A DNA stretch of 54,328 bases from contig JAFYBQ010000019.1 in assembly GCA_017540085.1 (NCBI GenBank), positions 1 through 54,328 of the forward strand, given 5' to 3'. Origin of the DNA: Synergistaceae bacterium (GTDB lineage: Bacteria; Synergistota; Synergistia; Synergistales; Aminobacteriaceae). The notes beneath the pieces were generated by a model, which was not told the DNA's origin, did no database searches, and worked only from the letters and a program-made list of their open reading frames with translations. Shown piece by piece: positions 1-54,328 of the stretch (position 1 is its first letter; the number at the start of each line of letters is the position of its first letter). The position numbers and the translations under genes are program-made.

Positions 1-16
1 GGTTTCTCTAAACGTC

Positions 17-1213
17 ATGAAAATTCTCGTAATCAACTGCGGAAGCTCCTCCCTCAAGTATCAGTTATTCGACATGGAAGACGAGTCAGTCTCAGCAAAA
101 GGACTTGTAGACAGAATCGGCATAGACGGCTCAAATATCACTCACCGCAAGACAGGCGCGGATCCTTTCAAGATTGAGACTCCTATCAAAGACCACAAAG
201 CAGCAATGAAGCTCGTGCTTGAGGCTTTACTTGACGAGAATCACGGCGTTCTGAAATCGCTTGACGAAATCGCCGGAGCAGGACACCGCATAGTCTCAGG
301 AGGCGACCTCTACAAAGAGTCAGTGCTTGTTGACGATAAAGTCATGGACGGCCTCCGCCAGTGCATTCCGCTTGCGCCTCTCCACAATCCCGGCCACATC
401 ATGGGAATCGAGGCCATTCAGCACGCGCTGCCCAAGCTCCCGAATGTCGTTGTGTTCGATACGGCATTCCATCAGACGATGCCGGATTACGCATACATGT
501 ACGGCCTTCCCTGGGAGTTCTACGAGACTCACCGCGTAAGGCGTTACGGCGCACACGGGACAAGCCATCACTTTGTCGCGCTAAGGACAGCGGAAATTCT
601 CGGCAAACCGTTAGAGTCGCTCAAGATGATTACATGCCATCTCGGTAACGGAAGCTCAATATCAGCCGTCAAGAATGGCAAGTGCATAGATACGTCAATG
701 GGACTCACTCCTCTTGCGGGCGTTCTCATGGGAACACGCACCGGCGACATGGATCCGGCGTGCGTTCCGTTCGTGCAGAACATCACGAAATATACAGCCG
801 ATGAGATGAACAACTTTATGAACAAGAAGAGCGGACTCCTCGGCATTTCGGGAGTAAGCAGCGATTTGCGCGACGTTGAGGAAGCCGCCAAGAATGGAAA
901 TGACCGCGCAAGACTCGCCATCGACATGTTAGAGTACGGCATAGCGAAATACATCGGGGCTTACACCGTAGCGATGGGAGGGCTTGACGTAATCGTTTTC
1001 ACGGCTGGAATCGGCGAAAACAGCGCGGCCACACGCGAGGGAGTCTGCAAGAAGCTCGAATTTATGGGCGTTAAGATTGACCCCGCAAAGAACAACATTC
1101 GCGGAAAAGAAGCCACAGTCAGCGCGGATGACTCAAAAGTTAGGGTAATGGTAGTTCCCACGAACGAGGAATTAATGATTGCCCGCGAGACAAAGAGAAT
1201 AGCATTTGCGTAG
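17..1213 (+). CDS. ackA: Acetate kinase
   Basis: AckA interconverts acetyl phosphate plus ADP and acetate plus ATP in the cytoplasm, the ATP-yielding last step of acetate fermentation (with Pta, not in view). The 398-residue product has the normal family length. Visible family motifs run in order: NCGSSSLKYQ near residue 7 (the ASKHA N-terminal strand), GHRIVSGG, DTAFHQTMP (catalytic Asp region), RRYGAHGTSHH, HLGNGSS, and FTAGIGENS near the C-terminus. The ATG at 17 is the only sensible start, but only 16 upstream bases are present, so its ribosome site and promoter cannot be judged. It overlaps the next gene by 8 bases, which suggests co-transcription with the DUF177 and L32 genes. Confidence 0.97.
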   Translation: MKILVINCGSSSLKYQLFDMEDESVSAKGLVDRIGIDGSNITHRKTGADPFKIETPIKDHKAAMKLVLEALLDENHGVLKSLDEIAGAGHRIVSGGDLYKESVLVDDKVMDGLRQCIPLAPLHNPGHIMGIEAIQHALPKLPNVVVFDTAFHQTMPDYAYMYGLPWEFYETHRVRRYGAHGTSHHFVALRTAEILGKPLESLKMITCHLGNGSSISAVKNGKCIDTSMGLTPLAGVLMGTRTGDMDPACVPFVQNITKYTADEMNNFMNKKSGLLGISGVSSDLRDVEEAAKNGNDRARLAIDMLEYGIAKYIGAYTVAMGGLDVIVFTAGIGENSAATREGVCKKLEFMGVKIDPAKNNIRGKEATVSADDSKVRVMVVPTNEELMIARETKRIAFA

Positions 1214-1757
1214 CCTTTTCCACGAGTCACAGAAAGCACTGCTGACGCTCCCGCCTAAGAATGACACGGAGGCCGAAATTTTTGCGGAATGGGATTTTTC
1301 TGACGGCCTCCTGAATTTTGACGGGCAGGAATTTATTTTCCCGGATGGTTTTCACGTCTCGGCCTTGTCGCGCTGGATTGAGGAAGGACTCCTGCTGGTG
1401 AACATTTCGGTGTCGGCAAATATTGAGGGAGAATGCGCCCGGTGTCTGTCGCCCGCAAATCTTGAAATATCGGGGGAATTAGGGTATCTTTATTGTTCGC
1501 GCAGTGCTGAAGAGCTAGAAGGCTTTGACGACTTTATGCCCGTTGAAGTTCAGCATTTCGGCCGGGTTCTTGACGTTATGCCGCAGATAAGAGAGAGCAT
1601 TTACACATTGCTTCCCACGAAAATATTATGCCGGGACGACTGCAAAGGATTATGCCCCGTCTGCGGGAAAAATCTCAATGAGGGAACATGCTCATGCGTG
1701 GATGATGACATTGATCCGCGACTTGAGGCACTGCGGAATTTCAACAGCGAACAATAA
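1206..1757 (+). CDS. yceD: DUF177 / YceD family protein, Zn-binding type
   Basis: This 183-residue protein belongs to the YceD/DUF177 family, which almost always sits just upstream of rpmF; the family has been linked to 23S rRNA accumulation, but its reaction is unknown. Seen in the sequence: a CARC pair near residue 78 and a C-terminal CRDDC...LCPVCGKN...CSC cluster that looks like a zinc knuckle. The C-terminal acidic tail with RLEAL is typical. The start is a TTG overlapping the end of ackA by 8 bases; no strong ribosome site is visible, so translational coupling to ackA is likely. Identification rests on the cysteine pattern plus the rpmF neighbour. Confidence 0.82.
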   Translation: MRSLFHESQKALLTLPPKNDTEAEIFAEWDFSDGLLNFDGQEFIFPDGFHVSALSRWIEEGLLLVNISVSANIEGECARCLSPANLEISGELGYLYCSRSAEELEGFDDFMPVEVQHFGRVLDVMPQIRESIYTLLPTKILCRDDCKGLCPVCGKNLNEGTCSCVDDDIDPRLEALRNFNSEQ

Positions 1758-1780
1758 TTATCACAGGGGGATTAATCATC

Positions 1781-1975
1781 ATGGCAACACCGAAAAGAAA
1801 AGTATCTCATGCCCGCACATCACAGAGAAAAGCCAACTGGCTCGGAGCATTGAGCGCGCCTGCCACAATGGCCTGCCCGAAATGCGGAGAAGTAACGCTC
1901 AAACATCACGCCTGCCCGTCATGCGGATACTACAAAGGCCGCCAGGTCGTGAAAATGAAGACCGAAGAAGCGTAA
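1781..1975 (+). CDS. rpmF: 50S ribosomal protein L32
   Basis: L32 is a small protein of the large ribosomal subunit. The 64-residue sequence begins MATPKRKVSHAR, the conserved L32 N-terminus, and carries two CxxC pairs, CPKCG and CPSCG, the zinc-binding (C+) form. An ATG at 1781 follows a purine-rich CAGGGGG about 9 bases upstream. In many bacteria yceD-rpmF is followed by plsX-fabH; here it is not, and plsX lies 16 kb away in the fapR operon. A GC-rich hairpin follows the gene. Confidence 0.96.
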   Translation: MATPKRKVSHARTSQRKANWLGALSAPATMACPKCGEVTLKHHACPSCGYYKGRQVVKMKTEEA

Positions 1976-2000
1976 CAGGTAACAATGAGAAACTGACAGG

Positions 2001-2030
2001 GCCGGGGGTATGATTCTGCCTCCGGCTTTG
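2001..2030 (+). terminator. Hairpin after rpmF, possible weak terminator
   Basis: GCCGGGGG (2001-2008) pairs with CCTCCGGC (2019-2026) through one G-T wobble, with a 10-base loop. Only TTTG follows, so termination may be weak or factor-assisted. It separates the ackA-yceD-rpmF unit from htpG. Confidence 0.45.
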
Positions 2031-2032
2031 AA

Positions 2033-2045
2033 ATATGGTAAAAGA
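2033..2045 (+). promoter_or_regulatory. Motif shared with the hsp20 upstream region
   Basis: The 13 bases ATATGGTAAAAGA end 2 bases before the htpG start. The identical 13-mer occurs at 38764-38776, upstream of hsp20. It contains TATGGT, which could act as a -10 element; its function is inferred only from being shared by two heat-shock genes. Confidence 0.4.
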
Positions 2046-2047
2046 TA

Positions 2048-3913
2048 ATGAGCGAAGAAAAATTTTATTTCCAGTCTGAAGCCGCCGAGTTACTGCGGAT
2101 GATGATCGACTCGGTTTACTCGAACAAAGATATATTTTTGCGCGAGCTTATATCAAACGCATCTGACGCGCTCGACAAACGGCGGATCGAATGCCTGAAG
2201 GACACAGAGTTAGCAGAGAATACCAATCCCGAAATCAAGATAGAAATTGACGCGGACGCTAAAACTTTATCGGTAAGCGACAACGGAATCGGAATGTCCC
2301 GCGATGAGATAATAAAATATCTCGGCACTATCGCCAAATCCGGCACGAAAGAATTTCTCAAAGCCGCAAAAGACTCCAACACTCAGCAGGAATTAATCGG
2401 CCAGTTCGGAGTCGGGTTCTATTCTGTCTTCATGGCCGCAGAGAAAGTAGAAGTAATCACCCGAAAATTAGGCGGCAGAGAGACATACAAATTCACGTCA
2501 GACGGGGACGGCTCATTCACGGTTGAGGACACAGAACAGCGCAGTGAGTGCGGGACAACGGTCAAACTTTTCATGAAACAGCCGGAGGAAGGCGCGAAAA
2601 ATTATCTTGACGAATGGACAGTAAGAGACATCATCGGGAAATATTCGGACTTCATATCATGGCCGATTTACTTCAAAGACAAAATCATAAACTCCCAGAA
2701 GGCAATCTGGCAGCGTCCCGAAAATGAAGTGTCAGAGGAAGAATATACAGACTTCTACAAGCACCTTACGCACGATTTTCGCGAGCCGTTGACGCGCATA
2801 AAGATTAACGCGGAAGGATCGACAAACTTCAAGGGATTGCTGTTCATACCGTCTGAAGCTCCGTTTGACTTCTTCATGAACCCCGACTCCGGCGGAATAA
2901 GCCTGTACATCAACCGCGTCTTCATCATGAACGACTGCAAGGACTTAATCCCGCAGTACATGAAATTCGTCCGCGGCGTAATCGACTCAGAAGACCTCCC
3001 GCTGAACATATCCCGCGAAATTTTGCAGGATGACCCAATCACAAGAATCATCAGACGAAGCACACAGCGCAAAGTTTTCGCCGAGTTACGGAAAATGCTT
3101 GAGAATGACCGGGAGAAGTACGTCAAATTCTGGACGGCGTTCGGGCGAATCTTCAAGGAGGGAATCGCGCAGGACTCAGAGAACGCAAAGAACATATTAT
3201 CCCTAATGATATTCAGGACGACTCACGATGACGGATGGACGACAATCGAGGAATACGAGTCGCGAATGAAGGAAGGCCAGAAGGGTATATACTGCCTCGC
3301 GGGGAATGACAACGTTTCAGCCCTCAGAGCGTCGCCGAAAATTGAGCCGTTCACGTCAAGAGGCTATGAAGTCCTGCTGATGACAGATCCAATTGATGAG
3401 TTTCTGCTGTCTCAGGCAAATTTCATTCTGCCGGAAGGGTCAAAAGACTGGCTGAATGTCGCAAGCGATGATGTTACGCCGTATACCGATGACGAGAAGA
3501 AAGCCAATGACGAGAAACTCAAAGGGCTTGGCGCGGAATTTGAGCCTCTGAAGAAACTTGCGCTTGAGATTTTCCCCGATAAGCTGTCGGACTTGAGGCC
3601 GTCTCTTACGCTGACAGGGACTCCCGCGTGTCTCCGTGATGGGCCGGGGGGAATGTCGTTACAGATGGAGCGGCTTATGCGTTCGGCGGGGCGTGTTGTT
3701 CCTCCGCAGAAAAGAGTCTTGGAGCTTTGCGCGGAACACCCTGCTGTCAGGAAACTTTCAGGGCTTGCGGAAAATGACCGGGACAAGGCCGCGGATATTC
3801 TGAGGGTGCTTTATGACCAGTCATTGATTCTTGAAGGTGAATTGCCTGATGACCCTGCCGGATTCGTGAAGCGCGTTGACGAGTTAATGACTCTCGCGCT
3901 GAGGGATGATTAA
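2048..3913 (+). CDS. htpG: Molecular chaperone HtpG (Hsp90)
   Basis: HtpG is the cytoplasmic Hsp90 chaperone, an ATP-driven dimer that remodels client proteins. The 621-residue length is typical for a bacterial Hsp90. The GHKL ATPase motifs are present in the N-terminal third: ELISNASDALDK (about residue 34), DNGIGM (about 77), and GQFGVGFYS (about 119). The middle domain contains the GIVDSEDLPLNISRE-type segment (here RGVIDSEDLPLNISRE), and the C-terminal dimerisation domain has the usual RLMRSAGR-like helix. ATG 2048 is chosen because the protein then starts with the conserved FQSEAAELLRMMI region; no Shine-Dalgarno sequence is visible. If TATGGT at 2034-2039 is the -10 element, the transcript would begin at or next to the ATG. 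Confidence 0.97.
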   Translation: MSEEKFYFQSEAAELLRMMIDSVYSNKDIFLRELISNASDALDKRRIECLKDTELAENTNPEIKIEIDADAKTLSVSDNGIGMSRDEIIKYLGTIAKSGTKEFLKAAKDSNTQQELIGQFGVGFYSVFMAAEKVEVITRKLGGRETYKFTSDGDGSFTVEDTEQRSECGTTVKLFMKQPEEGAKNYLDEWTVRDIIGKYSDFISWPIYFKDKIINSQKAIWQRPENEVSEEEYTDFYKHLTHDFREPLTRIKINAEGSTNFKGLLFIPSEAPFDFFMNPDSGGISLYINRVFIMNDCKDLIPQYMKFVRGVIDSEDLPLNISREILQDDPITRIIRRSTQRKVFAELRKMLENDREKYVKFWTAFGRIFKEGIAQDSENAKNILSLMIFRTTHDDGWTTIEEYESRMKEGQKGIYCLAGNDNVSALRASPKIEPFTSRGYEVLLMTDPIDEFLLSQANFILPEGSKDWLNVASDDVTPYTDDEKKANDEKLKGLGAEFEPLKKLALEIFPDKLSDLRPSLTLTGTPACLRDGPGGMSLQMERLMRSAGRVVPPQKRVLELCAEHPAVRKLSGLAENDRDKAADILRVLYDQSLILEGELPDDPAGFVKRVDELMTLALRDD

Positions 3914-3916
3914 GCT

Positions 3917-5221
3917 ATGCCGTTCCTACGCGCAGCACTGCTCAAGAAGAAATTACAGCCTGAAACCGAACGGGCAAAATTTATACCGCCTGTAATTGAG
4001 GAACAGACAGAGCCGGAAGAAGAGTTTACCCCTGTACAAATTGAGGACTTGCACAGGCTCATTGACTTGCGGACGCGGGAAGCGGAAGAAGTTGTACTTG
4101 TTGTGCCGGATTTTGTCCCGGAGCCGGAAATTATTACGGTTGACGCGGGGTCAGTGCTGGAGATTGAGCCGGAAGAGGAAGAATTTACGCCGCCGGAGTC
4201 CGACTCACTGCCAGAGCTTGAAGAGTTAGAGACCGAAATTCAGCGGATTGAATCGGAGCTTGCCCCCGAAACTGAAGCATTGCAGGAAGATTTACCGCCG
4301 GAAATTTTTGCGACTACTGAGACTGATACGCAGGAAGTTACACAGCCGGAAATCGTTTCGACTACTGAGACCGTTACGCAGGAAGCGCAGCCGGAAATCG
4401 TTTCGACCCCTGAGACCGTTACGCAGGAAGTACCGCCGGAAATCATCTCGACTCCTGAGACCGTTACGCAGGAAGTATCGCCGGAATTTTCGACTCCTGA
4501 GTCTGTTACGCAGGAAGTACCGCCGGAAATTTTGACTCCTGAGACCGTTACGCAGGAAGTTACACAGCCGGAAATCGTTTCGACTCCTGAGACCGTTACA
4601 CAGGAAGTACCGTCGGAAATCGTTTCGACCCCTGATACCGACTCGCAGGAAGCCATTTCAAGCGCGGATGATGATTTTGATGAAAATGATTTGCTCAATG
4701 CCGCGTCAGAAACAGATATACCGCCGGAAATTGAGCCGTCAGAAACAGAGCCGGAGACAGAATCAGACAGCGAAAACGCTACAACATCAACGAAAGATTA
4801 CAGCGGCTCCCAGCTCAATTATGATTTCACGTCAGGCGAGAGATATGTGGACAAAGTTTCAACAAAAACAGAGTTCGACAAAATGCTTGACGAGCTTGCC
4901 GCAATCAGCAAAGAGTTACTATCATGGCAGGCCGACAAATTCGCGCGGGATTACACCGGAAAATTCAGCGAGGGCGAATCCTCACAGGCTGAGGCGCGAA
5001 AGTACGAGGCGTTTTTGGGCGGGTACATCACGAACGCGGCCATGATGTTATACGACAAGGGCTACAGGGACGCGGCAATAAAGCAATTGGAGCAGGCAAT
5101 CAGCATTCTTCAGGCGCGGAAAAAACTTGAGGATGAAACTTCAGCCATAAAATCACGCGTTGAGGAACAGAATGATTCTGTTGACCTGTCCGACATTCTT
5201 GGGCTTTTCGGCGACGGCTAG
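3917..5221 (+). CDS. Acidic repeat protein of unknown function downstream of htpG
   Basis: I do not recognise a family. The 434-residue product starts 3 bases after htpG and is strongly acidic. Residues about 1-125 are Glu/Pro-rich, residues about 128-246 contain eight imperfect copies of a 13-16-residue unit like PEIVSTPETVTQEV, and residues about 247-300 are again Asp/Glu-rich. The last about 130 residues lose this bias and look helical (YVDKVSTKTEFDKMLDELA through YEAFLGGYITNAAMMLYDKG), ending with SDILGLFGDG. No signal peptide or membrane segment is seen, so it is probably cytoplasmic with a disordered N-terminal arm and a folded tail. The position suggests co-expression with htpG. The gene ends at a strong intrinsic terminator. 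Confidence 0.75.
   Translation: MPFLRAALLKKKLQPETERAKFIPPVIEEQTEPEEEFTPVQIEDLHRLIDLRTREAEEVVLVVPDFVPEPEIITVDAGSVLEIEPEEEEFTPPESDSLPELEELETEIQRIESELAPETEALQEDLPPEIFATTETDTQEVTQPEIVSTTETVTQEAQPEIVSTPETVTQEVPPEIISTPETVTQEVSPEFSTPESVTQEVPPEILTPETVTQEVTQPEIVSTPETVTQEVPSEIVSTPDTDSQEAISSADDDFDENDLLNAASETDIPPEIEPSETEPETESDSENATTSTKDYSGSQLNYDFTSGERYVDKVSTKTEFDKMLDELAAISKELLSWQADKFARDYTGKFSEGESSQAEARKYEAFLGGYITNAAMMLYDKGYRDAAIKQLEQAISILQARKKLEDETSAIKSRVEEQNDSVDLSDILGLFGDG
4298..4654 (+). repeat. Coding tandem repeat, 8 imperfect copies of about 39-48 bases
   Basis: Eight successive in-frame units encode PEI(V/I/F)ST(P/T)ETVTQEV-like segments, each starting with CCGGAAAT or a close variant and ending around ACGCAGGAAG. 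Copies differ by codon-sized insertions such as ACACAG (TQ) and by point changes. This fits expansion by slippage or recombination, and copy number may vary between strains. Confidence 0.85.
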
Positions 5222-5250
5222 AGGACTCATCATGGCAATCACATAAATTG

Positions 5251-5287
5251 CAGCTTTCGTGAATCATACGGAGGCTGTTTTTTTTTT
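5251..5287 (+). terminator. Strong intrinsic terminator
   Basis: CAGCTTTCGTG (5251-5261) pairs along its full length with TACGGAGGCTG (5267-5277), with G-T wobbles, around a 5-base loop AATCA, followed by ten T residues (5278-5287). It ends the htpG/acidic-protein unit. Confidence 0.85.
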
Positions 5288-5293
5288 GCCCTA

Positions 5294-5302
5294 TGCTATA
5301 AT
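5294..5302 (+). promoter_or_regulatory. Extended -10 promoter of the tct/gudD operon
   Basis: TGCTATAAT (5294-5302) is a perfect extended -10 (TGnTATAAT), beginning only 7 bases after the T-tract of the preceding terminator. No good -35 hexamer lies 17 bases upstream; that space is occupied by the terminator stem. The predicted leader to the TTG start is about 45 bases. Confidence 0.6.
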
Positions 5303-5354
5303 TTCAACATCCAAAATTTATTACACAATCAAATATAGCAGGGAGAGATGTATT

Positions 5355-6371
5355 TTGTTCAGCAAGAAGTTTATTGCATCGGTTCTCGTTTTCGTGCTGT
5401 GCTTCAGCCCTATGGCTATGGCCTCAGTGTATGACGGTCAGCGCGTCAGAATCGTCATCGGCTCTACGGCGGTCTCAGGAGACAGCTACATGATGGCCGA
5501 CATCGTGAACAGGTACTTGCAGAAATATCTCAAGTGCAGCTCAAAGGTTGACCCAATTGGCGCGAATGAAGCGTTCGCCACAATCAAATCAGCCGCCCCC
5601 GATGGAATGACTTTCATGATCTTCCACGATATGACATATTTGGGCGTTTTGTTCGGGAGCTACGGCCCTGAATATGACCTCGAAAATATGGTAATCGGCC
5701 CCCGCGTTGGACAGAACCCCGGCTCCTGTTTCGCCGCAAAGAAATCCGCCCCCTACAACGACATGAAGGAGCTTGCCGAGTGGCTCAAGGCTGACTCCTC
5801 GCGCACAGTAAGATTATCCGTTGAGCTTGGGAGCGTAAGCAATCTCGGATTCGTCATCTATTACGTGTGGCTCAAAGACGCATACGGCGAGAATGTCGCG
5901 AATCAGATACGCTTTGTTCTCGGCGGATCGACTGACACGAAACTTCAGCAGCTCTGGGACAACAACGCAGATGTAATTTTCGGGGACTACAGCTCATTCC
6001 TCCAGTACACAGCTGACGGCGTTGACGAGCAGTTAGCGTTGAAGTATGTCGGAATAATGGACAAAGTTCCCGGGCGCAATGACCTTCCCGTTTACGGCGA
6101 CATGGGAATTACGATGGACGGAAAACCCGCGTATTTCTCAAAAGATTTCCTCATCTACCTTCCCAAGGGAACGCCGGACGAGGTTGTGAAGGAGCTTGAC
6201 GAGGCCGTAGCGAAAATGCAGGCTGACCCCGACTATCAGAGCGACATGGCCAAAATGACTTACGCAGGCAACACACTTCCCAGCAAGGAAGCAAAAGAGT
6301 TCATCTACGCAAAGCGCGACGCAATCAAGAAAGTACTTTCAGAAGCTCCCAACATTGAAGATTTAGAGTAA
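5355..6371 (+). CDS. tctC: TTT-family solute-binding protein (TctC type)
   Basis: TctC-family proteins are secreted or periplasmic receptors that deliver carboxylates to the TctAB permease. From the TTG at 5355 the product has 338 residues; GGGAGAGA lies 6 bases upstream, which fixes this start over the upstream ATG. Residues 1-23 form a clear signal peptide (MFSKKFIASVLVF...), with predicted cleavage after AMA. The mature chain starts with the RVRIVIGSTAVSGDSY strand-loop and has the SBP domain layout (binding Gly/Asp loops, VVKELDEAVAKMQADPDYQ helix near the C-terminus). The downstream tctB, tctA and gudD point to an aldaric acid as ligand, which is inference. Divergence from classic TctC is noticeable, so substrate assignment rests on context. 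Confidence 0.88.
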   Translation: MFSKKFIASVLVFVLCFSPMAMASVYDGQRVRIVIGSTAVSGDSYMMADIVNRYLQKYLKCSSKVDPIGANEAFATIKSAAPDGMTFMIFHDMTYLGVLFGSYGPEYDLENMVIGPRVGQNPGSCFAAKKSAPYNDMKELAEWLKADSSRTVRLSVELGSVSNLGFVIYYVWLKDAYGENVANQIRFVLGGSTDTKLQQLWDNNADVIFGDYSSFLQYTADGVDEQLALKYVGIMDKVPGRNDLPVYGDMGITMDGKPAYFSKDFLIYLPKGTPDEVVKELDEAVAKMQADPDYQSDMAKMTYAGNTLPSKEAKEFIYAKRDAIKKVLSEAPNIEDLE

Positions 6372-6383
6372 ATTAGCGGGACT

Positions 6384-6468
6384 TACCCCCCTAAATCCCC
6401 CCTTCACAGGAGGGACGAGAGACTCGCCGGGTTTCTTGCCTCCCCTGCGAAAGGGGAGGGCAGGGGGG
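6384..6468 (+). other. GC-rich folded spacer between tctC and tctB
   Basis: The spacer holds two C-runs (6386-6391 and 6397-6402), a strong hairpin CCTCCCCT (6439-6446) with AGGGGAGG (6452-6459) around a GCGAA loop, and a final GGGGGG run (6463-6468) able to pair with either C-run. No T-tract follows. It may be an mRNA-stabilising or attenuating structure giving more binding protein than permease, or an interspersed repeat. Confidence 0.55.
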
Positions 6469-6499
6469 CATTTATACATACTAAGGAGGCGTGTTAAAG

Positions 6500-6922
6500 T
6501 TGCAGCAAATGCTAAGGGAATGGCTAAAAATCCGCAACATGCATTTCTTTTTCCCGTACCTTATCGGCACAATCTGCGGAATACTTCTCGTAATCATACT
6601 CATTCAGCGCGCAATCAAATGCAAAAAGGAAGGGACTCCGTTCATCAACTTCAAGGGCTATCACTTCTTCCGCGAAAATTATGACAAGGTGAAATTATGG
6701 GGTTCGGTGATTCTTTTCGTCCTCTACATAATTTGCCTGCCGATTCTACATTTCGCATGGGCGAGCGTGATATTCATCTTCCTGTTCAATGTGCTGTTTG
6801 AAATGAAGCCGGGAAAATTATTCGAGGCAAAGAGCGTATTAATCTCAGCAGTAATAGCTTTGGCCGGGTCTTGGGGAGTCTGGTATCTGTTCTTCAAGGT
6901 CTTCAACATAACATTGCCGTAA
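6500..6922 (+). CDS. tctB: TTT transporter small membrane subunit (TctB type)
   Basis: TctB is the small four-helix membrane subunit that pairs with TctA. The product (about 140 residues) shows four hydrophobic segments: FPYLIGTICGILLVIILI, LWGSVILFVLYIICLPILHF, WASVIFIFLFNVLFEM, and VLISAVIALAGSWGVWYLFF, the expected topology. A strong AAGGAGG lies at 6483-6489. A GTG at 6491 is only one base from it, so the TTG at 6500 (spacing 10) is the preferred start; the GTG start would add three residues. The gene lies between tctC and tctA with short spacing to tctA. Confidence 0.87.
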   Translation: MQQMLREWLKIRNMHFFFPYLIGTICGILLVIILIQRAIKCKKEGTPFINFKGYHFFRENYDKVKLWGSVILFVLYIICLPILHFAWASVIFIFLFNVLFEMKPGKLFEAKSVLISAVIALAGSWGVWYLFFKVFNITLP

Positions 6923-6940
6923 TGGGAGGGAAAAATTATC

Positions 6941-8419
6941 ATGCTGCTTAATGTAGGTCTCGCGCTTCTCGGAACAGCAATAGGGATAATATTCGGTGCA
7001 ATACCGGGAATGACCGCAACAATGGCCGTTGCCGTGTTCCTTCCCATGACTTACGCATTCTCGCTCGTTCCGGCTCTGTATTTGCTTCTCGGTCTTTATG
7101 TCGGCGGAATCTCAGGCGGATTAATCCCCGCGATTCTCATCAACGTACCCGGCACACCGTCAAGCGTCTGCACAGGTTTTGACGGCTACCCGATGGCACG
7201 GCGCGGAGAGTCTGAACGTGCGCTCAAAATCGGAATCACTGCGTCATTTTTCGGCGGGATGATTTCGCTGATAGTGCTTGCTTTGCTGACTCCTCCGCTG
7301 GCAAGAATGGCGATAAAGTTCTCGGCCATCGAAAAATTTTTGATTATCCTTTTCGCAATGACTGTTATCGCGGCTCTCTCGAAAGGTTCAATGACAAAGG
7401 GAGTCTTTGCGGGCTTTCTCGGTGTATTGCTGAGTCTTGTCGGTGAACTCTCAATGAATAACCGCATGAGAATGGTACCCGACTTCCTGAAGGATGAATT
7501 ACGGAGCGGATTTCAGTTACTTCCCCTGCTGATAGGACTTTTCGCGATTGCTCAGATGTTCCAGGAGGCAGAAAAGGGAATGCAAAGCAACAATCTTGAC
7601 GAGGGCGTTACGGTTGAGGGGGCGCAAAAATTCTCGTTCTCAGACTTCAAAGGGCAGTGGGTCAACGTGATTCGCTCGTCATTGTTCGGGACATTCATGG
7701 GAATTTTGCCCGGTGTCGGAGGAAGTGCCGCGTCATTAATCGCCTACAGTCAGACAAAGAGCTTCTCCAAACATCCCGAATTGATGGGCAAGGGTGCGCC
7801 TGAAGGACTCATAGCCTCCGAGTCGTCAAACAACGGACTCACGGGCGGTGCATTAGTGCCGTTACTCTCACTCGGAATCCCCGGCGACGCTACAACGGCG
7901 GTGCTGATTGGCGCGTTCCTGTTACAGGGGATTCAGGTCGGGCCGCTCTTCATTGGGCAGAACCCGGACATCTGGAATCAGATACTTCTTGCCCTTGTCG
8001 TCTGCAACGTCTTAATGTTCATCGTAATGTTCTTCCCGATAAAGCTGATTTCTCAGGTCGTCAAAGTCAGAAGCGCGAGAATGTATCCCGTAATCCTCCT
8101 GATGTGCATTGTCGGAGCTTATGCGACACGTTCGGGAGTCATGTTTGATGTGTGGTGCCTGTTATTTTTCGGCGTAATCGGATTCGTGATGAACAAGATC
8201 GGACTTCCTACAGCACCGTTCTTAATCGGATTCATTCTCGGCAAAGACTTGGAGAAATATTTTATCGAGGCCGTGAAGGGCAACAATTACGATTTGGCGG
8301 TGTTCTTCCAGAGACCTATAGCCCTCGTGATTTGGGCGTTAATCGTAATATTCTTAGGGTATTCGATTTATGACAACATGAAGGGCGGAGCTTTGGAGAA
8401 AATGGGCGTTAAAGACTAA
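6941..8419 (+). CDS. tctA: TTT transporter large membrane subunit (TctA type)
   Basis: TctA is the large permease subunit of the secondary tripartite tricarboxylate transporter, running solute uptake on an ion gradient. The 492-residue length and about 12 hydrophobic segments fit the family. Recognisable conserved stretches are GAIPGMTATMAVAVFLPMTY near the N-terminus, the GGLIPAILINVPGTPSSVCT motif, and in the second half GILPGVGGSAASLIAYSQTK followed by LVPLLSLGIPGDATTAVL. ATG 6941 follows GGGAGGG by about 9 bases. Likely one operon with tctC, tctB and gudD. Confidence 0.95.
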   Translation: MLLNVGLALLGTAIGIIFGAIPGMTATMAVAVFLPMTYAFSLVPALYLLLGLYVGGISGGLIPAILINVPGTPSSVCTGFDGYPMARRGESERALKIGITASFFGGMISLIVLALLTPPLARMAIKFSAIEKFLIILFAMTVIAALSKGSMTKGVFAGFLGVLLSLVGELSMNNRMRMVPDFLKDELRSGFQLLPLLIGLFAIAQMFQEAEKGMQSNNLDEGVTVEGAQKFSFSDFKGQWVNVIRSSLFGTFMGILPGVGGSAASLIAYSQTKSFSKHPELMGKGAPEGLIASESSNNGLTGGALVPLLSLGIPGDATTAVLIGAFLLQGIQVGPLFIGQNPDIWNQILLALVVCNVLMFIVMFFPIKLISQVVKVRSARMYPVILLMCIVGAYATRSGVMFDVWCLLFFGVIGFVMNKIGLPTAPFLIGFILGKDLEKYFIEAVKGNNYDLAVFFQRPIALVIWALIVIFLGYSIYDNMKGGALEKMGVKD

Positions 8420-8434
8420 AGGAGGACAAACAGA

Positions 8435-9763
8435 ATGATACCGACAATAAAGAAGATGGACATTTACCCCGTCGCCGGCCATGACTGCATGGAGCTTAAC
8501 TTATCGGGGGCGCACGGGCCTTTCTTCACGCGTAACATCGTAATACTTGAGGACTCCGCTGGGAATCTCGGCTGCGGTGAAGTCCCCGGAGGACAGAAAA
8601 TCACGAAAGCACTTGAGGACATCAAGCACCTTGTTGTAGGCACAAGAATCGCCGACTACAAAGCAACGTTGAACAAAGTCCGCAAATGGCTCGATGAGAA
8701 TATCAAGGATGACGTTCGCGGGCTTCAGACGTTCGACTTACGCACGGGAGTCCATGTTGTTACGGCGGTTGAAGCTCCCCTGCTCGACCTCATGGGTAAA
8801 TTTCTTGACGTTCCCGCCGCGGCTCTCATGGGCGACGGTGTACAGCGTGAGCGCGTAAGATTCCTCAGCTACCTTTTCTACATCGGCGACAGAAAGAAAA
8901 CAGATCTCCCCTACGAGGAAGAACCCGACTCCCCCTGCGACTGGTACAGACTCCGCCACGAGGAAGCATTAACGCCGGAGAAAATTGTAGCCCTCGCAAA
9001 AGCCACGCACGAGAAATACGGCTTTGAGGACTTCAAGCTCAAAGGAGGAGTCCTCCCCCCGAAAGAGGAGCTTAAAGCAGTACAGGCGATAAAGGCGGCA
9101 TTCCCGAACGCAAGAGTCGATCTTGACCCTAACGGATGCTGGAGCCTCAAAGAAGCGTTAGAGATTGCCCCTCAGCTGAAAGAGTGCCTCGCTTACTGTG
9201 AAGACCCCTGCGGTGCTGAGGGCGGATTCAGCGGGCGCGAGGTCATGGCCGAGTTCCGCAAAGCCGCAATGATGCCGACTGCTACGAACATGATTAATAC
9301 TGACTGGCGGCAGATGTTCCACGCGCTTATACTTCAGGCGGTTGACATTCCTTTAGCAGATCCGCACTTCTGGACAATGAACGGAAGCGTGAGAGTTGGG
9401 CAGCTATGCTCAGACTTTGGACTCATGTGGGGCTGCCACAGCAACAATCATTTTGACATTTCGCTTGCTATGGTCGTACAGTGCGCGGCGGCAATCCCCG
9501 GACGTATGAACGGAATCGATACACATTGGATTTGGCAGGAAGGACGCGAGAGACTCACCGTTGAGCCAATGCAGATTGTGGACGGGTGCATTGACCTTCC
9601 CAAGAAGCCGGGACTCGGCGTTGATGTCGACATTGAGCAGGTCAAGAAGGCAAATGCGCTGTATCTCGAACACGGACTCGGCGCAAGAGATGACGCAATC
9701 GGAATGCAGTACCTTATTCCGGGGTGGAAGTTCGACAACAAGAAACCCTGCCTCGTAAGGTAA
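8435..9763 (+). CDS. gudD: Glucarate dehydratase
   Basis: GudD is an enolase-superfamily enzyme that dehydrates D-glucarate (and L-idarate) to 5-keto-4-deoxy-D-glucarate using Mg. The 442-residue product is close to E. coli GudD in length and sequence. Diagnostic motifs are FKLKGGV (catalytic KxK region, about residue 205), DLDPNG and EDPCGAE (metal ligands), [34 protein letters not shown] (catalytic His region), DTHWIWQEG, and the C-terminal [21 protein letters not shown] 8435 has AAAGGAGGA 8-10 bases upstream, and the gene lies 15 bases after tctA. Fed by TctABC in the likely operon. The paralogue GudX cannot be fully excluded, but the active-site set is complete. Confidence 0.95.
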
Positions 9764-9776
9764 ACACGAAAATTTT

Positions 9777-9809
9777 TCCCCTTGTCAGAAATGGCAGGGG
9801 GATATTTTT
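9777..9809 (+). terminator. Intrinsic terminator after gudD
   Basis: TCCCCTTGTCA (9777-9787) pairs with TGGCAGGGGG (9792-9801) around a GAAA tetraloop, followed by ATATTTTTC. It ends the tctCBA-gudD unit and separates it from the TIR gene 23 bases downstream. Confidence 0.8.
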
Positions 9810-9831
9810 CCCGACAAAGGAGAATTGCGCC

Positions 9832-11124
9832 ATGCCGGAAAATCAATCCTTCAAGTATTACGCATTCATAAGCTACAGCCACAAAGATCAGAAAATAGCC
9901 AAGAAATTACATAAGCACCTAGAACATTATCATCTTCCGTCAGCACTGCGGAAATCAAATCCCAATCTGCCCAAGAAACTTAGCCCCGTATTTATCGATG
10001 AGTCAGACCTTGTAGCAAGAGGCACATTATGGACAGGCATTCAGGCAAATCTTGACCGCTCAAATTATATTATCCTCATATGCTCGCCGAGCAGCGCAAA
10101 ATCACAGTACGTTAATGATGAAGTGAAGTACTTTATCGACAGCGGAAGGATCAATCACATTATCCCCCTCATTGTTGAGGGAGTCCCGCATTCAGGAGAC
10201 CCCGATACGGAATGTTTCCCGCCCACAATACTGGCACTGCCGCGAGAACAGGAGCTGCTCGGAATTGACTTGCAGAAATTCAGAATGCATGAGGCTTTTA
10301 TCAGAGTGATAGCAACATTGCTGAAGCTCGATATTGATGACTTCATCGCAAGGAACGCGAGAGAAAGAAAGAGAAAGAGAATCATATTTGCGTCATTCGC
10401 CGCCGCCGTCTTAATCATTGTAAGGCTGTTAATGCCCCCGCCCTATGATGAATTTCTTGCGGAAAACGTCATGGATCGTGCCTTAATCGCGTACTCCAGC
10501 GCAGGATCGCAATACGAAAGACTCCGCGCCCTAGCAGACACCGCCGCCGATAATCCGTCAGACTTCAGCCAGTATTTTCGCTCGTACAAACGGACTCAGG
10601 CGTATTTGAGTTCATCAACGGAAAGCAATGTATCACTTCAATATTTGTCCGACATGATGGAAACGGGAGAGGTAATTCCATGGTCAAGAGAACCGATGAG
10701 CCGCCAAGAGTGTGAAGAGCTTCTGACACTACCGGACAAGCGCGGGGAGGAGTACGGGAAATTAGCTGACGTTCTGGAGTTTGTGATGACTGATGATTGG
10801 GCGAAGCGTTATTACGGGAGTCGATATATTGAGCTTCTCAGGGGACTTCTTGAGATTGACGCGGGAATTTCCGCAACGCTCTATGAGATCGTATGTTCTC
10901 CGCATATCGCAGGGAAATATGATGACGAGTCAGCAAAGGCGCGGCAGTACACGTCTAATTTCTCGTCCCATCCCAAACAGAATGAACACCTGAATGGCGA
11001 AAATGTACAGCAGGCAAAAGTAACTCTCGCAAGCCTCCGGGGAAAAAGGGATGAACAAATCAGGGCTATGGATTCCTGCGGCGTGTTCGAGGCATATAAC
11101 CAGAAAAATCAAAGTGAGGAATGA
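9832..11124 (+). CDS. Membrane-anchored TIR-domain protein
   Basis: The 430-residue product begins with a TIR domain (residues about 8-150). YYAFISYSHKDQ is the classic strand A/box 1, FIDESDLVARGTLW is the BB-loop region, and IILICSPSSAKSQYVNDEV carries a Glu (residue 97) in the place of the catalytic Glu of NAD-cleaving TIR domains. Residues about 184-203 after RERKRKR form one membrane segment. The following about 225 residues match nothing I know and would lie outside the membrane if the TIR half is cytoplasmic. ATG 9832 is preferred over upstream in-frame starts because AAAGGAG lies 9 bases before it and the upstream part overlaps the terminator. It is paired with the secreted protein 6 bases downstream. 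NADase, signalling or defence roles are all inference. Confidence 0.85.
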   Translation: MPENQSFKYYAFISYSHKDQKIAKKLHKHLEHYHLPSALRKSNPNLPKKLSPVFIDESDLVARGTLWTGIQANLDRSNYIILICSPSSAKSQYVNDEVKYFIDSGRINHIIPLIVEGVPHSGDPDTECFPPTILALPREQELLGIDLQKFRMHEAFIRVIATLLKLDIDDFIARNARERKRKRIIFASFAAAVLIIVRLLMPPPYDEFLAENVMDRALIAYSSAGSQYERLRALADTAADNPSDFSQYFRSYKRTQAYLSSSTESNVSLQYLSDMMETGEVIPWSREPMSRQECEELLTLPDKRGEEYGKLADVLEFVMTDDWAKRYYGSRYIELLRGLLEIDAGISATLYEIVCSPHIAGKYDDESAKARQYTSNFSSHPKQNEHLNGENVQQAKVTLASLRGKRDEQIRAMDSCGVFEAYNQKNQSEE

Positions 11125-11130
11125 TATTGC

Positions 11131-12291
11131 ATGAGGAAAAATATTTTTGCGGCTGTTCTCATTGCGGCGTGTTTCGTTTTTTCGCCGGGGAAATCATGCG
11201 CTGAAGCCCCGTCAGAAGTAAGGCTGCTTAATGACCTTCTCGGATATATATACTGCGCTGAAACTATTTGCGGCGATATTCAGTGGGTGATTGACTATAT
11301 TGACAGGTTTGACAGTGAAAAAAACTGGGAAAATTTGCAGCTCGCACGGGCGGCACTGGTCATAGCGAAATCAGACATAGAGAAAACAAGACTTCCCAAG
11401 CCCGAAATTACAGCGGACGATTACAAGAAATTCATGAGGCGGAGAATTGATGTGAGCTTCCTTGAGAGCCTCGGCCCGGCGTTCAAAGCAACGCAGACGA
11501 CAATTCTTAATGACTGCATTAATTTGAACAACTCACTCATGCTTGAAGTGTTCCTCAAAGACGGCTGGAAAAGAGGCATGAGAATCGCGGCAAATGCCCG
11601 GAAATGTGCGGACTACGAAATACGTTCCCTTGCGAATATGGCTGATTATGCGCTGACGAGTCTTAATGACAGCGAGATTACCAGAAAATTCAATGCCCTT
11701 CTCGAAAAACATTGCCCGCAGACCCGCTCCCGTCAAAGAAAAAAAACTGAGTCCCTGGAGAAAATTGAAGCACATATGCAAGTTTTAGAGCAGGACTTAA
11801 TCGAAAATCTCACGGAATCTTCAAAAATTGTCGGGGAATCAACACACAGCTTTTACTTGATGAAAGACGCTGTAGAAAAAAAAGACTGGGAAGCAATCCG
11901 CCGAAACATCATGCCTATTTCAGACATGCCGCCGTATGTACCCATACCATTATGGATGAAAAATGCTGACGTTCATTACTTCTGGAAGAAAAATGACGGT
12001 GTGAAAATTCCGGCTGTGCGCTCAAAACTTGAAGAGCCTCCCTCAGAATCTCTCATACAACTTGGCGGAATGAGCCTCGAACAAGTCAAAGCCTGGCAGG
12101 ATGAGCTAAAGAGTATGGGACTCTCTCCCAAATGGAGCGGCGAAAAGAACGGAAAATATTACATCCTGTATCAGCTCGGAAGCGCAAAATTCAATGTTGT
12201 CTGGGAAAATGGCAAAGTCAATGTGATGATGGGCGAAAATCCCGTGTGCTTTATCCCATTGCTTTATATGTCCGTTATGAACAGCAGGTAA
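11131..12291 (+). CDS. Secreted protein of unknown function, partner of the TIR gene
   Basis: I do not recognise a family. The 386-residue product starts with a signal peptide (MRKNIFAAVLIAACFVF..., predicted cleavage after SCA at residue 24) with no lipobox. The mature part is mostly charged and helical, with coiled-coil-like stretches around residues 205-245 (EKIEAHMQVLEQDLIENL). A smaller C-terminal part (about 310-385) contains MSLEQVKAWQDELKSMGL and a strand-rich KYYILYQLGSAKFNVVW segment. It follows the TIR gene by 6 bases, so the two are probably translated from one message. Its export agrees with a role at the outer face of the membrane where the TIR protein's C-terminal part may sit. 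Confidence 0.75.
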   Translation: MRKNIFAAVLIAACFVFSPGKSCAEAPSEVRLLNDLLGYIYCAETICGDIQWVIDYIDRFDSEKNWENLQLARAALVIAKSDIEKTRLPKPEITADDYKKFMRRRIDVSFLESLGPAFKATQTTILNDCINLNNSLMLEVFLKDGWKRGMRIAANARKCADYEIRSLANMADYALTSLNDSEITRKFNALLEKHCPQTRSRQRKKTESLEKIEAHMQVLEQDLIENLTESSKIVGESTHSFYLMKDAVEKKDWEAIRRNIMPISDMPPYVPIPLWMKNADVHYFWKKNDGVKIPAVRSKLEEPPSESLIQLGGMSLEQVKAWQDELKSMGLSPKWSGEKNGKYYILYQLGSAKFNVVWENGKVNVMMGENPVCFIPLLYMSVMNSR

Positions 12292-12304
12292 AGGAGGCTC
12301 AATC

Positions 12305-13615
12305 ATGAAAATTATACAGGGCGGTACAGTCTCAAAACTCTTGGCAGGAGTCGAAATCCCGAAAATGTTCCGCGCAAAACAAATTTTCCCGCACGAATCA
12401 ATATCACCCTCAGACATTCCCGCGAAAATTTCCGCAGAGTTATCACGCGAACCGTTCGCCAGCAAAATCAAGCCCGGAATGAACATCGCAATCACAGCAG
12501 GAAGCCGCGGAGTCGCAAATGTCGCAATAATCACAAAAGCCATCGCCGATTTCGTGAAGTCCCGCGGCGCAATTCCCTTCATCGTTCCCGCAATGGGCAG
12601 CCACGGAGGCGCAACAGCCCAAGGACAGCTTGAAGTCCTCAAAGGCTACGGCATTACCCCGGACTCTATGGGCTGTGAGATTCGCTCAAGCATGGACGTT
12701 ATACACTTGGGCCTCTCTGACACCGGGCAGGATGTCTACATTGACCGCAACGCCTACGAGTCGGACGGGATAATAGTCTCCTGCCGTATCAAGCCTCATA
12801 ACGCCTTCAGGGGGAAATATGAATCAGGCCCGTGCAAAATGCTCGCTGTAGGTCTCGGAAAACAGAAAGGCGCGGAGCAGGTTCACGGCGCAGGAATGGC
12901 TCATATCGCCGAAAATATACCGTCAATCGCAAGAGTCATAATCGACAAAGCATCCGTACTTTTCGCCCTGCCGTGTATTGAGAATGCCTATGATGAAACT
13001 TTCAGGCTTGAAGCTGTTGACGCACACGACATTATGACACGTGAGCCGGAATTATTGAGGCTTGCTTTCTCGCTCATGCCGAAAATTATCGCGGGCGAGT
13101 GTGATGTTCTGATTGTTGACGAGACCGGGAAGAATTACAGCGGGACAGGAGTAGACCCGAATATTACCGGGACTTTCTCGACCGAATACGCCTCAGGAGG
13201 CGTGAAAGTTCAGCGGACTTGCTTCCTGCGGCTGAGTAATGAGAGTCATGGGAATGCTTTGGGAGTCGGACTCGCCAGCGTAATCACAAAAAGATTCTAT
13301 GACGCTATAGACCCCGAAATGATGTACCCTAACTGCATAACGTCAACCGTATTAGCAAGCGCGCGAATCCCCTGCGTAGTGTCAACCGACAAAGAAGCGG
13401 TGCAGATGTGCATACGTACATGTACGGGAATCGACAAAAATAACGTTCGAGTCATTCGAATCCCTAACAGCCTTCACATAGGGCATATCATGATGAGCGA
13501 GGCATATTATCGTGATGTCATGGCCGGAAAATTTGTGGGATTAACAGCAGAGAGTCAGCCGGAAAATTTATCGTTTGACGAAAACGGGACTCTAATCACA
13601 CCGATTATAGGGTAA
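12305..13615 (+). CDS. LarA-family (DUF2088) protein, probable 2-hydroxyacid racemase or epimerase
   Basis: LarA-family enzymes racemise 2-hydroxy acids with a nickel-pincer nucleotide cofactor. The 436-residue product has the two-domain family layout. The N-terminal part contains GMNIAITAGSRGVAN and the VPAMGSHGGATAQGQLEVL motif; the middle has KPHNAFRGKYESG followed by KMLAVGLGKQKGAEQVH, with lysines and histidines where LarA binds its cofactor. SHGNALGVGLASVITKRF is in the C-terminal half. ATG 12305 has AAGGAGG 8 bases upstream. It lies between the TIR pair and garD, so its substrate may be an aldarate-derived or related hydroxy acid; this is inference. The cofactor genes larB, larC and larE are not in the window, and lactate itself is only one possible substrate. 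Confidence 0.82.
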   Translation: MKIIQGGTVSKLLAGVEIPKMFRAKQIFPHESISPSDIPAKISAELSREPFASKIKPGMNIAITAGSRGVANVAIITKAIADFVKSRGAIPFIVPAMGSHGGATAQGQLEVLKGYGITPDSMGCEIRSSMDVIHLGLSDTGQDVYIDRNAYESDGIIVSCRIKPHNAFRGKYESGPCKMLAVGLGKQKGAEQVHGAGMAHIAENIPSIARVIIDKASVLFALPCIENAYDETFRLEAVDAHDIMTREPELLRLAFSLMPKIIAGECDVLIVDETGKNYSGTGVDPNITGTFSTEYASGGVKVQRTCFLRLSNESHGNALGVGLASVITKRFYDAIDPEMMYPNCITSTVLASARIPCVVSTDKEAVQMCIRTCTGIDKNNVRVIRIPNSLHIGHIMMSEAYYRDVMAGKFVGLTAESQPENLSFDENGTLITPIIG

Positions 13616-13657
13616 AATATCCGCATTCCACAAAAAATTTCAGAGGAGGGGAAAACT

Positions 13658-15169
13658 TTGCGCGATTACGTGAAACTGACAGACCGCGACAATGTAGCAG
13701 TAGTTACGCACGACACGCCCAAAGGCACGGAGATTATGCCCGGTCTTGTGCTTCTTGACGACATTCCGCAGGCGCACAAATTTGCATTGTCCGACATTCC
13801 CAAAGACGGCGAAATCATACGCTACGGCGTTGTTCTCGGCTATGCTCTTGACCCGATAAAGCGCGGTGCATGGATAAATGAGCATATGTTACGCCTGCCC
13901 GTCTCGCCTTCTGTCGACAATATGACATACGGGAAAAATATTGTTACTGATTTGCCCATTGCGCCCCGAAAAACTTTCATGGGCTACAGGAATCCCGATG
14001 GCTTTTACGCGGGAACACGCAACATTCTCGGCATTCAGACAACAGTACAGTGTGTGCAGGGAGTACTTGACGTTGCCGTGAACAGAATCAAGAATGAAAT
14101 CTTGCCCAAGTACCCGAATGTTGATGACGTTGTAGCTGTGAATCATGCTTACGGCTGCGGAGTCGCAATTAATGCCCCGTTCGCAAAATTCCCGATTCGC
14201 GCCCTGAGAAATATTGCCCGTCATCCAAATTTCGGCGGTGAATTAATGGTAGTCTCACTAGGCTGTGAGAAATTGACGGTTGATATGCTTGTTGACCCTG
14301 AAAATAATACGCCCGAAAATGTCATAGTGCTTCAGGAATGCAAGGGCTACAATGCTATGATTTCGGCGATAATGGACATGGCCGAGAAGAAATTACAGGC
14401 ACTCGACAAGAGACGGCGCGAGGAATTGCCGCTAAGTGATTTGCTTGTGGGAATGCAGTGCGGGGGCAGCGATGCATTTTCGGGAGTCAGTGCGAATCCT
14501 TCTGCGGGGTATGCGGCTGATATGCTCGTTCAGGCGGGGGCGACTGTGATGTTCAGCGAGGTAACAGAAGTAAGAGACGGCGTTCACTTCATCGCGGAAA
14601 GGTGCGTAAGTGAGGAAGTCAAGAACAAACTCGCGGACGAAATGCGCTGGTATGATGATTATCTTGACGCGGGGAATGTCGACAGGAGCGCAAACCCTAC
14701 ACCAGGCAACAAGAAGGGCGGACTGAGCAACATTGTAGAGAAAGCGATGGGATCAATCGCCAAATCAGGAACGAGTCCGATTGTCGAGGTATTGTCCCCC
14801 GCCGAGCGTCCCACAAAGCACGGAATGATTTACGCGGCGACTCCTGCCAGTGATATGGTGTGCGGGCCGTGCCAGCTTGCCAGCGGGATCGGACTTCAGG
14901 TGTTCATGACGGGGCGCGGGACTCCCTACGGGCTTGCGGCGGCTCCTGTGATAAAAGTCTGTTCGCGCAACGAAATGAAAGAACAGTGGCCGGACGTTAT
15001 CGACATAAGCGCGGGGGCTGTCGTTACGGGAGAAAAAACGATTGCTGAAGTCGGAACGGAGCTGTTCAATTTTATTGTTGACGTTGCAAGCGGAGTCAAG
15101 AAACCATACACAGAGCAGTACGGGCTGCATAACTTCCTGTGCATATTCAACCCCGCCCCGATTACGTAG
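13658..15169 (+). CDS. garD: Galactarate dehydratase
   Basis: GarD dehydrates galactarate (mucate) to 5-keto-4-deoxy-D-glucarate. The 503-residue product aligns along its length with E. coli GarD: N-terminal SAF-like domain (DNVAVVTHDTPKGTEI), then the UxaA/GarD core with GTRNILGIQTTVQCV, HAYGCGVAI, SLGCEKL, GMQCGGSDAFSG, SANPTPGNKKGGLSNIVEKA, CGPCQLASGIGLQVF, TGRGTPYGLA, and the terminal LFNFIVDVASG and FNPAPIT. TTG 13658 follows GAGGAGGGG by 7 bases. It yields the same product as GudD, so both dehydratases feed one downstream pathway. The aldolase and tartronate semialdehyde reductase are not in this window. Confidence 0.96.
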   Translation: MRDYVKLTDRDNVAVVTHDTPKGTEIMPGLVLLDDIPQAHKFALSDIPKDGEIIRYGVVLGYALDPIKRGAWINEHMLRLPVSPSVDNMTYGKNIVTDLPIAPRKTFMGYRNPDGFYAGTRNILGIQTTVQCVQGVLDVAVNRIKNEILPKYPNVDDVVAVNHAYGCGVAINAPFAKFPIRALRNIARHPNFGGELMVVSLGCEKLTVDMLVDPENNTPENVIVLQECKGYNAMISAIMDMAEKKLQALDKRRREELPLSDLLVGMQCGGSDAFSGVSANPSAGYAADMLVQAGATVMFSEVTEVRDGVHFIAERCVSEEVKNKLADEMRWYDDYLDAGNVDRSANPTPGNKKGGLSNIVEKAMGSIAKSGTSPIVEVLSPAERPTKHGMIYAATPASDMVCGPCQLASGIGLQVFMTGRGTPYGLAAAPVIKVCSRNEMKEQWPDVIDISAGAVVTGEKTIAEVGTELFNFIVDVASGVKKPYTEQYGLHNFLCIFNPAPIT

Positions 15170-15184
15170 GATACAATGAGTCAT

Positions 15185-15209
15185 CCCCCTTGCAGGCTTT
15201 GTGAGGGGG
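15185..15209 (+). terminator. Hairpin after garD
   Basis: CCCCCTTGCA (15185-15194) pairs with TGTGAGGGGG (15200-15209), including two G-T wobbles, with loop GGCTT. AAATGC follows rather than a T-tract, so termination efficiency is uncertain. Confidence 0.5.
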
Positions 15210-15217
15210 AAATGCTG

Positions 15218-15223
15218 TATACT
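15218..15223 (+). promoter_or_regulatory. Possible -10 element of the dhaLMK operon
   Basis: TATACT preceded by CTG lies 40 bases before the dhaL start, just after the garD hairpin. No clear -35 box is seen at the normal distance. Confidence 0.35.
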
Positions 15224-15263
15224 TGTCGTGAAAAATCCCACACACAAAAAAGGAGGCTAACAA

Positions 15264-15884
15264 ATGGGCGGAGTCTATAAATGTATCTCATTAATCGCTG
15301 AACGTATCGCAGAAAATAAAGACTTCCTCACCGAATTAGACCGCGAAATAGGCGACTCGGATCACGGCATAAACATGGCCAGAGGATTCGCGGCGGTCAT
15401 GGAGAAATTATCCCCGGAAGATTCCGACATCGGCGCAACTCTCAGGAAGGCAGGAATGACTCTCCTGTCGAAAGTCGGCGGGGCTTCAGGGCCTCTCTAC
15501 GGCACGGCATACATGGAGGCAGGGAAAATTACAGCGGGAAAAACGGAGCTTACCCCCTCAGACATGAAAGCCATACTTGAGTCGGCCATCGCAGGAATAC
15601 AGAAGCGCGGAAAAGCCGTAAAGGGCGAAAAAACTATGCTTGACGCTCTAATTCCTGCCTGCGAATCATTCTCACAGAAAATTTCAGAGGGCGCGGACAT
15701 GATTTCGGCGTTGGAGTCGGCGTGTGAGTCTGCGCGAGAAGGAGTCGAGTACACGAAAACGATAATCGCCACGAAAGGCCGGGCAAGTTATCTCGGTGAA
15801 CGCTCAATAGGACATCAGGACCCCGGCGCGACCTCGGCAATGATTACGCTTGAGGCAGTCCGGGATTATTACAGGGGGGCGTAA
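15264..15884 (+). CDS. dhaL: Dihydroxyacetone kinase ADP-binding subunit DhaL
   Basis: DhaL carries ADP as a bound cofactor that is rephosphorylated by DhaM and passes phosphate to dihydroxyacetone held by DhaK. The 206-residue length is usual. The Mg/ADP-binding signature is ELDREIGDSDHGINMARGF, with Asp26, Asp31 and Asp33, followed by a GGASGPLYGT loop, RGKAVKGEKTMLDAL, and the C-terminal ATKGRASYLGERSIGHQDPGA segment, cut here only for length. ATG 15264 follows AAGGAGG by 7 bases. It is first in a dhaL-dhaM-dhaK operon, an order different from the common K-L-M. Confidence 0.95.
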   Translation: MGGVYKCISLIAERIAENKDFLTELDREIGDSDHGINMARGFAAVMEKLSPEDSDIGATLRKAGMTLLSKVGGASGPLYGTAYMEAGKITAGKTELTPSDMKAILESAIAGIQKRGKAVKGEKTMLDALIPACESFSQKISEGADMISALESACESAREGVEYTKTIIATKGRASYLGERSIGHQDPGATSAMITLEAVRDYYRGA

Positions 15885-15890
15885 ATCGTC

Positions 15891-16286
15891 ATGGTAGGAA
15901 TCGTAATAGTGTCTCACAGCTGGAAGATCGCTGAAGGAGTGTGCGACCTCGCGCGGGAAATGGCTCGCGGCCATGAGGGAATTATCCCGGCAGGCGGACT
16001 CGATGACGGCTCAACAGGGACTGACACGGAAAAGATTGCTGACGCGGTTACGGAGGCTGACGCGGGAGAAGGTGTCGTGATTCTTGCGGACATAGGAAGC
16101 GCGATAATGAGTGCCGAGTCTGCGATAGAGCTTCTTGAAGACGAGGGGCGCGGAATTAATGCGGTGATTGCTGACGCTCCGATTGTTGAAGGTGCAGTGT
16201 GCGCGGCGGTTGAGGCGGCCGGCGGGGGAAGCATTGAGTCTGTATTGTCGGCGGCTGAAGAATCACGCGAGGCCAGTAAATTATAG
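15891..16286 (+). CDS. dhaM: PTS-dependent dihydroxyacetone kinase phosphotransferase subunit DhaM
   Basis: DhaM is an EIIA-mannose-like protein that takes phosphate from HPr and rephosphorylates ADP in DhaL. The 131-residue product has only the EIIA domain: IVIVSHSWKIAEGV with His9 as the predicted phospho-site, the GGLDDGSTGTD loop, VVILADIGSA, and DAPIVEGA. The HPr- and EI-like domains fused to E. coli DhaM are absent, so separate HPr and EI would be required; none lie in the window. A GGGGGG run lies about 10 bases before ATG 15891, and the gene starts 6 bases after dhaL. Confidence 0.92.
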   Translation: MVGIVIVSHSWKIAEGVCDLAREMARGHEGIIPAGGLDDGSTGTDTEKIADAVTEADAGEGVVILADIGSAIMSAESAIELLEDEGRGINAVIADAPIVEGAVCAAVEAAGGGSIESVLSAAEESREASKL

Positions 16287-16301
16287 GGAGGAGATTTTCA
16301 C

Positions 16302-17297
16302 ATGAAGAAGTTAATCAATGGCGTTGAGAATATTGTTGACGAAATGTTAGACGGAATGACGGCGGCATATCCTCAGTACGTCAAAAGGCTTGAGGGTCTG
16401 AATGTTCTTGTCCGTGCAGGCGGAGCGTCTCCGAAAGTCGCGCTGGTGTCCGGAGGCGGTTCAGGGCATGAACCCTCGCACGGGGGCTTTGTCGGGCGCG
16501 GAATGCTTGACGGTGCTGTGGCGGGTGAGGTGTTCACGTCTCCGCCTCCCGATCAGGTCTACGAGGCTGTGAAGGCTGTCAACGGCGGAAAAGGAGTCCT
16601 CCTCATCATAAAGAATTACACGGGCGATGTGATGAATTTCGAGATGGCCGAGGAAATGTCAGCAGATGAGGGGATCAAAGTCGAGCATGTCATAGTCGCT
16701 GATGATGTCGCTGTCGAAAATTCAACGTGGACGACAGGCAGACGGGGAATCGCAGGTACCGTCCTCGTACACAAAATCGCGGGTGCGTGCGCTGAGTCCG
16801 GCGCGGAGCTTTCTGACGTTAAGCGCGTCGCAGAGAAAGTAATCGCTAACGTTCGCTCAATGGGAATGGCCGTGAACGCCTGCACAGTGCCTGCCGCGGG
16901 GAAAGTGAGCTTTGAGCTTGCCGATGATGAGATCGAAATCGGAATCGGGATTCACGGTGAACCCGGTACTCACAGGGAAAAAATTTCTGACGTGAACAAC
17001 ATTGCGGATAAACTGCTTGAGAAAATTTTTGCCGAGGGGATTTACAGCGCGGGTGATGAAGTTTGTGTGCTTGTGAATGGTATGGGCGGCACTCCGCTGA
17101 TGGAATTGCTCGTAGCAAACAAGCACGTGAAGAATGTCATTGAGGGGCGCGGGCTGAAGGTCGTGAAGACTCTTGTCGGCAACTATATGACATCGCTCGA
17201 CATGGAGGGATTTTCGGTTACGGTGCTGAAACTTGACGGCGAACTCAAGAAATATCTTGACGCGCCTGCGGATACGCCTGCATTTGTTCAGTGCTAA
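16302..17297 (+). CDS. dhaK: Dihydroxyacetone kinase substrate-binding subunit DhaK
   Basis: DhaK binds dihydroxyacetone covalently through a histidine hemiaminal, and the complex yields dihydroxyacetone phosphate for glycolysis. The 331-residue length fits. Visible motifs: LVSGGGSGHEPSHGGFVG (about residue 49), EVFTSPPPDQVYEA, IIKNYTGDVMNFEMA, GRRGIAGTVLVHKIAGA, and GIGIHGEPGTHRE, where the His is residue 218, the same number as the substrate-binding His of the E. coli enzyme. LVNGMGGTPLMEL lies near the C-terminus. ATG 16302 has GGGAGGAG 8 bases upstream. A terminator follows directly. Confidence 0.96.
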   Translation: MKKLINGVENIVDEMLDGMTAAYPQYVKRLEGLNVLVRAGGASPKVALVSGGGSGHEPSHGGFVGRGMLDGAVAGEVFTSPPPDQVYEAVKAVNGGKGVLLIIKNYTGDVMNFEMAEEMSADEGIKVEHVIVADDVAVENSTWTTGRRGIAGTVLVHKIAGACAESGAELSDVKRVAEKVIANVRSMGMAVNACTVPAAGKVSFELADDEIEIGIGIHGEPGTHREKISDVNNIADKLLEKIFAEGIYSAGDEVCVLVNGMGGTPLMELLVANKHVKNVIEGRGLKVVKTLVGNYMTSLDMEGFSVTVLKLDGELKKYLDAPADTPAFVQC

Positions 17298-17311
17298 AGT
17301 GAAAGTGATTG

Positions 17312-17343
17312 CCCCTCTCGATAATGGGAGGGGTTATTTTTTT
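17312..17343 (+). terminator. Intrinsic terminator after dhaK
   Basis: CCCCTCTC (17312-17319) pairs with GGGAGGGG (17326-17333) with a 6-base loop, followed by TTATTTTTTT. Confidence 0.85.
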
Positions 17344-17383
17344 GTACAGCTAGCTGACGGCTTCAAACATTTTTCATGCAGTC

Positions 17384-17412
17384 TTGACGAACTCAATCAC
17401 AGCCCGTATACT
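17384..17412 (+). promoter_or_regulatory. Sigma-70 type promoter of the fapR-plsX operon
   Basis: TTGACG (17384-17389), an exact 17-base spacer, and TATACT (17407-17412). It is the best promoter in the window and lies about 40 bases before the fapR start. I could not find a convincing FapR palindrome over it. Confidence 0.75.
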
Positions 17413-17453
17413 TTTCGCCATTCAAAATTTTTGCAGTGAGGTATTATTATCAG

Positions 17454-18014
17454 GTGCTAAAAGACAAGCCCGCAAGAAAATTACGGCATGACAGGCTATC
17501 GGAAATCCTGAAATCCAATCCCATGATTACGGACAATGAATTAGCTTCCCGCCTCAATGTCAGCATTTCTACAGTGAGGCTTGACCGCGCATTGATGGGA
17601 GTCCCGGAGCTTCGCGAGAGGATTCGCACGATGGCGCAGAATGCCGTGAGCAAGTTGCAGTCATTGAGTCCCTCTGAGGTTATCGGCGACCTTCTTGAGC
17701 TTGAGCCGGATAAATGGGCGTTATCCGTCCTCAGAACGGCCAGGGATATGGCGTTCAGGTTCACGGACATTGTGAGCGACAATTACATTTACGCGCAGGC
17801 AGGGTCAATCGCTGTTGCTGTCATAAACTCGGCGAAAGTCATTATCGAGTCCATGAGGGGACATTACAGCGGTCATGCCCACGTGGGTGATGTGCTTGTT
17901 GCGCGGGCAAAAGTCGGAGTGAATCATGACGGGAAAAAGATTGTCAGTGTCCGCACAAAAGCAGGGGACAAGGAAATTTTTGTAGGGCGTTTTATCATTG
18001 AAATACTAGAATAG
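17454..18014 (+). CDS. fapR: Fatty acid biosynthesis transcriptional regulator FapR
   Basis: FapR represses fatty acid and phospholipid synthesis genes and is released by malonyl-CoA. The product has an N-terminal DeoR-like HTH (ITDNELASRLNVSISTVRLDRALMG is the recognition region, given here in two parts: ITDNELASRLN and VSISTVRLDRAL), the linker helix PELRERIRTMAQNAV, and a C-terminal hot-dog thioesterase-like effector domain (AQAGSIAVAVINSA; GDVLVARAKVGVN). This order and the motifs agree with B. subtilis FapR. GTG 17454 is preferred: GAGGT lies 11 bases upstream, while the earlier in-frame GTG at 17436 has no ribosome site. It heads the plsX-fab operon and probably autoregulates it. Confidence 0.92.
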   Translation: MLKDKPARKLRHDRLSEILKSNPMITDNELASRLNVSISTVRLDRALMGVPELRERIRTMAQNAVSKLQSLSPSEVIGDLLELEPDKWALSVLRTARDMAFRFTDIVSDNYIYAQAGSIAVAVINSAKVIIESMRGHYSGHAHVGDVLVARAKVGVNHDGKKIVSVRTKAGDKEIFVGRFIIEILE

Positions 18015-18033
18015 CCAGGCAGGTGAATAAACT

Positions 18034-19020
18034 TTGAGCAGAAAAATTACTATAGCACTTGACGCAATGGGAGGAGACAACGCGCCTTCCGAGATCTGCA
18101 AGGGAGCTTATGAAGCCTGCAAACAGTATGACGACATAGAAATAATACTCACAGGCGACACAGAGCGCATAAAATCATGTCTCACTCCGCACGAGCGAAT
18201 CCACATTGAACACGCAACAGAAATTATTGACCCTGACGAACACCCCGCGAACGCCATCCGCAAGAAGAAAGACTCAAGCCTCCGCGTAGCTATGGAGATG
18301 GTCAGGCGCGGAGACGCACAGGGCTGTATCAGCGCAGGCAGCACGGGCGCAATTGTGGCAGGGGGAGTGCTTGTTGTCGGACGGATTGAAGGCATTGACC
18401 GCCCCGCGTTAGGAGTCCCGATTCCGTCAGCCGACAAAGTATCATTTACGCTTGACGTTGGCGCGACAGTCAGGTGCAAGCCGGAAAATCTCTTGCAGTT
18501 CGCGCAGATGGGCAGCGTTTATTCACGGAAAATTCTCGGAGTCGATAATCCCAGTGTCAAATTATTGTCCAACGGAAGCGAGGACATTAAGGGCGATGAT
18601 ACTGTTCTTGCCGCCCGCGAGCTTATCGAAAAGCAGGGAGCGGTGAATTTCGGCGGATATATCGAGGGGAACGAGGTATTTTTCGGGAAGGCTGATGTTG
18701 TCGTCTGCGATGGCTTCAACGGAAATATTGCCCTCAAGTTAGGCGAGGGATTAATTCAGCGTCTCAAGTCAACACTTTCTGAGGAAGTCAGCAAATCCCT
18801 CATGGCCAAAGCCGGAATATTATTGCTTGCTCCGACAGTGAAGAGAATGCTTGCCCGCTTCAGCTACGAGAAATACGGCGGGACTCCTTTGCTGGGCGTG
18901 AAAGGTGCGGTGCTGAAGGCTCACGGACGCTCGAAATATCCCGCGATAGTCAGCGCAATTTCATCCGCAAGGAAATACATAGCAGAAGACGGAACAGCAC
19001 AAATCAACCGCGAAATTTAG
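18034..19020 (+). CDS. plsX: Phosphate acyltransferase PlsX
   Basis: PlsX makes acyl phosphate from acyl-ACP, the acyl donor for PlsY in phospholipid synthesis; it is a peripheral membrane protein. The 328-residue product begins with ITIALDAMGGDNAPSEI, the family signature, and contains SAGSTGAIVAGG, FTLDVGA, LLSNGSEDIKGDD and VVCDGFNGNIALKLGEG. The start is TTG 18034, with CAGGCAGGTG upstream. It lies 20 bases after fapR, as in many Gram-positive type operons. Confidence 0.97.
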   Translation: MSRKITIALDAMGGDNAPSEICKGAYEACKQYDDIEIILTGDTERIKSCLTPHERIHIEHATEIIDPDEHPANAIRKKKDSSLRVAMEMVRRGDAQGCISAGSTGAIVAGGVLVVGRIEGIDRPALGVPIPSADKVSFTLDVGATVRCKPENLLQFAQMGSVYSRKILGVDNPSVKLLSNGSEDIKGDDTVLAARELIEKQGAVNFGGYIEGNEVFFGKADVVVCDGFNGNIALKLGEGLIQRLKSTLSEEVSKSLMAKAGILLLAPTVKRMLARFSYEKYGGTPLLGVKGAVLKAHGRSKYPAIVSAISSARKYIAEDGTAQINREI

Positions 19021-19032
19021 AGAGGTGAGAGA

Positions 19033-20010
19033 ATGTTAAAGACAAGTATTAATCTCATGGGAGAAAGTAACCGAATATGCAGGCTCTTAGGCACTGAATA
19101 TCCCATCATACAAGGCGGAATGGCATGGGTAGCAAACGCCGAATTAGCATCAGCAGTCAGCAACGCAGGCGGACTCGGAATAATCGCAGCGGCCGCGACT
19201 CCTCCCGACATCTTAGAGCAGGAAATCATCAAGGCCAAAAAGTTATTGCTGCCCGGAAAACCTTTCGGCCTCAACATCATGCTGATGTCCCCGACAGCCG
19301 AAAGCGCGCTTGAAGTCGCCGTGAGGCAGAAAGTCCCGGTAGTAACGACAGGCGCAGGCAGTCCCGGAAAATTCCTCGAACGCCTAAAGCCCCTCGGAAC
19401 AATCGTTATCCCCGTAGTAGCCTCCGTAACTCAGGCTCGCAGGGTCGAAAAGCAGGGAGCGGATGCCGTTGTTGCTGAGGGAATGGAGGCAGGCGGCCAT
19501 ATCGGAGAGCTTACGACAATGGTACTTACTCCGCAGATTTCGCAGGCCGTGAAGATTCCTGTGATATGTGCGGGCGGTGTTGCTGACGGGCGCGGAGTCG
19601 CCGCGGCTTTTGCGCTGGGTGCTGAGGGCGTTCAGGTCGGCACGAGATTCATATGCTGCGAGGAATGCACCGTTCACCCGAACTACAAGCAGGCAGTAAT
19701 TGACGCAAGAGACAGAAGCACGGCTATCACTGGTCAGAGTCTCGGCCATCCCGTGAGATGTCTCCGCAACAAATTGACGGCTGAATTTGAGCGTCTCGAA
19801 CATGAACACGCGCCCGCGTCTGAGATTGAAGCACTCGGAACAGGAAAGCTCCGGGCGGCAGTTGTTGACGGCGACACGGAATGGGGTTCGCTCATGTCGG
19901 GACAAAGCGCGGCCATGATTAATGACATTCTCCCCGCAAGGGCAATAATTCAGCGGATGTTCACGGAGGCAGAAGAAATCATGCGGAATATGTCAGGGGT
20001 GAAAGAATGA
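19033..20010 (+). CDS. fabK: Enoyl-ACP reductase II (FabK)
   Basis: FabK is an FMN-dependent enoyl-ACP reductase that completes each elongation cycle of fatty acid synthesis. The 325-residue product is of the nitronate monooxygenase/FabK TIM-barrel type: EYPIIQGGMAWVANAELA, SNAGGLGIIAAA, PFGLNIMLMSP, AVVAEGMEAGGHIGE, VICAGGVADGRG, and ALGAEGVQVGTRF. GAGGTGA precedes ATG 19033. The operon position between plsX and fabD favours FabK over a nitronate monooxygenase. fabH, often between plsX and fabK, is absent. Confidence 0.94.
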   Translation: MLKTSINLMGESNRICRLLGTEYPIIQGGMAWVANAELASAVSNAGGLGIIAAAATPPDILEQEIIKAKKLLLPGKPFGLNIMLMSPTAESALEVAVRQKVPVVTTGAGSPGKFLERLKPLGTIVIPVVASVTQARRVEKQGADAVVAEGMEAGGHIGELTTMVLTPQISQAVKIPVICAGGVADGRGVAAAFALGAEGVQVGTRFICCEECTVHPNYKQAVIDARDRSTAITGQSLGHPVRCLRNKLTAEFERLEHEHAPASEIEALGTGKLRAAVVDGDTEWGSLMSGQSAAMINDILPARAIIQRMFTEAEEIMRNMSGVKE

Positions 20011-20951
20011 GTTACGCGATAATTTTTCCCGGCCAGGGTTCGCAGTCTGTCGGAATGGGACGCGAATTGTACGAGGCTTTCACGTCAGCAAAGAATATTT
20101 TTGACATGGCGGACGACTCTTTGTCCGAGCATTTATCACGGCTCATTTTTGAGGGGGACAAGTCAGAATTAACCCTCACAAGGAACGCACAGCCCGCAAT
20201 AATGACAGTAAGCATTGCGGCTCTTGCGGTATTGCGTGATGAGATGGGCGCGGAAATTTCCCCTGTCTGCATGGCCGGACACAGCTTAGGCGAGTATACA
20301 GCCTTGTGCGCCTCAGGAGTGATTGACTTCCCGGACGCTGTAAGGCTCGTGAGGAATCGCGGAATATTCATGCAGGAGGCCGTACCCGAAAATGTCGGAG
20401 GAATGGCGGCGTTAATCGGCGGGAGTCGTGATGACGCTGAAAAGCTCTGCGAATCTGTCGCCCCGAACGGTGAAATAAGCCCCGCAAATTTCAACTGTCC
20501 CGGACAAGTCGCAATTTCAGGAATGAATGAGTACATCGACGCGGCAATCTCAAACGCAAAATCATTCGGCATAAAACGCGCCGTGAAGCTCTCTGTCAGC
20601 GCACCTTTTCACAGCCAGTACATGAAGCCCGCCGCCGAGAAGCTCAAAGCCGAGTTCGCGAAAATTTCATGGCACGAGTCAAAATTCGACATCATCTCAA
20701 ACGTGAACGCAAAGCCCGCCAAAGATCCCGCAGAGCTTCAGCAGAGGTTGTACGCTCAGACGTTCAGCCCGGTTTTGTGGGAAGACTCCGTGTCATTCAT
20801 GGCCGGGGATTTAGGGATTGAGTCGTTCTATGAGATAGGGCCGGGGGAAGTGCTAGCCGGACTCGTCAAGAAATGCCGCAAGGGTCTCGACATATTTTCA
20901 GCAGGAACACCCGAAAAGTTAGAGGCTCTGCGCGCAAAATTGGAGGCGTAA
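20007..20951 (+). CDS. fabD: Malonyl-CoA:ACP transacylase
   Basis: FabD loads malonyl groups onto acyl carrier protein. The 314-residue product has the usual motifs: IIFPGQGSQSVGMGREL at the N-terminus, the active-site AGHSLGEYTAL with the nucleophilic Ser, QEAVPENVGGMAAL, and VSAPFHSQYM with the catalytic His. The start overlaps the end of fabK by 4 bases (ATGA), with GGGGTGAAAG upstream, indicating translational coupling. No truncation or missing residue is seen. Confidence 0.97.
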   Translation: MSYAIIFPGQGSQSVGMGRELYEAFTSAKNIFDMADDSLSEHLSRLIFEGDKSELTLTRNAQPAIMTVSIAALAVLRDEMGAEISPVCMAGHSLGEYTALCASGVIDFPDAVRLVRNRGIFMQEAVPENVGGMAALIGGSRDDAEKLCESVAPNGEISPANFNCPGQVAISGMNEYIDAAISNAKSFGIKRAVKLSVSAPFHSQYMKPAAEKLKAEFAKISWHESKFDIISNVNAKPAKDPAELQQRLYAQTFSPVLWEDSVSFMAGDLGIESFYEIGPGEVLAGLVKKCRKGLDIFSAGTPEKLEALRAKLEA

Positions 20952-21686
20952 ATGTTAGCACTTATCACAGGAGCCGCAAAAGGGATCGGACGCGCTATAA
21001 CCCTTCAGCTTGCCCATGACGGTTTTGACGTTGCCATAAATTACGCGCACAGCGGGGAAGCCGCAAAGACTCTCCGCGATGAGGTTATGACTCTCGGAGT
21101 GAAGGCAGAAATCTTCCGGGCTGACGTAAGTATTCAGGATGAGGCCGCGAAAATGTTTGCTGACGTAAAATCATATTTCGGGGAAAATGTCGCTGTACTC
21201 GTCAACAATGCCGGGATTACACGCGATACTCTCCTAATGCGTATGAAGGCTGAAGACTGGCAGGCGGTCATCAACACGAATCTTAATGCCGCGTTTTACT
21301 GCTCACAGCTCGCAATTAAGGACATGGCTAAAGCGCGTTACGGGAGAATAATATCAGTCTCATCTGTCGTAGGACTCATAGGAAACGCGGGGCAGTGCAA
21401 TTATTCCGCGTCAAAAGCTGGTATAATCGGCCTGACGAAATCAATAGCCCGCGAATATGCCCAAAGGGGAATCACAGCCAATGCAGTCGCACCGGGCTTT
21501 ATTGATACGGCAATGACTGATATACTGAAGCCCGATGTGAAGGAAGCAATACTGAAATCAATACCCGAAGGCAGAATCGGAAGCCCTGAAGATGTCGCGC
21601 AGGCAGTGTCGTTTTTTGCGTCAGACAGAAGCGCATATATCACCGGGCAGGTTTTAGCTGTTGACGGGGGCATGACAATGGTTTAG
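20952..21686 (+). CDS. fabG: 3-oxoacyl-ACP reductase
   Basis: FabG reduces 3-oxoacyl-ACP with NADPH. The 244-residue short-chain dehydrogenase has the Rossmann motif ITGAAKGIGRAI, the NNAG motif (VLVNNAGITRD), the catalytic Ser in VSSVVGLIGN, the YSASK catalytic pair (CNYSASKAGI), and the C-terminal GQVLAVDGGMTMV typical of FabG. The ATG directly abuts the fabD stop codon. Confidence 0.97.
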   Translation: MLALITGAAKGIGRAITLQLAHDGFDVAINYAHSGEAAKTLRDEVMTLGVKAEIFRADVSIQDEAAKMFADVKSYFGENVAVLVNNAGITRDTLLMRMKAEDWQAVINTNLNAAFYCSQLAIKDMAKARYGRIISVSSVVGLIGNAGQCNYSASKAGIIGLTKSIAREYAQRGITANAVAPGFIDTAMTDILKPDVKEAILKSIPEGRIGSPEDVAQAVSFFASDRSAYITGQVLAVDGGMTMV

Positions 21687-21730
21687 TATCAGCGCAGAGA
21701 AAATTATCCCTTTAAGGAGGTGAAGTGAAC

Positions 21731-21982
21731 ATGACGAAAGAAGAAGCAGTAGCCAAACTCAAAGCAATAGTATCAGACCGCCTTGACGTAGAGGCAGACC
21801 AGGTTACGCCGGAAAAATCATTTGTCGAGGATCTCGGAGCTGACTCGCTTGATATAGTCGAGCTTATCATGGGAATCGAGGAAGAGTTTGACATCGAGAT
21901 ACCTGACGAGGACGCAGAGAAACTTACATCAGTGGGCGAGGCAATGAACTACACACTGAGCAAAATCGGCGTGGAGGACTAA
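21731..21982 (+). CDS. acpP: Acyl carrier protein
   Basis: AcpP carries growing acyl chains on a 4'-phosphopantetheine arm. The 83-residue acidic product contains the attachment site [14 protein letters not shown] with Ser in the DSL motif, and [19 protein letters not shown], both typical. A very strong AAGGAGGTGAA lies at 21713-21723. ATG 21731 (spacing about 8) is preferred to the GTG at 21725, which almost touches the ribosome site. A hairpin between acpP and fabF may allow higher acpP expression. Confidence 0.97.
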
Positions 21983-22011
21983 GCAGGCTCAAATTTCAAC
22001 AAGCCATTTGC

Positions 22012-22048
22012 GGGGGAAGGGCTGTTTATCGGTTCTGCCCCCTGTTTT
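22012..22048 (+). terminator. Hairpin with short T-tract between acpP and fabF
   Basis: GGGGG (22012-22016) pairs with CCCCC (22038-22042), extended inward by partly wobble-paired bases (AAGGGCTG with CGGTTCT) around a TTTAT loop, followed by TGTTTTG. It is probably a partial terminator or attenuator inside the operon. Confidence 0.6.
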
Positions 22049-22069
22049 GTATAAAGGAGCGTGAAAAAC

Positions 22070-23323
22070 TTGACACACAGCAAACGCAGAGTAGTAGTAA
22101 CAGGATTAGGCCCTGTGAGTCCTATTGCAACCGGGAAAAAAGATTACTGGCAGGCACTCCGTGAGGGCAGGAACGGAATATCACCCATCACAACATTTGA
22201 CCTCGGAGACTGCCCCGTAACATTCGGAGCTGAGATAAAAGACTTTGACCCTACACTCTACATGCCGGGAAAAGAGGCGAAAAGATCCGACAGAGCTATA
22301 CAGTTCGCAGTAGCTGCGGCAAAACTGGCCGTTGAGGATTCCGGGCTTGACGTTAAGACCGTTGACCCTTACCGGCTGGGAGTGTATATAGGAACAGGCC
22401 AGGGCGGAATAGAGACATCATTCAACAATTTCAGGATCATGCTTGAGAAAGGCTCACGCAGAGTCAGCCCGTACTTTATTCCCATGATGATTAGCAACAT
22501 GTCAACAGCCTACGTTGCAATAGTACTCGGCGCAAAAGGCCCGAATCTTTGTGTTGTTACGGCGTGCGCTACATCGCTTCACTCAATGGGAGAAGCCTAT
22601 CACACAATCATACGCGATGACGCTGACGTGATTATAGCCGGAGGGACTGAGGCGGCATTACGGGCGATAAGCATTGCGGGATTTGCGTCAATGAAAGCAT
22701 TATCCACGCGAAACGATGACCCGGAACACGCAAGCAGACCGTTCGACCTCAACCGGGACGGGTTTGTGATGGGCGAGGGAGCCGGGGTTGTCGTTCTTGA
22801 GGAACTCGAACACGCATTAGCGCGGGGAGCGCACATCTACGCCGAGTTCACCGGGTACGGGACTTCATGCGACGCAGGACACATCACCGCCCCTGACCCT
22901 GAAGCAAAGGGAGCCGCATACGCAACCGAACGCGCTATATCTATGTCGGGATGGGATAAATCACAGGTCGATTACATCAACGCGCACGGGACATCTACAG
23001 GTCTCAATGACAAAATGGAAGCAGGAATGATTAACCGCGTTTTCGGCGACAAGGCAAAAGACATCACAGTAACGTCAACAAAATCAATGATAGGACACTG
23101 CTTAGGCGCGGCAGGAGGGCTTGAGGTCATCGCGTCAATGCAGGCCATCGAGGAAGGATATATACATCCCACACTGAATTATGAGACACCTGACCCCGAT
23201 TGCGACATCAACATTTCAACAGGCGCAGGCGTAAACAGGAAGGTTGACAGGCTTCTTGTGAACAGTTTCGGATTCGGCGGGCATAACGGGGTACTGGCAT
23301 TTGAGCGGTATGGCAGAGTTTAA
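22070..23323 (+). CDS. fabF: 3-oxoacyl-ACP synthase II
   Basis: FabF condenses malonyl-ACP with acyl-ACP. The product (417 residues from TTG 22070) has RRVVVTGLGPVSPIATGK at the N-terminus, the catalytic Cys in VVTACATSLHSMGEA, the His pair in NAHGTSTGLND and SMIGHCLGAAGGLE, and the Gly-rich VNSFGFGGHNGVL near the end. AAGGAG at 22054-22059 is only one base from GTG 22061, but 10 bases from TTG 22070, which is therefore preferred. The downstream rnc start overlaps its 3' end. Confidence 0.96.
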   Translation: MTHSKRRVVVTGLGPVSPIATGKKDYWQALREGRNGISPITTFDLGDCPVTFGAEIKDFDPTLYMPGKEAKRSDRAIQFAVAAAKLAVEDSGLDVKTVDPYRLGVYIGTGQGGIETSFNNFRIMLEKGSRRVSPYFIPMMISNMSTAYVAIVLGAKGPNLCVVTACATSLHSMGEAYHTIIRDDADVIIAGGTEAALRAISIAGFASMKALSTRNDDPEHASRPFDLNRDGFVMGEGAGVVVLEELEHALARGAHIYAEFTGYGTSCDAGHITAPDPEAKGAAYATERAISMSGWDKSQVDYINAHGTSTGLNDKMEAGMINRVFGDKAKDITVTSTKSMIGHCLGAAGGLEVIASMQAIEEGYIHPTLNYETPDPDCDINISTGAGVNRKVDRLLVNSFGFGGHNGVLAFERYGRV

Positions 23324-24035
23324 TTTTGACGCGCTCAGGAAAAAGCAGCGGCTTGACGAACACGAGATTAAATTTCTTGAAGAGGGAATCGGCTACACGT
23401 TCGAGGATAAAATGATTCTTGAGGAGGCTTTATGCCATTCGTCATTTGCGAAAGAATACGGCCTCAGCTACAACAATGAGCGGCTTGAATTTCTCGGAGA
23501 CTCGGTGCTTGAGTTTGTCGTAACAAGAACATTATTCCGTACTTACCCGGACGCTAACGAGGGCGAACTCACAACAATGCGCTCCGGCCTAGTCAGAACA
23601 GACTCCCTCTTCAGGAAGGCCGACTCTCTCCGCATTCCGTATATACTCCTTCACGGCCACACAATGAAGGCAGGAAATCTCCCGAAATCTGTCGTGGCAA
23701 ATGCTCTTGAGGCTGTAATCGGCGCGGTGTGCCTCGACGGGGGAATGAGCGCGGCGGAAAGAGTCGTGAAGAAATTATTTCTCAGCGACGCGGAAGAGCA
23801 GTTTGTCGAACGAGACCCAAAGACCGCCCTTCAGTTATGGCTTCAGGCACGAGGAATGCCCCTGCCGAATTATGAGCTTCTCAAGACGGAAGGCCCTTCC
23901 CATGCTCCTACATTCACGGTCAGGCTTTACATGAATGGCTTTGAGCATGTAGAGACAGGCAAAAGCAGAAAAAGCACCGAGGCTAAAGTCGCGGCGTTAA
24001 TCCTGCAGGATTTGAGGGCTAAATTTGGCGACTAA
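23310..24035 (+). CDS. rnc: Ribonuclease III
   Basis: RNase III cleaves double-stranded RNA in rRNA and mRNA processing. The product (241 residues) has the catalytic signature NERLEFLGDSVLEFVVTR with acidic metal ligands, ANEGELTTMRSGLV, ANALEAVIGAVCLDGG (second acidic site), and a C-terminal double-stranded-RNA-binding domain (DPKTALQLWLQARG; GKSRKSTEAKVAALILQ). ATG 23310 overlaps fabF by 14 bases; a TTG nine bases earlier is an alternative. A fab-rnc linkage is common in this type of operon. Confidence 0.96.
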   Translation: MAEFNFDALRKKQRLDEHEIKFLEEGIGYTFEDKMILEEALCHSSFAKEYGLSYNNERLEFLGDSVLEFVVTRTLFRTYPDANEGELTTMRSGLVRTDSLFRKADSLRIPYILLHGHTMKAGNLPKSVVANALEAVIGAVCLDGGMSAAERVVKKLFLSDAEEQFVERDPKTALQLWLQARGMPLPNYELLKTEGPSHAPTFTVRLYMNGFEHVETGKSRKSTEAKVAALILQDLRAKFGD

Positions 24036-24852
24036 GTTCACGGCGTTAATTCTCGGAATATTATTGCTTGCGGGGGCAGGCTCTGCGGATGACAAACTGA
24101 ATGTAGCTGTAACTCATCCGTGGCTCGCCCTCCTTGCTTCATTTATCGGAGGCCCTGAAGTGAATGTTACGCCTATAAGAGTGTGGAATGACAGAGGCGA
24201 TTTAGTCATGGCCGACCGGGGGAGAGTCCTGCGTGAAATTCCGTTTGGGTCAAAAATAATAGCTCTCGATGAGAATGACGCAGGCAACTCCGGCATAAAG
24301 TCTCCGGAAAAATATACCGTCAAATATCTTTACTCGCCGTTCCCAGTCGCGGAAAACTCGCTTTTTGACCCCTCTGTGATTCCGTTCGTGGCTCAGAGAG
24401 TTTTAACCGCCCTTTCTGAGTGGGACTCGCAGAATTATCCGTACTATCAAAGAAGGCTTGCAGAGTTTCAGGCGAGATTGTCGAGCTCGATTCTTGTCGG
24501 GCAGGTCTTGAAGGATATGAATATCGCGGATCTAAGCGGCTCTTCAGGGATATTGCTGCGTGCGGCGGGGTGCAAAGTTGAGCGGCCTGAAGGTTTAGAG
24601 CTGTGGCAGAAGGGAAATTTTTCCGGCCTCCGTGAATATCTCGATGACGCAAGGAACAGGGGAGCGGCTGTTGTGATTGATGACGACACGCCCCCCGCAT
24701 TGAGGCGGTATTTGTCCGGGCGGGCAGACGTGTATAAATGGGAGCGTCCGAGCCTTGAGACCGACTACCCGACATTCCTTCATGAGCAGTATATTTCCCT
24801 GTGGCAGAAAATTATTGCCCGGCCTCTTCCCGCAAGAAAGAACAAGCGTTAA
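24025..24852 (+). CDS. Exported ZnuA/TroA-like protein, degenerate metal site
   Basis: The 275-residue product starts with a short signal peptide (FTALILGILLLAGAGSA) and then LNVAVTHPWLALLASFIGGP, which resembles the first strand and helix of ZnuA/TroA metal-binding receptors. The middle part (VLTALSEWDSQNYPYYQRRL; LAEFQARL) also matches the family's backbone helix pattern. The histidines of the usual DPHxY, DPHxW and HxAF metal-ligand motifs are not visible, so zinc or manganese binding is doubtful. There is no permease or ATPase neighbour. The TTG start overlaps rnc by 11 bases, so translation is probably coupled to it. The assignment is fold-level only. Confidence 0.55.
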   Translation: MATKFTALILGILLLAGAGSADDKLNVAVTHPWLALLASFIGGPEVNVTPIRVWNDRGDLVMADRGRVLREIPFGSKIIALDENDAGNSGIKSPEKYTVKYLYSPFPVAENSLFDPSVIPFVAQRVLTALSEWDSQNYPYYQRRLAEFQARLSSSILVGQVLKDMNIADLSGSSGILLRAAGCKVERPEGLELWQKGNFSGLREYLDDARNRGAAVVIDDDTPPALRRYLSGRADVYKWERPSLETDYPTFLHEQYISLWQKIIARPLPARKNKR

Positions 24853-24958
24853 TCCCCCGCACTGCTGAATCCTGAAACTCTCCGCGCTGTTCCCGGTAAT
24901 ATTTTTGTCCTGCCCCTGATGATTTTTCCCGCAAAAATTTTGTCCCTTTCACGGCGTG

Positions 24959-24964
24959 TATAAT
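24959..24964 (+). promoter_or_regulatory. Probable -10 element for tadA-recJ
   Basis: TATAAT preceded by GTG, 50 bases before the tadA ATG. The -35 region is AT-rich (TTTTGT, 15-base spacing) and weak. This lies in the 162-base gap after the ZnuA-like gene; nothing else is visible there. Confidence 0.5.
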
Positions 24965-25014
24965 TACTCACAAACTTAATATCCCTAACATGAATCGGAG
25001 ATGGCGCAAATTAC

Positions 25015-25464
25015 ATGACCGATGATAATTATTACATGCAAATAGCCTTTGACGAGGCAAAATCAGCGTACCTGCGCGGAGATGTCCCAGTCGGCGCGGT
25101 AATCGTCAGGGGAAATGACATAATCTCATACGGAAGCGACCGCAAAATTTCTGACCCTACAGAACACGCCGAGATAATCGCGATTCGTTCGTGTGCGGAA
25201 AAATCCGGCTGCTGGAATCTCACGGGCTGTACGCTCTATGTTACCCTCGAACCCTGCCCAATGTGCGCGGGGGCTTGTGTCAACGCAAGAGTCTCAAGAG
25301 TCGTTTACGGCGCGAGGAATTACCGTTCAGGCGCGGGCGGCACTCTCTATAACATCCTCAGCGACTCACGCCTAAATCACGTCTGCAAAGTTACGGCGGG
25401 AGTCATGGAGAATGAATGCGTCAGAATCCTTCAGGATTACTTTTTGAGGAGGCGCAAATCATGA
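25015..25464 (+). CDS. tadA: tRNA adenosine(34) deaminase
   Basis: TadA converts A34 to inosine in the tRNA-Arg(ACG) anticodon. The 149-residue product shows the deaminase zinc motifs TEHAEIIAIR (HAE, with catalytic Glu) and LEPCPMCAGACVNARV (PCxxC), plus DVPVGAVIV and the C-terminal FF/YFLRRRK tail that contacts tRNA. The start is ATG 25015 with GGAGATGG upstream. It overlaps recJ by 4 bases (ATGA). Confidence 0.95.
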   Translation: MTDDNYYMQIAFDEAKSAYLRGDVPVGAVIVRGNDIISYGSDRKISDPTEHAEIIAIRSCAEKSGCWNLTGCTLYVTLEPCPMCAGACVNARVSRVVYGARNYRSGAGGTLYNILSDSRLNHVCKVTAGVMENECVRILQDYFLRRRKS

Positions 25465-27149
25465 TACCTACATGCGACATTTCAGACCTCAAAATATACA
25501 GGCCGGGCGACTACACTCGCAGACTCGCCAGCGAATTATCATGCCCGACATTAGCCGCGGGAGTCCTCGAAATGCTCAAAGGCGGGGAAGACATTGACAC
25601 CCTCCGCGAATGGATACATCCCGATTTCAGCAGGCAGATTGACAGTCTTGACCTCGGAAAAGGAAGCAAGGCCGCTAAATCTCTGTGGGAGTCAAAAAGC
25701 TCGTTCGGGAATGTTTTGGTTTACGGAGACTATGACACGGACGGCATATCGTCAACAGTTCTTGCTATGGAAATTTTCCGCAACAAGGCCGCGCAGGTTC
25801 GCTACTTTATCCCAAGAAGAGACGTTCACGGCTACGGACTCAACGCCGGAGTCCTCGACAAGATTCCGGGAATGGGCTGTAATACCCTCATTGTTACAGA
25901 CTGCGGGACGAATGACTCCGAAATGTTACAGAAACTCGCCGACAAGGGCATAAACATTTTTGTGTTCGATCATCATTCACTGTCAGCCCCCGTAACAATC
26001 CCGACAATCGTCAACCCCTGCATTAACATGGAGGCCGGAGACCATCAGAAAATCTGCGCCACCGCTGTCCTATGGTGCTGGGCGTGGAAAGAAAATATAG
26101 TGTCAAAAAAATTCCTACAGTACGCCGTTGACCTTGTTACGCTCGCCACTATTGCCGACTGTATGCCCCTCCACAATTTGAACCGCTCCTTAGTCCGCTA
26201 CGGCATGAGGCTTATGCGGACAAACCCACGCCGGGGACTCTCCGCCCTCTTTGACTGTCTCGGACTCAATAAGTCCCAGCTCACGGAAGAACATCTTTCC
26301 ATGCGCGTAATACCCTGCCTCAATGCCCCCGGAAGAATAGCAACCGCTGACACTGGAGTCCGTGCGTTACTGGGAGCGGGAAGCAATGACGCTGTATATT
26401 CCTGCGTGAACGAGCTTATGAGAATCAACCGAAAGCGGCAGACCCTGACCGAGAATATAGCCCGCGAAATCGATGACGCTATAATCACCGGGAACATCAC
26501 GCGCAAAGTACTCTACAATGAGCAGTGGCCAATAGGAGTCCTCAGCGGAGTCGCAAGCCGTATATGCGCCCAGTACAACAGGCCGATAGTTTTGGCCGCG
26601 CCTGTGGGAAAAGAAGTTGTACGCGGGACGCTCCGAGTCCCTGAAGGCGGCGACGCTGTCGGAATCCTCCGGGAAATTTCCGCCAAGCTCGATGCCTGGG
26701 GAGGACACAAATACGCCGCGGGATTCTCCGTCCTCACTGAGAACTGGCGCGAGGTCTGCGGGGATTTGGAGCGTATGCTGACTGACATTGTGATTCAGCC
26801 GGAAGGGGTTACCCCGGTGATTAACGTCATTCCGTCTGACATTACTATATCTGACTGGCGGGCGGTCTCTGAGCTTGGGCCGTTCGGCAACAACAACCCT
26901 TCCCCGAAATTCTACACCGACAATGACCCCTACGGACTCGAAATCAACGCTATGGGCAAGGACGGGAAGCACAGCTTTGTACGCATAAACAGCGCGAAAC
27001 TTCTTGCCTTCAACACTCCGCCGCGTGATGTCGCCGAAATGATGGGCAGGGTAAAAGGATGGATTTATCACCCGCGTTTAGACTATTGGCGCAACGAGGA
27101 GCAGTTACAGTTTATACTTGACTGCGCTGTAACGGAAGGAGGGATTTAA
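25461..27149 (+). CDS. recJ: Single-stranded-DNA exonuclease RecJ
   Basis: RecJ is a 5'-3' single-strand DNA exonuclease of the DHH superfamily, acting in recombination and repair. The 562-residue product contains the metal-binding motifs in order: VYGDYDTDGISST, VTDCGTND, FDHHSLS (DHH), and TLATIADCMPL. The DHHA1 motif GVASRICAQYNRPIV...GGHKYAAGFSV is also present. ATG 25461 is chosen because GAGGAGGCG lies 8 bases upstream and it overlaps the tadA stop; in-frame upstream codons lie inside tadA. A rather short RecJ, but complete across the catalytic core. Confidence 0.93.
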   Translation: MIPTCDISDLKIYRPGDYTRRLASELSCPTLAAGVLEMLKGGEDIDTLREWIHPDFSRQIDSLDLGKGSKAAKSLWESKSSFGNVLVYGDYDTDGISSTVLAMEIFRNKAAQVRYFIPRRDVHGYGLNAGVLDKIPGMGCNTLIVTDCGTNDSEMLQKLADKGINIFVFDHHSLSAPVTIPTIVNPCINMEAGDHQKICATAVLWCWAWKENIVSKKFLQYAVDLVTLATIADCMPLHNLNRSLVRYGMRLMRTNPRRGLSALFDCLGLNKSQLTEEHLSMRVIPCLNAPGRIATADTGVRALLGAGSNDAVYSCVNELMRINRKRQTLTENIAREIDDAIITGNITRKVLYNEQWPIGVLSGVASRICAQYNRPIVLAAPVGKEVVRGTLRVPEGGDAVGILREISAKLDAWGGHKYAAGFSVLTENWREVCGDLERMLTDIVIQPEGVTPVINVIPSDITISDWRAVSELGPFGNNNPSPKFYTDNDPYGLEINAMGKDGKHSFVRINSAKLLAFNTPPRDVAEMMGRVKGWIYHPRLDYWRNEEQLQFILDCAVTEGGI

Positions 27150-27154
27150 TCACA

Positions 27155-28768
27155 ATGGCTGACTCCCTAGAGACTCTCAGCGGCGGGCTTGAAAGTTTTT
27201 CGTCAATGATGGACTCGATTCCGTCAATTGAGGACAGCTCATCGAATTATCTGCGTGATATGTACAATCTCCGTGATGAAATTTTCGCACGGATTCCAGA
27301 AGACTCACAGATTGAAATTGTCCGTTCGGCATGGCAGGAGTTATGGGGAAAAGCCATGCTGTTACTAAATCCCGAACAGCTCCACAAACTTGGCGAGGCG
27401 TTCATATTCGCGGCCATTGCCCACAAAGATCAGAAGCGCAAATCCGGCGAGCCGTATATCACTCACACCCTAAGCGCGGCTTTAATCCTTGCGGGGATGA
27501 GGCTTGACCTTGCTACACTGCAGGCGGCGTTACTGCATGACGTGCTAGAGGATACAGACGTTACGCCGGAGGAGATGACAGAGAAATTCGGCCATGACGT
27601 TGAAATGCTTGTTGACGGAGTAACGAAGCTCGCGCAGGATGACGTGAAAGAATTTATGTCGCGTGAAGATTTGACTGCTGAAAGTTTGCGGCATATGTTT
27701 ATAGTGATGGCGAAAGATATTCGTGTAGTCCTCATAAAACTTGCTGACCGTCTCCACAACATGAGGACTCTCCACGTAATGAGGCCGGAGAAACAGAAGC
27801 GAATAGCCCGCGAGACAATGGAAATTTACGCCCCCCTTGCTCACAGGCTCGGAATATATCAGATTAAGCGGGAGCTTGAAGATCTGTCGTTCATGTACCT
27901 TCAGCCGGATATTTATGCGGAAGTTGAGCGCAGAGTCAAAATTCGTATGCCTCAGATGGAGTCCGTAATCGAGAAAGCAAAAGTAATACTTGAAGAACGC
28001 CTCGAAAAAAACAACATCACCTGCCGAATCAAGGGGCGGGCAAAGCATATCTACAGCATATACGAGAAAATGCAGCGCAAGAAAATTTCATTTGATGAGC
28101 TTTACGACATATTAGCCGTGCGTGTTCTTGTTGCTGACGTTTCTACGTGCTATGAGGTTCTCGGAGTCGTTCATTCACTGTGGAATCCTGTCCCCGGACA
28201 GTTCGATGACTATATCGCCAACCCTAAAAGCAACATGTACCAGTCATTGCACACAACAGTGATGGTTGAGGGAGTCCCGCTTGAAGTACAGATTAGAACG
28301 TATGACATGAATCACTTTGCGGAATACGGCATAGCGGCTCATTGGGTCTACAAGGAAGGCGGAAACAGGAAGCTCCTCAAAGGGCTGAACGAAAAATTAA
28401 TGCTTGTCCGTCAGGTCATGGAGGCCGGGCAGGACGGTGAAAGCACGCAGGAATTTGTAGACATCCTCAAGAGCGATATATTATTGACGAGTGAATTATA
28501 CGTTTTCACGCCGGACGGAAAGCCCATGATACTCCCGAACGGGTCAACGGTGCTTGATTTCGCGTATGCCGTCCACACAGAAATAGGCAATCACTGCGCC
28601 GGGGCACTGGTCAACGGTGTAATGGTACAGCTTAACACGAAACTTCACAGCGGAGACCGTGTAAAGATTCTCACAGCGACTCAGGCTTCCCCGTCAAAAG
28701 ACTGGCTGAATTTCGCCGGGAGCGCAAAGAGCCGCAGCAAGATACGCGCATACTTCAAGCAGGCGTAG
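27155..28768 (+). CDS. rel: (p)ppGpp synthetase/hydrolase, N-terminal catalytic part before an in-frame TAG
   Basis: Rel-family enzymes make and degrade the alarmone (p)ppGpp. This reading frame of 537 residues contains the HD hydrolase domain (ALLHDVLEDTDV; HNMRTL), the synthetase domain (YDILAVRVLV; PKSNMYQSLHTTV; EVQIRTYDM), and the TGS domain (LYVFTPDGKPMILPNGSTV; SPSKDWL). The RKK sequence before the synthetase motif fits a bifunctional enzyme. It ends at a TAG at 28766-28768 directly after KIRAYFKQA, but the same frame continues with recognisable Rel C-terminal sequence to 29485. As read, the product has both catalytic domains but no C-terminal ribosome-sensing region. ATG 27155 lies 6 bases after recJ. 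Confidence 0.92.
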   Translation: MADSLETLSGGLESFSSMMDSIPSIEDSSSNYLRDMYNLRDEIFARIPEDSQIEIVRSAWQELWGKAMLLLNPEQLHKLGEAFIFAAIAHKDQKRKSGEPYITHTLSAALILAGMRLDLATLQAALLHDVLEDTDVTPEEMTEKFGHDVEMLVDGVTKLAQDDVKEFMSREDLTAESLRHMFIVMAKDIRVVLIKLADRLHNMRTLHVMRPEKQKRIARETMEIYAPLAHRLGIYQIKRELEDLSFMYLQPDIYAEVERRVKIRMPQMESVIEKAKVILEERLEKNNITCRIKGRAKHIYSIYEKMQRKKISFDELYDILAVRVLVADVSTCYEVLGVVHSLWNPVPGQFDDYIANPKSNMYQSLHTTVMVEGVPLEVQIRTYDMNHFAEYGIAAHWVYKEGGNRKLLKGLNEKLMLVRQVMEAGQDGESTQEFVDILKSDILLTSELYVFTPDGKPMILPNGSTVLDFAYAVHTEIGNHCAGALVNGVMVQLNTKLHSGDRVKILTATQASPSKDWLNFAGSAKSRSKIRAYFKQA

Positions 28769-29485
28769 AAAGCAGAGCGGGACGAGAAATTAGAGCGGGG
28801 ATGGAAACTCGTTGAGCGAGAACTCAAGCGCAGGGGACTCGCGGACGTTAAGCGGGAAGATTTCACCAGCATAGACGATGAGCTGTACAAGGTCGGCTCC
28901 GGGACTATGGGAGCGGGCGAGGCGGCGCAGAAATTATCCCAGGCGTGGCTTCAGCATCATTCACCTGTAACAAAAACAGACCCCGTTGAGTTTGTCCCGG
29001 AACCGTCAGCCAAAAAGAAAGACAACAAATCAGATGTCCTTGTCGAGGGCGAGTCGGGAGTCGGCGTAACGTTCGCTTCTTGCTGCGACCCTGTGCCGGG
29101 CGATGACATTATCGGGTTCGCGTCAATGCGCCGGGGCATTACCATTCACCGCCGGGACTGCCGGAATATTGCCGGGAAGGACAACGGGCGAATCATCCCG
29201 GTGTCGTGGTCATTGCCGGATTACAGCCTCACAGGCGGCAAGCGTCCGAACATGTACACGGCGCGCCTCAAAATTGAGGGTGAAGACCGTAATGAATTGC
29301 TCGCCGACACGACAAAGGCACTTGGGCTTGAGGGTGTCAGCATTTCGGGAATAAAGGCCGGGCTTGCGGGCAACAGTTTAGTACGAATGAAGATAGAAAT
29401 CCGGGTAAGGGATCTTCAGCATTTGTACTCGGCCATGACTAGAATAAATGAGGTGCGCGGAATAATCAGCGTGGAAAGGGAGTAA
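28769..29485 (+). pseudogene. rel: C-terminal remnant of rel (helical, zinc-finger and ACT domains)
   Basis: In the same frame as the preceding gene, without any shift, codons after the TAG encode ERDEKLERGWKLVEREL (Rel helical domain), VTFASCCDPVPGDDIIGF with the CC pair and RRDC of the zinc-finger domain, and a C-terminal ACT domain (ARLKIEGEDRNELLADTTKA). The first ATG in it is at 28907 and has no convincing ribosome site, so independent translation is doubtful. Options are a nonsense mutation (one change from CAG), a sequencing error, or suppression. Confidence 0.85.
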
Positions 29486-29491
29486 TATATC

Positions 29492-29935
29492 TTGCGTCTT
29501 CTGATACAGAGAGTAAAACGCGCTTCAGTAACAATAAACGGAAAAGAGACACGCTCAATAAATCACGGGATGTGCGTATTTATCGGAGTAACACACGGGG
29601 ACAATGAGTCAAAAGCTGACTGGCTCGCGGAAAAATTAACGGGTCTGCGAATATTCGAGGATTCAGACGGGAAAATCAACCTGTCATTGAAGGATGTCGG
29701 CGGGGAATTGCTTTTAGTGTCTCAGTTTTCGCTTTACGCCTCATGCGCCAAGGGGAGAAGGCCGAGCTTCACGGACGCGGCAAAACCTGACGAGGCAGAA
29801 AGGCTCTATAATTATTTCGTGGAGCGTGTAAAATCTTCAGGCGTGAATAATGTACAGTGCGGTGAGTTCGGCGCGGATATGACGGTAGAAATCATCAATG
29901 ACGGGCCATTAACGTTTATTGTTGACAGCATATGA
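29492..29935 (+). CDS. dtd: D-aminoacyl-tRNA deacylase
   Basis: Dtd hydrolyses D-amino acids (and glycine) mischarged on tRNA. The 147-residue product is the normal size and shows the conserved start LLIQRVKRASVTING, LLVSQFSLYA (SQFTLxA active-site motif with Ser for Thr), KGRRPSF, and the C-terminal NDGPLTFIVDS (the NxGPVT motif). TTG 29492 follows AAAGGGA by about 9 bases. rel-dtd linkage is common in bacteria, which supports the reading of the preceding gene. Confidence 0.95.
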   Translation: MRLLIQRVKRASVTINGKETRSINHGMCVFIGVTHGDNESKADWLAEKLTGLRIFEDSDGKINLSLKDVGGELLLVSQFSLYASCAKGRRPSFTDAAKPDEAERLYNYFVERVKSSGVNNVQCGEFGADMTVEIINDGPLTFIVDSI

Positions 29936-29947
29936 GGAGGAATTATT

Positions 29948-30583
29948 TTGCACTATAAGCGGTTCCCATTGGGAGCATTATGGACAAACGGCTATTTATT
30001 CTGGGACGAGCCGACAAAGGAAGCATTCTTCATTGACCCCGGCGGAAAAACGGAAGATGTTACAGACTTCATGACGGCGAATAATCTCACGCTCAAAATG
30101 ATTCTGCTGACTCACGGCCATATTGACCACGTTGCGGGGATTAATGAGCTTGTGCCGATGGCGGGCGATAACATCTACATACATTCGGGCGACGCTGAAA
30201 TGCTCCGTCATCCGTCAAGAGAGCTTCAAGAATTACTTGGCGTGAAATTCGGAGGGCTTGAGAAATTCCGGGAGATTGAAGACGGGCGCATTATCGATTT
30301 TCCCGGCTACACGATAAAGACAATCGCGACTCCCGGCCACACTGAGGGCAGCGTATGCTATCTCATCACGGACACTGACGGCCACAAGATATTGGTGTCG
30401 GGTGATACTCTTTTCGCTCAGAGCGTGGGAAGGACAGATCTTGAGGGCGGCGACTGGCTGAAACTTGAGTCATCACTGAAACGCCTTGCGGAACTTGATG
30501 ACGGCCTTCACGTTATCCCCGGACACGGCCCGGATACCTTTATCGGTTCTGAGCGCGAACTCAATCCCTATTGGCCGAGGTAA
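29948..30583 (+). CDS. Metallo-beta-lactamase-fold hydrolase (glyoxalase II-like)
   Basis: The 211-residue product is a small MBL-fold hydrolase of the GloB/YcbL type. It has the metal site THGHIDHVAG (HxHxDH), a His in TPGHTEGSVCYLI, Asp in LVSGDTLFAQSVGRTDL, and a final His in IPGHGPDT. Such proteins act as thioester hydrolases, but the exact substrate is unknown here. TTG 29948 follows GAGGAGGAATT. It lies 12 bases after dtd and 4 bases before mreB, although mreB belongs functionally to the next group. Confidence 0.88.
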   Translation: MHYKRFPLGALWTNGYLFWDEPTKEAFFIDPGGKTEDVTDFMTANNLTLKMILLTHGHIDHVAGINELVPMAGDNIYIHSGDAEMLRHPSRELQELLGVKFGGLEKFREIEDGRIIDFPGYTIKTIATPGHTEGSVCYLITDTDGHKILVSGDTLFAQSVGRTDLEGGDWLKLESSLKRLAELDDGLHVIPGHGPDTFIGSERELNPYWPR

Positions 30584-30587
30584 TATC

Positions 30588-31643
30588 ATGTTCAAAGTAT
30601 TTTCGGGCGTTCTCGGCATGGACGTGGGAATAGATTTAGGGTCGTCAAATGTCGTTGTCTACGTCAAAGACAAGGGAATAGTATTCAGTGAGCCTTCAGC
30701 GGTTGCCGTCAAGAAACGCCCACGCGGTGAAGGGAATGAAGTTATCGCAGTCGGTGAGTCGGCAAAAGCAATGTCAGGAAAAGTCCCCGCAGGAATAGAA
30801 GCGATATGGCCGCTTGAAGGGGGAGTCATCGCTAATTTCGACATGACGCAGGAACTCATCAAATACTGCCTGAAGCGCGTCAGCTCCAACAATACTTTCA
30901 TGGTACACCCGCGAGTCGTAATCTCAATCCCCGCTGAAGTTACAGAGGTTGAACGGAAAGCAGTCATTGACGCTACACTAGGGGCGGGAGCTAGTGAGGC
31001 TTACGTTGTCGAGGAACCAATAAGCGCGGCGCTTGGAGTCGGTCTGCCTATTGACCGTCCGTCAGGCTGCATGATTATCGACATCGGCGGGGGAACATCG
31101 GAAGTCAGCGTTATATCACTCGGCGGAATTGTCGTAACATCTTCACTCCGCACTGCCGGGAAAATGATGGACAACGCAATAATCACAATGGTACGTCAGA
31201 GATACGCGCTCTTAATCGGAGAATCTACCGCTGAGGAAGTCAAGAACACAATCGGATCTGCCCTGCCCCTGAATCCTGAGCTTGAAATGAGCGTTAAAGG
31301 CCGGGACTTGTCAGACGGCCTCCCTAAATCCGACATAGTATCATCGATTGAAGTCCGCGAGGCAATGGAGCCTATATTCACGGGGATTGAAGACATGGTG
31401 AAAGTTGCGCTAGAGAAAATGCCGCCCGAACTGGCGAAAGATGTTGTTGACCGGGGAATTATCCTCACGGGAGGAGTCGCACTCATGCGGGGATTCAGCG
31501 AGAGATTATCACGCGCCATAAACACGCCCGTAATTGTCGCCGAACAGCCGCTAAACTCGGTGGCATTGGGAGTCGGGAAAATCCTCGACAACCTCGGCAC
31601 AATGAAACGCGGATTAATGTCCGTTCAGCACGGCTCGCGCTAA
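30588..31643 (+). CDS. mreB: Rod-shape-determining protein MreB
   Basis: MreB is the bacterial actin that guides cell-wall synthesis along the cylinder. The 351-residue product starts with a short amphipathic MFKVFSG segment followed by GMDVGIDLGSSNVVVYVKDK (phosphate-1 motif). Further motifs are VSIPAEVTEVERKAV, EEPISAALGVGLPI, IIDIGGGTSEVSVISLGGIV, and ILTGGVALMRG (adenosine motif). ATG 30588 has GAGG 8 bases upstream; earlier in-frame starts lie in the preceding gene. First of mreB-C-D-mrdA. Confidence 0.97.
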   Translation: MFKVFSGVLGMDVGIDLGSSNVVVYVKDKGIVFSEPSAVAVKKRPRGEGNEVIAVGESAKAMSGKVPAGIEAIWPLEGGVIANFDMTQELIKYCLKRVSSNNTFMVHPRVVISIPAEVTEVERKAVIDATLGAGASEAYVVEEPISAALGVGLPIDRPSGCMIIDIGGGTSEVSVISLGGIVVTSSLRTAGKMMDNAIITMVRQRYALLIGESTAEEVKNTIGSALPLNPELEMSVKGRDLSDGLPKSDIVSSIEVREAMEPIFTGIEDMVKVALEKMPPELAKDVVDRGIILTGGVALMRGFSERLSRAINTPVIVAEQPLNSVALGVGKILDNLGTMKRGLMSVQHGSR

Positions 31644-31646
31644 TAC

Positions 31647-32417
31647 ATGGACAACAGCAGGAATCATACCCGCGAATTTGTACACGGAATCACGGCGTTA
31701 ATACTGGCGTTATTCCTTCTCGGCGTAAGCTCCGGGCTTGGCATAATGAAGAACATTGTTGACCTCTGGGGGGCTGTGCTGTTTATTCCTGAATACCCCG
31801 CTGTAGTGATGAGGGAAATATATTTAGGCTGGCGTTCATGGTCGAGGGACAAGAATTTTCTTGCGTCAGAAGTAACGCGCCTGCGGAATGAGAATGCGAG
31901 TCTCCGTCTTGAGCTTGCGAAAATCGCCGGGGAGAAAATATATTCCGATGACAGGAAGAATGACTCCCGCACTGCCCGCGTAACTCTCCGCGCTCCTATG
32001 TCATGGTGGAGCGAGATACGCATTGACCGTGGCGGGAAGGACAAAATCACGCAGGGGCTTCCCATCTTCAGCGGGGGCTGGCTTGTCGGGAGAGTCAGCA
32101 CCGTTTCGGCTCTGTCGTCATGGGCGGAGCTGATTACGTCATCTTCATTCATGATTCCTGCTGTCATCGAGGAGACCCGCGAGCTTGGAGTCGTTGAGGG
32201 GGACGGTAACGGCTCTGTATTGCTGCGCTACATACCTGCCGGGCGCGGAGTCCGTTCGGGAATGAAGGTAAGCACGGCCATGATTGGCGAGGAATTACCG
32301 CCGGGACTCCCAATCGGGCAGATTGCGGGCGAGTTCAACATTGGCAATGACGGCTACACTACGTACAGGATAGAGCCGGGCGCGGACTTGTCGCGGTTCT
32401 ACACGGTGAATTACTGA
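31647..32417 (+). CDS. mreC: Rod-shape-determining protein MreC
   Basis: MreC links MreB filaments to the periplasmic PBPs. The 256-residue product has one N-terminal membrane segment (ITALILALFLLGVSSGLGI), a coiled coil (residues about 65-90, ASEVTRLRNENASLRLELAK) and a beta-rich C-terminal half with YIPAGRGVRSGMKV. It starts 3 bases after mreB. Typical length and order for the family. Confidence 0.92.
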   Translation: MDNSRNHTREFVHGITALILALFLLGVSSGLGIMKNIVDLWGAVLFIPEYPAVVMREIYLGWRSWSRDKNFLASEVTRLRNENASLRLELAKIAGEKIYSDDRKNDSRTARVTLRAPMSWWSEIRIDRGGKDKITQGLPIFSGGWLVGRVSTVSALSSWAELITSSSFMIPAVIEETRELGVVEGDGNGSVLLRYIPAGRGVRSGMKVSTAMIGEELPPGLPIGQIAGEFNIGNDGYTTYRIEPGADLSRFYTVNY

Positions 32418-32887
32418 TGGTTATCGTGATATTGTGGCTCATTCAGGACTTATTGACGGTCTTCACGGGAGGCGGAATGCAGATTCCCGGGCTGTTCATT
32501 CTCGGCGTGGTATGTCGGCTTCTGCTTGACGACGGGAGCGGAGACGGAAATTTATGGGGAATATGGACGGCGTTCGCGGGCGGAATTTTGTGGGACTTGC
32601 GCTGGATAGGGATACCGGGATTCTTCACGCTGGGCTATGTCATTGTCGTGCTGATTGTGATACAGGTCTGGGGAATGATTCCTCCTCAGGGCAGAGTCTC
32701 AGGGACAAATATTATAGTCTTCATACTCCTCGAATGCTCGCAGCTTATTCCGCCGTTACTCCCGGTGCTTATACTCGGAGGCAATACGGGCTGGGCATAT
32801 TTCCTGACACAACAAATTTGGGCATTGCCCGCGATACTTTTCACGATGTATATATACCTGAAGACAGCAAGAGACAGGACGGTTTGA
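32417..32887 (+). CDS. mreD: Rod-shape-determining protein MreD
   Basis: MreD is an integral membrane protein of the elongation complex. The 156-residue product is almost entirely hydrophobic, with about five membrane segments, and contains LFILGVVCRLLLDD and GGILWDLRWIGIPGFFTLGY, which resembles the G(L/I)xxDLxxxxPLG pattern of the family. Its start overlaps the mreC stop by one base (TGATG). Sequence conservation is low in this family, so position supports the call. Confidence 0.88.
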   Translation: MVIVILWLIQDLLTVFTGGGMQIPGLFILGVVCRLLLDDGSGDGNLWGIWTAFAGGILWDLRWIGIPGFFTLGYVIVVLIVIQVWGMIPPQGRVSGTNIIVFILLECSQLIPPLLPVLILGGNTGWAYFLTQQIWALPAILFTMYIYLKTARDRTV

Positions 32888-32888
32888 C

Positions 32889-34601
32889 ATGGAAATATTA
32901 GACAGCCGACTGAAGATAATAATCGGGTGCATGGCGTTGTCTGTGGGAATATTAATCACGGGGCTTTGGTTCTGCCAGATTCACCAGAGCGACAAATACG
33001 TTAGATTAGCGCACAGCAACAGGCTCAGGATGATACGTTTTCCCGCGCCCAGGGGAGAAATTTTTGACCGCAACGGAGTCCCCCTCGCCGTGAATGATAC
33101 TACCTTCTGCATAATGGGCTACCCTCTCGACCTCAACACGCCCGAAAAATTACAGCGTCTCAGCAAAATACTAATGAGGCACGGAATCCCCTTCACCGTT
33201 TCAGACTTGGAGAAAACAATCAAGCAGCAGAGATTAGCCCCCTACCGTGTAATGAAGATAGTACCCAACCTGACAATGACTCAGATGGCCGAGCTTGTCG
33301 CGGACTATGAATTTCCGCATGAGCTTTTCCCGTTAAGCGTCTGGCGCAGGACTTACCCTGCCGGGACTACAGCGGCTAACATCATCGGCTACGTCGGCGA
33401 AATCTCAGAGGGTGAACTCAAGACTCGCGCTGAGGACGGCTACGCGGGCGGGGACTTAATCGGGAAATCGGGAATTGAGCGGTCATATGAGTCAGTCCTG
33501 AGAGGGTCTCCGGGTCAGGAGGCATTAGAGGTTGACGCAAGGGGGCGAAAGATTCGGACTCTTGACGCAAATCCGGCTGTGAAGGGCGAGGATATACGGC
33601 TGACAATCGACATGGGAGCGCAGAAATTAGCCGTTGAGCTTCTCAAGAACTGGAAGGGCGCAATTGTCGCAATGAATGTTGAGACGGGAGCAGTCATCGC
33701 ACTTGCCTCAAGCCCGGTTTACGACAACAATCCGCTGTCATGGGGGGTTTCCGGCCGCGAATGGAACGCGATAATGTCAGACCCTGAACGCCCAATGCTG
33801 AACCGCGCAATCGCCGGAGTCTACCCTCCCGCAAGCACCTTCAAGGCGTTCATGTCAATCGCCGCTCTTGAGGAGGACAGCATAACGCAGTCGACAATGA
33901 TACCCTGCCGGGGCGGACTGAGATACGGCTCTCACCTCTTCAAGTGCTGGAAACATTCCGGTCATGGCTCATTGAACGTAATCGGAGGGCTTCAGCATTC
34001 CTGCGATGTGTTTTTCTACCAGACGGGACTCCGCACAGGAATTGACGACCTAATCAAATGGGGCAGGAAATTTCACTTAGGCGAGCCTACCGGGATTGAT
34101 TTGCCGGGTGAAAGCGGCGGGAACATTGCCGGGCCTGAGTGGAAATTGAGACGCTTCAAATCAGCCTGGGCCGGTGGCGACACGGTGAATTACTCGATAG
34201 GGCAGGGCTACATGCTCATGACACCGATACAGATAGCCCGCGAATATGCCGCAATCGCCAACGGGGGAAAAATGGTAACCCCTCACCTTTGCGCGAAAGG
34301 CTACAGGACTCCCGAAAACATAGGGCTGAATCCCGCAAAGCTCGAAATAGTCCGCCGGGGTCTTGAGGCAGTCGTCAGCAGGGGAACAGGATCAAGGGCA
34401 GGGCGTTTCGGTGTTCACGTTGCGGGCAAGACAGGAACGGCGCAGAACTCACACGGGGACGATCACGCGCTTTTCGCCGGATATGCTCCCGCTGAGGCTC
34501 CGAAATATGTCGCAGTCGCTGTGATTGAGGGGGGAAAACATGGCAGCAGTGTCGCCGGGCCTGTGGTGGGTCAGATGCTCGCTCATTTGCTTTCACACTA
34601 A
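32889..34601 (+). CDS. mrdA: Penicillin-binding protein 2 (elongation transpeptidase)
   Basis: PBP2 cross-links peptidoglycan in elongation, working with RodA. The 570-residue class B PBP has one N-terminal membrane anchor (IIIGCMALSVGILITGLWF), the dimerisation/pedestal region with APRGEIFDRNG, and the transpeptidase domain: PPASTFK with the nucleophilic Ser, HSCDVFFYQTG (SxD/N motif), YSIGQGYMLMTPIQIA, and HVAGKTGTAQN (KTG motif). The start lies one base after mreD. Short for a PBP2 but complete across the active site. Confidence 0.95.
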   Translation: MEILDSRLKIIIGCMALSVGILITGLWFCQIHQSDKYVRLAHSNRLRMIRFPAPRGEIFDRNGVPLAVNDTTFCIMGYPLDLNTPEKLQRLSKILMRHGIPFTVSDLEKTIKQQRLAPYRVMKIVPNLTMTQMAELVADYEFPHELFPLSVWRRTYPAGTTAANIIGYVGEISEGELKTRAEDGYAGGDLIGKSGIERSYESVLRGSPGQEALEVDARGRKIRTLDANPAVKGEDIRLTIDMGAQKLAVELLKNWKGAIVAMNVETGAVIALASSPVYDNNPLSWGVSGREWNAIMSDPERPMLNRAIAGVYPPASTFKAFMSIAALEEDSITQSTMIPCRGGLRYGSHLFKCWKHSGHGSLNVIGGLQHSCDVFFYQTGLRTGIDDLIKWGRKFHLGEPTGIDLPGESGGNIAGPEWKLRRFKSAWAGGDTVNYSIGQGYMLMTPIQIAREYAAIANGGKMVTPHLCAKGYRTPENIGLNPAKLEIVRRGLEAVVSRGTGSRAGRFGVHVAGKTGTAQNSHGDDHALFAGYAPAEAPKYVAVAVIEGGKHGSSVAGPVVGQMLAHLLSH

Positions 34602-34618
34602 AACGGGCTTATTTACAG

Positions 34619-34624
34619 TATAAT
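34619..34624 (+). promoter_or_regulatory. Probable -10 element for minCDE-rodA
   Basis: TATAAT preceded by CAG, between mrdA and minC; no clear -35. A transcript from here would have a leader of only about 25 bases before the minC ATG at 34656. Confidence 0.45.
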
Positions 34625-34655
34625 ATTCTCACACAAAATTTTGACAGATGACTCA

Positions 34656-35435
34656 ATGATGAAGATACCAAGCATAAACATACTCAAGAAATTACGCCGC
34701 CCCGAAGCGCATATAAAGCTCGAAAGAATGCATTACGGGATAAAATTTTTCCTGCCTGAAACGCTTTCTGAGGACGAACTATTGAAGCTCCTTGTGAGAA
34801 TCCCCGCAAGCGCGTACAAGCTCCCGGACGAACAGGGGATAGCCCTCGATTTTTCCGGGCGCGAATGTTCACGCAGACTCATACTTCACATGCTAAACAG
34901 CATAGTTTGGGAGAAAGGAATAAAAATTGTCTCGTGGCTCTCATCGAATGAAAACAGCGTAAAGCTCTTCATGGCCGCGGGACTCTCAACGTCAGAGCCT
35001 CCGCTGAATATTCCCGGCGCAAAGAAGCCGGAGTCCCAAGAGTCCCCGAAAGAACACAAGCGAATCCCCGGCCTCAAAATCGTATACGGCTCCATGAGGT
35101 CAGGCCACAAGGTAGACACGGACGGCGACGTTCTCGTATGGGGACACATGAATCCCGGCGCGGAGATTGTCGCGGGCGGAAGCGTTATTGTAGCGGGCAG
35201 GCTCTTGGGAGTCGTTCACGCGGGGGGCTACGGAAGGGATGATGTTTTTGTCATGGCGGGGCAGTTCGAGACTCCGCAGGTGAGAATAGCCAACAAATTA
35301 TGTTTTGCTGACCCGAAATCTACGGCTTGCTGGCGGAAATCCGTCCTCATTACGCTTGAAGATGGAACGCCGGTAATCAGGGAGAATAAATTTCTGCAGG
35401 CACGTAAAAATGAACAGGAGGGTAACATAAACTAA
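34656..35435 (+). CDS. minC: Septum site-determining protein MinC
   Basis: MinC blocks FtsZ polymerisation away from mid-cell. The product (about 259 residues) has a divergent N-terminal domain and a clear C-terminal beta-helix: KIVYGSMRSGHKVDTDGDVL, WGHMNPGAEIVAGGSVIVAG, RLLGVVHAGGYG and the cluster around VRIANKLCF. A TTG at 34641 is an alternative start, but neither start has a visible ribosome site, and the short leader from TATAAT 34619 favours one of the ATGs at 34656 or 34659. minD follows in the same unit. Confidence 0.9.
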   Translation: MMKIPSINILKKLRRPEAHIKLERMHYGIKFFLPETLSEDELLKLLVRIPASAYKLPDEQGIALDFSGRECSRRLILHMLNSIVWEKGIKIVSWLSSNENSVKLFMAAGLSTSEPPLNIPGAKKPESQESPKEHKRIPGLKIVYGSMRSGHKVDTDGDVLVWGHMNPGAEIVAGGSVIVAGRLLGVVHAGGYGRDDVFVMAGQFETPQVRIANKLCFADPKSTACWRKSVLITLEDGTPVIRENKFLQARKNEQEGNIN

Positions 35436-36248
35436 ATGGCAGCACGTGTAATAGTAACGACTTCAGGCAAAGGGGGAGTCGGCAAGACAACTTCAACCGC
35501 AAACATTGCCGCGGCTCTTGCGAAGTTCGGGAAAAAGGTTGTGGCGATTGACGCCGATGTAGGACTGCGGAATCTCGATGTCATTATGGGACTCGAAAAC
35601 AGAGTCGTCTACAACTTCATTGACGTAATCGAGAAGACATGCAAACTTTCAGCGGCTCTCGTGAAGGACAAAAGAGTCCCCGGACTCTACCTTCTTCCGG
35701 CGGCTCAGACCCGCACAAAAGACGCTGTGAACCCGGAGCAGATGGTCGCGCTTGTTGAAGAAATGAGGCCGGATTTTGACTTCATATTGCTTGACTGCCC
35801 TGCGGGAATTGAGGGAGGCTTCAAGAATGCTGCGGCGGGGGCTGATGAGGCACTCGTTGTAACGACTCCTGAAATACCCGCAGTGAGGGACGCTGACCGC
35901 ATTATAGGAATGCTCGAATCAATGGGCAAATCTCCCATCAGGCTTATCATCAACCGACTCCGGCCTAACATGGTACAGGACGGCGACATGCTAGCAAAGG
36001 ATGATATTCTTGATGTTCTGTCGATTGACCTTATCGGTGTAGTTCCTGAAGACGAGAGCGTAATACGGTCAACAAACAACGGCGAGCCTATGACAATGAC
36101 GCTTGACTCTCCGGCGGCTCATGCGTATTTGAACATTGCCGAGAGGATATTGGGCAGGGATGTTCCGTTAATGGACCTCGAAAGCTACGCGACACGGGGA
36201 TTCCTCAGCAAGATAAAGAGATTCTTCAGCGGGAAGCGCAAGAGGTGA
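35436..36248 (+). CDS. minD: Septum site-determining ATPase MinD
   Basis: MinD is a membrane-binding ParA-type ATPase that recruits MinC and is displaced by MinE. The 270-residue product has the deviant Walker A SGKGGVGKTTSTANI, DADVGLRNLDVIMGLENR, Walker B-like FILLDCPAGIE, and a C-terminal amphipathic membrane-targeting helix (LSKIKRFFSGKRKR). AGGAGGG lies 13 bases upstream of ATG 35436, which abuts the minC stop. Confidence 0.97.
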   Translation: MAARVIVTTSGKGGVGKTTSTANIAAALAKFGKKVVAIDADVGLRNLDVIMGLENRVVYNFIDVIEKTCKLSAALVKDKRVPGLYLLPAAQTRTKDAVNPEQMVALVEEMRPDFDFILLDCPAGIEGGFKNAAAGADEALVVTTPEIPAVRDADRIIGMLESMGKSPIRLIINRLRPNMVQDGDMLAKDDILDVLSIDLIGVVPEDESVIRSTNNGEPMTMTLDSPAAHAYLNIAERILGRDVPLMDLESYATRGFLSKIKRFFSGKRKR

Positions 36249-36255
36249 TAACGAG

Positions 36256-36534
36256 ATGGGATTCCTGAGCAAATTTTTCGGAGGAGGGAATGACGGTTCA
36301 AGCCAGAAAGCGAAAGACCGTCTCAAAATCGTATTGATACACGACAGGACAGACATATCACCGCAGCTACTTGACAATCTCCGGGACGAAATTGTAGCGG
36401 TTCTCGCCAAGTACATGGACATTGACACGCAGAAGATAGAGATTGACCTCGACCACGACGACAACGCAGTAGCACTCGTAGCGAACATTCCTATACTCAG
36501 GATAAAGCGCGGGAAAGTCGCCAGCCTTACGTAA
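36256..36534 (+). CDS. minE: Cell division topological specificity factor MinE
   Basis: MinE stimulates MinD ATPase to place the Z-ring. The 92-residue product starts with the membrane-targeting MGFLSKFFGGG, followed by AKDRLKIVLIHDRTDISPQL (anti-MinCD part, the RLKIVLIHDR motif), and IEIDLDHDDNAVALVANIPI (topological domain). It lies 7 bases after minD. Confidence 0.96.
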   Translation: MGFLSKFFGGGNDGSSQKAKDRLKIVLIHDRTDISPQLLDNLRDEIVAVLAKYMDIDTQKIEIDLDHDDNAVALVANIPILRIKRGKVASLT

Positions 36535-36549
36535 CAATCACAGCGGAAA

Positions 36550-37662
36550 ATGCAGACATTCTGGGCCTCACTGAAGGAAGATTTATCCCTCACTGACAGG
36601 CTCATGCTTTTCTGTGCGCTAATGCTGTCATTATGGGGGGTATTCTGCATATACAGCGCGGCGGCGGGGACTGAGGGGCGCGGCTTTGATTATGCGTTCC
36701 GCCAGTCGGCATGGCTTTTCGTGAGCGTGATATTTATGCTGCTAGTTATGATTGTCGGACATCACAAAATGCTTGAGGGTGCGTATTACCTTTTCGGGCT
36801 GTCGCTGCTGTTACTGTTCCTGACTCTTTTGACTCCCAAGGTGAAGGGGGCGCAGTCATGGCTGGGATTCGGGGGCGTGAGATTCCAGCCGTCAGAGTTT
36901 GCGAAAATCTCAATCATCCTCACGATGTCAAAATTCATGAGCCGTTATCCTCCGCTTGACTTCAAGACGTTCATGATGTGCCTGGGCGTGATAATGATTC
37001 CCGTGTCGCTCGTTCTGTTACAGCCTGACGCGGGGAGCGCGCTTGTTTTTCTCGTTATATCATTCGGAATGCTGTGGGCGGCTGGGACTCCGTTCAAATA
37101 TCTTGGCGGGCTTGCGGGCTTGGGACTGTCGGCACTTCCTTTCCTGTATTTTATGCTGAAGGACTATCAGAAGAACAGAATACTAGTTTTCATTGACCCT
37201 ATGCGAGATCCGTTAGGGGCGGGCTACAACGTCATACAGTCGCGAATAGCAGTCGGCTCCGGGGGGATGTCGGGAAAAGGCTTCATGATGGGTACTCAGA
37301 GCAAGCTAAAATTCCTTCCTGAGCCACATACGGATTTTATCTTCAGTGTTTTTTCGGAGGAGTTTGGGTTTATCGGCAGTATGATTCTTATCGCGCTATT
37401 CTCGGTCTTATTGTTCCGGGTAATCATGGCCGGAGTCAGGAGCCGTGAGAGGCGGTGCAAAATACTTGTTGCGGGCGTTGCGTCATGGCTGTGGTTTCAG
37501 ATGTGCGAGAGCATCGGAATGAGCATAGGACTATTGCCGATTACGGGACTCCCTCTGCCGTTCCTGAGCTACGGGGGAAGCTCCCTGCTTGCGGTGTTCA
37601 TTGCGCTGGGACTCGTGGCAAGCGTATACATTGAGGGGGGAAATTCGCGGCATGGATTCTAG
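36550..37662 (+). CDS. rodA: SEDS peptidoglycan glycosyltransferase RodA
   Basis: RodA polymerises glycan strands together with PBP2. The 370-residue protein has about ten membrane segments and the SEDS motifs AQSWLGFGGVRFQPSEFAKI, LLQPDAGSALVFLVI (with the essential Asp), and TGLPLPFLSYGGSSL near the C-terminus. Its placement with mreBCD, mrdA and min favours RodA over FtsW. The last in this co-directional group; the next gene is convergent. Confidence 0.94.
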   Translation: MQTFWASLKEDLSLTDRLMLFCALMLSLWGVFCIYSAAAGTEGRGFDYAFRQSAWLFVSVIFMLLVMIVGHHKMLEGAYYLFGLSLLLLFLTLLTPKVKGAQSWLGFGGVRFQPSEFAKISIILTMSKFMSRYPPLDFKTFMMCLGVIMIPVSLVLLQPDAGSALVFLVISFGMLWAAGTPFKYLGGLAGLGLSALPFLYFMLKDYQKNRILVFIDPMRDPLGAGYNVIQSRIAVGSGGMSGKGFMMGTQSKLKFLPEPHTDFIFSVFSEEFGFIGSMILIALFSVLLFRVIMAGVRSRERRCKILVAGVASWLWFQMCESIGMSIGLLPITGLPLPFLSYGGSSLLAVFIALGLVASVYIEGGNSRHGF

Positions 37663-37700
37663 CGGGGAATATGGCCGGGAAAACGCGAGTCCCTCATTGA

Positions 37701-37734
37701 AGCGGGAAGCCCGATCCCCATCGGGTGAATCCCG
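37701..37734. terminator. Two-part hairpin between convergent rodA and mazG
   Basis: GCGGGA (37701-37706) pairs with TCCCGC (37729-37734), and inside it CCCGAT (37709-37714) pairs with ATCGGG (37719-37724). It lies just beyond the end of mazG, so may serve both strands; no T-tract on the rodA side. Confidence 0.5.
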
Positions 37735-37735
37735 C

Positions 37736-38665
37736 CTAGCCCCTGAGCCTTTCTTTTGCCTTGTCCCAGAATGCGTCAAGCTCCTCAAGACTGTAATCGG
37801 AGATTGATTTTCCCTCGTTACGGGCTAATTCCTCCATAATCATGAAGCGTTTTGTGAATTTCCTGCACACCATATTCAAAGCCGCGTCCGGGTCAACATT
37901 GAGCCTTCTTGCGATATTCACGGCCATGAAAAGGACATCGCCAAGCTCCTCGGCCATGTGGGCAGGGTCATTTTCCCTTGCGGCGTCTTTGAGTTCGTGA
38001 ATTTCCTCGTCAAGTTTCGCGAACAATGGCTCAGTCTCTCCCGCAGGCCAGTCAAAACCGACATGTTTCACCTTTCCTTGAATCCTGTTGGCTTTAAGCA
38101 GGGGCGGAAGTCCGTCAGGGATTCCCGCAAGTATGGATGTGCTTTCGTGCTTCTCTCTGCGTTCCTCAGCTTTGATTTTCTCCCAGTTGCGTAAAACCTC
38201 GTCGCTGTCGTCGGCTTTAACGTTCCCGAAAACATGAGGGTGCCGGCGTATGAGCTTGTCGCAAATTCCCCGCACAACGTCTTTCATGTCGAACGCTCCC
38301 GAATCTTTTGCGATTGAGGCGACAAATACAACCTGAAGCAGCAAGTCTCCGGCTTCCTCGCGGATTTCGGCCATGTCGTTTTTGGTGATTGCATCGGCGA
38401 GTTCGTATGCTTCTTCTGTTATGGGAGTGCGTAAAGTTTCGAGGGTCTGCTTTCTGTCCCACGGGCAGCCGTCCGGGGCGCGGAGCCTCTCGATGATGTT
38501 CACGATTTCGTCAAAGTAATGTGAGCTTTCTATGATTGATTCCTTCTTGCCTGAAATTTTTTGTGATATTGAAATTATATCAGGTTGAGTTCTGCGCGGG
38601 CTGAGGCTGAAATGTGCAGAGTCAGAAAAGTCAATGCTTTCGCCGTCCGGCATGGAGTAATACAT
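37736..38665 (-). CDS. mazG: Nucleoside triphosphate pyrophosphohydrolase MazG
   Basis: MazG hydrolyses (deoxy)nucleoside triphosphates to monophosphates and has been linked to lowering alarmone and damaged-nucleotide levels. The product has two MazG domains: LRAPDGCPWDRKQTLETLR, with EEAYELADAI and EIREEAGDLLLQVVF (ExxE..ExxD metal site), and in the second half GFDWPAGETEPLFAKLDEEI, with MAEELGDVLFMAVN. The 309-residue reading includes about 45 N-terminal residues before FDEIVNIIERLR that other MazG proteins usually lack. The ATG at 38665 or the one four codons later would be the start, neither with a clear ribosome site. Confidence 0.92.
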   Translation of the reverse strand: MYYSMPDGESIDFSDSAHFSLSPRRTQPDIISISQKISGKKESIIESSHYFDEIVNIIERLRAPDGCPWDRKQTLETLRTPITEEAYELADAITKNDMAEIREEAGDLLLQVVFVASIAKDSGAFDMKDVVRGICDKLIRRHPHVFGNVKADDSDEVLRNWEKIKAEERREKHESTSILAGIPDGLPPLLKANRIQGKVKHVGFDWPAGETEPLFAKLDEEIHELKDAARENDPAHMAEELGDVLFMAVNIARRLNVDPDAALNMVCRKFTKRFMIMEELARNEGKSISDYSLEELDAFWDKAKERLRG

Positions 38666-38720
38666 AGCACCGTGTCTCGTGAGCTATTCTGCGGAAAAAT
38701 TACAGTGCCGGGAAATATCA

Positions 38721-38792
38721 AAAGTCAGTAAAAGTCATTAGTCGATAATAATAAATTCTCCCGATATGGTAAAAGAAAGTCAGTAATATAAT
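38721..38792 (+). promoter_or_regulatory. hsp20 upstream region: triple direct repeat, shared heat-shock motif and -10
   Basis: AAAGTCAGTAA occurs at 38721-38731 and 38776-38786, with a variant AAAGTCATTAG at 38731-38741. The ATATGGTAAAAGA motif shared with htpG is at 38764-38776, followed by TATAAT at 38787-38792. The repeats could bind a regulator or be promoter parts. No CIRCE element is visible. Confidence 0.5.
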
Positions 38793-38853
38793 TCTCCGTG
38801 CTGTGAGGGAAAAAGAGATACTCACAGGAAAATACAAAAGGAGAGATGTTACA

Positions 38854-39294
38854 ATGGCAAGATACCCAATGATGAGAATGATGGATCCTGAAAGCATGAT
38901 TGATACGTTCATGAGGGGATTTAATGAGCCGTTTTTCACGGAGGCATTCACGGAGGCCGGCGCAAAAACTGACCTTTACCGCAAGGACGGCAAAATCTAC
39001 GCAGAGGCAGAGCTTCCCGGAATCAATCCCGATGATGTAGAGTTACATGTTTACGGCGACAGGCTCACGCTTTCGGCGGAGAAGAAATCTGAGTCAACAG
39101 AAGGCGGGAAAGACAAGAGCTATTTCCGCAGTGAGAGGCGTTACGGGAAAATAGAGCGTGTAATCTCGTTCCCCGTTGAGGCTGACCCGGAGACCGCAAA
39201 AGCAACCTTCAAGAACGGAGTCCTCACTGTCGAAATCGCAGAGAAATCCCAGGACAAAGCGCACAAGAAAGTCGCAATAACTTCCGAAGCATAA
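38854..39294 (+). CDS. Small heat-shock protein (Hsp20/alpha-crystallin)
   Basis: Hsp20 proteins hold unfolding proteins as oligomers without ATP. The 146-residue product has the alpha-crystallin domain: KTDLYRKDGKIYAEAELPGI, DDVELHVYGDRLTLSAEKK, YFRSERRYGKIERVISFP, and the A.FKNGVLTVEIAEK (GVLTV) motif. ATG 38854 follows AAAGGAGAG by about 7 bases; an in-frame GTG 51 bases earlier lacks a ribosome site. It is a single-gene unit with its own upstream repeats and a terminator. Confidence 0.94.
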   Translation: MARYPMMRMMDPESMIDTFMRGFNEPFFTEAFTEAGAKTDLYRKDGKIYAEAELPGINPDDVELHVYGDRLTLSAEKKSESTEGGKDKSYFRSERRYGKIERVISFPVEADPETAKATFKNGVLTVEIAEKSQDKAHKKVAITSEA

Positions 39295-39311
39295 CACCCC
39301 TTAACCCATTG

Positions 39312-39387
39312 TTACCCCCCTCCGTGAACGGTATCCCCCTAAATTAGGGCGGTATTGAGTGCAAGCGGAAGGGGGAATTTTTTTTTT
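39312..39387 (+). terminator. Terminator after hsp20
   Basis: TTACCCCCCTCCG (39312-39324) pairs, with a bulge and one mismatch, with CGGAAGGGGGAA (39366-39377), followed by ten T residues. The loop contains a further small stem (CCCTA with TAGGG). Confidence 0.75.
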
Positions 39388-39413
39388 GCGGCCTGTGATA
39401 TGTATGATATATT
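39386..39413 (+). promoter_or_regulatory. Possible promoter of the ABC-F gene, near-leaderless
   Basis: TTGCGG (39386-39391), 16-base spacer, TATATT (39408-39413). The expected transcript start falls on or next to the ATG at 39421, for which no Shine-Dalgarno sequence is seen. The -35 box overlaps the T-tract of the hsp20 terminator. Confidence 0.35.
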
Positions 39414-39420
39414 ACGGGTC

Positions 39421-41310
39421 ATGATAGACATCAAAAATTTATCCCTCTCATTCGGTGAACATGTAATATTCCGGGGGCTTAACCTCCAAATCACAAACTC
39501 GGCCCGGCTCGGCATCGTCGGCGCGAACGGCGCAGGGAAAACTACCCTCCTGCGGGTAATTATGGGCGAGGTTGAAGCGGACTCAGGAGTCATTGAGCGG
39601 TCGCGGGGACTCACTGTCGGCTGTCTCCCTCAAGACTTGGCGGAACTGGAGTCCGTACCCCTCATGCAGTACCTTAAAGACAAGGCCGGAATATCACAGG
39701 CTGAGGCGAAACTCCGGGCTGTCGAGGAAAAATTATCGCAGTCAGCAGAAAATCATGAAGCACTTTTGCAGGAATATTCGCGGCTTGAGAGACGCTTTGA
39801 GGATTCCGGGGGGTTCTCGTTCGAGGCTATGGCCATGAAAGTTTTGCGCGGACTCGGCTTCAGGAAGGGCGATGAGTCGAAAAACTGCCGGGACTTTTCC
39901 GGCGGATGGAAAATGAGAATCGCTATGGCCGGGCTGTTGCTGTCATCTCCTGATGTGTTACTGCTTGACGAGCCTACGAATCATCTTGACACGGAGTCTA
40001 TGGAATGGCTTGAAGGCTGGCTCAGGACTCACAAGGGCGCGGTTGTCTCAGTCTCACATGATACGCGCTTTCTTGAGAACACCGCCGAAAATATCGCAGA
40101 CCTTGAGCACGGAGTCATTACCCTTTACCCTTGCAGTTATGACGAATATTTACAGGCAAAAGAGCAGAGCCGGGAATTGCTGCGGAAAGCATTTGCCCGT
40201 CAGCAGTCAGAAATCAGGCACATAGAGTCATTCATTGACCGCTTCAGGTACAAGGCCACGAAAGCCGCGCAGGTTCAGAGCCGTATAAAGCAGCTTGAGA
40301 AAATCGAGCGCATAGAATTATCACAGGACGCAAAATCCGTGAAGCTCACAATCCCGGAAGCACCTCCAAGCGGGCGGGAAGTCCTCAGAGTCTCAGACCT
40401 CGCGAAATATTATGACGGCGTGAAAGTATTTGAGGGCGTGAATTTCGTCATCGAACGCGGTGAAAGAGTCGCCCTTGTCGGGGTAAACGGCGCGGGAAAA
40501 TCGACACTGTTACGCCTTCTGAGTCTCACAGAATCGCCCACATCAGGAAGCATTAAGCACGGCCATAACGTGAAATTCTCGTACTACTCACAGGAGAGCG
40601 CACAGAATATCAGCTACTCCAACACAGTATGGGAGGAAGCCCGCTCGGTTTCGTCAAAGCTGAATGATGTCGAACGGCGGAATTTGCTGGGGGCGTTTCT
40701 GTTTTCGGGGGATGAGATATACAAGCCCGCAGGCGTTCTTTCAGGCGGGGAGAAGGCAAGACTCGCGCTGTACAAGCTGATGATTGAGCCGACAAATTTT
40801 CTCATTCTCGATGAGCCTACGAATCATCTTGACACTGACACGCGGGAAATTGTTGAACGGGCATTGCTCAAATATCAGGGTACTTTGCTGATTGTCTCAC
40901 ATGACCGCCATTTTCTTGACGCTCTCGCAGAAAGGGTGCTTGAGATTCGGGACGGGAATTTGTACGATTACCCCGGAAATTACTCGTGGTTTCTTGAGAA
41001 GAGAGAACAGACTATAACGCCTGCCGATGACATGAAGCAGTCAGCAAAAACAAAATCCCCTAAGCGTGATGACAATCTCCGGGAGATTCGCGAAATCAAG
41101 AAGGCTGTCTCACAGGCAGAGAAAGAAATCTCCGGCCATGAGTCGAGAGTCGCAGAGATTGACGGGCTATTGTGCCTGCCTGAAACGCTGAGGGACTCGC
41201 AGAAAGTCCAAGCCTTAATGACGGAACGGGCTAATCTTTCGCGGGGGCTTGAAGAATTATATTCTCGTTGGGAAAATTTGAGCCTGAAACTTGACGGCCT
41301 GAAAGGATGA
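39421..41310 (+). CDS. ABC-F family ATPase (Uup/YdiF-like)
   Basis: ABC-F proteins are soluble ATPases with two nucleotide-binding domains that act on the ribosome. The 629-residue product has Walker A GANGAGKTTLL and signature RDFSGGWKMRIAM in the first domain, the linker FRYKATKAAQVQSRIKQLEK, and Walker A GVNGAGKSTLL with signature VLSGGEKARLAL in the second. Both domains have LLLDEPTNHLD or LILDEPTNHLD. The C-terminal 90 residues look like a coiled coil, as in Uup/YdiF. No transmembrane part exists. ATG 39421 is chosen because the earlier in-frame GTG lies in the terminator. Whether it confers antibiotic protection or helps stalled ribosomes cannot be told. Confidence 0.93.
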   Translation: MIDIKNLSLSFGEHVIFRGLNLQITNSARLGIVGANGAGKTTLLRVIMGEVEADSGVIERSRGLTVGCLPQDLAELESVPLMQYLKDKAGISQAEAKLRAVEEKLSQSAENHEALLQEYSRLERRFEDSGGFSFEAMAMKVLRGLGFRKGDESKNCRDFSGGWKMRIAMAGLLLSSPDVLLLDEPTNHLDTESMEWLEGWLRTHKGAVVSVSHDTRFLENTAENIADLEHGVITLYPCSYDEYLQAKEQSRELLRKAFARQQSEIRHIESFIDRFRYKATKAAQVQSRIKQLEKIERIELSQDAKSVKLTIPEAPPSGREVLRVSDLAKYYDGVKVFEGVNFVIERGERVALVGVNGAGKSTLLRLLSLTESPTSGSIKHGHNVKFSYYSQESAQNISYSNTVWEEARSVSSKLNDVERRNLLGAFLFSGDEIYKPAGVLSGGEKARLALYKLMIEPTNFLILDEPTNHLDTDTREIVERALLKYQGTLLIVSHDRHFLDALAERVLEIRDGNLYDYPGNYSWFLEKREQTITPADDMKQSAKTKSPKRDDNLREIREIKKAVSQAEKEISGHESRVAEIDGLLCLPETLRDSQKVQALMTERANLSRGLEELYSRWENLSLKLDGLKG

Positions 41311-41316
41311 TACTTA

Positions 41317-42093
41317 GTGAGTGATGTTACTGTAATTTGCTGTTGGACGAATGAGAAAATGTACGCTGACTTCCTGAACACGCTGAAGAGTCAGAATATC
41401 CCCTGCGAAATTATTGGGATAGATAACCGCGGCAACAAGGCTTTCACGTCCTGCGCGGCGGCGTATAATTCGGTAATCGCTGAAATTGATACTGAGTATG
41501 TGATTTACTCCCATCAGGATATTTTGCTGACGGACTCAGACTCGCTGGGAAAATTTCTGTCATACCTTCAGGAAATCGGCCATGATGATATTCTCGGAGT
41601 CGCAGGGACTAAATTCGACAGCGGCGGGATATATTCCGGTTTAACCCACAAAGGCAGAGACGGAAAATTATCCCCGGCCGGAAGGAATAATATTGACGGC
41701 GGAATAATGGAATGCGACACGGCTGACGAGTGTTTTTTCGGGGGACATACCGAACATTTCAGGGATTATCCGTTTGACGCGGAAACCTGTAACGGATGGC
41801 ATTTGTACGCGGCTGAATTATGTATCAGGGGAAAAGCTCAGGCCGTCGGCAAAACATATATATGCGCCGTTCCTATAATGCATTTGTCATACGGCAATAT
41901 AAATCTTGCGTTTTACCGGGATTTCTTCAGGCTGTGCAGGAAATATTCGGGCAAGTTCCCTGTGATTCGCACGACATGCGCGTTTTCGCGGACGGATTTA
42001 TTTCACCTTCTGCCGAGATTCATATACCTTTGCGGAGGGGTAATTCTCAGGAAACTGGGACTCTATAATCTGGTGAAGAAATTATTACATTGA
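41317..42093 (+). CDS. Glycosyltransferase-like protein (GT-A fold, StrF-like family)
   Basis: The 258-residue product resembles the glycosyltransferase-like family that includes the StrF domain. Seen: VTVICCWTNEKMYADFL at the N-terminus, EIIGIDNRGNKAFTSCAAAYN, EYVIYSHQDILL (the HQD motif in place of DxD), GVAGTKF, the acidic CDTADECFFGGH, and a tail NGWHLYAAELCIRGKAQ. These motifs occur in the same order in that family. The acceptor is unknown. GTG 41317 follows AAAGGATGA and lies 6 bases after the ABC-F gene. A hydrophobic stretch near the C-terminus (FIYLCGGVILRKLGL) may be peripheral membrane contact. Confidence 0.7.
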   Translation: MSDVTVICCWTNEKMYADFLNTLKSQNIPCEIIGIDNRGNKAFTSCAAAYNSVIAEIDTEYVIYSHQDILLTDSDSLGKFLSYLQEIGHDDILGVAGTKFDSGGIYSGLTHKGRDGKLSPAGRNNIDGGIMECDTADECFFGGHTEHFRDYPFDAETCNGWHLYAAELCIRGKAQAVGKTYICAVPIMHLSYGNINLAFYRDFFRLCRKYSGKFPVIRTTCAFSRTDLFHLLPRFIYLCGGVILRKLGLYNLVKKLLH

Positions 42094-42164
42094 CTGAAGG
42101 CGCAAACTTTTCGCGGAACTCTCTCATTCATTGCGGGCGATACCCTGCACTGAGGCAGAAATTT

Positions 42165-42190
42165 ACCCCCCGCGATGATTCACGGAGGGT
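42165..42190. terminator. Imperfect hairpin between convergent genes
   Basis: ACCCCCCG (42165-42172) pairs with CGGAGGGT (42183-42190) with one mismatch. It lies between the glycosyltransferase-like gene and the end of the reductase gene on the opposite strand; termination on either strand is possible. Nothing else is visible in this 108-base gap. Confidence 0.4.
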
Positions 42191-42201
42191 ACGCACATCC
42201 T

Positions 42202-42867
42202 TTACGCTTTGGCCATATTCACGAGGCGCGCTCCGAGGTCATACGCCTTCTTCAGGTCTTCCGGGAAAACTTCCTCCCTGTGTCTCGCTTTCTCCGGCTC
42301 GCTGAACATGCTACAGTCATAGCGCGAGTAGTCCGCAAACTGGTATGTGTTGTACGCGCAGACAGTCTCGCAGTGGCCTAACACGAGCTTCATTGCGTCA
42401 GCGTTCGGCGCAAGGTATTCGGGGTAATGAATCTTTGCGGCTAAATCTTCCGGGCAGTTCATTGTGTAGATTATTCCGCTGTAAATCGTTCTGTCGATCG
42501 CTCTCGGCCTCGTTCCGTCCGGGTTGACCTCGTATTTCATGATTGGGAATAGCAGCCGCTCAATGAATGACCTGAACATGCCAGTGGGATAACTGAAGTA
42601 CACCGGGCTTCCGGCGATAATGACATCAGACGCTAGTGCCTTCTCCAAGACTGGCCGCAAATCATCACGGTACGCACAGAGTCCTGCGGTCTTGTTGTTC
42701 TTGACCTTGCACGCAAAGCACGACACGCACCCTTTGAACTTGTAATCGTAAAGGTGAATCATTTCGCACTCAGCCCCGGAATCGCTTGCTCCCTTCATGG
42801 CCGACTCTAACATTTTGTGAGTGTTCCAATTTTTTCGCGGCGAACCGTTCACAAACAAAGCCCTCAT
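42202..42867 (-). CDS. Flavodoxin-fold NAD(P)H-dependent reductase family protein
   Basis: The 221-residue product is a member of the FMN-binding flavodoxin-fold (NADPH-dependent FMN reductase / iron-sulfur flavoprotein-like) family. It begins MRALFVNGSPRKNWNTHKML (phosphate-binding loop), has FKGCVSCFACKVKN with three cysteines, and DVIIAGSPVYFSYPTGMFRS (flavin-binding part). The Cys set could hold an iron-sulfur cluster or be redox-active. GGAGGGGG lies about 14 bases upstream of the ATG. The physiological substrate is unknown. It is divergent from the MFS gene. Confidence 0.85.
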   Translation of the reverse strand: MRALFVNGSPRKNWNTHKMLESAMKGASDSGAECEMIHLYDYKFKGCVSCFACKVKNNKTAGLCAYRDDLRPVLEKALASDVIIAGSPVYFSYPTGMFRSFIERLLFPIMKYEVNPDGTRPRAIDRTIYSGIIYTMNCPEDLAAKIHYPEYLAPNADAMKLVLGHCETVCAYNTYQFADYSRYDCSMFSEPEKARHREEVFPEDLKKAYDLGARLVNMAKA

Positions 42868-42875
42868 TTTTCGTA

Positions 42876-42908
42876 TTGCCCCCTCCGATATGATAGGAGT
42901 ATTATACT
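42876..42908. promoter_or_regulatory. Divergent promoters with overlapping -10 elements
   Basis: On the plus strand TTGCCC (42876-42881) with an 18-base spacer leads to TATTAT (42900-42905), or alternatively TATACT (42903-42908). On the minus strand TATAAT covers 42901-42906. RNA polymerase could probably bind only one direction at a time, coupling the reductase and MFS genes. Confidence 0.45.
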
Positions 42909-42964
42909 AAACGGCATGGCGATATTAATTCCTCAATAGAATAACGAAAGGAGCAGACCTCAAC

Positions 42965-44164
42965 ATGACCTCAAGAATCTTCAAGGCTGAGTCGCAGTAC
43001 AAAGCATTCATTTTGTCGCTGGCAGTTTTCGGGCTGGCTTACGGATTGTATAAAGCGGTCCTCGATAATTATCTGGCGGAGATAGTCAGCATGTCGCAGT
43101 TTGACCGGGGAGTCTCTGAGTTCTTCCGGGAGCTTCCCGGCTTTATGCTGGTGTTCGTTCTCGCGCTGCTCTATGAATTTTCCGCAGAAAAAATCTTCAA
43201 GGCCGGAGCGGTAATAATGCTTGCGGGAATGGCTATGCAGTCAGTGATTCCGGCAAGCCGTTTCCTCGTAACATGCGCTGTTTTCGTGTACTCTCTCGGA
43301 GAGCATATGCAGTACGGAATGAGAAGCACCCTCGCGCTTGAGTACGCCAGAAACGGCAGGGGAGGCGCGGCACTCGGCCTGCAAAATTCCGCGTACCAGT
43401 TCGGGACATTGGCCGGGTATATCGTTGTGGCGATCGTGTTCGGACTCATGGCCGGGAAAATGAATCTCTACCGCCCTGTGTTTGTCGTCTCGTCAGCAAT
43501 AACACTAATCGGATTCGTAATCACCCTGAAAATGACGGGCAGAAGCGGGCATGAACATACCGTAACAAGATTCTACTTCCGCCGAAAATACTTCAAGTTC
43601 TACATGCTTGAGATATTCTACGGGGCAAGAAAGCAGATTTTCTTCACGTTCGGGCCGTACCTGCTTGTATTATTTTACGGGGCGGGGGCTATGGCGATAA
43701 GCATATTGTTCGCGCTGTCAGCAATAGCAACGTTCATATTCTCGCCGATTGTCGGGAAGATTATTGACCGTTACGGCTACAAAATTGTGATGGTAATGGA
43801 CACGCTTATACTTGTTATTGTGTGCTTCTTCTACGGTTTCGCACATCATATTTTCCCGAAAAATATAGCGTTCCTCGTCTGCTGTGTGAATTACATCCTC
43901 GACGCTGTAATCTCCCTCGCGTCAATGGCCTCAAATGTATACGTTCAGGACTTATCCGACACTCCTGAAGAGGTCAAAGCGACAATAGCGACAGGAGTCT
44001 CAGTCAATCATTTAATCACTATACTGATTGCGTTATTCGGGGGATGGATATGGCAGACGATGGGAATCGAGACGCTTTTCATGATGTCGGCGATTTTCGG
44101 ACTGTTCAACAGCGCATACGCCGCGACGATTAACACGGAGGACAGCAGGCGGGCTTTTGTGTGA
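42965..44164 (+). CDS. Major facilitator superfamily permease
   Basis: The 399-residue membrane protein has about 12 hydrophobic segments and the overall MFS layout. Visible features are the YGLYKAVLDNYLAEI start, a loop with GMRSTLALEYARNGRGG, and IDRYGYKIVMVMDTLI in the middle, like the MFS loop motif DRxG(R/K). Substrate cannot be judged. ATG 42965 follows GAAAGGAGC by about 9 bases. It is transcribed divergently from the flavodoxin-fold reductase, which suggests joint regulation. No drug-efflux-specific motif is recognised. Confidence 0.85.
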   Translation: MTSRIFKAESQYKAFILSLAVFGLAYGLYKAVLDNYLAEIVSMSQFDRGVSEFFRELPGFMLVFVLALLYEFSAEKIFKAGAVIMLAGMAMQSVIPASRFLVTCAVFVYSLGEHMQYGMRSTLALEYARNGRGGAALGLQNSAYQFGTLAGYIVVAIVFGLMAGKMNLYRPVFVVSSAITLIGFVITLKMTGRSGHEHTVTRFYFRRKYFKFYMLEIFYGARKQIFFTFGPYLLVLFYGAGAMAISILFALSAIATFIFSPIVGKIIDRYGYKIVMVMDTLILVIVCFFYGFAHHIFPKNIAFLVCCVNYILDAVISLASMASNVYVQDLSDTPEEVKATIATGVSVNHLITILIALFGGWIWQTMGIETLFMMSAIFGLFNSAYAATINTEDSRRAFV

Positions 44165-44176
44165 GTGAGTGAAAAT

Positions 44177-44204
44177 GGGAGAGTCTGAAGTGCGAGATTC
44201 TCCC
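44177..44204. terminator. Hairpin terminator, strongest for the minus-strand gene
   Basis: GGGAGAGTCT (44177-44186) pairs fully with AGATTCTCCC (44195-44204), one G-T wobble, 8-base loop. On the minus strand it is followed by ATTTTC, so it mainly ends the gene at 44215-44775; the MFS gene ends just before it. Confidence 0.65.
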
Positions 44205-44214
44205 GTGAATATTG

Positions 44215-44775
44215 CTACCTTGCGCGGGGTCTATGATGTCCGGGGTGGCTGTGCCTTGCGACCGGGTGAGGGACTCTGTGATGAGGCGGGGCGGGGCGGT
44301 AATGCGGACGCGGTGCGGGGCAATACACTGTTCTGTCTCTGTCCCTCGGCAAATTGTTGTGGATTACCATTCCGGCGATTACTCCCACGATTCCGGCGGC
44401 GATTATTGTCCCGGTGTTGTCGTCTTTCCTGATTACTGTATCATTCTGCTGTGCTGGAGTCGTTTTTGCTGACGGCCGTACGGTTCTGCCTGACGCGGCG
44501 GCTAAGAGTGCTCTTCTCTGCGAGGGCGTAACGGCTTCTGGATATTCCGAGATTAGGCGGGTTACTGCGCTCCGGCAAGTCTCAGACATTCTCCCGCCTT
44601 CCGACACCCATAACATGCAGGCGCGCCTTTCTTCCGGCAAAAGATTCGCAAATGCGCTCGTGCCTGAATAAGTTATCATTGCATCGCGCGCTTCTTCCTC
44701 GCTGTAAGCAAATGACATTGACGAAAAAATTATGACGAGTCCGAGTGCTGATAGTGTGAGCAAAATTTTTCTCAT
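44215..44775 (-). CDS. Small exported protein with His/Pro/Arg-rich tail
   Basis: I do not recognise a family. From the ATG at 44775 the product has 186 residues; AAAGGTGG lies about 9 bases upstream, which decides this start over an ATG 12 codons earlier. Residues 1-23 form a signal peptide (MRKILLTLSALGLVIIFSS, cleavage after SFA). A helical region with two cysteines (ERRACMLWVSEGGRM and ETCRSAV) follows. A Gly-rich hydrophobic segment near residue 125 (TIIAAGIVGVIAGMVIHN) may cross the membrane. The final about 40 residues are rich in His, Pro and Arg, possibly a metal-binding or disordered tail. Confidence 0.7.
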   Translation of the reverse strand: MRKILLTLSALGLVIIFSSMSFAYSEEEARDAMITYSGTSAFANLLPEERRACMLWVSEGGRMSETCRSAVTRLISEYPEAVTPSQRRALLAAASGRTVRPSAKTTPAQQNDTVIRKDDNTGTIIAAGIVGVIAGMVIHNNLPRDRDRTVYCPAPRPHYRPAPPHHRVPHPVARHSHPGHHRPRAR

Positions 44776-44840
44776 AGTTTCATTCCACCTTTCATGGCCG
44801 GATAATAGCACGGAGTCATATAGAGATTGTGAATATACCG

Positions 44841-44846
44841 TATAAT
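44841..44846 (+). promoter_or_regulatory. Probable -10 element for ogt
   Basis: TATAAT preceded by CCG, 34 bases before the ogt ATG; no obvious -35. Confidence 0.45.
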
Positions 44847-44879
44847 ATCCCTAATCCATAACGAGAGAGGAAAAAGAAA

Positions 44880-45392
44880 ATGGCGCCTTGTTTTTCACAC
44901 AGCTACATTTCTCCACTTGGCGGGATAACTTTGTGCAGCGACGGGGAAAATATCACAGCCCTGTATTTTTCTGACATGCTCAGGGAAGACAGCGCACACG
45001 CTGAACCTCAAAGCCTGCCGGTGTTTGAACAGGCTCGCGAATGGCTCGATATATATTTCAGCGGAAAGAAACCGGGCTTTATCCCTCCGCTGAAGATTGA
45101 AGGCTCAGAGTTTCACAGGTCAATATGCGGAATAATTCTCACAATAACTTTCGGCCATGTCATGACGTATTCAGAAATAGCGAAGGTGAACGCTGAACGC
45201 AGGAAAATTCCGGGCATATCCCCGCAAGCTGTTGGCAGAGTTGCCGCGAACAACAAAATACTCATCATGATACCGTGCCACAGGGTTATAGGCTCAAAAG
45301 GGAGTCTCACAGGCTACAGCGGAGGAATCTCACGTAAATTGAAGCTGCTTGAGCTTGAAGGGTTTGACATATCCCAGCTGTCAAAGCACTAA
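44880..45392 (+). CDS. ogt: Methylated-DNA-protein-cysteine methyltransferase
   Basis: Ogt removes methyl groups from O6-methylguanine by transfer to its own Cys. The 170-residue product contains FGHVMTYSEIAK (the conserved IPxGxVxTYxxIA region), QAVGRVAANNKILIMIPCHR with the active-site IPCHRVIG, and the C-terminal LTGYSGGISRKLKLLELEG. ATG 44880 follows GAGAGAGGA by about 9 bases. The helix usually carrying the DNA-binding Arg finger is present around QAVGR. Confidence 0.93.
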   Translation: MAPCFSHSYISPLGGITLCSDGENITALYFSDMLREDSAHAEPQSLPVFEQAREWLDIYFSGKKPGFIPPLKIEGSEFHRSICGIILTITFGHVMTYSEIAKVNAERRKIPGISPQAVGRVAANNKILIMIPCHRVIGSKGSLTGYSGGISRKLKLLELEGFDISQLSKH

Positions 45393-45416
45393 ACACACAA
45401 AGGAGGCAAAAATCAC

Positions 45417-46937
45417 ATGGGAATGAGAGGTATTCACACGTCAGTAAATGACATAAGACGCGCAATTTTTTCTGAGGTCGCAAAATTATCCTATAACTAC
45501 AAGCCCGGCGATCTCTCCGAAATGGAGCGCATACCGTACAGAGTCATCCCCGGAGAAATCTCACACTACCGCGATGATGTCTTCCTCGAACGCGCAATAG
45601 TCCGCGAAAGAATCAGGCTGGCAATGGGACTCCCTCTCCGAAAAGCCTCCGAACATGCTCCCGTCTCAACAGGCGCTGAAGAATGCGTACACCCGGAGAA
45701 ATACTACCAGCCCCCGCTGATCAACATAATCAAGTTCGCGTGCCACTCATGCCCGGACAACAAAGTAGTAATCACAGACCAGTGTCAGGGGTGTATTGCC
45801 CGGCCATGTTCGCAGGTCTGTCCGAAAGACGCAATATATTTCGAGCGCGGACAGGGGCATATCAATTACGAGAAGTGCATAAAGTGCGGGAAATGTATGG
45901 GCGTGTGTCAGTACGGCGTAATTCTGAGAATGCAGAGGCCCTGCGCTGTTGCCTGCGGAATGAAGGCTATTGTTACGGACGAATACGGGCGGGCGGACAT
46001 AGATCAGGAAAAATGCGTGTCCTGCGGAATGTGCCTGGCTAACTGTCCTTTCGGGGCGATTGCGGACAAGGCTCAAATATTCCAGTGCATTCAGGCAATA
46101 CGGAGCGAGACTCCTGTTTACGCGGCTATAGCTCCTGCTGTGGCGGGTCAGTTCGGGAAGACTCTTACGCCTGAGAAAATGCGGGCGGCGTTTATGGCAC
46201 TGGGCTTTGCTGACGTTATAGAGGTTGCCGTGGGCGCGGACTTATGCACATTGCAGGAGGCTGAAGATTTCGTGAAGGAAGTCCCCGACAGACTGCCCTT
46301 CATGGGAACATCGTGCTGTCCGGCGTGGTCAGTCATGGCAAAAAAAGAGTTCCCGCAGTTCGCCGAATGTATCAGCATGGCATTGACTCCGATGGTCTTG
46401 ACCGGGCGACTCATCAAGAAGGAACACCCCGGGTGCAAGGTTGCCTTCATTGGGCCTTGCGCGGCGAAAAAACTAGAGGCAAGCCGCAGAAGCGTACGGA
46501 GTGATGTTGATTTTGTGCTTACGTTCGAGGAAGTACTCGGAATGTTTGAGGCCAAAGAGGTAGATTTCGACTATCTTGAGAAAATGCCCGTGCCTGACAA
46601 CGCAAGCGCGGACGGACGCGGGTTTGCTGTGTCGGGCGGAGTCGCTGAGGCTGTCGTGAATTGCATCAAGAATCTTCACCCGGAACGTGAAGTACTCACC
46701 GAACGCGCCGAGGGTCTCAATGACTGCCGGAAAATGTTGCTGATGGCCAAAGCAGGAAAGCGGAACGGTTATTTGCTTGAGGGCATGGCCTGCCCCGGAG
46801 GGTGTGTAGGCGGAGCGGGAACGGTTGAGCTTATCACGCAGGCGGCCGGGGAAGTCGCGAAAATCAAGCGTATCAGCAAGAAGGCTCATGCCTATGAGAG
46901 CGAGTTCGAGAAAATTTTGCCTGATCTTGAGGAATAG
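45417..46937 (+). CDS. Monomeric [FeFe]-hydrogenase, group B
   Basis: [FeFe]-hydrogenases use H+/H2 with an H-cluster. The 506-residue protein has an N-terminal part, then ferredoxin-type 4Fe-4S motifs (CQGCIARPCSQVCP, CIKCGKCMGVCQYGV, CVSCGMCLANCPFGA), and the H-cluster domain with L1 TSCCPAW, L2 FIGPCAAKKLEA, and L3 EGMACPGGCVGGAG. TSCCPAW with Ala and the PCAAKK form mark group B rather than the well-studied group A (TSCCPGW, MPCxxKxxE). No maturase genes (hydE, hydF, hydG) or electron-bifurcation partners are adjacent. ATG 45417 follows AAAGGAGG. It may be a ferredoxin-linked hydrogenase; its direction is unknown. Confidence 0.9.
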   Translation: MGMRGIHTSVNDIRRAIFSEVAKLSYNYKPGDLSEMERIPYRVIPGEISHYRDDVFLERAIVRERIRLAMGLPLRKASEHAPVSTGAEECVHPEKYYQPPLINIIKFACHSCPDNKVVITDQCQGCIARPCSQVCPKDAIYFERGQGHINYEKCIKCGKCMGVCQYGVILRMQRPCAVACGMKAIVTDEYGRADIDQEKCVSCGMCLANCPFGAIADKAQIFQCIQAIRSETPVYAAIAPAVAGQFGKTLTPEKMRAAFMALGFADVIEVAVGADLCTLQEAEDFVKEVPDRLPFMGTSCCPAWSVMAKKEFPQFAECISMALTPMVLTGRLIKKEHPGCKVAFIGPCAAKKLEASRRSVRSDVDFVLTFEEVLGMFEAKEVDFDYLEKMPVPDNASADGRGFAVSGGVAEAVVNCIKNLHPEREVLTERAEGLNDCRKMLLMAKAGKRNGYLLEGMACPGGCVGGAGTVELITQAAGEVAKIKRISKKAHAYESEFEKILPDLEE

Positions 46938-46967
46938 CGGCTGAGAATTTTTGCGGCCTTGTTATTT

Positions 46968-47021
46968 TTTGCCTGCGGGATTTGGAGTCATGCTTTTTTC
47001 CTGCGGGCAAATTTCTTTTCT
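46968..47021 (+). terminator. Hairpin after the hydrogenase gene
   Basis: TTTGCCTGCGGG (46968-46979) pairs with CCTGCGGGCAAA (47000-47011) over 12 bases with two G-T wobbles and a 20-base loop, followed by TTTCTTTTCT. The rest of the 234-base gap to dnaN holds only a CCCCGCT doublet and the promoter below. Confidence 0.55.
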
Positions 47022-47120
47022 CCTCATCTTTCGTGAAATCGTCTGTACCGCCCCGCTCACTAGTCGCAGGCCACCCCGCTAAGGTAATTGACCGCGATGT
47101 TCAGTGGAAATTTTAACGGC

Positions 47121-47129
47121 TGATATAAT
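47121..47129 (+). promoter_or_regulatory. Extended -10 promoter of dnaN
   Basis: TGATATAAT fits the extended -10 form TGnTATAAT, 42 bases before the dnaN ATG; the -35 region is weak (TTCAGT). Confidence 0.6.
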
Positions 47130-47171
47130 TATCACTTACGCAAAAAATCTCATAGCAAAGGAAAATCAGCC

Positions 47172-48437
47172 ATGAAACTTGAAATTGAGCGTCAAGACTT
47201 CCTCAAAGCGTGGCAGAACGCCGAGAAATTAACCGCGTCAAAGACATCAAACGAGTCAGCAAAAGGAGTCCTGATTACAGCGTCAGAAGACAATACAGTG
47301 ATTCTTGAGGCCACAGACCTAAGCACCTCAATACGATGCCGGGCAAAAGGCGCAAACGTTACAGAGCCGGGAAAAGCCGTAATCCCAGCCGCGATTTTCG
47401 GGGGCATTCTCCGCAAGTTAGACACAGAAGACTTTGTGCTTGAAGTAAATTCCGAGCGCGGATTCCTCAACGCAGGCCGCAATAAAATGCGTTTCGCTGT
47501 AATTTCCGCTGAGACGTTCCCGAACATCCCGGAAAGCTCATCCGCTGAAGTCATCTGCGAAATTCCTGCCCCGGTTCTCGCCAGAATCATCGCTGAAGGA
47601 AGCTCGGCAGCCTCACAGCCTCAGGATTTCCCGAAATATCTCGGCACGTGCCTCATGAGGTGCTCAGGCGGTCAGCTCACAGCAGTGTCAACGGACGGTA
47701 AACGACTCTCACTCTCGAAAGCTCCCTGCATGGCCTCAAAGGATGAAGATTTACTGCTCCCGGCAAATTCCCTAAAGGAGCTGGGAAAGAATCTCGGCTC
47801 ACTCGGCGAGGAGAAAACTGTGCGTATACTTTCCGGCGACTCTGTCGTGTGGTTCGGGCTTGAGGAAGCAGAGTACTCAATACGGAGCGTTGAAGCCTCG
47901 TTCCCGAAATATGAGCGCATACTCAACGAGGACAAGCACACTATACTGAAGACTAACGCCGCGGAATTGCTGAAAGTTCTTGAGCGTATCGACATAATCG
48001 CAAAAACTACGACGGCTCATATAATGTCAGTCTCAATGAATCCAGGCGGAGACATGAGAATCACAGCCCGCGCACCCGAATTAGGCACGGCAAGCGAGAC
48101 ACTTCAGCCCGAAATCACCGGGGAATATTTGCAGCTCGGCTTCAACGTAGGCTACTTCATGGACGGACTAAAGGCACTCGGAAATGAACAGGCCGTAATA
48201 GAGTTCTCCGGCGAGGAAGGACAGACACGCATGAAGCGCGACGGCACGGAAGATTTCCTGTATATGCTCATGCCCGCGAGGTTAAGCACTCAGGACGCTA
48301 TGACTGAGGAAGAGTCAGCCGATTTCACTTCAGCACCATATGAGCCTATGCCCGAACCCGAAAATCAGCAGGAACAGCCGCAAGAGTCTCAAGAGTCAGA
48401 ATCACAGCAGAATAACGAGTCTGATACCCCGTTTTAG
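47172..48437 (+). CDS. dnaN: DNA polymerase III beta subunit (sliding clamp)
   Basis: DnaN forms the ring clamp that tethers polymerase III to DNA. The 421-residue product shows the three-domain clamp pattern: MKLEIERQDFLKAWQNAEK start, VILEATDLSTSIRC, AAIFGGILRKL, LTAVSTDGKRLSLSK, ANSLKELGKNLG, and NVGYFMDGLKAL near the end of the clamp. About 45 residues beyond the usual end form a Glu/Gln-rich tail (ENQQEQPQESQESESQQNNE), which is unusual. The start is an ATG with AAAGGAAAA upstream. It is followed directly by recF. Confidence 0.95.
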   Translation: MKLEIERQDFLKAWQNAEKLTASKTSNESAKGVLITASEDNTVILEATDLSTSIRCRAKGANVTEPGKAVIPAAIFGGILRKLDTEDFVLEVNSERGFLNAGRNKMRFAVISAETFPNIPESSSAEVICEIPAPVLARIIAEGSSAASQPQDFPKYLGTCLMRCSGGQLTAVSTDGKRLSLSKAPCMASKDEDLLLPANSLKELGKNLGSLGEEKTVRILSGDSVVWFGLEEAEYSIRSVEASFPKYERILNEDKHTILKTNAAELLKVLERIDIIAKTTTAHIMSVSMNPGGDMRITARAPELGTASETLQPEITGEYLQLGFNVGYFMDGLKALGNEQAVIEFSGEEGQTRMKRDGTEDFLYMLMPARLSTQDAMTEEESADFTSAPYEPMPEPENQQEQPQESQESESQQNNESDTPF

Positions 48438-48439
48438 CG

Positions 48440-49468
48440 TTGAAGATTGACCGCATAACCCTGCGAAACTTCAGGAACTTTTCAGGCCCGACCCTTGTAA
48501 TAAACTGGGAGCCGGGTATAAATTTGATTCTCGGCAAAAACGGCGCGGGAAAAACAAATCTTCTTGAGGCTCTCAGCATTATTACAGGCTGGGGGGTCAT
48601 CACGGGCGGCAAAACATCGGGCGTTGTCTCGTGGGACTCTCCGAATCACCGGGCGCAGCTGTCAGCAGAAATTTCCGGCAATGAAACTTTCACTGTTGAC
48701 GCGGAAATCTCCGGGCGAATCTCTCTTAGGTTCAACGGGAAATCAGTATCATTCACGGATTTGCGGCTCTCTGTTCCGTCAGTAATATTCCTCACGGGAA
48801 ATTTGTCCCTCATTGACGGCTCCCCGTCATCGCGGCGGCTTTTTGTCGACAGGCTATGCGCGCTGTTCGTGCCTCCGTTCGCGAAAAGGCTTGCGGATTT
48901 CAGGACGGTATTACGCTCCCGCATATCGCTGATGAGGCAGGGAAAGAGTCCTGCGCCTACGGATATTCCGTTCTTCAGGCTCGGAGGGTGGATTATGGAC
49001 ATTCGGCGGGGAGTTCTTGCGGAGATGTCGAAAATTATACCCCCCGGGAAATTCTCGCTGTCATTCGTTCCGGCCATGAATGCCCCCGGTGAAGTATACC
49101 TGCGCGAGATGACCGCGAAAACCTCAGCCCGTGAGACTTACGCCCAGCACCCTTTGTACGGCCCGAACTATGACGACATATCAATAACCGTAACAGAAAC
49201 AGGAAGACCCGCGGCAACATCTCTCAGCCGGGGACAGAAACGGAGACTCATACTTCACATGATACTTACAGCGGGAAGGCTCATATCTCAGAGATTGGGA
49301 CGTGAGCCGATATTGCTGCTTGACGATCTGACAGCGGAATTAGACTCGGACGGAAGGCAGTGGATTCTCCGCGAATTGTCCGCTACAGGCTGGCAGTGTT
49401 TCATTACAGCCCCGGAGAAGCCGTTTGTTACCCGCAAAAAACTGGGCGTGTTACATTTGCCCGGCTGA
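48440..49468 (+). CDS. recF: DNA replication and repair protein RecF
   Basis: RecF is an SMC-like ATPase loading RecA at gaps. The 342-residue product contains RNFRNFSGPTLVINWEPGIN, Walker A GKNGAGKTNLLEAL, the signature LSRGQKRRLILHMI, and Walker B PILLLDDLTAELD. TTG 48440 lies 2 bases after dnaN. The product is a little shorter than usual but has the complete ATP site. Confidence 0.94.
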   Translation: MKIDRITLRNFRNFSGPTLVINWEPGINLILGKNGAGKTNLLEALSIITGWGVITGGKTSGVVSWDSPNHRAQLSAEISGNETFTVDAEISGRISLRFNGKSVSFTDLRLSVPSVIFLTGNLSLIDGSPSSRRLFVDRLCALFVPPFAKRLADFRTVLRSRISLMRQGKSPAPTDIPFFRLGGWIMDIRRGVLAEMSKIIPPGKFSLSFVPAMNAPGEVYLREMTAKTSARETYAQHPLYGPNYDDISITVTETGRPAATSLSRGQKRRLILHMILTAGRLISQRLGREPILLLDDLTAELDSDGRQWILRELSATGWQCFITAPEKPFVTRKKLGVLHLPG

Positions 49469-49475
49469 CGGATAT

Positions 49476-50564
49476 TCAGTGTTTGCGGATAATTTCACGT
49501 ATTATGCTCATTCCCCCGCGCACTAAATCACAGTCCGCCTGGCTTCCCATATGCCCGACACGGAAGACTCTTCCCGCTAATTTCCCGTAGTTGCCCCCGA
49601 CAGCGAGTCCCCGTTCGCGCAATGCCCCGTCAAATTCCGGCCATGTGAATCCGTCAGGCACATAGAAAGCTGTTACTGTAGGCGATAAATATTCCGCGCT
49701 CTTTGGGAAAAGCCGCAGTCCCATTTCACGCCCAAGATCCCGGCATAACTCCGCGGCGTTTTTGTGGCGTTCAATTACGGCCTCCTGCCCCTCTCGCATA
49801 ATCATCTTCAGGGAAATATTAAGAGCCTTCATCGCGTTCCAGTCGTGAGTGTAGGGTGTGAAGTGTTCACGGGGGACATTTTCCCAGCCCAAATATGACT
49901 CATAGCCGGAATAATTCACGTCATGTATGACTTCCCACGCTCTTTGTGATATTGATGATATTGACAGGCACGGAGGCAGCGACAAAACTTTTTGGCTTCC
50001 CAAGAGGCCGATGTCGATTCCGCATTCGTCAGCGAAAAGCTCAGACCCTCCTGCGGACGACACAAAGTCAACAACAAAAAGCGCGCCAAACTCGCGGGCA
50101 ATGCTCCCGATTTCAGCGAGGCACGGCGTTATTGTCCCTGAAGGTGTCTCACAATGGACAGCCGTAATCACGTCAGGCCGGAAGACTCCCGCGTGTTCAT
50201 GGACTCTTTCAGGGTCAGGGACTTCATCATACGGGAACGCGCAAATCTCAGCCACAGCTCCGAGACTCCGCGCCATTTCCGCGAACCCCTCGCCGAATAT
50301 CCCGGACGACACAGCAAGAAGCCTGCTTCCCGGCCTAAGCGTACATTTCAGCGATGCCCATAATACTGACATTGCCTCGCCGGATGTGATGACTATATCA
50401 TTTTTTGTGTGAATAAGTTTCTGCGTCAGTGATTGATTCTCGCGGTAAAGGGTGAAAAATTCGTCCTCAATGTCGGGGCTTCCGTAATCACTGCTCCATG
50501 CTGATTTTATTTCTTCTGGGACTCTGACGGGGCCGGGGATAAGTCCGATTCTGTAACGCTCCAT
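49476..50564 (-). CDS. Class V aminotransferase (alanine-glyoxylate / serine-pyruvate type)
   Basis: The 362-residue PLP enzyme starts with YRIGLIPGPVRVPEEIKSAW (the GPxxVPxxV motif), has DIVITSGEAMSVLWASL, AVHCETPSGTITP (substrate loop), VVDFVSSAGGSEL (PLP ring Asp), the Lys in GLLGSQKVLSLPPCLS, and the final FRVGHMGSQADCD. It belongs to the serine-pyruvate/alanine-glyoxylate group, which also includes phosphonate and phosphoserine relatives; exact substrates are unknown. Convergent to recF with only 7 bases between. The upstream region on the minus strand is next to the mnmG promoter. Confidence 0.88.
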   Translation of the reverse strand: MERYRIGLIPGPVRVPEEIKSAWSSDYGSPDIEDEFFTLYRENQSLTQKLIHTKNDIVITSGEAMSVLWASLKCTLRPGSRLLAVSSGIFGEGFAEMARSLGAVAEICAFPYDEVPDPERVHEHAGVFRPDVITAVHCETPSGTITPCLAEIGSIAREFGALFVVDFVSSAGGSELFADECGIDIGLLGSQKVLSLPPCLSISSISQRAWEVIHDVNYSGYESYLGWENVPREHFTPYTHDWNAMKALNISLKMIMREGQEAVIERHKNAAELCRDLGREMGLRLFPKSAEYLSPTVTAFYVPDGFTWPEFDGALRERGLAVGGNYGKLAGRVFRVGHMGSQADCDLVRGGMSIIREIIRKH

Positions 50565-50637
50565 AACACTATCTCTTCCCTTTCTGCTGACGGGGTTTCG
50601 AGGTGAGAATGATATTATACGCGGTATTCACAGCCTG

Positions 50638-50643
50638 TATAAT
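50638..50643 (+). promoter_or_regulatory. Probable -10 element of mnmG
   Basis: TATAAT preceded by CTG, 40 bases before the chosen GTG start. The TTATAC at -35 spacing is weak. This is in the 119-base gap after the divergent aminotransferase gene. Confidence 0.5.
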
Positions 50644-50683
50644 CATTCCCATCACAAAAATTTTCACGGGGGACTTCATTTCA

Positions 50684-52582
50684 GTGTATCAGGACTCATA
50701 TCAGGTAATCGTAATCGGCGGAGGCCACGCAGGATGTGAAGCGGCGTTAGCGTGTTCGCGAATGGGAATCCGTACCCTAATGCTGAATCTTAATGTCGAC
50801 AATACAGCATTAATGCCCTGCAACCCGTCAATAGGAGGCCCGGCAAAAGGTCATCTAGTGCGCGAAATTTCAGCGTTAGGCGGAGAACAGGCAAGGGCGG
50901 CGGACTATTCGACTCTCATGATTCGCTGGCTGAACACGTCAAAGGGCGCGGCGGTCAGAGCATTGCGGGCGCAGTGTGATCCGTTCATGTACAGCAGGTA
51001 CTACAGGAAATTGCTGACGGCGCAAAACAATCTCGACATACATCAGGACGAGGCAGAAGAGATTCTGACGGAGGGCGGGAAAATTTCGGGCGTTCTCACC
51101 CGGCACGGCTCACGCTATAATGCGCGGGCTGTCGTGATTGCGGGAGGGGTATACATGGCCGGGCGAGTCTTCATGGGTGATATTTCGTTCAGCTCCGGGC
51201 CTATGGGTCAGCAAAATTCCGCAAAGCTCGCACAGTCCCTTTCACGTTTGGGCATTAATACCGGGAAAATGCGTACCGACACGACTCCCCGTCTCAACAT
51301 TCACACGATAGACTTCACCGGGATGACTCCGCAATTGTCCGAGAATGAGCCGCTCTGCTTTGACATTTTCGGGGAAGGGATGATTTATGCCGACTCGGAT
51401 TATGCCTGCTATTTTTCGCGGACGACAGAGAAGACCTACGAAATTTTGTCGCGGAATATTTCACGGTCTCCGCTTGTTACCGGGGACGTTTCAGCACATG
51501 GCCCGCGCTACTGCCCGTCGATTGAGGATAAATTTTTGCGCTTCCCTGACCACATAACGCACCCGATTGTGTTTGAGCCTGTATCGCCGTCAAATGATGA
51601 AGTCTACGTGCAGAATTTTTCCACGAGCCTGCCCTACGATGTGCAAGCCGAAATGATACACTCCCTTCCCGGCTGTGAACACGCAAAAATCATAAAGCCC
51701 GGCTACGGAATCGAGTACACATACATTTTGCCGAATCAGTTAAAGCACTCGCTAGAGAACAAGAATATACCCGGCCTGTTTTGCGCGGGCCAGGTGAACG
51801 GGACATCAGGCTACGAGGAAGCCGCCGCTCAGGGAATATTAGCGGGCATAAACGCGGCCATGTATGTGCGTAATGATGAGCCAATAATATTGGGACGCGA
51901 TGAGGGATATTTGGGCGTTCTTGTCGATGACCTGACAACGAAAAACACCGATGAGCCTTACAGAATGCTTACAGGAAGGTGCGAGCATAGATTGTTATTG
52001 AGATGGGACAACGCCCCGCACAGATTATCGCGTTACGGGAGGAAGGCAGGACTGATTGACGACTCTCGCTGGGCATTCTTGGAGGAAAGATTCAGGCGTG
52101 AAGATGACGAGATTACGCGGCTGAAGTCAGCAAAAATTTCACCGTCAGCAGAAATTGAGACATTATGCGCGGCATACGGTGCTGAAATTCTGACCGAGAC
52201 AATGACTCTTGCCGACTACATGAAGCACAGGGGAGTAACATATGAGCTTGCGGAAAAATTATCGCCGTCAGCAGAAAAACTCACACGCGAGGAAGCAGCC
52301 CATGTTGAGACGGAAATACGTTACGCGGGGTATCTTGAGCGTGAGAACAGAGTCGCAGGGAGAATGAAGAGTCTTGACGGCGCGAAAATCCCGGATGATT
52401 TCGACTATGACTCAGTGAAGGGACTCAGAGCCGAGAGCCTGCAGAAATTGAAGCGTTACAGGCCGGAATCGCTCGGCCATGCTCTGAGGATTTCGGGCGT
52501 TACTCCTGTTGACGTACAATTGATTTCGGTGATACTTTCGCGGGATGAGAGGAGGGGTAATCTAGATAGCATAAAAATATAA
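50684..52582 (+). CDS. mnmG: tRNA uridine-5-carboxymethylaminomethyl modification enzyme MnmG
   Basis: MnmG (GidA), with MnmE, installs the cmnm5 group at wobble U34. The product is 632 residues from the GTG at 50684, which fits the family. Motifs: QVIVIGGGHAGCEAALA (FAD-binding), LMPCNPSIGGPAKGHLVREI, RWLNTSKGAAVRALRAQCD, GTYMAGR-like VYMAGRVFMGD, GLFCAGQVNGTSGYEEAAAQG, RCEHRLLLRWDNA. The GTG is chosen over earlier in-frame codons because the upstream part overlaps the promoter and is not conserved. Its final codons run into the AT-rich edge of the IS607 element, so the last about six residues (LDSIKI) may be IS-derived. Confidence 0.93.
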   Translation: MYQDSYQVIVIGGGHAGCEAALACSRMGIRTLMLNLNVDNTALMPCNPSIGGPAKGHLVREISALGGEQARAADYSTLMIRWLNTSKGAAVRALRAQCDPFMYSRYYRKLLTAQNNLDIHQDEAEEILTEGGKISGVLTRHGSRYNARAVVIAGGVYMAGRVFMGDISFSSGPMGQQNSAKLAQSLSRLGINTGKMRTDTTPRLNIHTIDFTGMTPQLSENEPLCFDIFGEGMIYADSDYACYFSRTTEKTYEILSRNISRSPLVTGDVSAHGPRYCPSIEDKFLRFPDHITHPIVFEPVSPSNDEVYVQNFSTSLPYDVQAEMIHSLPGCEHAKIIKPGYGIEYTYILPNQLKHSLENKNIPGLFCAGQVNGTSGYEEAAAQGILAGINAAMYVRNDEPIILGRDEGYLGVLVDDLTTKNTDEPYRMLTGRCEHRLLLRWDNAPHRLSRYGRKAGLIDDSRWAFLEERFRREDDEITRLKSAKISPSAEIETLCAAYGAEILTETMTLADYMKHRGVTYELAEKLSPSAEKLTREEAAHVETEIRYAGYLERENRVAGRMKSLDGAKIPDDFDYDSVKGLRAESLQKLKRYRPESLGHALRISGVTPVDVQLISVILSRDERRGNLDSIKI

Positions 52583-52601
52583 TTTAGTGTAAAATAGTGC
52601 T

Positions 52602-53219
52602 ATGGAAAACACGTATAACATAGCACAAGCAGCAAAATATTTAGGCTTTAAGGTAAAAACACTCCAAAAGTGGGACAGGGAAGGAAGGTTAATTCCCGCT
52701 TATCGAACTAAAACTAATCGGAGAGTTTATACGCAAAGCCAGCTTGACGAATTTATAGGATTGCGGACGCAAGATACACGCACAAGAGTTATAGCCTATT
52801 GCCGAGTATCAAGTACAGCACAGAAGCCGGATTTAGTAAATCAGCTTGAAATCCTGAAAGAATATTGCTCAAAGTCTGGATTATCTAACGTAGAGTTTAT
52901 CTCGGAAATCGGCGGCGGATTAAACTTTGAGCGCAAGAAATTCCTTGAGATTATGGACGCAGTAGAACGGTATGAAGTGAAAATGCTGATAATCGCCCAT
53001 AAAGACAGGTTAGCGCGTTTCGGTTTTGAATATTTCCGTCATTTTCTTGCAAAACATAACTGCGAGCTTGTAATCCTGAATGATGAAAAAATGTCGCCAG
53101 AGCCGGAAATGGTAGAAGACTTAATGACAATAATACATTGTTTCAGTTCACGGCTTTACGGGTTAAGGAATTACCGCAAGTCGCTCAAAGAGGCATTAAA
53201 GAATGGGCAAACGTCTTAG
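52602..53219 (+). CDS. tnpA: IS607 transposase, serine recombinase
   Basis: TnpA of IS607 catalyses excision and insertion as a small serine recombinase. The 205-residue product has an N-terminal MerR-like HTH (NIAQAAKYLGFKVKTLQKWD) and then the catalytic domain with IAYCRVSSTAQKPDLVNQLE (active Ser near residue 70), MLIIAHKDRLARFGFEYF, and a C-terminal SRLYGLRNYRK segment. All typical elements are present and intact. ATG 52602 has no ribosome site, but TAAAAT lies 6 bases upstream, so the transcript could be leaderless. Confidence 0.93.
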   Translation: MENTYNIAQAAKYLGFKVKTLQKWDREGRLIPAYRTKTNRRVYTQSQLDEFIGLRTQDTRTRVIAYCRVSSTAQKPDLVNQLEILKEYCSKSGLSNVEFISEIGGGLNFERKKFLEIMDAVERYEVKMLIIAHKDRLARFGFEYFRHFLAKHNCELVILNDEKMSPEPEMVEDLMTIIHCFSSRLYGLRNYRKSLKEALKNGQTS

Positions 53220-54328
53220 AGCGTATAAAGTAGAACTAAAACCCACAGACGAACAAATACAAAAAATCGAGCGCACTATAGGCGTATGTCGTTATGTCTA
53301 CAATCTTTTCATAGGTATTAACCGAGATAATTACCGTAACAGCACTCAAAGCTATATGTCAGGCTATGATTTCTCAAAATGGCTGAACAATGAATACAGG
53401 AAGGCTAACCCTGATAAGTTATGGATATGGGAAGTATCATCAAAAGCAGTGAAAAAATCCATAATGAACGCAGATACAGCATATAAAAATTACCTGAAAG
53501 GTAAGGCAGGATTTCCGAATTTCAAGAAGCGTAACGGGCGACCATCAAGTATGTATCTTCCGCGCAATAATCTAAATGATTTGATGATAGAGCGTCATAA
53601 AGGGAAAATCCCTACATTAGGTTGGGTACGTTTTAAGGAACGCGGTTACGTCCCATGCAAAACAAAAGCAGTAAGCGTAACAATAACGAAACGAGCAGGA
53701 AGATATTTTGCGTCATTCTTGTTTGAGATAAATACAGCTAATCCCGTCAGCACAACACAATCTGAAGCTATAGGAATAGACTTAGGGATAAAAAGTTTTG
53801 CGGTAGTCTCTGATGGCAGGAATTATCCGAATATCAACAAGTCCGAACGAGCAAGGAAATTAATCAAGAGGCTGAAGCGTGAACAGCGTAAATTTTCGCG
53901 CAAGATACATAAACTTAAACAACGAAAGGAGGAAACTGCTAGTAAAAAGTGTAAGCGTTCAAACCTAGACAAACAAAGGCTAAAAGTACAGCGGGCGTAT
54001 ATGAGACTAACGAATAAGCGTCATGACTATATCAACAAAACTGTACATGAAATAGTAAGCAGACGGCCTGAATATATCACGATAGAAGACTTGAACGTGT
54101 CGGGAATGCTGAAGAACCGCCATTTATCACGGGCAATAGCTGAATGTGAATTTTATTACTTCCGCGCATTGCTTGAACGGTAAGTGCCGTGAGTATGGGA
54201 TACAACTGCGAATAGTAGACAGATTTTATGCAAGCAGTAAAACGTGTTCCCGATGTGGACATATCAAGAAGGATTTGAAGCTGTCAGACCGTGTATATGA
54301 GTGTACAGAATGCGGATTAGTAATTGAC
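53203..54328 (+). pseudogene. tnpB: TnpB RNA-guided nuclease gene, frameshifted and cut by the window end
   Basis: TnpB is an RuvC nuclease guided by an element-derived RNA and ancestral to Cas12. The first frame (326 residues, 53203-54183) includes the N-terminal HTH-like part (TDEQIQKIERTIGVCRYVYN), the RuvC-I Asp in EAIGIDLGIKSFAVVSDG (residue 193), a basic helix, and the RuvC-II Glu in YITIEDLNVSGML (residue 295). It then stops at TAA 54181. The next frame, from 54182, continues with KCREYGIQLRIVDRFYASSK, the zinc-finger pairs CSRCG and CTECG, and GLVID up to the window end. This is a one-base frameshift; removing the T at 54181 restores the family sequence. The last RuvC Asp is expected further on. 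Confidence 0.85.

What the first reader, a model, noticed from the sequence alone, without database searches (positions are those of the whole stretch)
9832..12291. Membrane-anchored TIR protein paired with a secreted protein inside an aldarate gene cluster
A TIR domain with the Glu expected for NAD cleavage is fused to one membrane segment and about 225 unrecognised residues. A gene for an exported protein of unknown family starts 6 bases later. The pair lies between the gudD terminator and the LarA-like gene, as if inserted into the aldarate module. A membrane-spanning TIR whose outer part could meet a secreted partner suggests a sensing device, possibly defence or nutrient or stress signalling. 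The role is inference.
Basis: partly seen in the sequence, partly recalled or inferred. Interest (0 to 1): 0.55.

Follow-up and report, generated by a model that had tools for sequence, protein, structure and literature searches.

The report
Membrane TIR receptor with secreted partner
A gut bacterium carries a one-pass membrane protein with an immune-type TIR domain inside the cell and a sensor-like part outside, next to a gene for an exported protein that a related species fuses onto that part, so the two genes look like the halves of one receptor, resembling a back-to-front bacterial Toll receptor.

Summary
Window 9832-11124 encodes a 430-aa TIR (Glu97) with one membrane helix and a helical outer domain. 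A Sec-exported 386-aa protein starts 6 bases later. Both lie between the gudD terminator and the LarA-like gene. The pairing is real: the exported protein is found in 3 of 43 genus genomes, always with this TIR, adjacent in two and FUSED into one 804-aa chain (signal peptide lost) in the third. Glu97 is invariant in 42 of 42 aligned modules and is E in 93 of 95 wider rows.

The aldarate link looks positional only. The gudD-LarA gap is empty in one congener, holds a TIR-TM-repeat gene in another and an unrelated ORF in a third. The window TIR is most like that same-slot TIR, while its sensor half is of another type, which suggests a swapped sensor (moderate support).

The TIR-TM module is widespread (307 relatives; 79 loci read) with differing outer parts. 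At seven genus loci it follows a membrane protein with Rossmann domains and a remote RyR-like end. In this genome that partner gene is broken.

Best reading: a modular transmembrane NADase receptor, perhaps for defence or stress. Ligand, enzyme activity and output are untested.

The parts
9777..9802 (+). gudD terminator-like hairpin that marks the left edge of the inserted cassette
   Evidence: 11-pair stem, 4-base loop, TATTTTT tail; a similar hairpin (by eye) lies between gudD and the LarA-like gene in G029 and left of the TIR in G031
9832..11124 (+). TIR-TM-helical receptor gene (430 aa)
   Evidence: Pfam TIR_2 E 3.4e-15; AlphaFold2 model mean pLDDT 89.3; TIR part matches SPARTA, SARM1 and animal receptor TIR structures, Z about 15-16
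9853..10326 (+). TIR domain, residues about 8-165; Glu97 codon at 10120-10122
   Evidence: Glu97 42 of 42
10381..10437 (+). single membrane helix, residues 184-202, preceded by ERKRKR (positive-inside: N-terminus in, C-terminus out, predicted)
   Evidence: helix 168-200 in the model
10450..11121 (+). predicted exoplasmic all-helical sensor domain, residues 207-430
   Evidence: helices 207-240, 242-259, 265-278, 291-320, 322-354, 368-378, 392-415, 418-429; profile A1 found in 4 of 185 phylum genomes
11131..12291 (+). exported partner protein (386 aa; helical then beta-rich by a low-confidence model)
   Evidence: relatives in G030 (adjacent ORF) and G062 (fused)
11131..11205 (+). signal peptide region of the partner (residues 1-25, cleavage site judged by eye)
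   Evidence: hydrophobic only at windows 5-6; replaced by a linker without a hydrophobic segment in the G062 fusion
12291..12305 (+). right edge of the insertion: partner stop, then AGGAGG and the ATG of the LarA-like gene

Best explanation
The two genes encode one receptor. The TIR domain is in the cytoplasm, one helix crosses the inner membrane, and the helical domain outside forms a sensing unit with the exported partner. A change outside (an envelope or phage-contact signal is my guess) clusters the TIR domains, which then cleave NAD+, either depleting it or making a cADPR-type signal. At sister loci the likely receiver of that signal is an adjacent membrane protein with tandem Rossmann domains and an RyR-like end. 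Here that protein is a broken gene elsewhere in the genome, so the window pair would act by NAD+ loss or through an unknown receiver. The pair is a cassette inserted after the gudD terminator, in a slot where the sensor half of the TIR gene has probably been exchanged. Shown by sequence: architecture, pairing, fusion, occupied and unoccupied slot. Inferred: topology, joint sensing, NADase activity, output, defence role.
For: Fusion in G062: one 804-aa ORF TIR-TM-helical-partner, in which the signal peptide is replaced by a linker without a hydrophobic segment. Partner found in 3 of 43 genus genomes, always with the helical TIR. In 12 of 12 proteins checked 4-7 K/R precede and 0-4 follow the membrane segment; 84 of 90 near-full TIR ORFs in fetched loci have exactly one hydrophobic segment, at the module's end. 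Glu97 42 of 42. gudD-LarA slot without the pair in G029, with a TIR-TM-repeat gene in G031, with an unrelated ORF in G010. Mosaic: N half groups with the same-slot TIR (support 87/87), C half resembles the helical type, max-chi permutation p 0.0005 with G030. Rossmann/RyR-like neighbour and TIR module share 12 genomes (16 and 18 of 185), p 1.3e-11 uncorrected for kinship. The G062 copy lies near type I methyltransferase and specificity genes.
Against: G001 has the helical TIR with no partner found (genome 80% complete), so the partner is not strictly needed. By eye no known defence gene is next to the window copy. No STALD (ThsA-type) match in 43 genus genomes, though that search had no working control. 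The Rossmann/RyR-like gene of this genome is broken in three frames. The partner's model is poor (pLDDT 55.8) and contact between the two was not modelled. A conserved Glu does not prove catalysis, and the top structural row is an animal receptor TIR (Hydra TRR-2). Mosaic support is moderate: no branch of the tree reaches the strong mark, and in codons 176-200 only G030 (85%), not G001 (52%) or G062 (49%), is closer to the window than G031 (55%).
Confidence: 0.5

Rival explanations
1. Non-enzymatic TIR scaffold: the TIR domain only clusters and recruits other proteins, and the pair signals by protein contact.
For: Animal TLR-type TIRs work this way (established knowledge), and an animal receptor TIR heads the structural list (Hydra TRR-2, Z 16.3).
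Against: Glu97 is kept in 42 of 42 and 93 of 95 rows; NAD+-using SPARTA and SARM1 TIRs score within 1 Z of the top.
Confidence: 0.2
2. Nutrient or aldarate sensor that controls the surrounding gud/LarA/altronate operon.
For: Position inside the operon, same strand, LarA-like ATG 13 bases after the partner stop.
Against: gudD and LarA-like gene adjacent without the pair in G029, separated by a different TIR gene in G031 and by an unrelated ORF in G010; the pair lies after a uvrB-like gene in G030 and the fusion before an RNase J-like gene in G062 (names by eye).
Confidence: 0.1
3. Contact-dependent or secreted toxin system: the exported protein is an effector and the TIR protein its membrane immunity or export partner.
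For: Exported, of unknown family, rare and patchy (3 of 43 genomes).
Against: No family over a cut-off in Pfam or NCBIfam and none in PADLOC; its fusion to the outer side of the TIR receptor in G062 fits a receptor part rather than a released toxin.
Confidence: 0.06
4. Decaying genomic debris: TIR genes are being lost in this genus and the pair has no current role.
For: The other TIR genes of this genome and its Rossmann/RyR-like gene are broken; the G010 and G029 copies are broken too.
Against: Both window ORFs are open over 816 codons with ribosome-binding-site-like sequences, and many columns are invariant at 39-55% identity to relatives.
Confidence: 0.07

Closest known systems
Thoeris (ThsB TIR with ThsA effector)
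   Same: TIR that matches ThsB models weakly (Pfam ThsB_TIR E 1.4e-8; PADLOC ThsB E 0.0011 for the window, and 5.3e-6 for the G062 fusion); at sister loci a TIR gene follows a candidate nucleotide-sensing membrane protein.
   Different: TIR is fused to a membrane helix and an outer domain, and its partner is exported; no SIR2-SLOG or Macro gene seen beside it (by eye). ThsA and ThsB facts from passages of PMC7272460.
Toll-like receptors and Toll (metazoa)
   Same: One membrane span, outer sensor, inner TIR; a secreted co-factor would recall MD-2 or Spaetzle (recalled).
   Different: Order reversed (TIR first, sensor last); no LRRs; bacterial TIR family. Toll architecture as in passages of PMC7075850.
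Bacterial TIR-TM-X proteins with repeat or other outer domains (uncharacterised, in public genomes)
   Same: Same TIR, juxtamembrane and TM module, 36-71% identity to the window among the 41 rows aligned.
   Different: The window's helical domain and its exported partner were found only in this genus (4 of 185 phylum genomes; 3 of 43 genus genomes; no further one among 84 fetched TIR loci). The partner was not searched in the whole phylum, only in the genus and in 61 relatives.
TIR genes next to 2TM SLATT genes (phages of Firmicutes)
   Same: TIR coupled to a membrane protein in a gene neighbourhood (PMC9503650, passages).
   Different: There the membrane part is a separate small protein; here TIR, membrane helix and outer domain are one chain.
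Phage RyDEP / RyR R12-domain proteins
   Same: Remote RyR-like end of the neighbour family at sister loci; R12 domains bind or cleave 2'cADPR and 3'cADPR (PMC13232231, a preprint, passages read).
   Different: RyDEP is a phage anti-defence protein; ours would be a membrane receiver, and the match is below Pfam's cut-off.

Membership tests
TIR domain family (Pfam TIR_2) | Profile match over the curated cut-off and TIR fold | tested here: met
   57 bits against 28; model against SPARTA and SARM1 TIR chains, Z about 15-16 at 1.6-2.7 A over 123-130 residues; Foldseek alone gives E 1.9e-3 at best, probability 1.00
NAD+-cleaving TIR enzymes | Conserved catalytic Glu | tested here: met
   Glu97 invariant 42 of 42, E in 93 of 95 and D in 2; that this Glu is the catalytic one is by position and established knowledge
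NAD+-cleaving TIR enzymes | NADase or cyclase activity | not testable with these tools
   needs biochemistry
Thoeris | ThsA effector gene (SIR2-SLOG/STALD) with the TIR gene | tested here: inconclusive
   STALD PF18185 in 0 of 43 genus genomes, but no control genome rang; none seen by eye beside the window pair; Macro and SIR2 models were not searched
Thoeris | ThsB model match at family strength | tested here: inconclusive
   best PADLOC ThsB E 0.0011, 16.8 bits, behind a SAVED-TIR model at 2.5e-5; Pfam ThsB_TIR 35.5 bits against 21.2, behind TIR_2
Thoeris | Anti-phage activity | not testable with these tools
   needs phage challenge
Single-pass TIR receptor (works like a Toll-type receptor) | One membrane helix between TIR and sensor, TIR inside | tested here: met
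   window: one hydrophobic segment; K/R 4-7 before and 0-4 after in 12 of 12 proteins, 11 of which have a single segment (G031 contig 2 has a second); 84 of 90 ORFs in fetched loci have exactly one; topology predicted, not measured
TIR plus exported partner as one unit | Partner gene found with the TIR across genomes, or fused | tested here: met
   3 of 3 partner genomes carry it beside or fused to the helical TIR; the reverse is 3 of 4
RyR (PF02026) for the neighbour family at sister loci | Match over the Pfam cut-off | tested here: not met
   0 of 9 genomes over cut-off; the 5 sub-threshold matches (E 0.86-5.15, in 5 of 9 genomes) all lie in the C-terminal end of this family, but 2 of 14 control genomes also ring at E up to 10; a relative with a true RyR match aligns to its Rossmann part

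The most novel reading that the evidence does not exclude
Bacteria across several phyla run a modular TIR receptor system: an inner TIR enzyme, one membrane helix and an exchangeable outer sensor (repeat, WD40-like, beta, or helical plus exported partner), which makes a cADPR-type signal read by a neighbouring membrane protein with RCK-like Rossmann domains and an RyR-like end. That would be a bacterial counterpart of the cADPR-to-ryanodine-receptor axis, and the window pair is a variant whose sensor recruits, and in one species has absorbed, a second, exported protein.
Probability: 0.28. Interest if true: 0.85.

Novelty: new variant of a known kind. Interest (0 to 1): 0.56.

Why it matters
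The best-studied bacterial TIR proteins sense phage or foreign nucleic acid inside the cell (established knowledge). A TIR enzyme wired through the membrane to an outer sensor would mean that bacteria also trigger NAD+-based responses from outside the cell, as animal Toll receptors do. The natural fusion gives a ready construct for structure work, and the differing outer parts make the question 'what does it sense' directly testable by domain swaps in a laboratory strain.

Tried and rejected
Homology between the helical outer domain and the partner's helical half: hhalign probability 0.2, not supported. Known fold for the helical domain: the structure searches effectively covered only the TIR part, so nothing is claimed. 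Partner structure: pLDDT 55.8, so its matches are not used. Phage or plasmid carriage: TIR module in viral contigs, 12 pattern hits, 0 relatives; partner in viral contigs, 24 pattern hits, 0 relatives; TIR in 50,697 phage records, no match at E 0.001; partner in 72,556 plasmid records, no match at E 0.01. TIR in plasmids and partner in phage records were not searched. Partner in PADLOC: none. RyR in the neighbour family by Pfam: nothing over cut-off. STALD search had no working control. An iterated neighbour profile changed membership between rounds (13, 15, 13, 15 members), so its larger hit list is not counted; the uniterated profile finds the neighbour family in 6 of 61 named loci outside the genus. 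Papers: no description of this pair, of TIR-TM proteins with Sel1 repeats or of a TIR with an RCK/RyR-like neighbour appeared among the results listed by searches (lists are capped, and subscription papers are missing from that library); a 2015 comparative study by Burroughs, Aravind and colleagues on nucleotide-centred conflict systems is recalled as relevant but was not read. Of PMC7075850, PMC13232231, PMC9503650, PMC13142454 and PMC7272460 only passages were seen.

Full report
WHAT IS THERE. The finding's coordinates are right. The first gene (9832-11124) encodes 430 residues: a TIR domain (Pfam TIR_2, E 3.4e-15), one membrane helix at 184-202 with ERKRKR just before it, and about 225 residues with no match over a curated cut-off and none in PDB sequences at E 0.1. 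An AlphaFold2 model on 42 aligned sequences has mean pLDDT 89.3 and shows the outer part as an all-helical domain, residues 207-430. The TIR part aligns to SPARTA TIR (8qlp_A, Z 16.0, 1.6 A over 123 residues) and SARM1 TIR (6o0q_A, Z 15.2); the top row is an animal receptor TIR, Hydra TRR-2 (Z 16.3), so fold alone does not choose between enzyme and scaffold. The second gene (11131-12291) encodes an exported protein of 386 residues with no family over a cut-off. Named relatives of the locus are Synergistaceae genomes assembled from ruminant guts, one labelled Fretibacterium.

THE PAIR IS REAL. A profile of the exported protein finds it in 3 of 43 genomes of the genus: own, G030 and G062 (the single-sequence search gave the same three; a set of 61 relatives that lacked G062 gave two). 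In G030 the two genes overlap (GTG start within the TIR end). In G062 they are one ORF of 804 codons: TIR, membrane helix, helical domain, then the partner, with the signal peptide replaced by a linker and no second hydrophobic segment. This fusion is the best evidence that the two work together and that the C-terminal side of the helix is outside. A profile of the helical domain finds 4 of 185 genomes of the phylum: the same three and G001, in which the partner was not found (genome 80% complete). So partner to TIR is 3 of 3, and helical TIR to partner is 3 of 4.

GLUTAMATE. Glu97 is invariant in 15 of 15 modules of the genus, in 42 of 42 across several phyla and is E in 93 of 95 rows, D in 2, in a wider alignment.

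THE SLOT. The TIR lies after the gudD hairpin (9777-9802). In G029 the gudD stop and the LarA-like ATG are 67 bases apart, with a similar hairpin (by eye) and nothing else between them. In G031 the same slot holds a 621-aa TIR-TM gene with Sel1-type repeats (by eye) and no partner. In G010 it holds a 464-aa ORF with no match to window proteins. The pair itself lies after a uvrB-like gene in G030, and the fusion lies after the Rossmann/RyR-like neighbour gene, near type I methyltransferase and specificity genes, and before an RNase J-like gene in G062 (the restriction subunit was not looked for). Thus the aldarate operon looks like a landing place, not a partner.

SENSOR SWAP. The window TIR is closest to the G031 TIR from the same slot (codons 76-150: 88, 84, 79% nucleotide identity in 25-codon bins, against 73, 65, 63% for G030), while codons 176-200 are closest to the helical TIR of G030 (85% against 55% for G031; G001 52% and G062 49% are not closer). 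In a tree of 14 TIR modules the window groups with the G031 slot TIR (87/87), not with the other helical ones. A max-chi-square permutation test (2000 shuffles) gives p 0.0005 with a break near codon 167 for G030 as the other parent, p 0.0005 (codon 201) for G001 and p 0.004 (codon 191) for G062. No branch of the tree is strongly supported, so this is moderate evidence that the slot kept its TIR and changed its sensor.

A WIDE FAMILY. The TIR-TM module occurs in 18 of 185 genomes of the phylum, 14 of them in this genus of 43. In a scan of one genome for each of 84,980 species, 307 of 387 pattern matches encode relatives; 79 loci were kept, from Synergistaceae, Coriobacteriia, Bacteroidales, Clostridia, Spirochaetaceae, Thermoguttaceae and others, many from animal guts. 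With five further loci of the phylum, 90 ORFs hold a near-full module and at least 60 residues after it; 84 of these have exactly one hydrophobic segment, near the module's end, 3 have none, 1 has two and 2 have three. The part after it varies: Sel1-type repeats, WD40-like, a YADYV-type repeat protein or a beta-rich domain (labels by eye). A second fixed slot, between an oligopeptide-binding and an amino-acid-binding protein gene, holds TIR genes with Sel1-type repeats in five genomes, two of them broken and one with only one flank on its contig.

A LIKELY RECEIVER AT SISTER LOCI. Seven genus loci have, directly upstream on the same strand, a gene for a ~640-aa membrane protein: G001, G018, G025, G013, G030 (contig 1), G061 (its TIR is broken) and G062. 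In G023 it is divergent. The family occurs in 16 of 185 genomes and shares 12 with the TIR module (Fisher p 1.3e-11 in the phylum, 2.2e-6 in the genus, not corrected for kinship). It has membrane segments, Rossmann-type regions (Pfam matches below cut-off) and an end with an invariant EHLRW. PF02026 (RyR) is below cut-off, but all 5 weak matches among 9 genomes fall in that end (2 of 14 control genomes also ring at that loose limit). The best PDB profile hit of the end is ryanodine receptor 1 at E 0.046, over 21 positions, neither stretch significant alone. A 633-aa ORF of G090 with a true RyR match aligns with the family's Rossmann part (hhalign probability 77). With the uniterated profile, relatives lie within the fetched stretch in 6 of 61 named TIR-TM loci outside the genus (Clostridiales, Spirochaetaceae, Lentimicrobiaceae, Bacteroidales); two of the six pass the cut-off for a potassium-channel RCK domain. 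RyR R12 domains bind or cleave cADPR isomers according to a 2026 preprint, of which I read passages (PMC13232231). In the window's own genome this gene (contig 29) is broken in three frames beside a TIR remnant, and the contig 12 TIR is frameshifted, so the window TIR is the only intact TIR-TM gene found there.

MECHANISM AND LIMITS. The best reading is a one-pass TIR receptor whose outer sensor includes the exported partner and whose inner enzyme acts on NAD+. Pairing is well supported and topology is well predicted; enzyme activity, ligand, output and any defence role are inferred. Against a full two-gene signalling system in this genome is the loss of the candidate receiver. Against defence is the metabolic setting of the window copy; for it are the type I methyltransferase and specificity genes near the fusion and a TIR cluster with NB-ARC-TPR proteins in G023.

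Noticed in passing
L054:4542-6464; L033:2243-4219; L036:743-2803; L037:11293-13212; L044:8031-9980; L047:3350-5293; L221:6193-8130: Membrane protein with Rossmann-type regions and an RyR-like end, directly upstream of TIR-TM genes; relatives near TIR-TM genes in other phyla (L083, L087, L117, L120, L127, L134). Possible receiver of a TIR signal.
   Followed up: partly
L049:9313-11374; L220:4791-7068 (own genome, contigs 12 and 29): The other TIR-TM gene and the Rossmann/RyR-like gene of this genome are broken by frameshifts or truncated, leaving the window TIR as the only intact one found.
   Followed up: yes
L040, L041, L043, L049, L050: A second fixed slot, between oligopeptide-binding and amino-acid-binding protein genes (names by eye), holds TIR-TM genes with Sel1-type repeats in five congeners; in L043 only one flank is on the contig.
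   Followed up: partly
L038:9209-10921 and L039:5292-7004: A protein with two TIR modules separated by a membrane segment of the Rossmann/RyR-like family, as if formed by an in-frame deletion between three genes; the two contigs carry the same copy.
   Followed up: no
L042:455-12994 (G023 contig 281): Cluster of TIR and TIR-like genes, including two TIR-NB-ARC-TPR proteins, beside a TIR-TM gene.
   Followed up: partly
L214:8096-10204 and L218:2623-5544: Copies of the Rossmann/RyR-like gene followed by a different kind of TIR protein (weak ThsB matches), or by a 973-aa protein that begins like a DUF4062 protein (recalled), instead of TIR-TM.
   Followed up: no
window 52602-54183: Serine recombinase of IS607 type followed by a TnpB-like gene at the window's right end (named from sequence by eye).
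   Followed up: no
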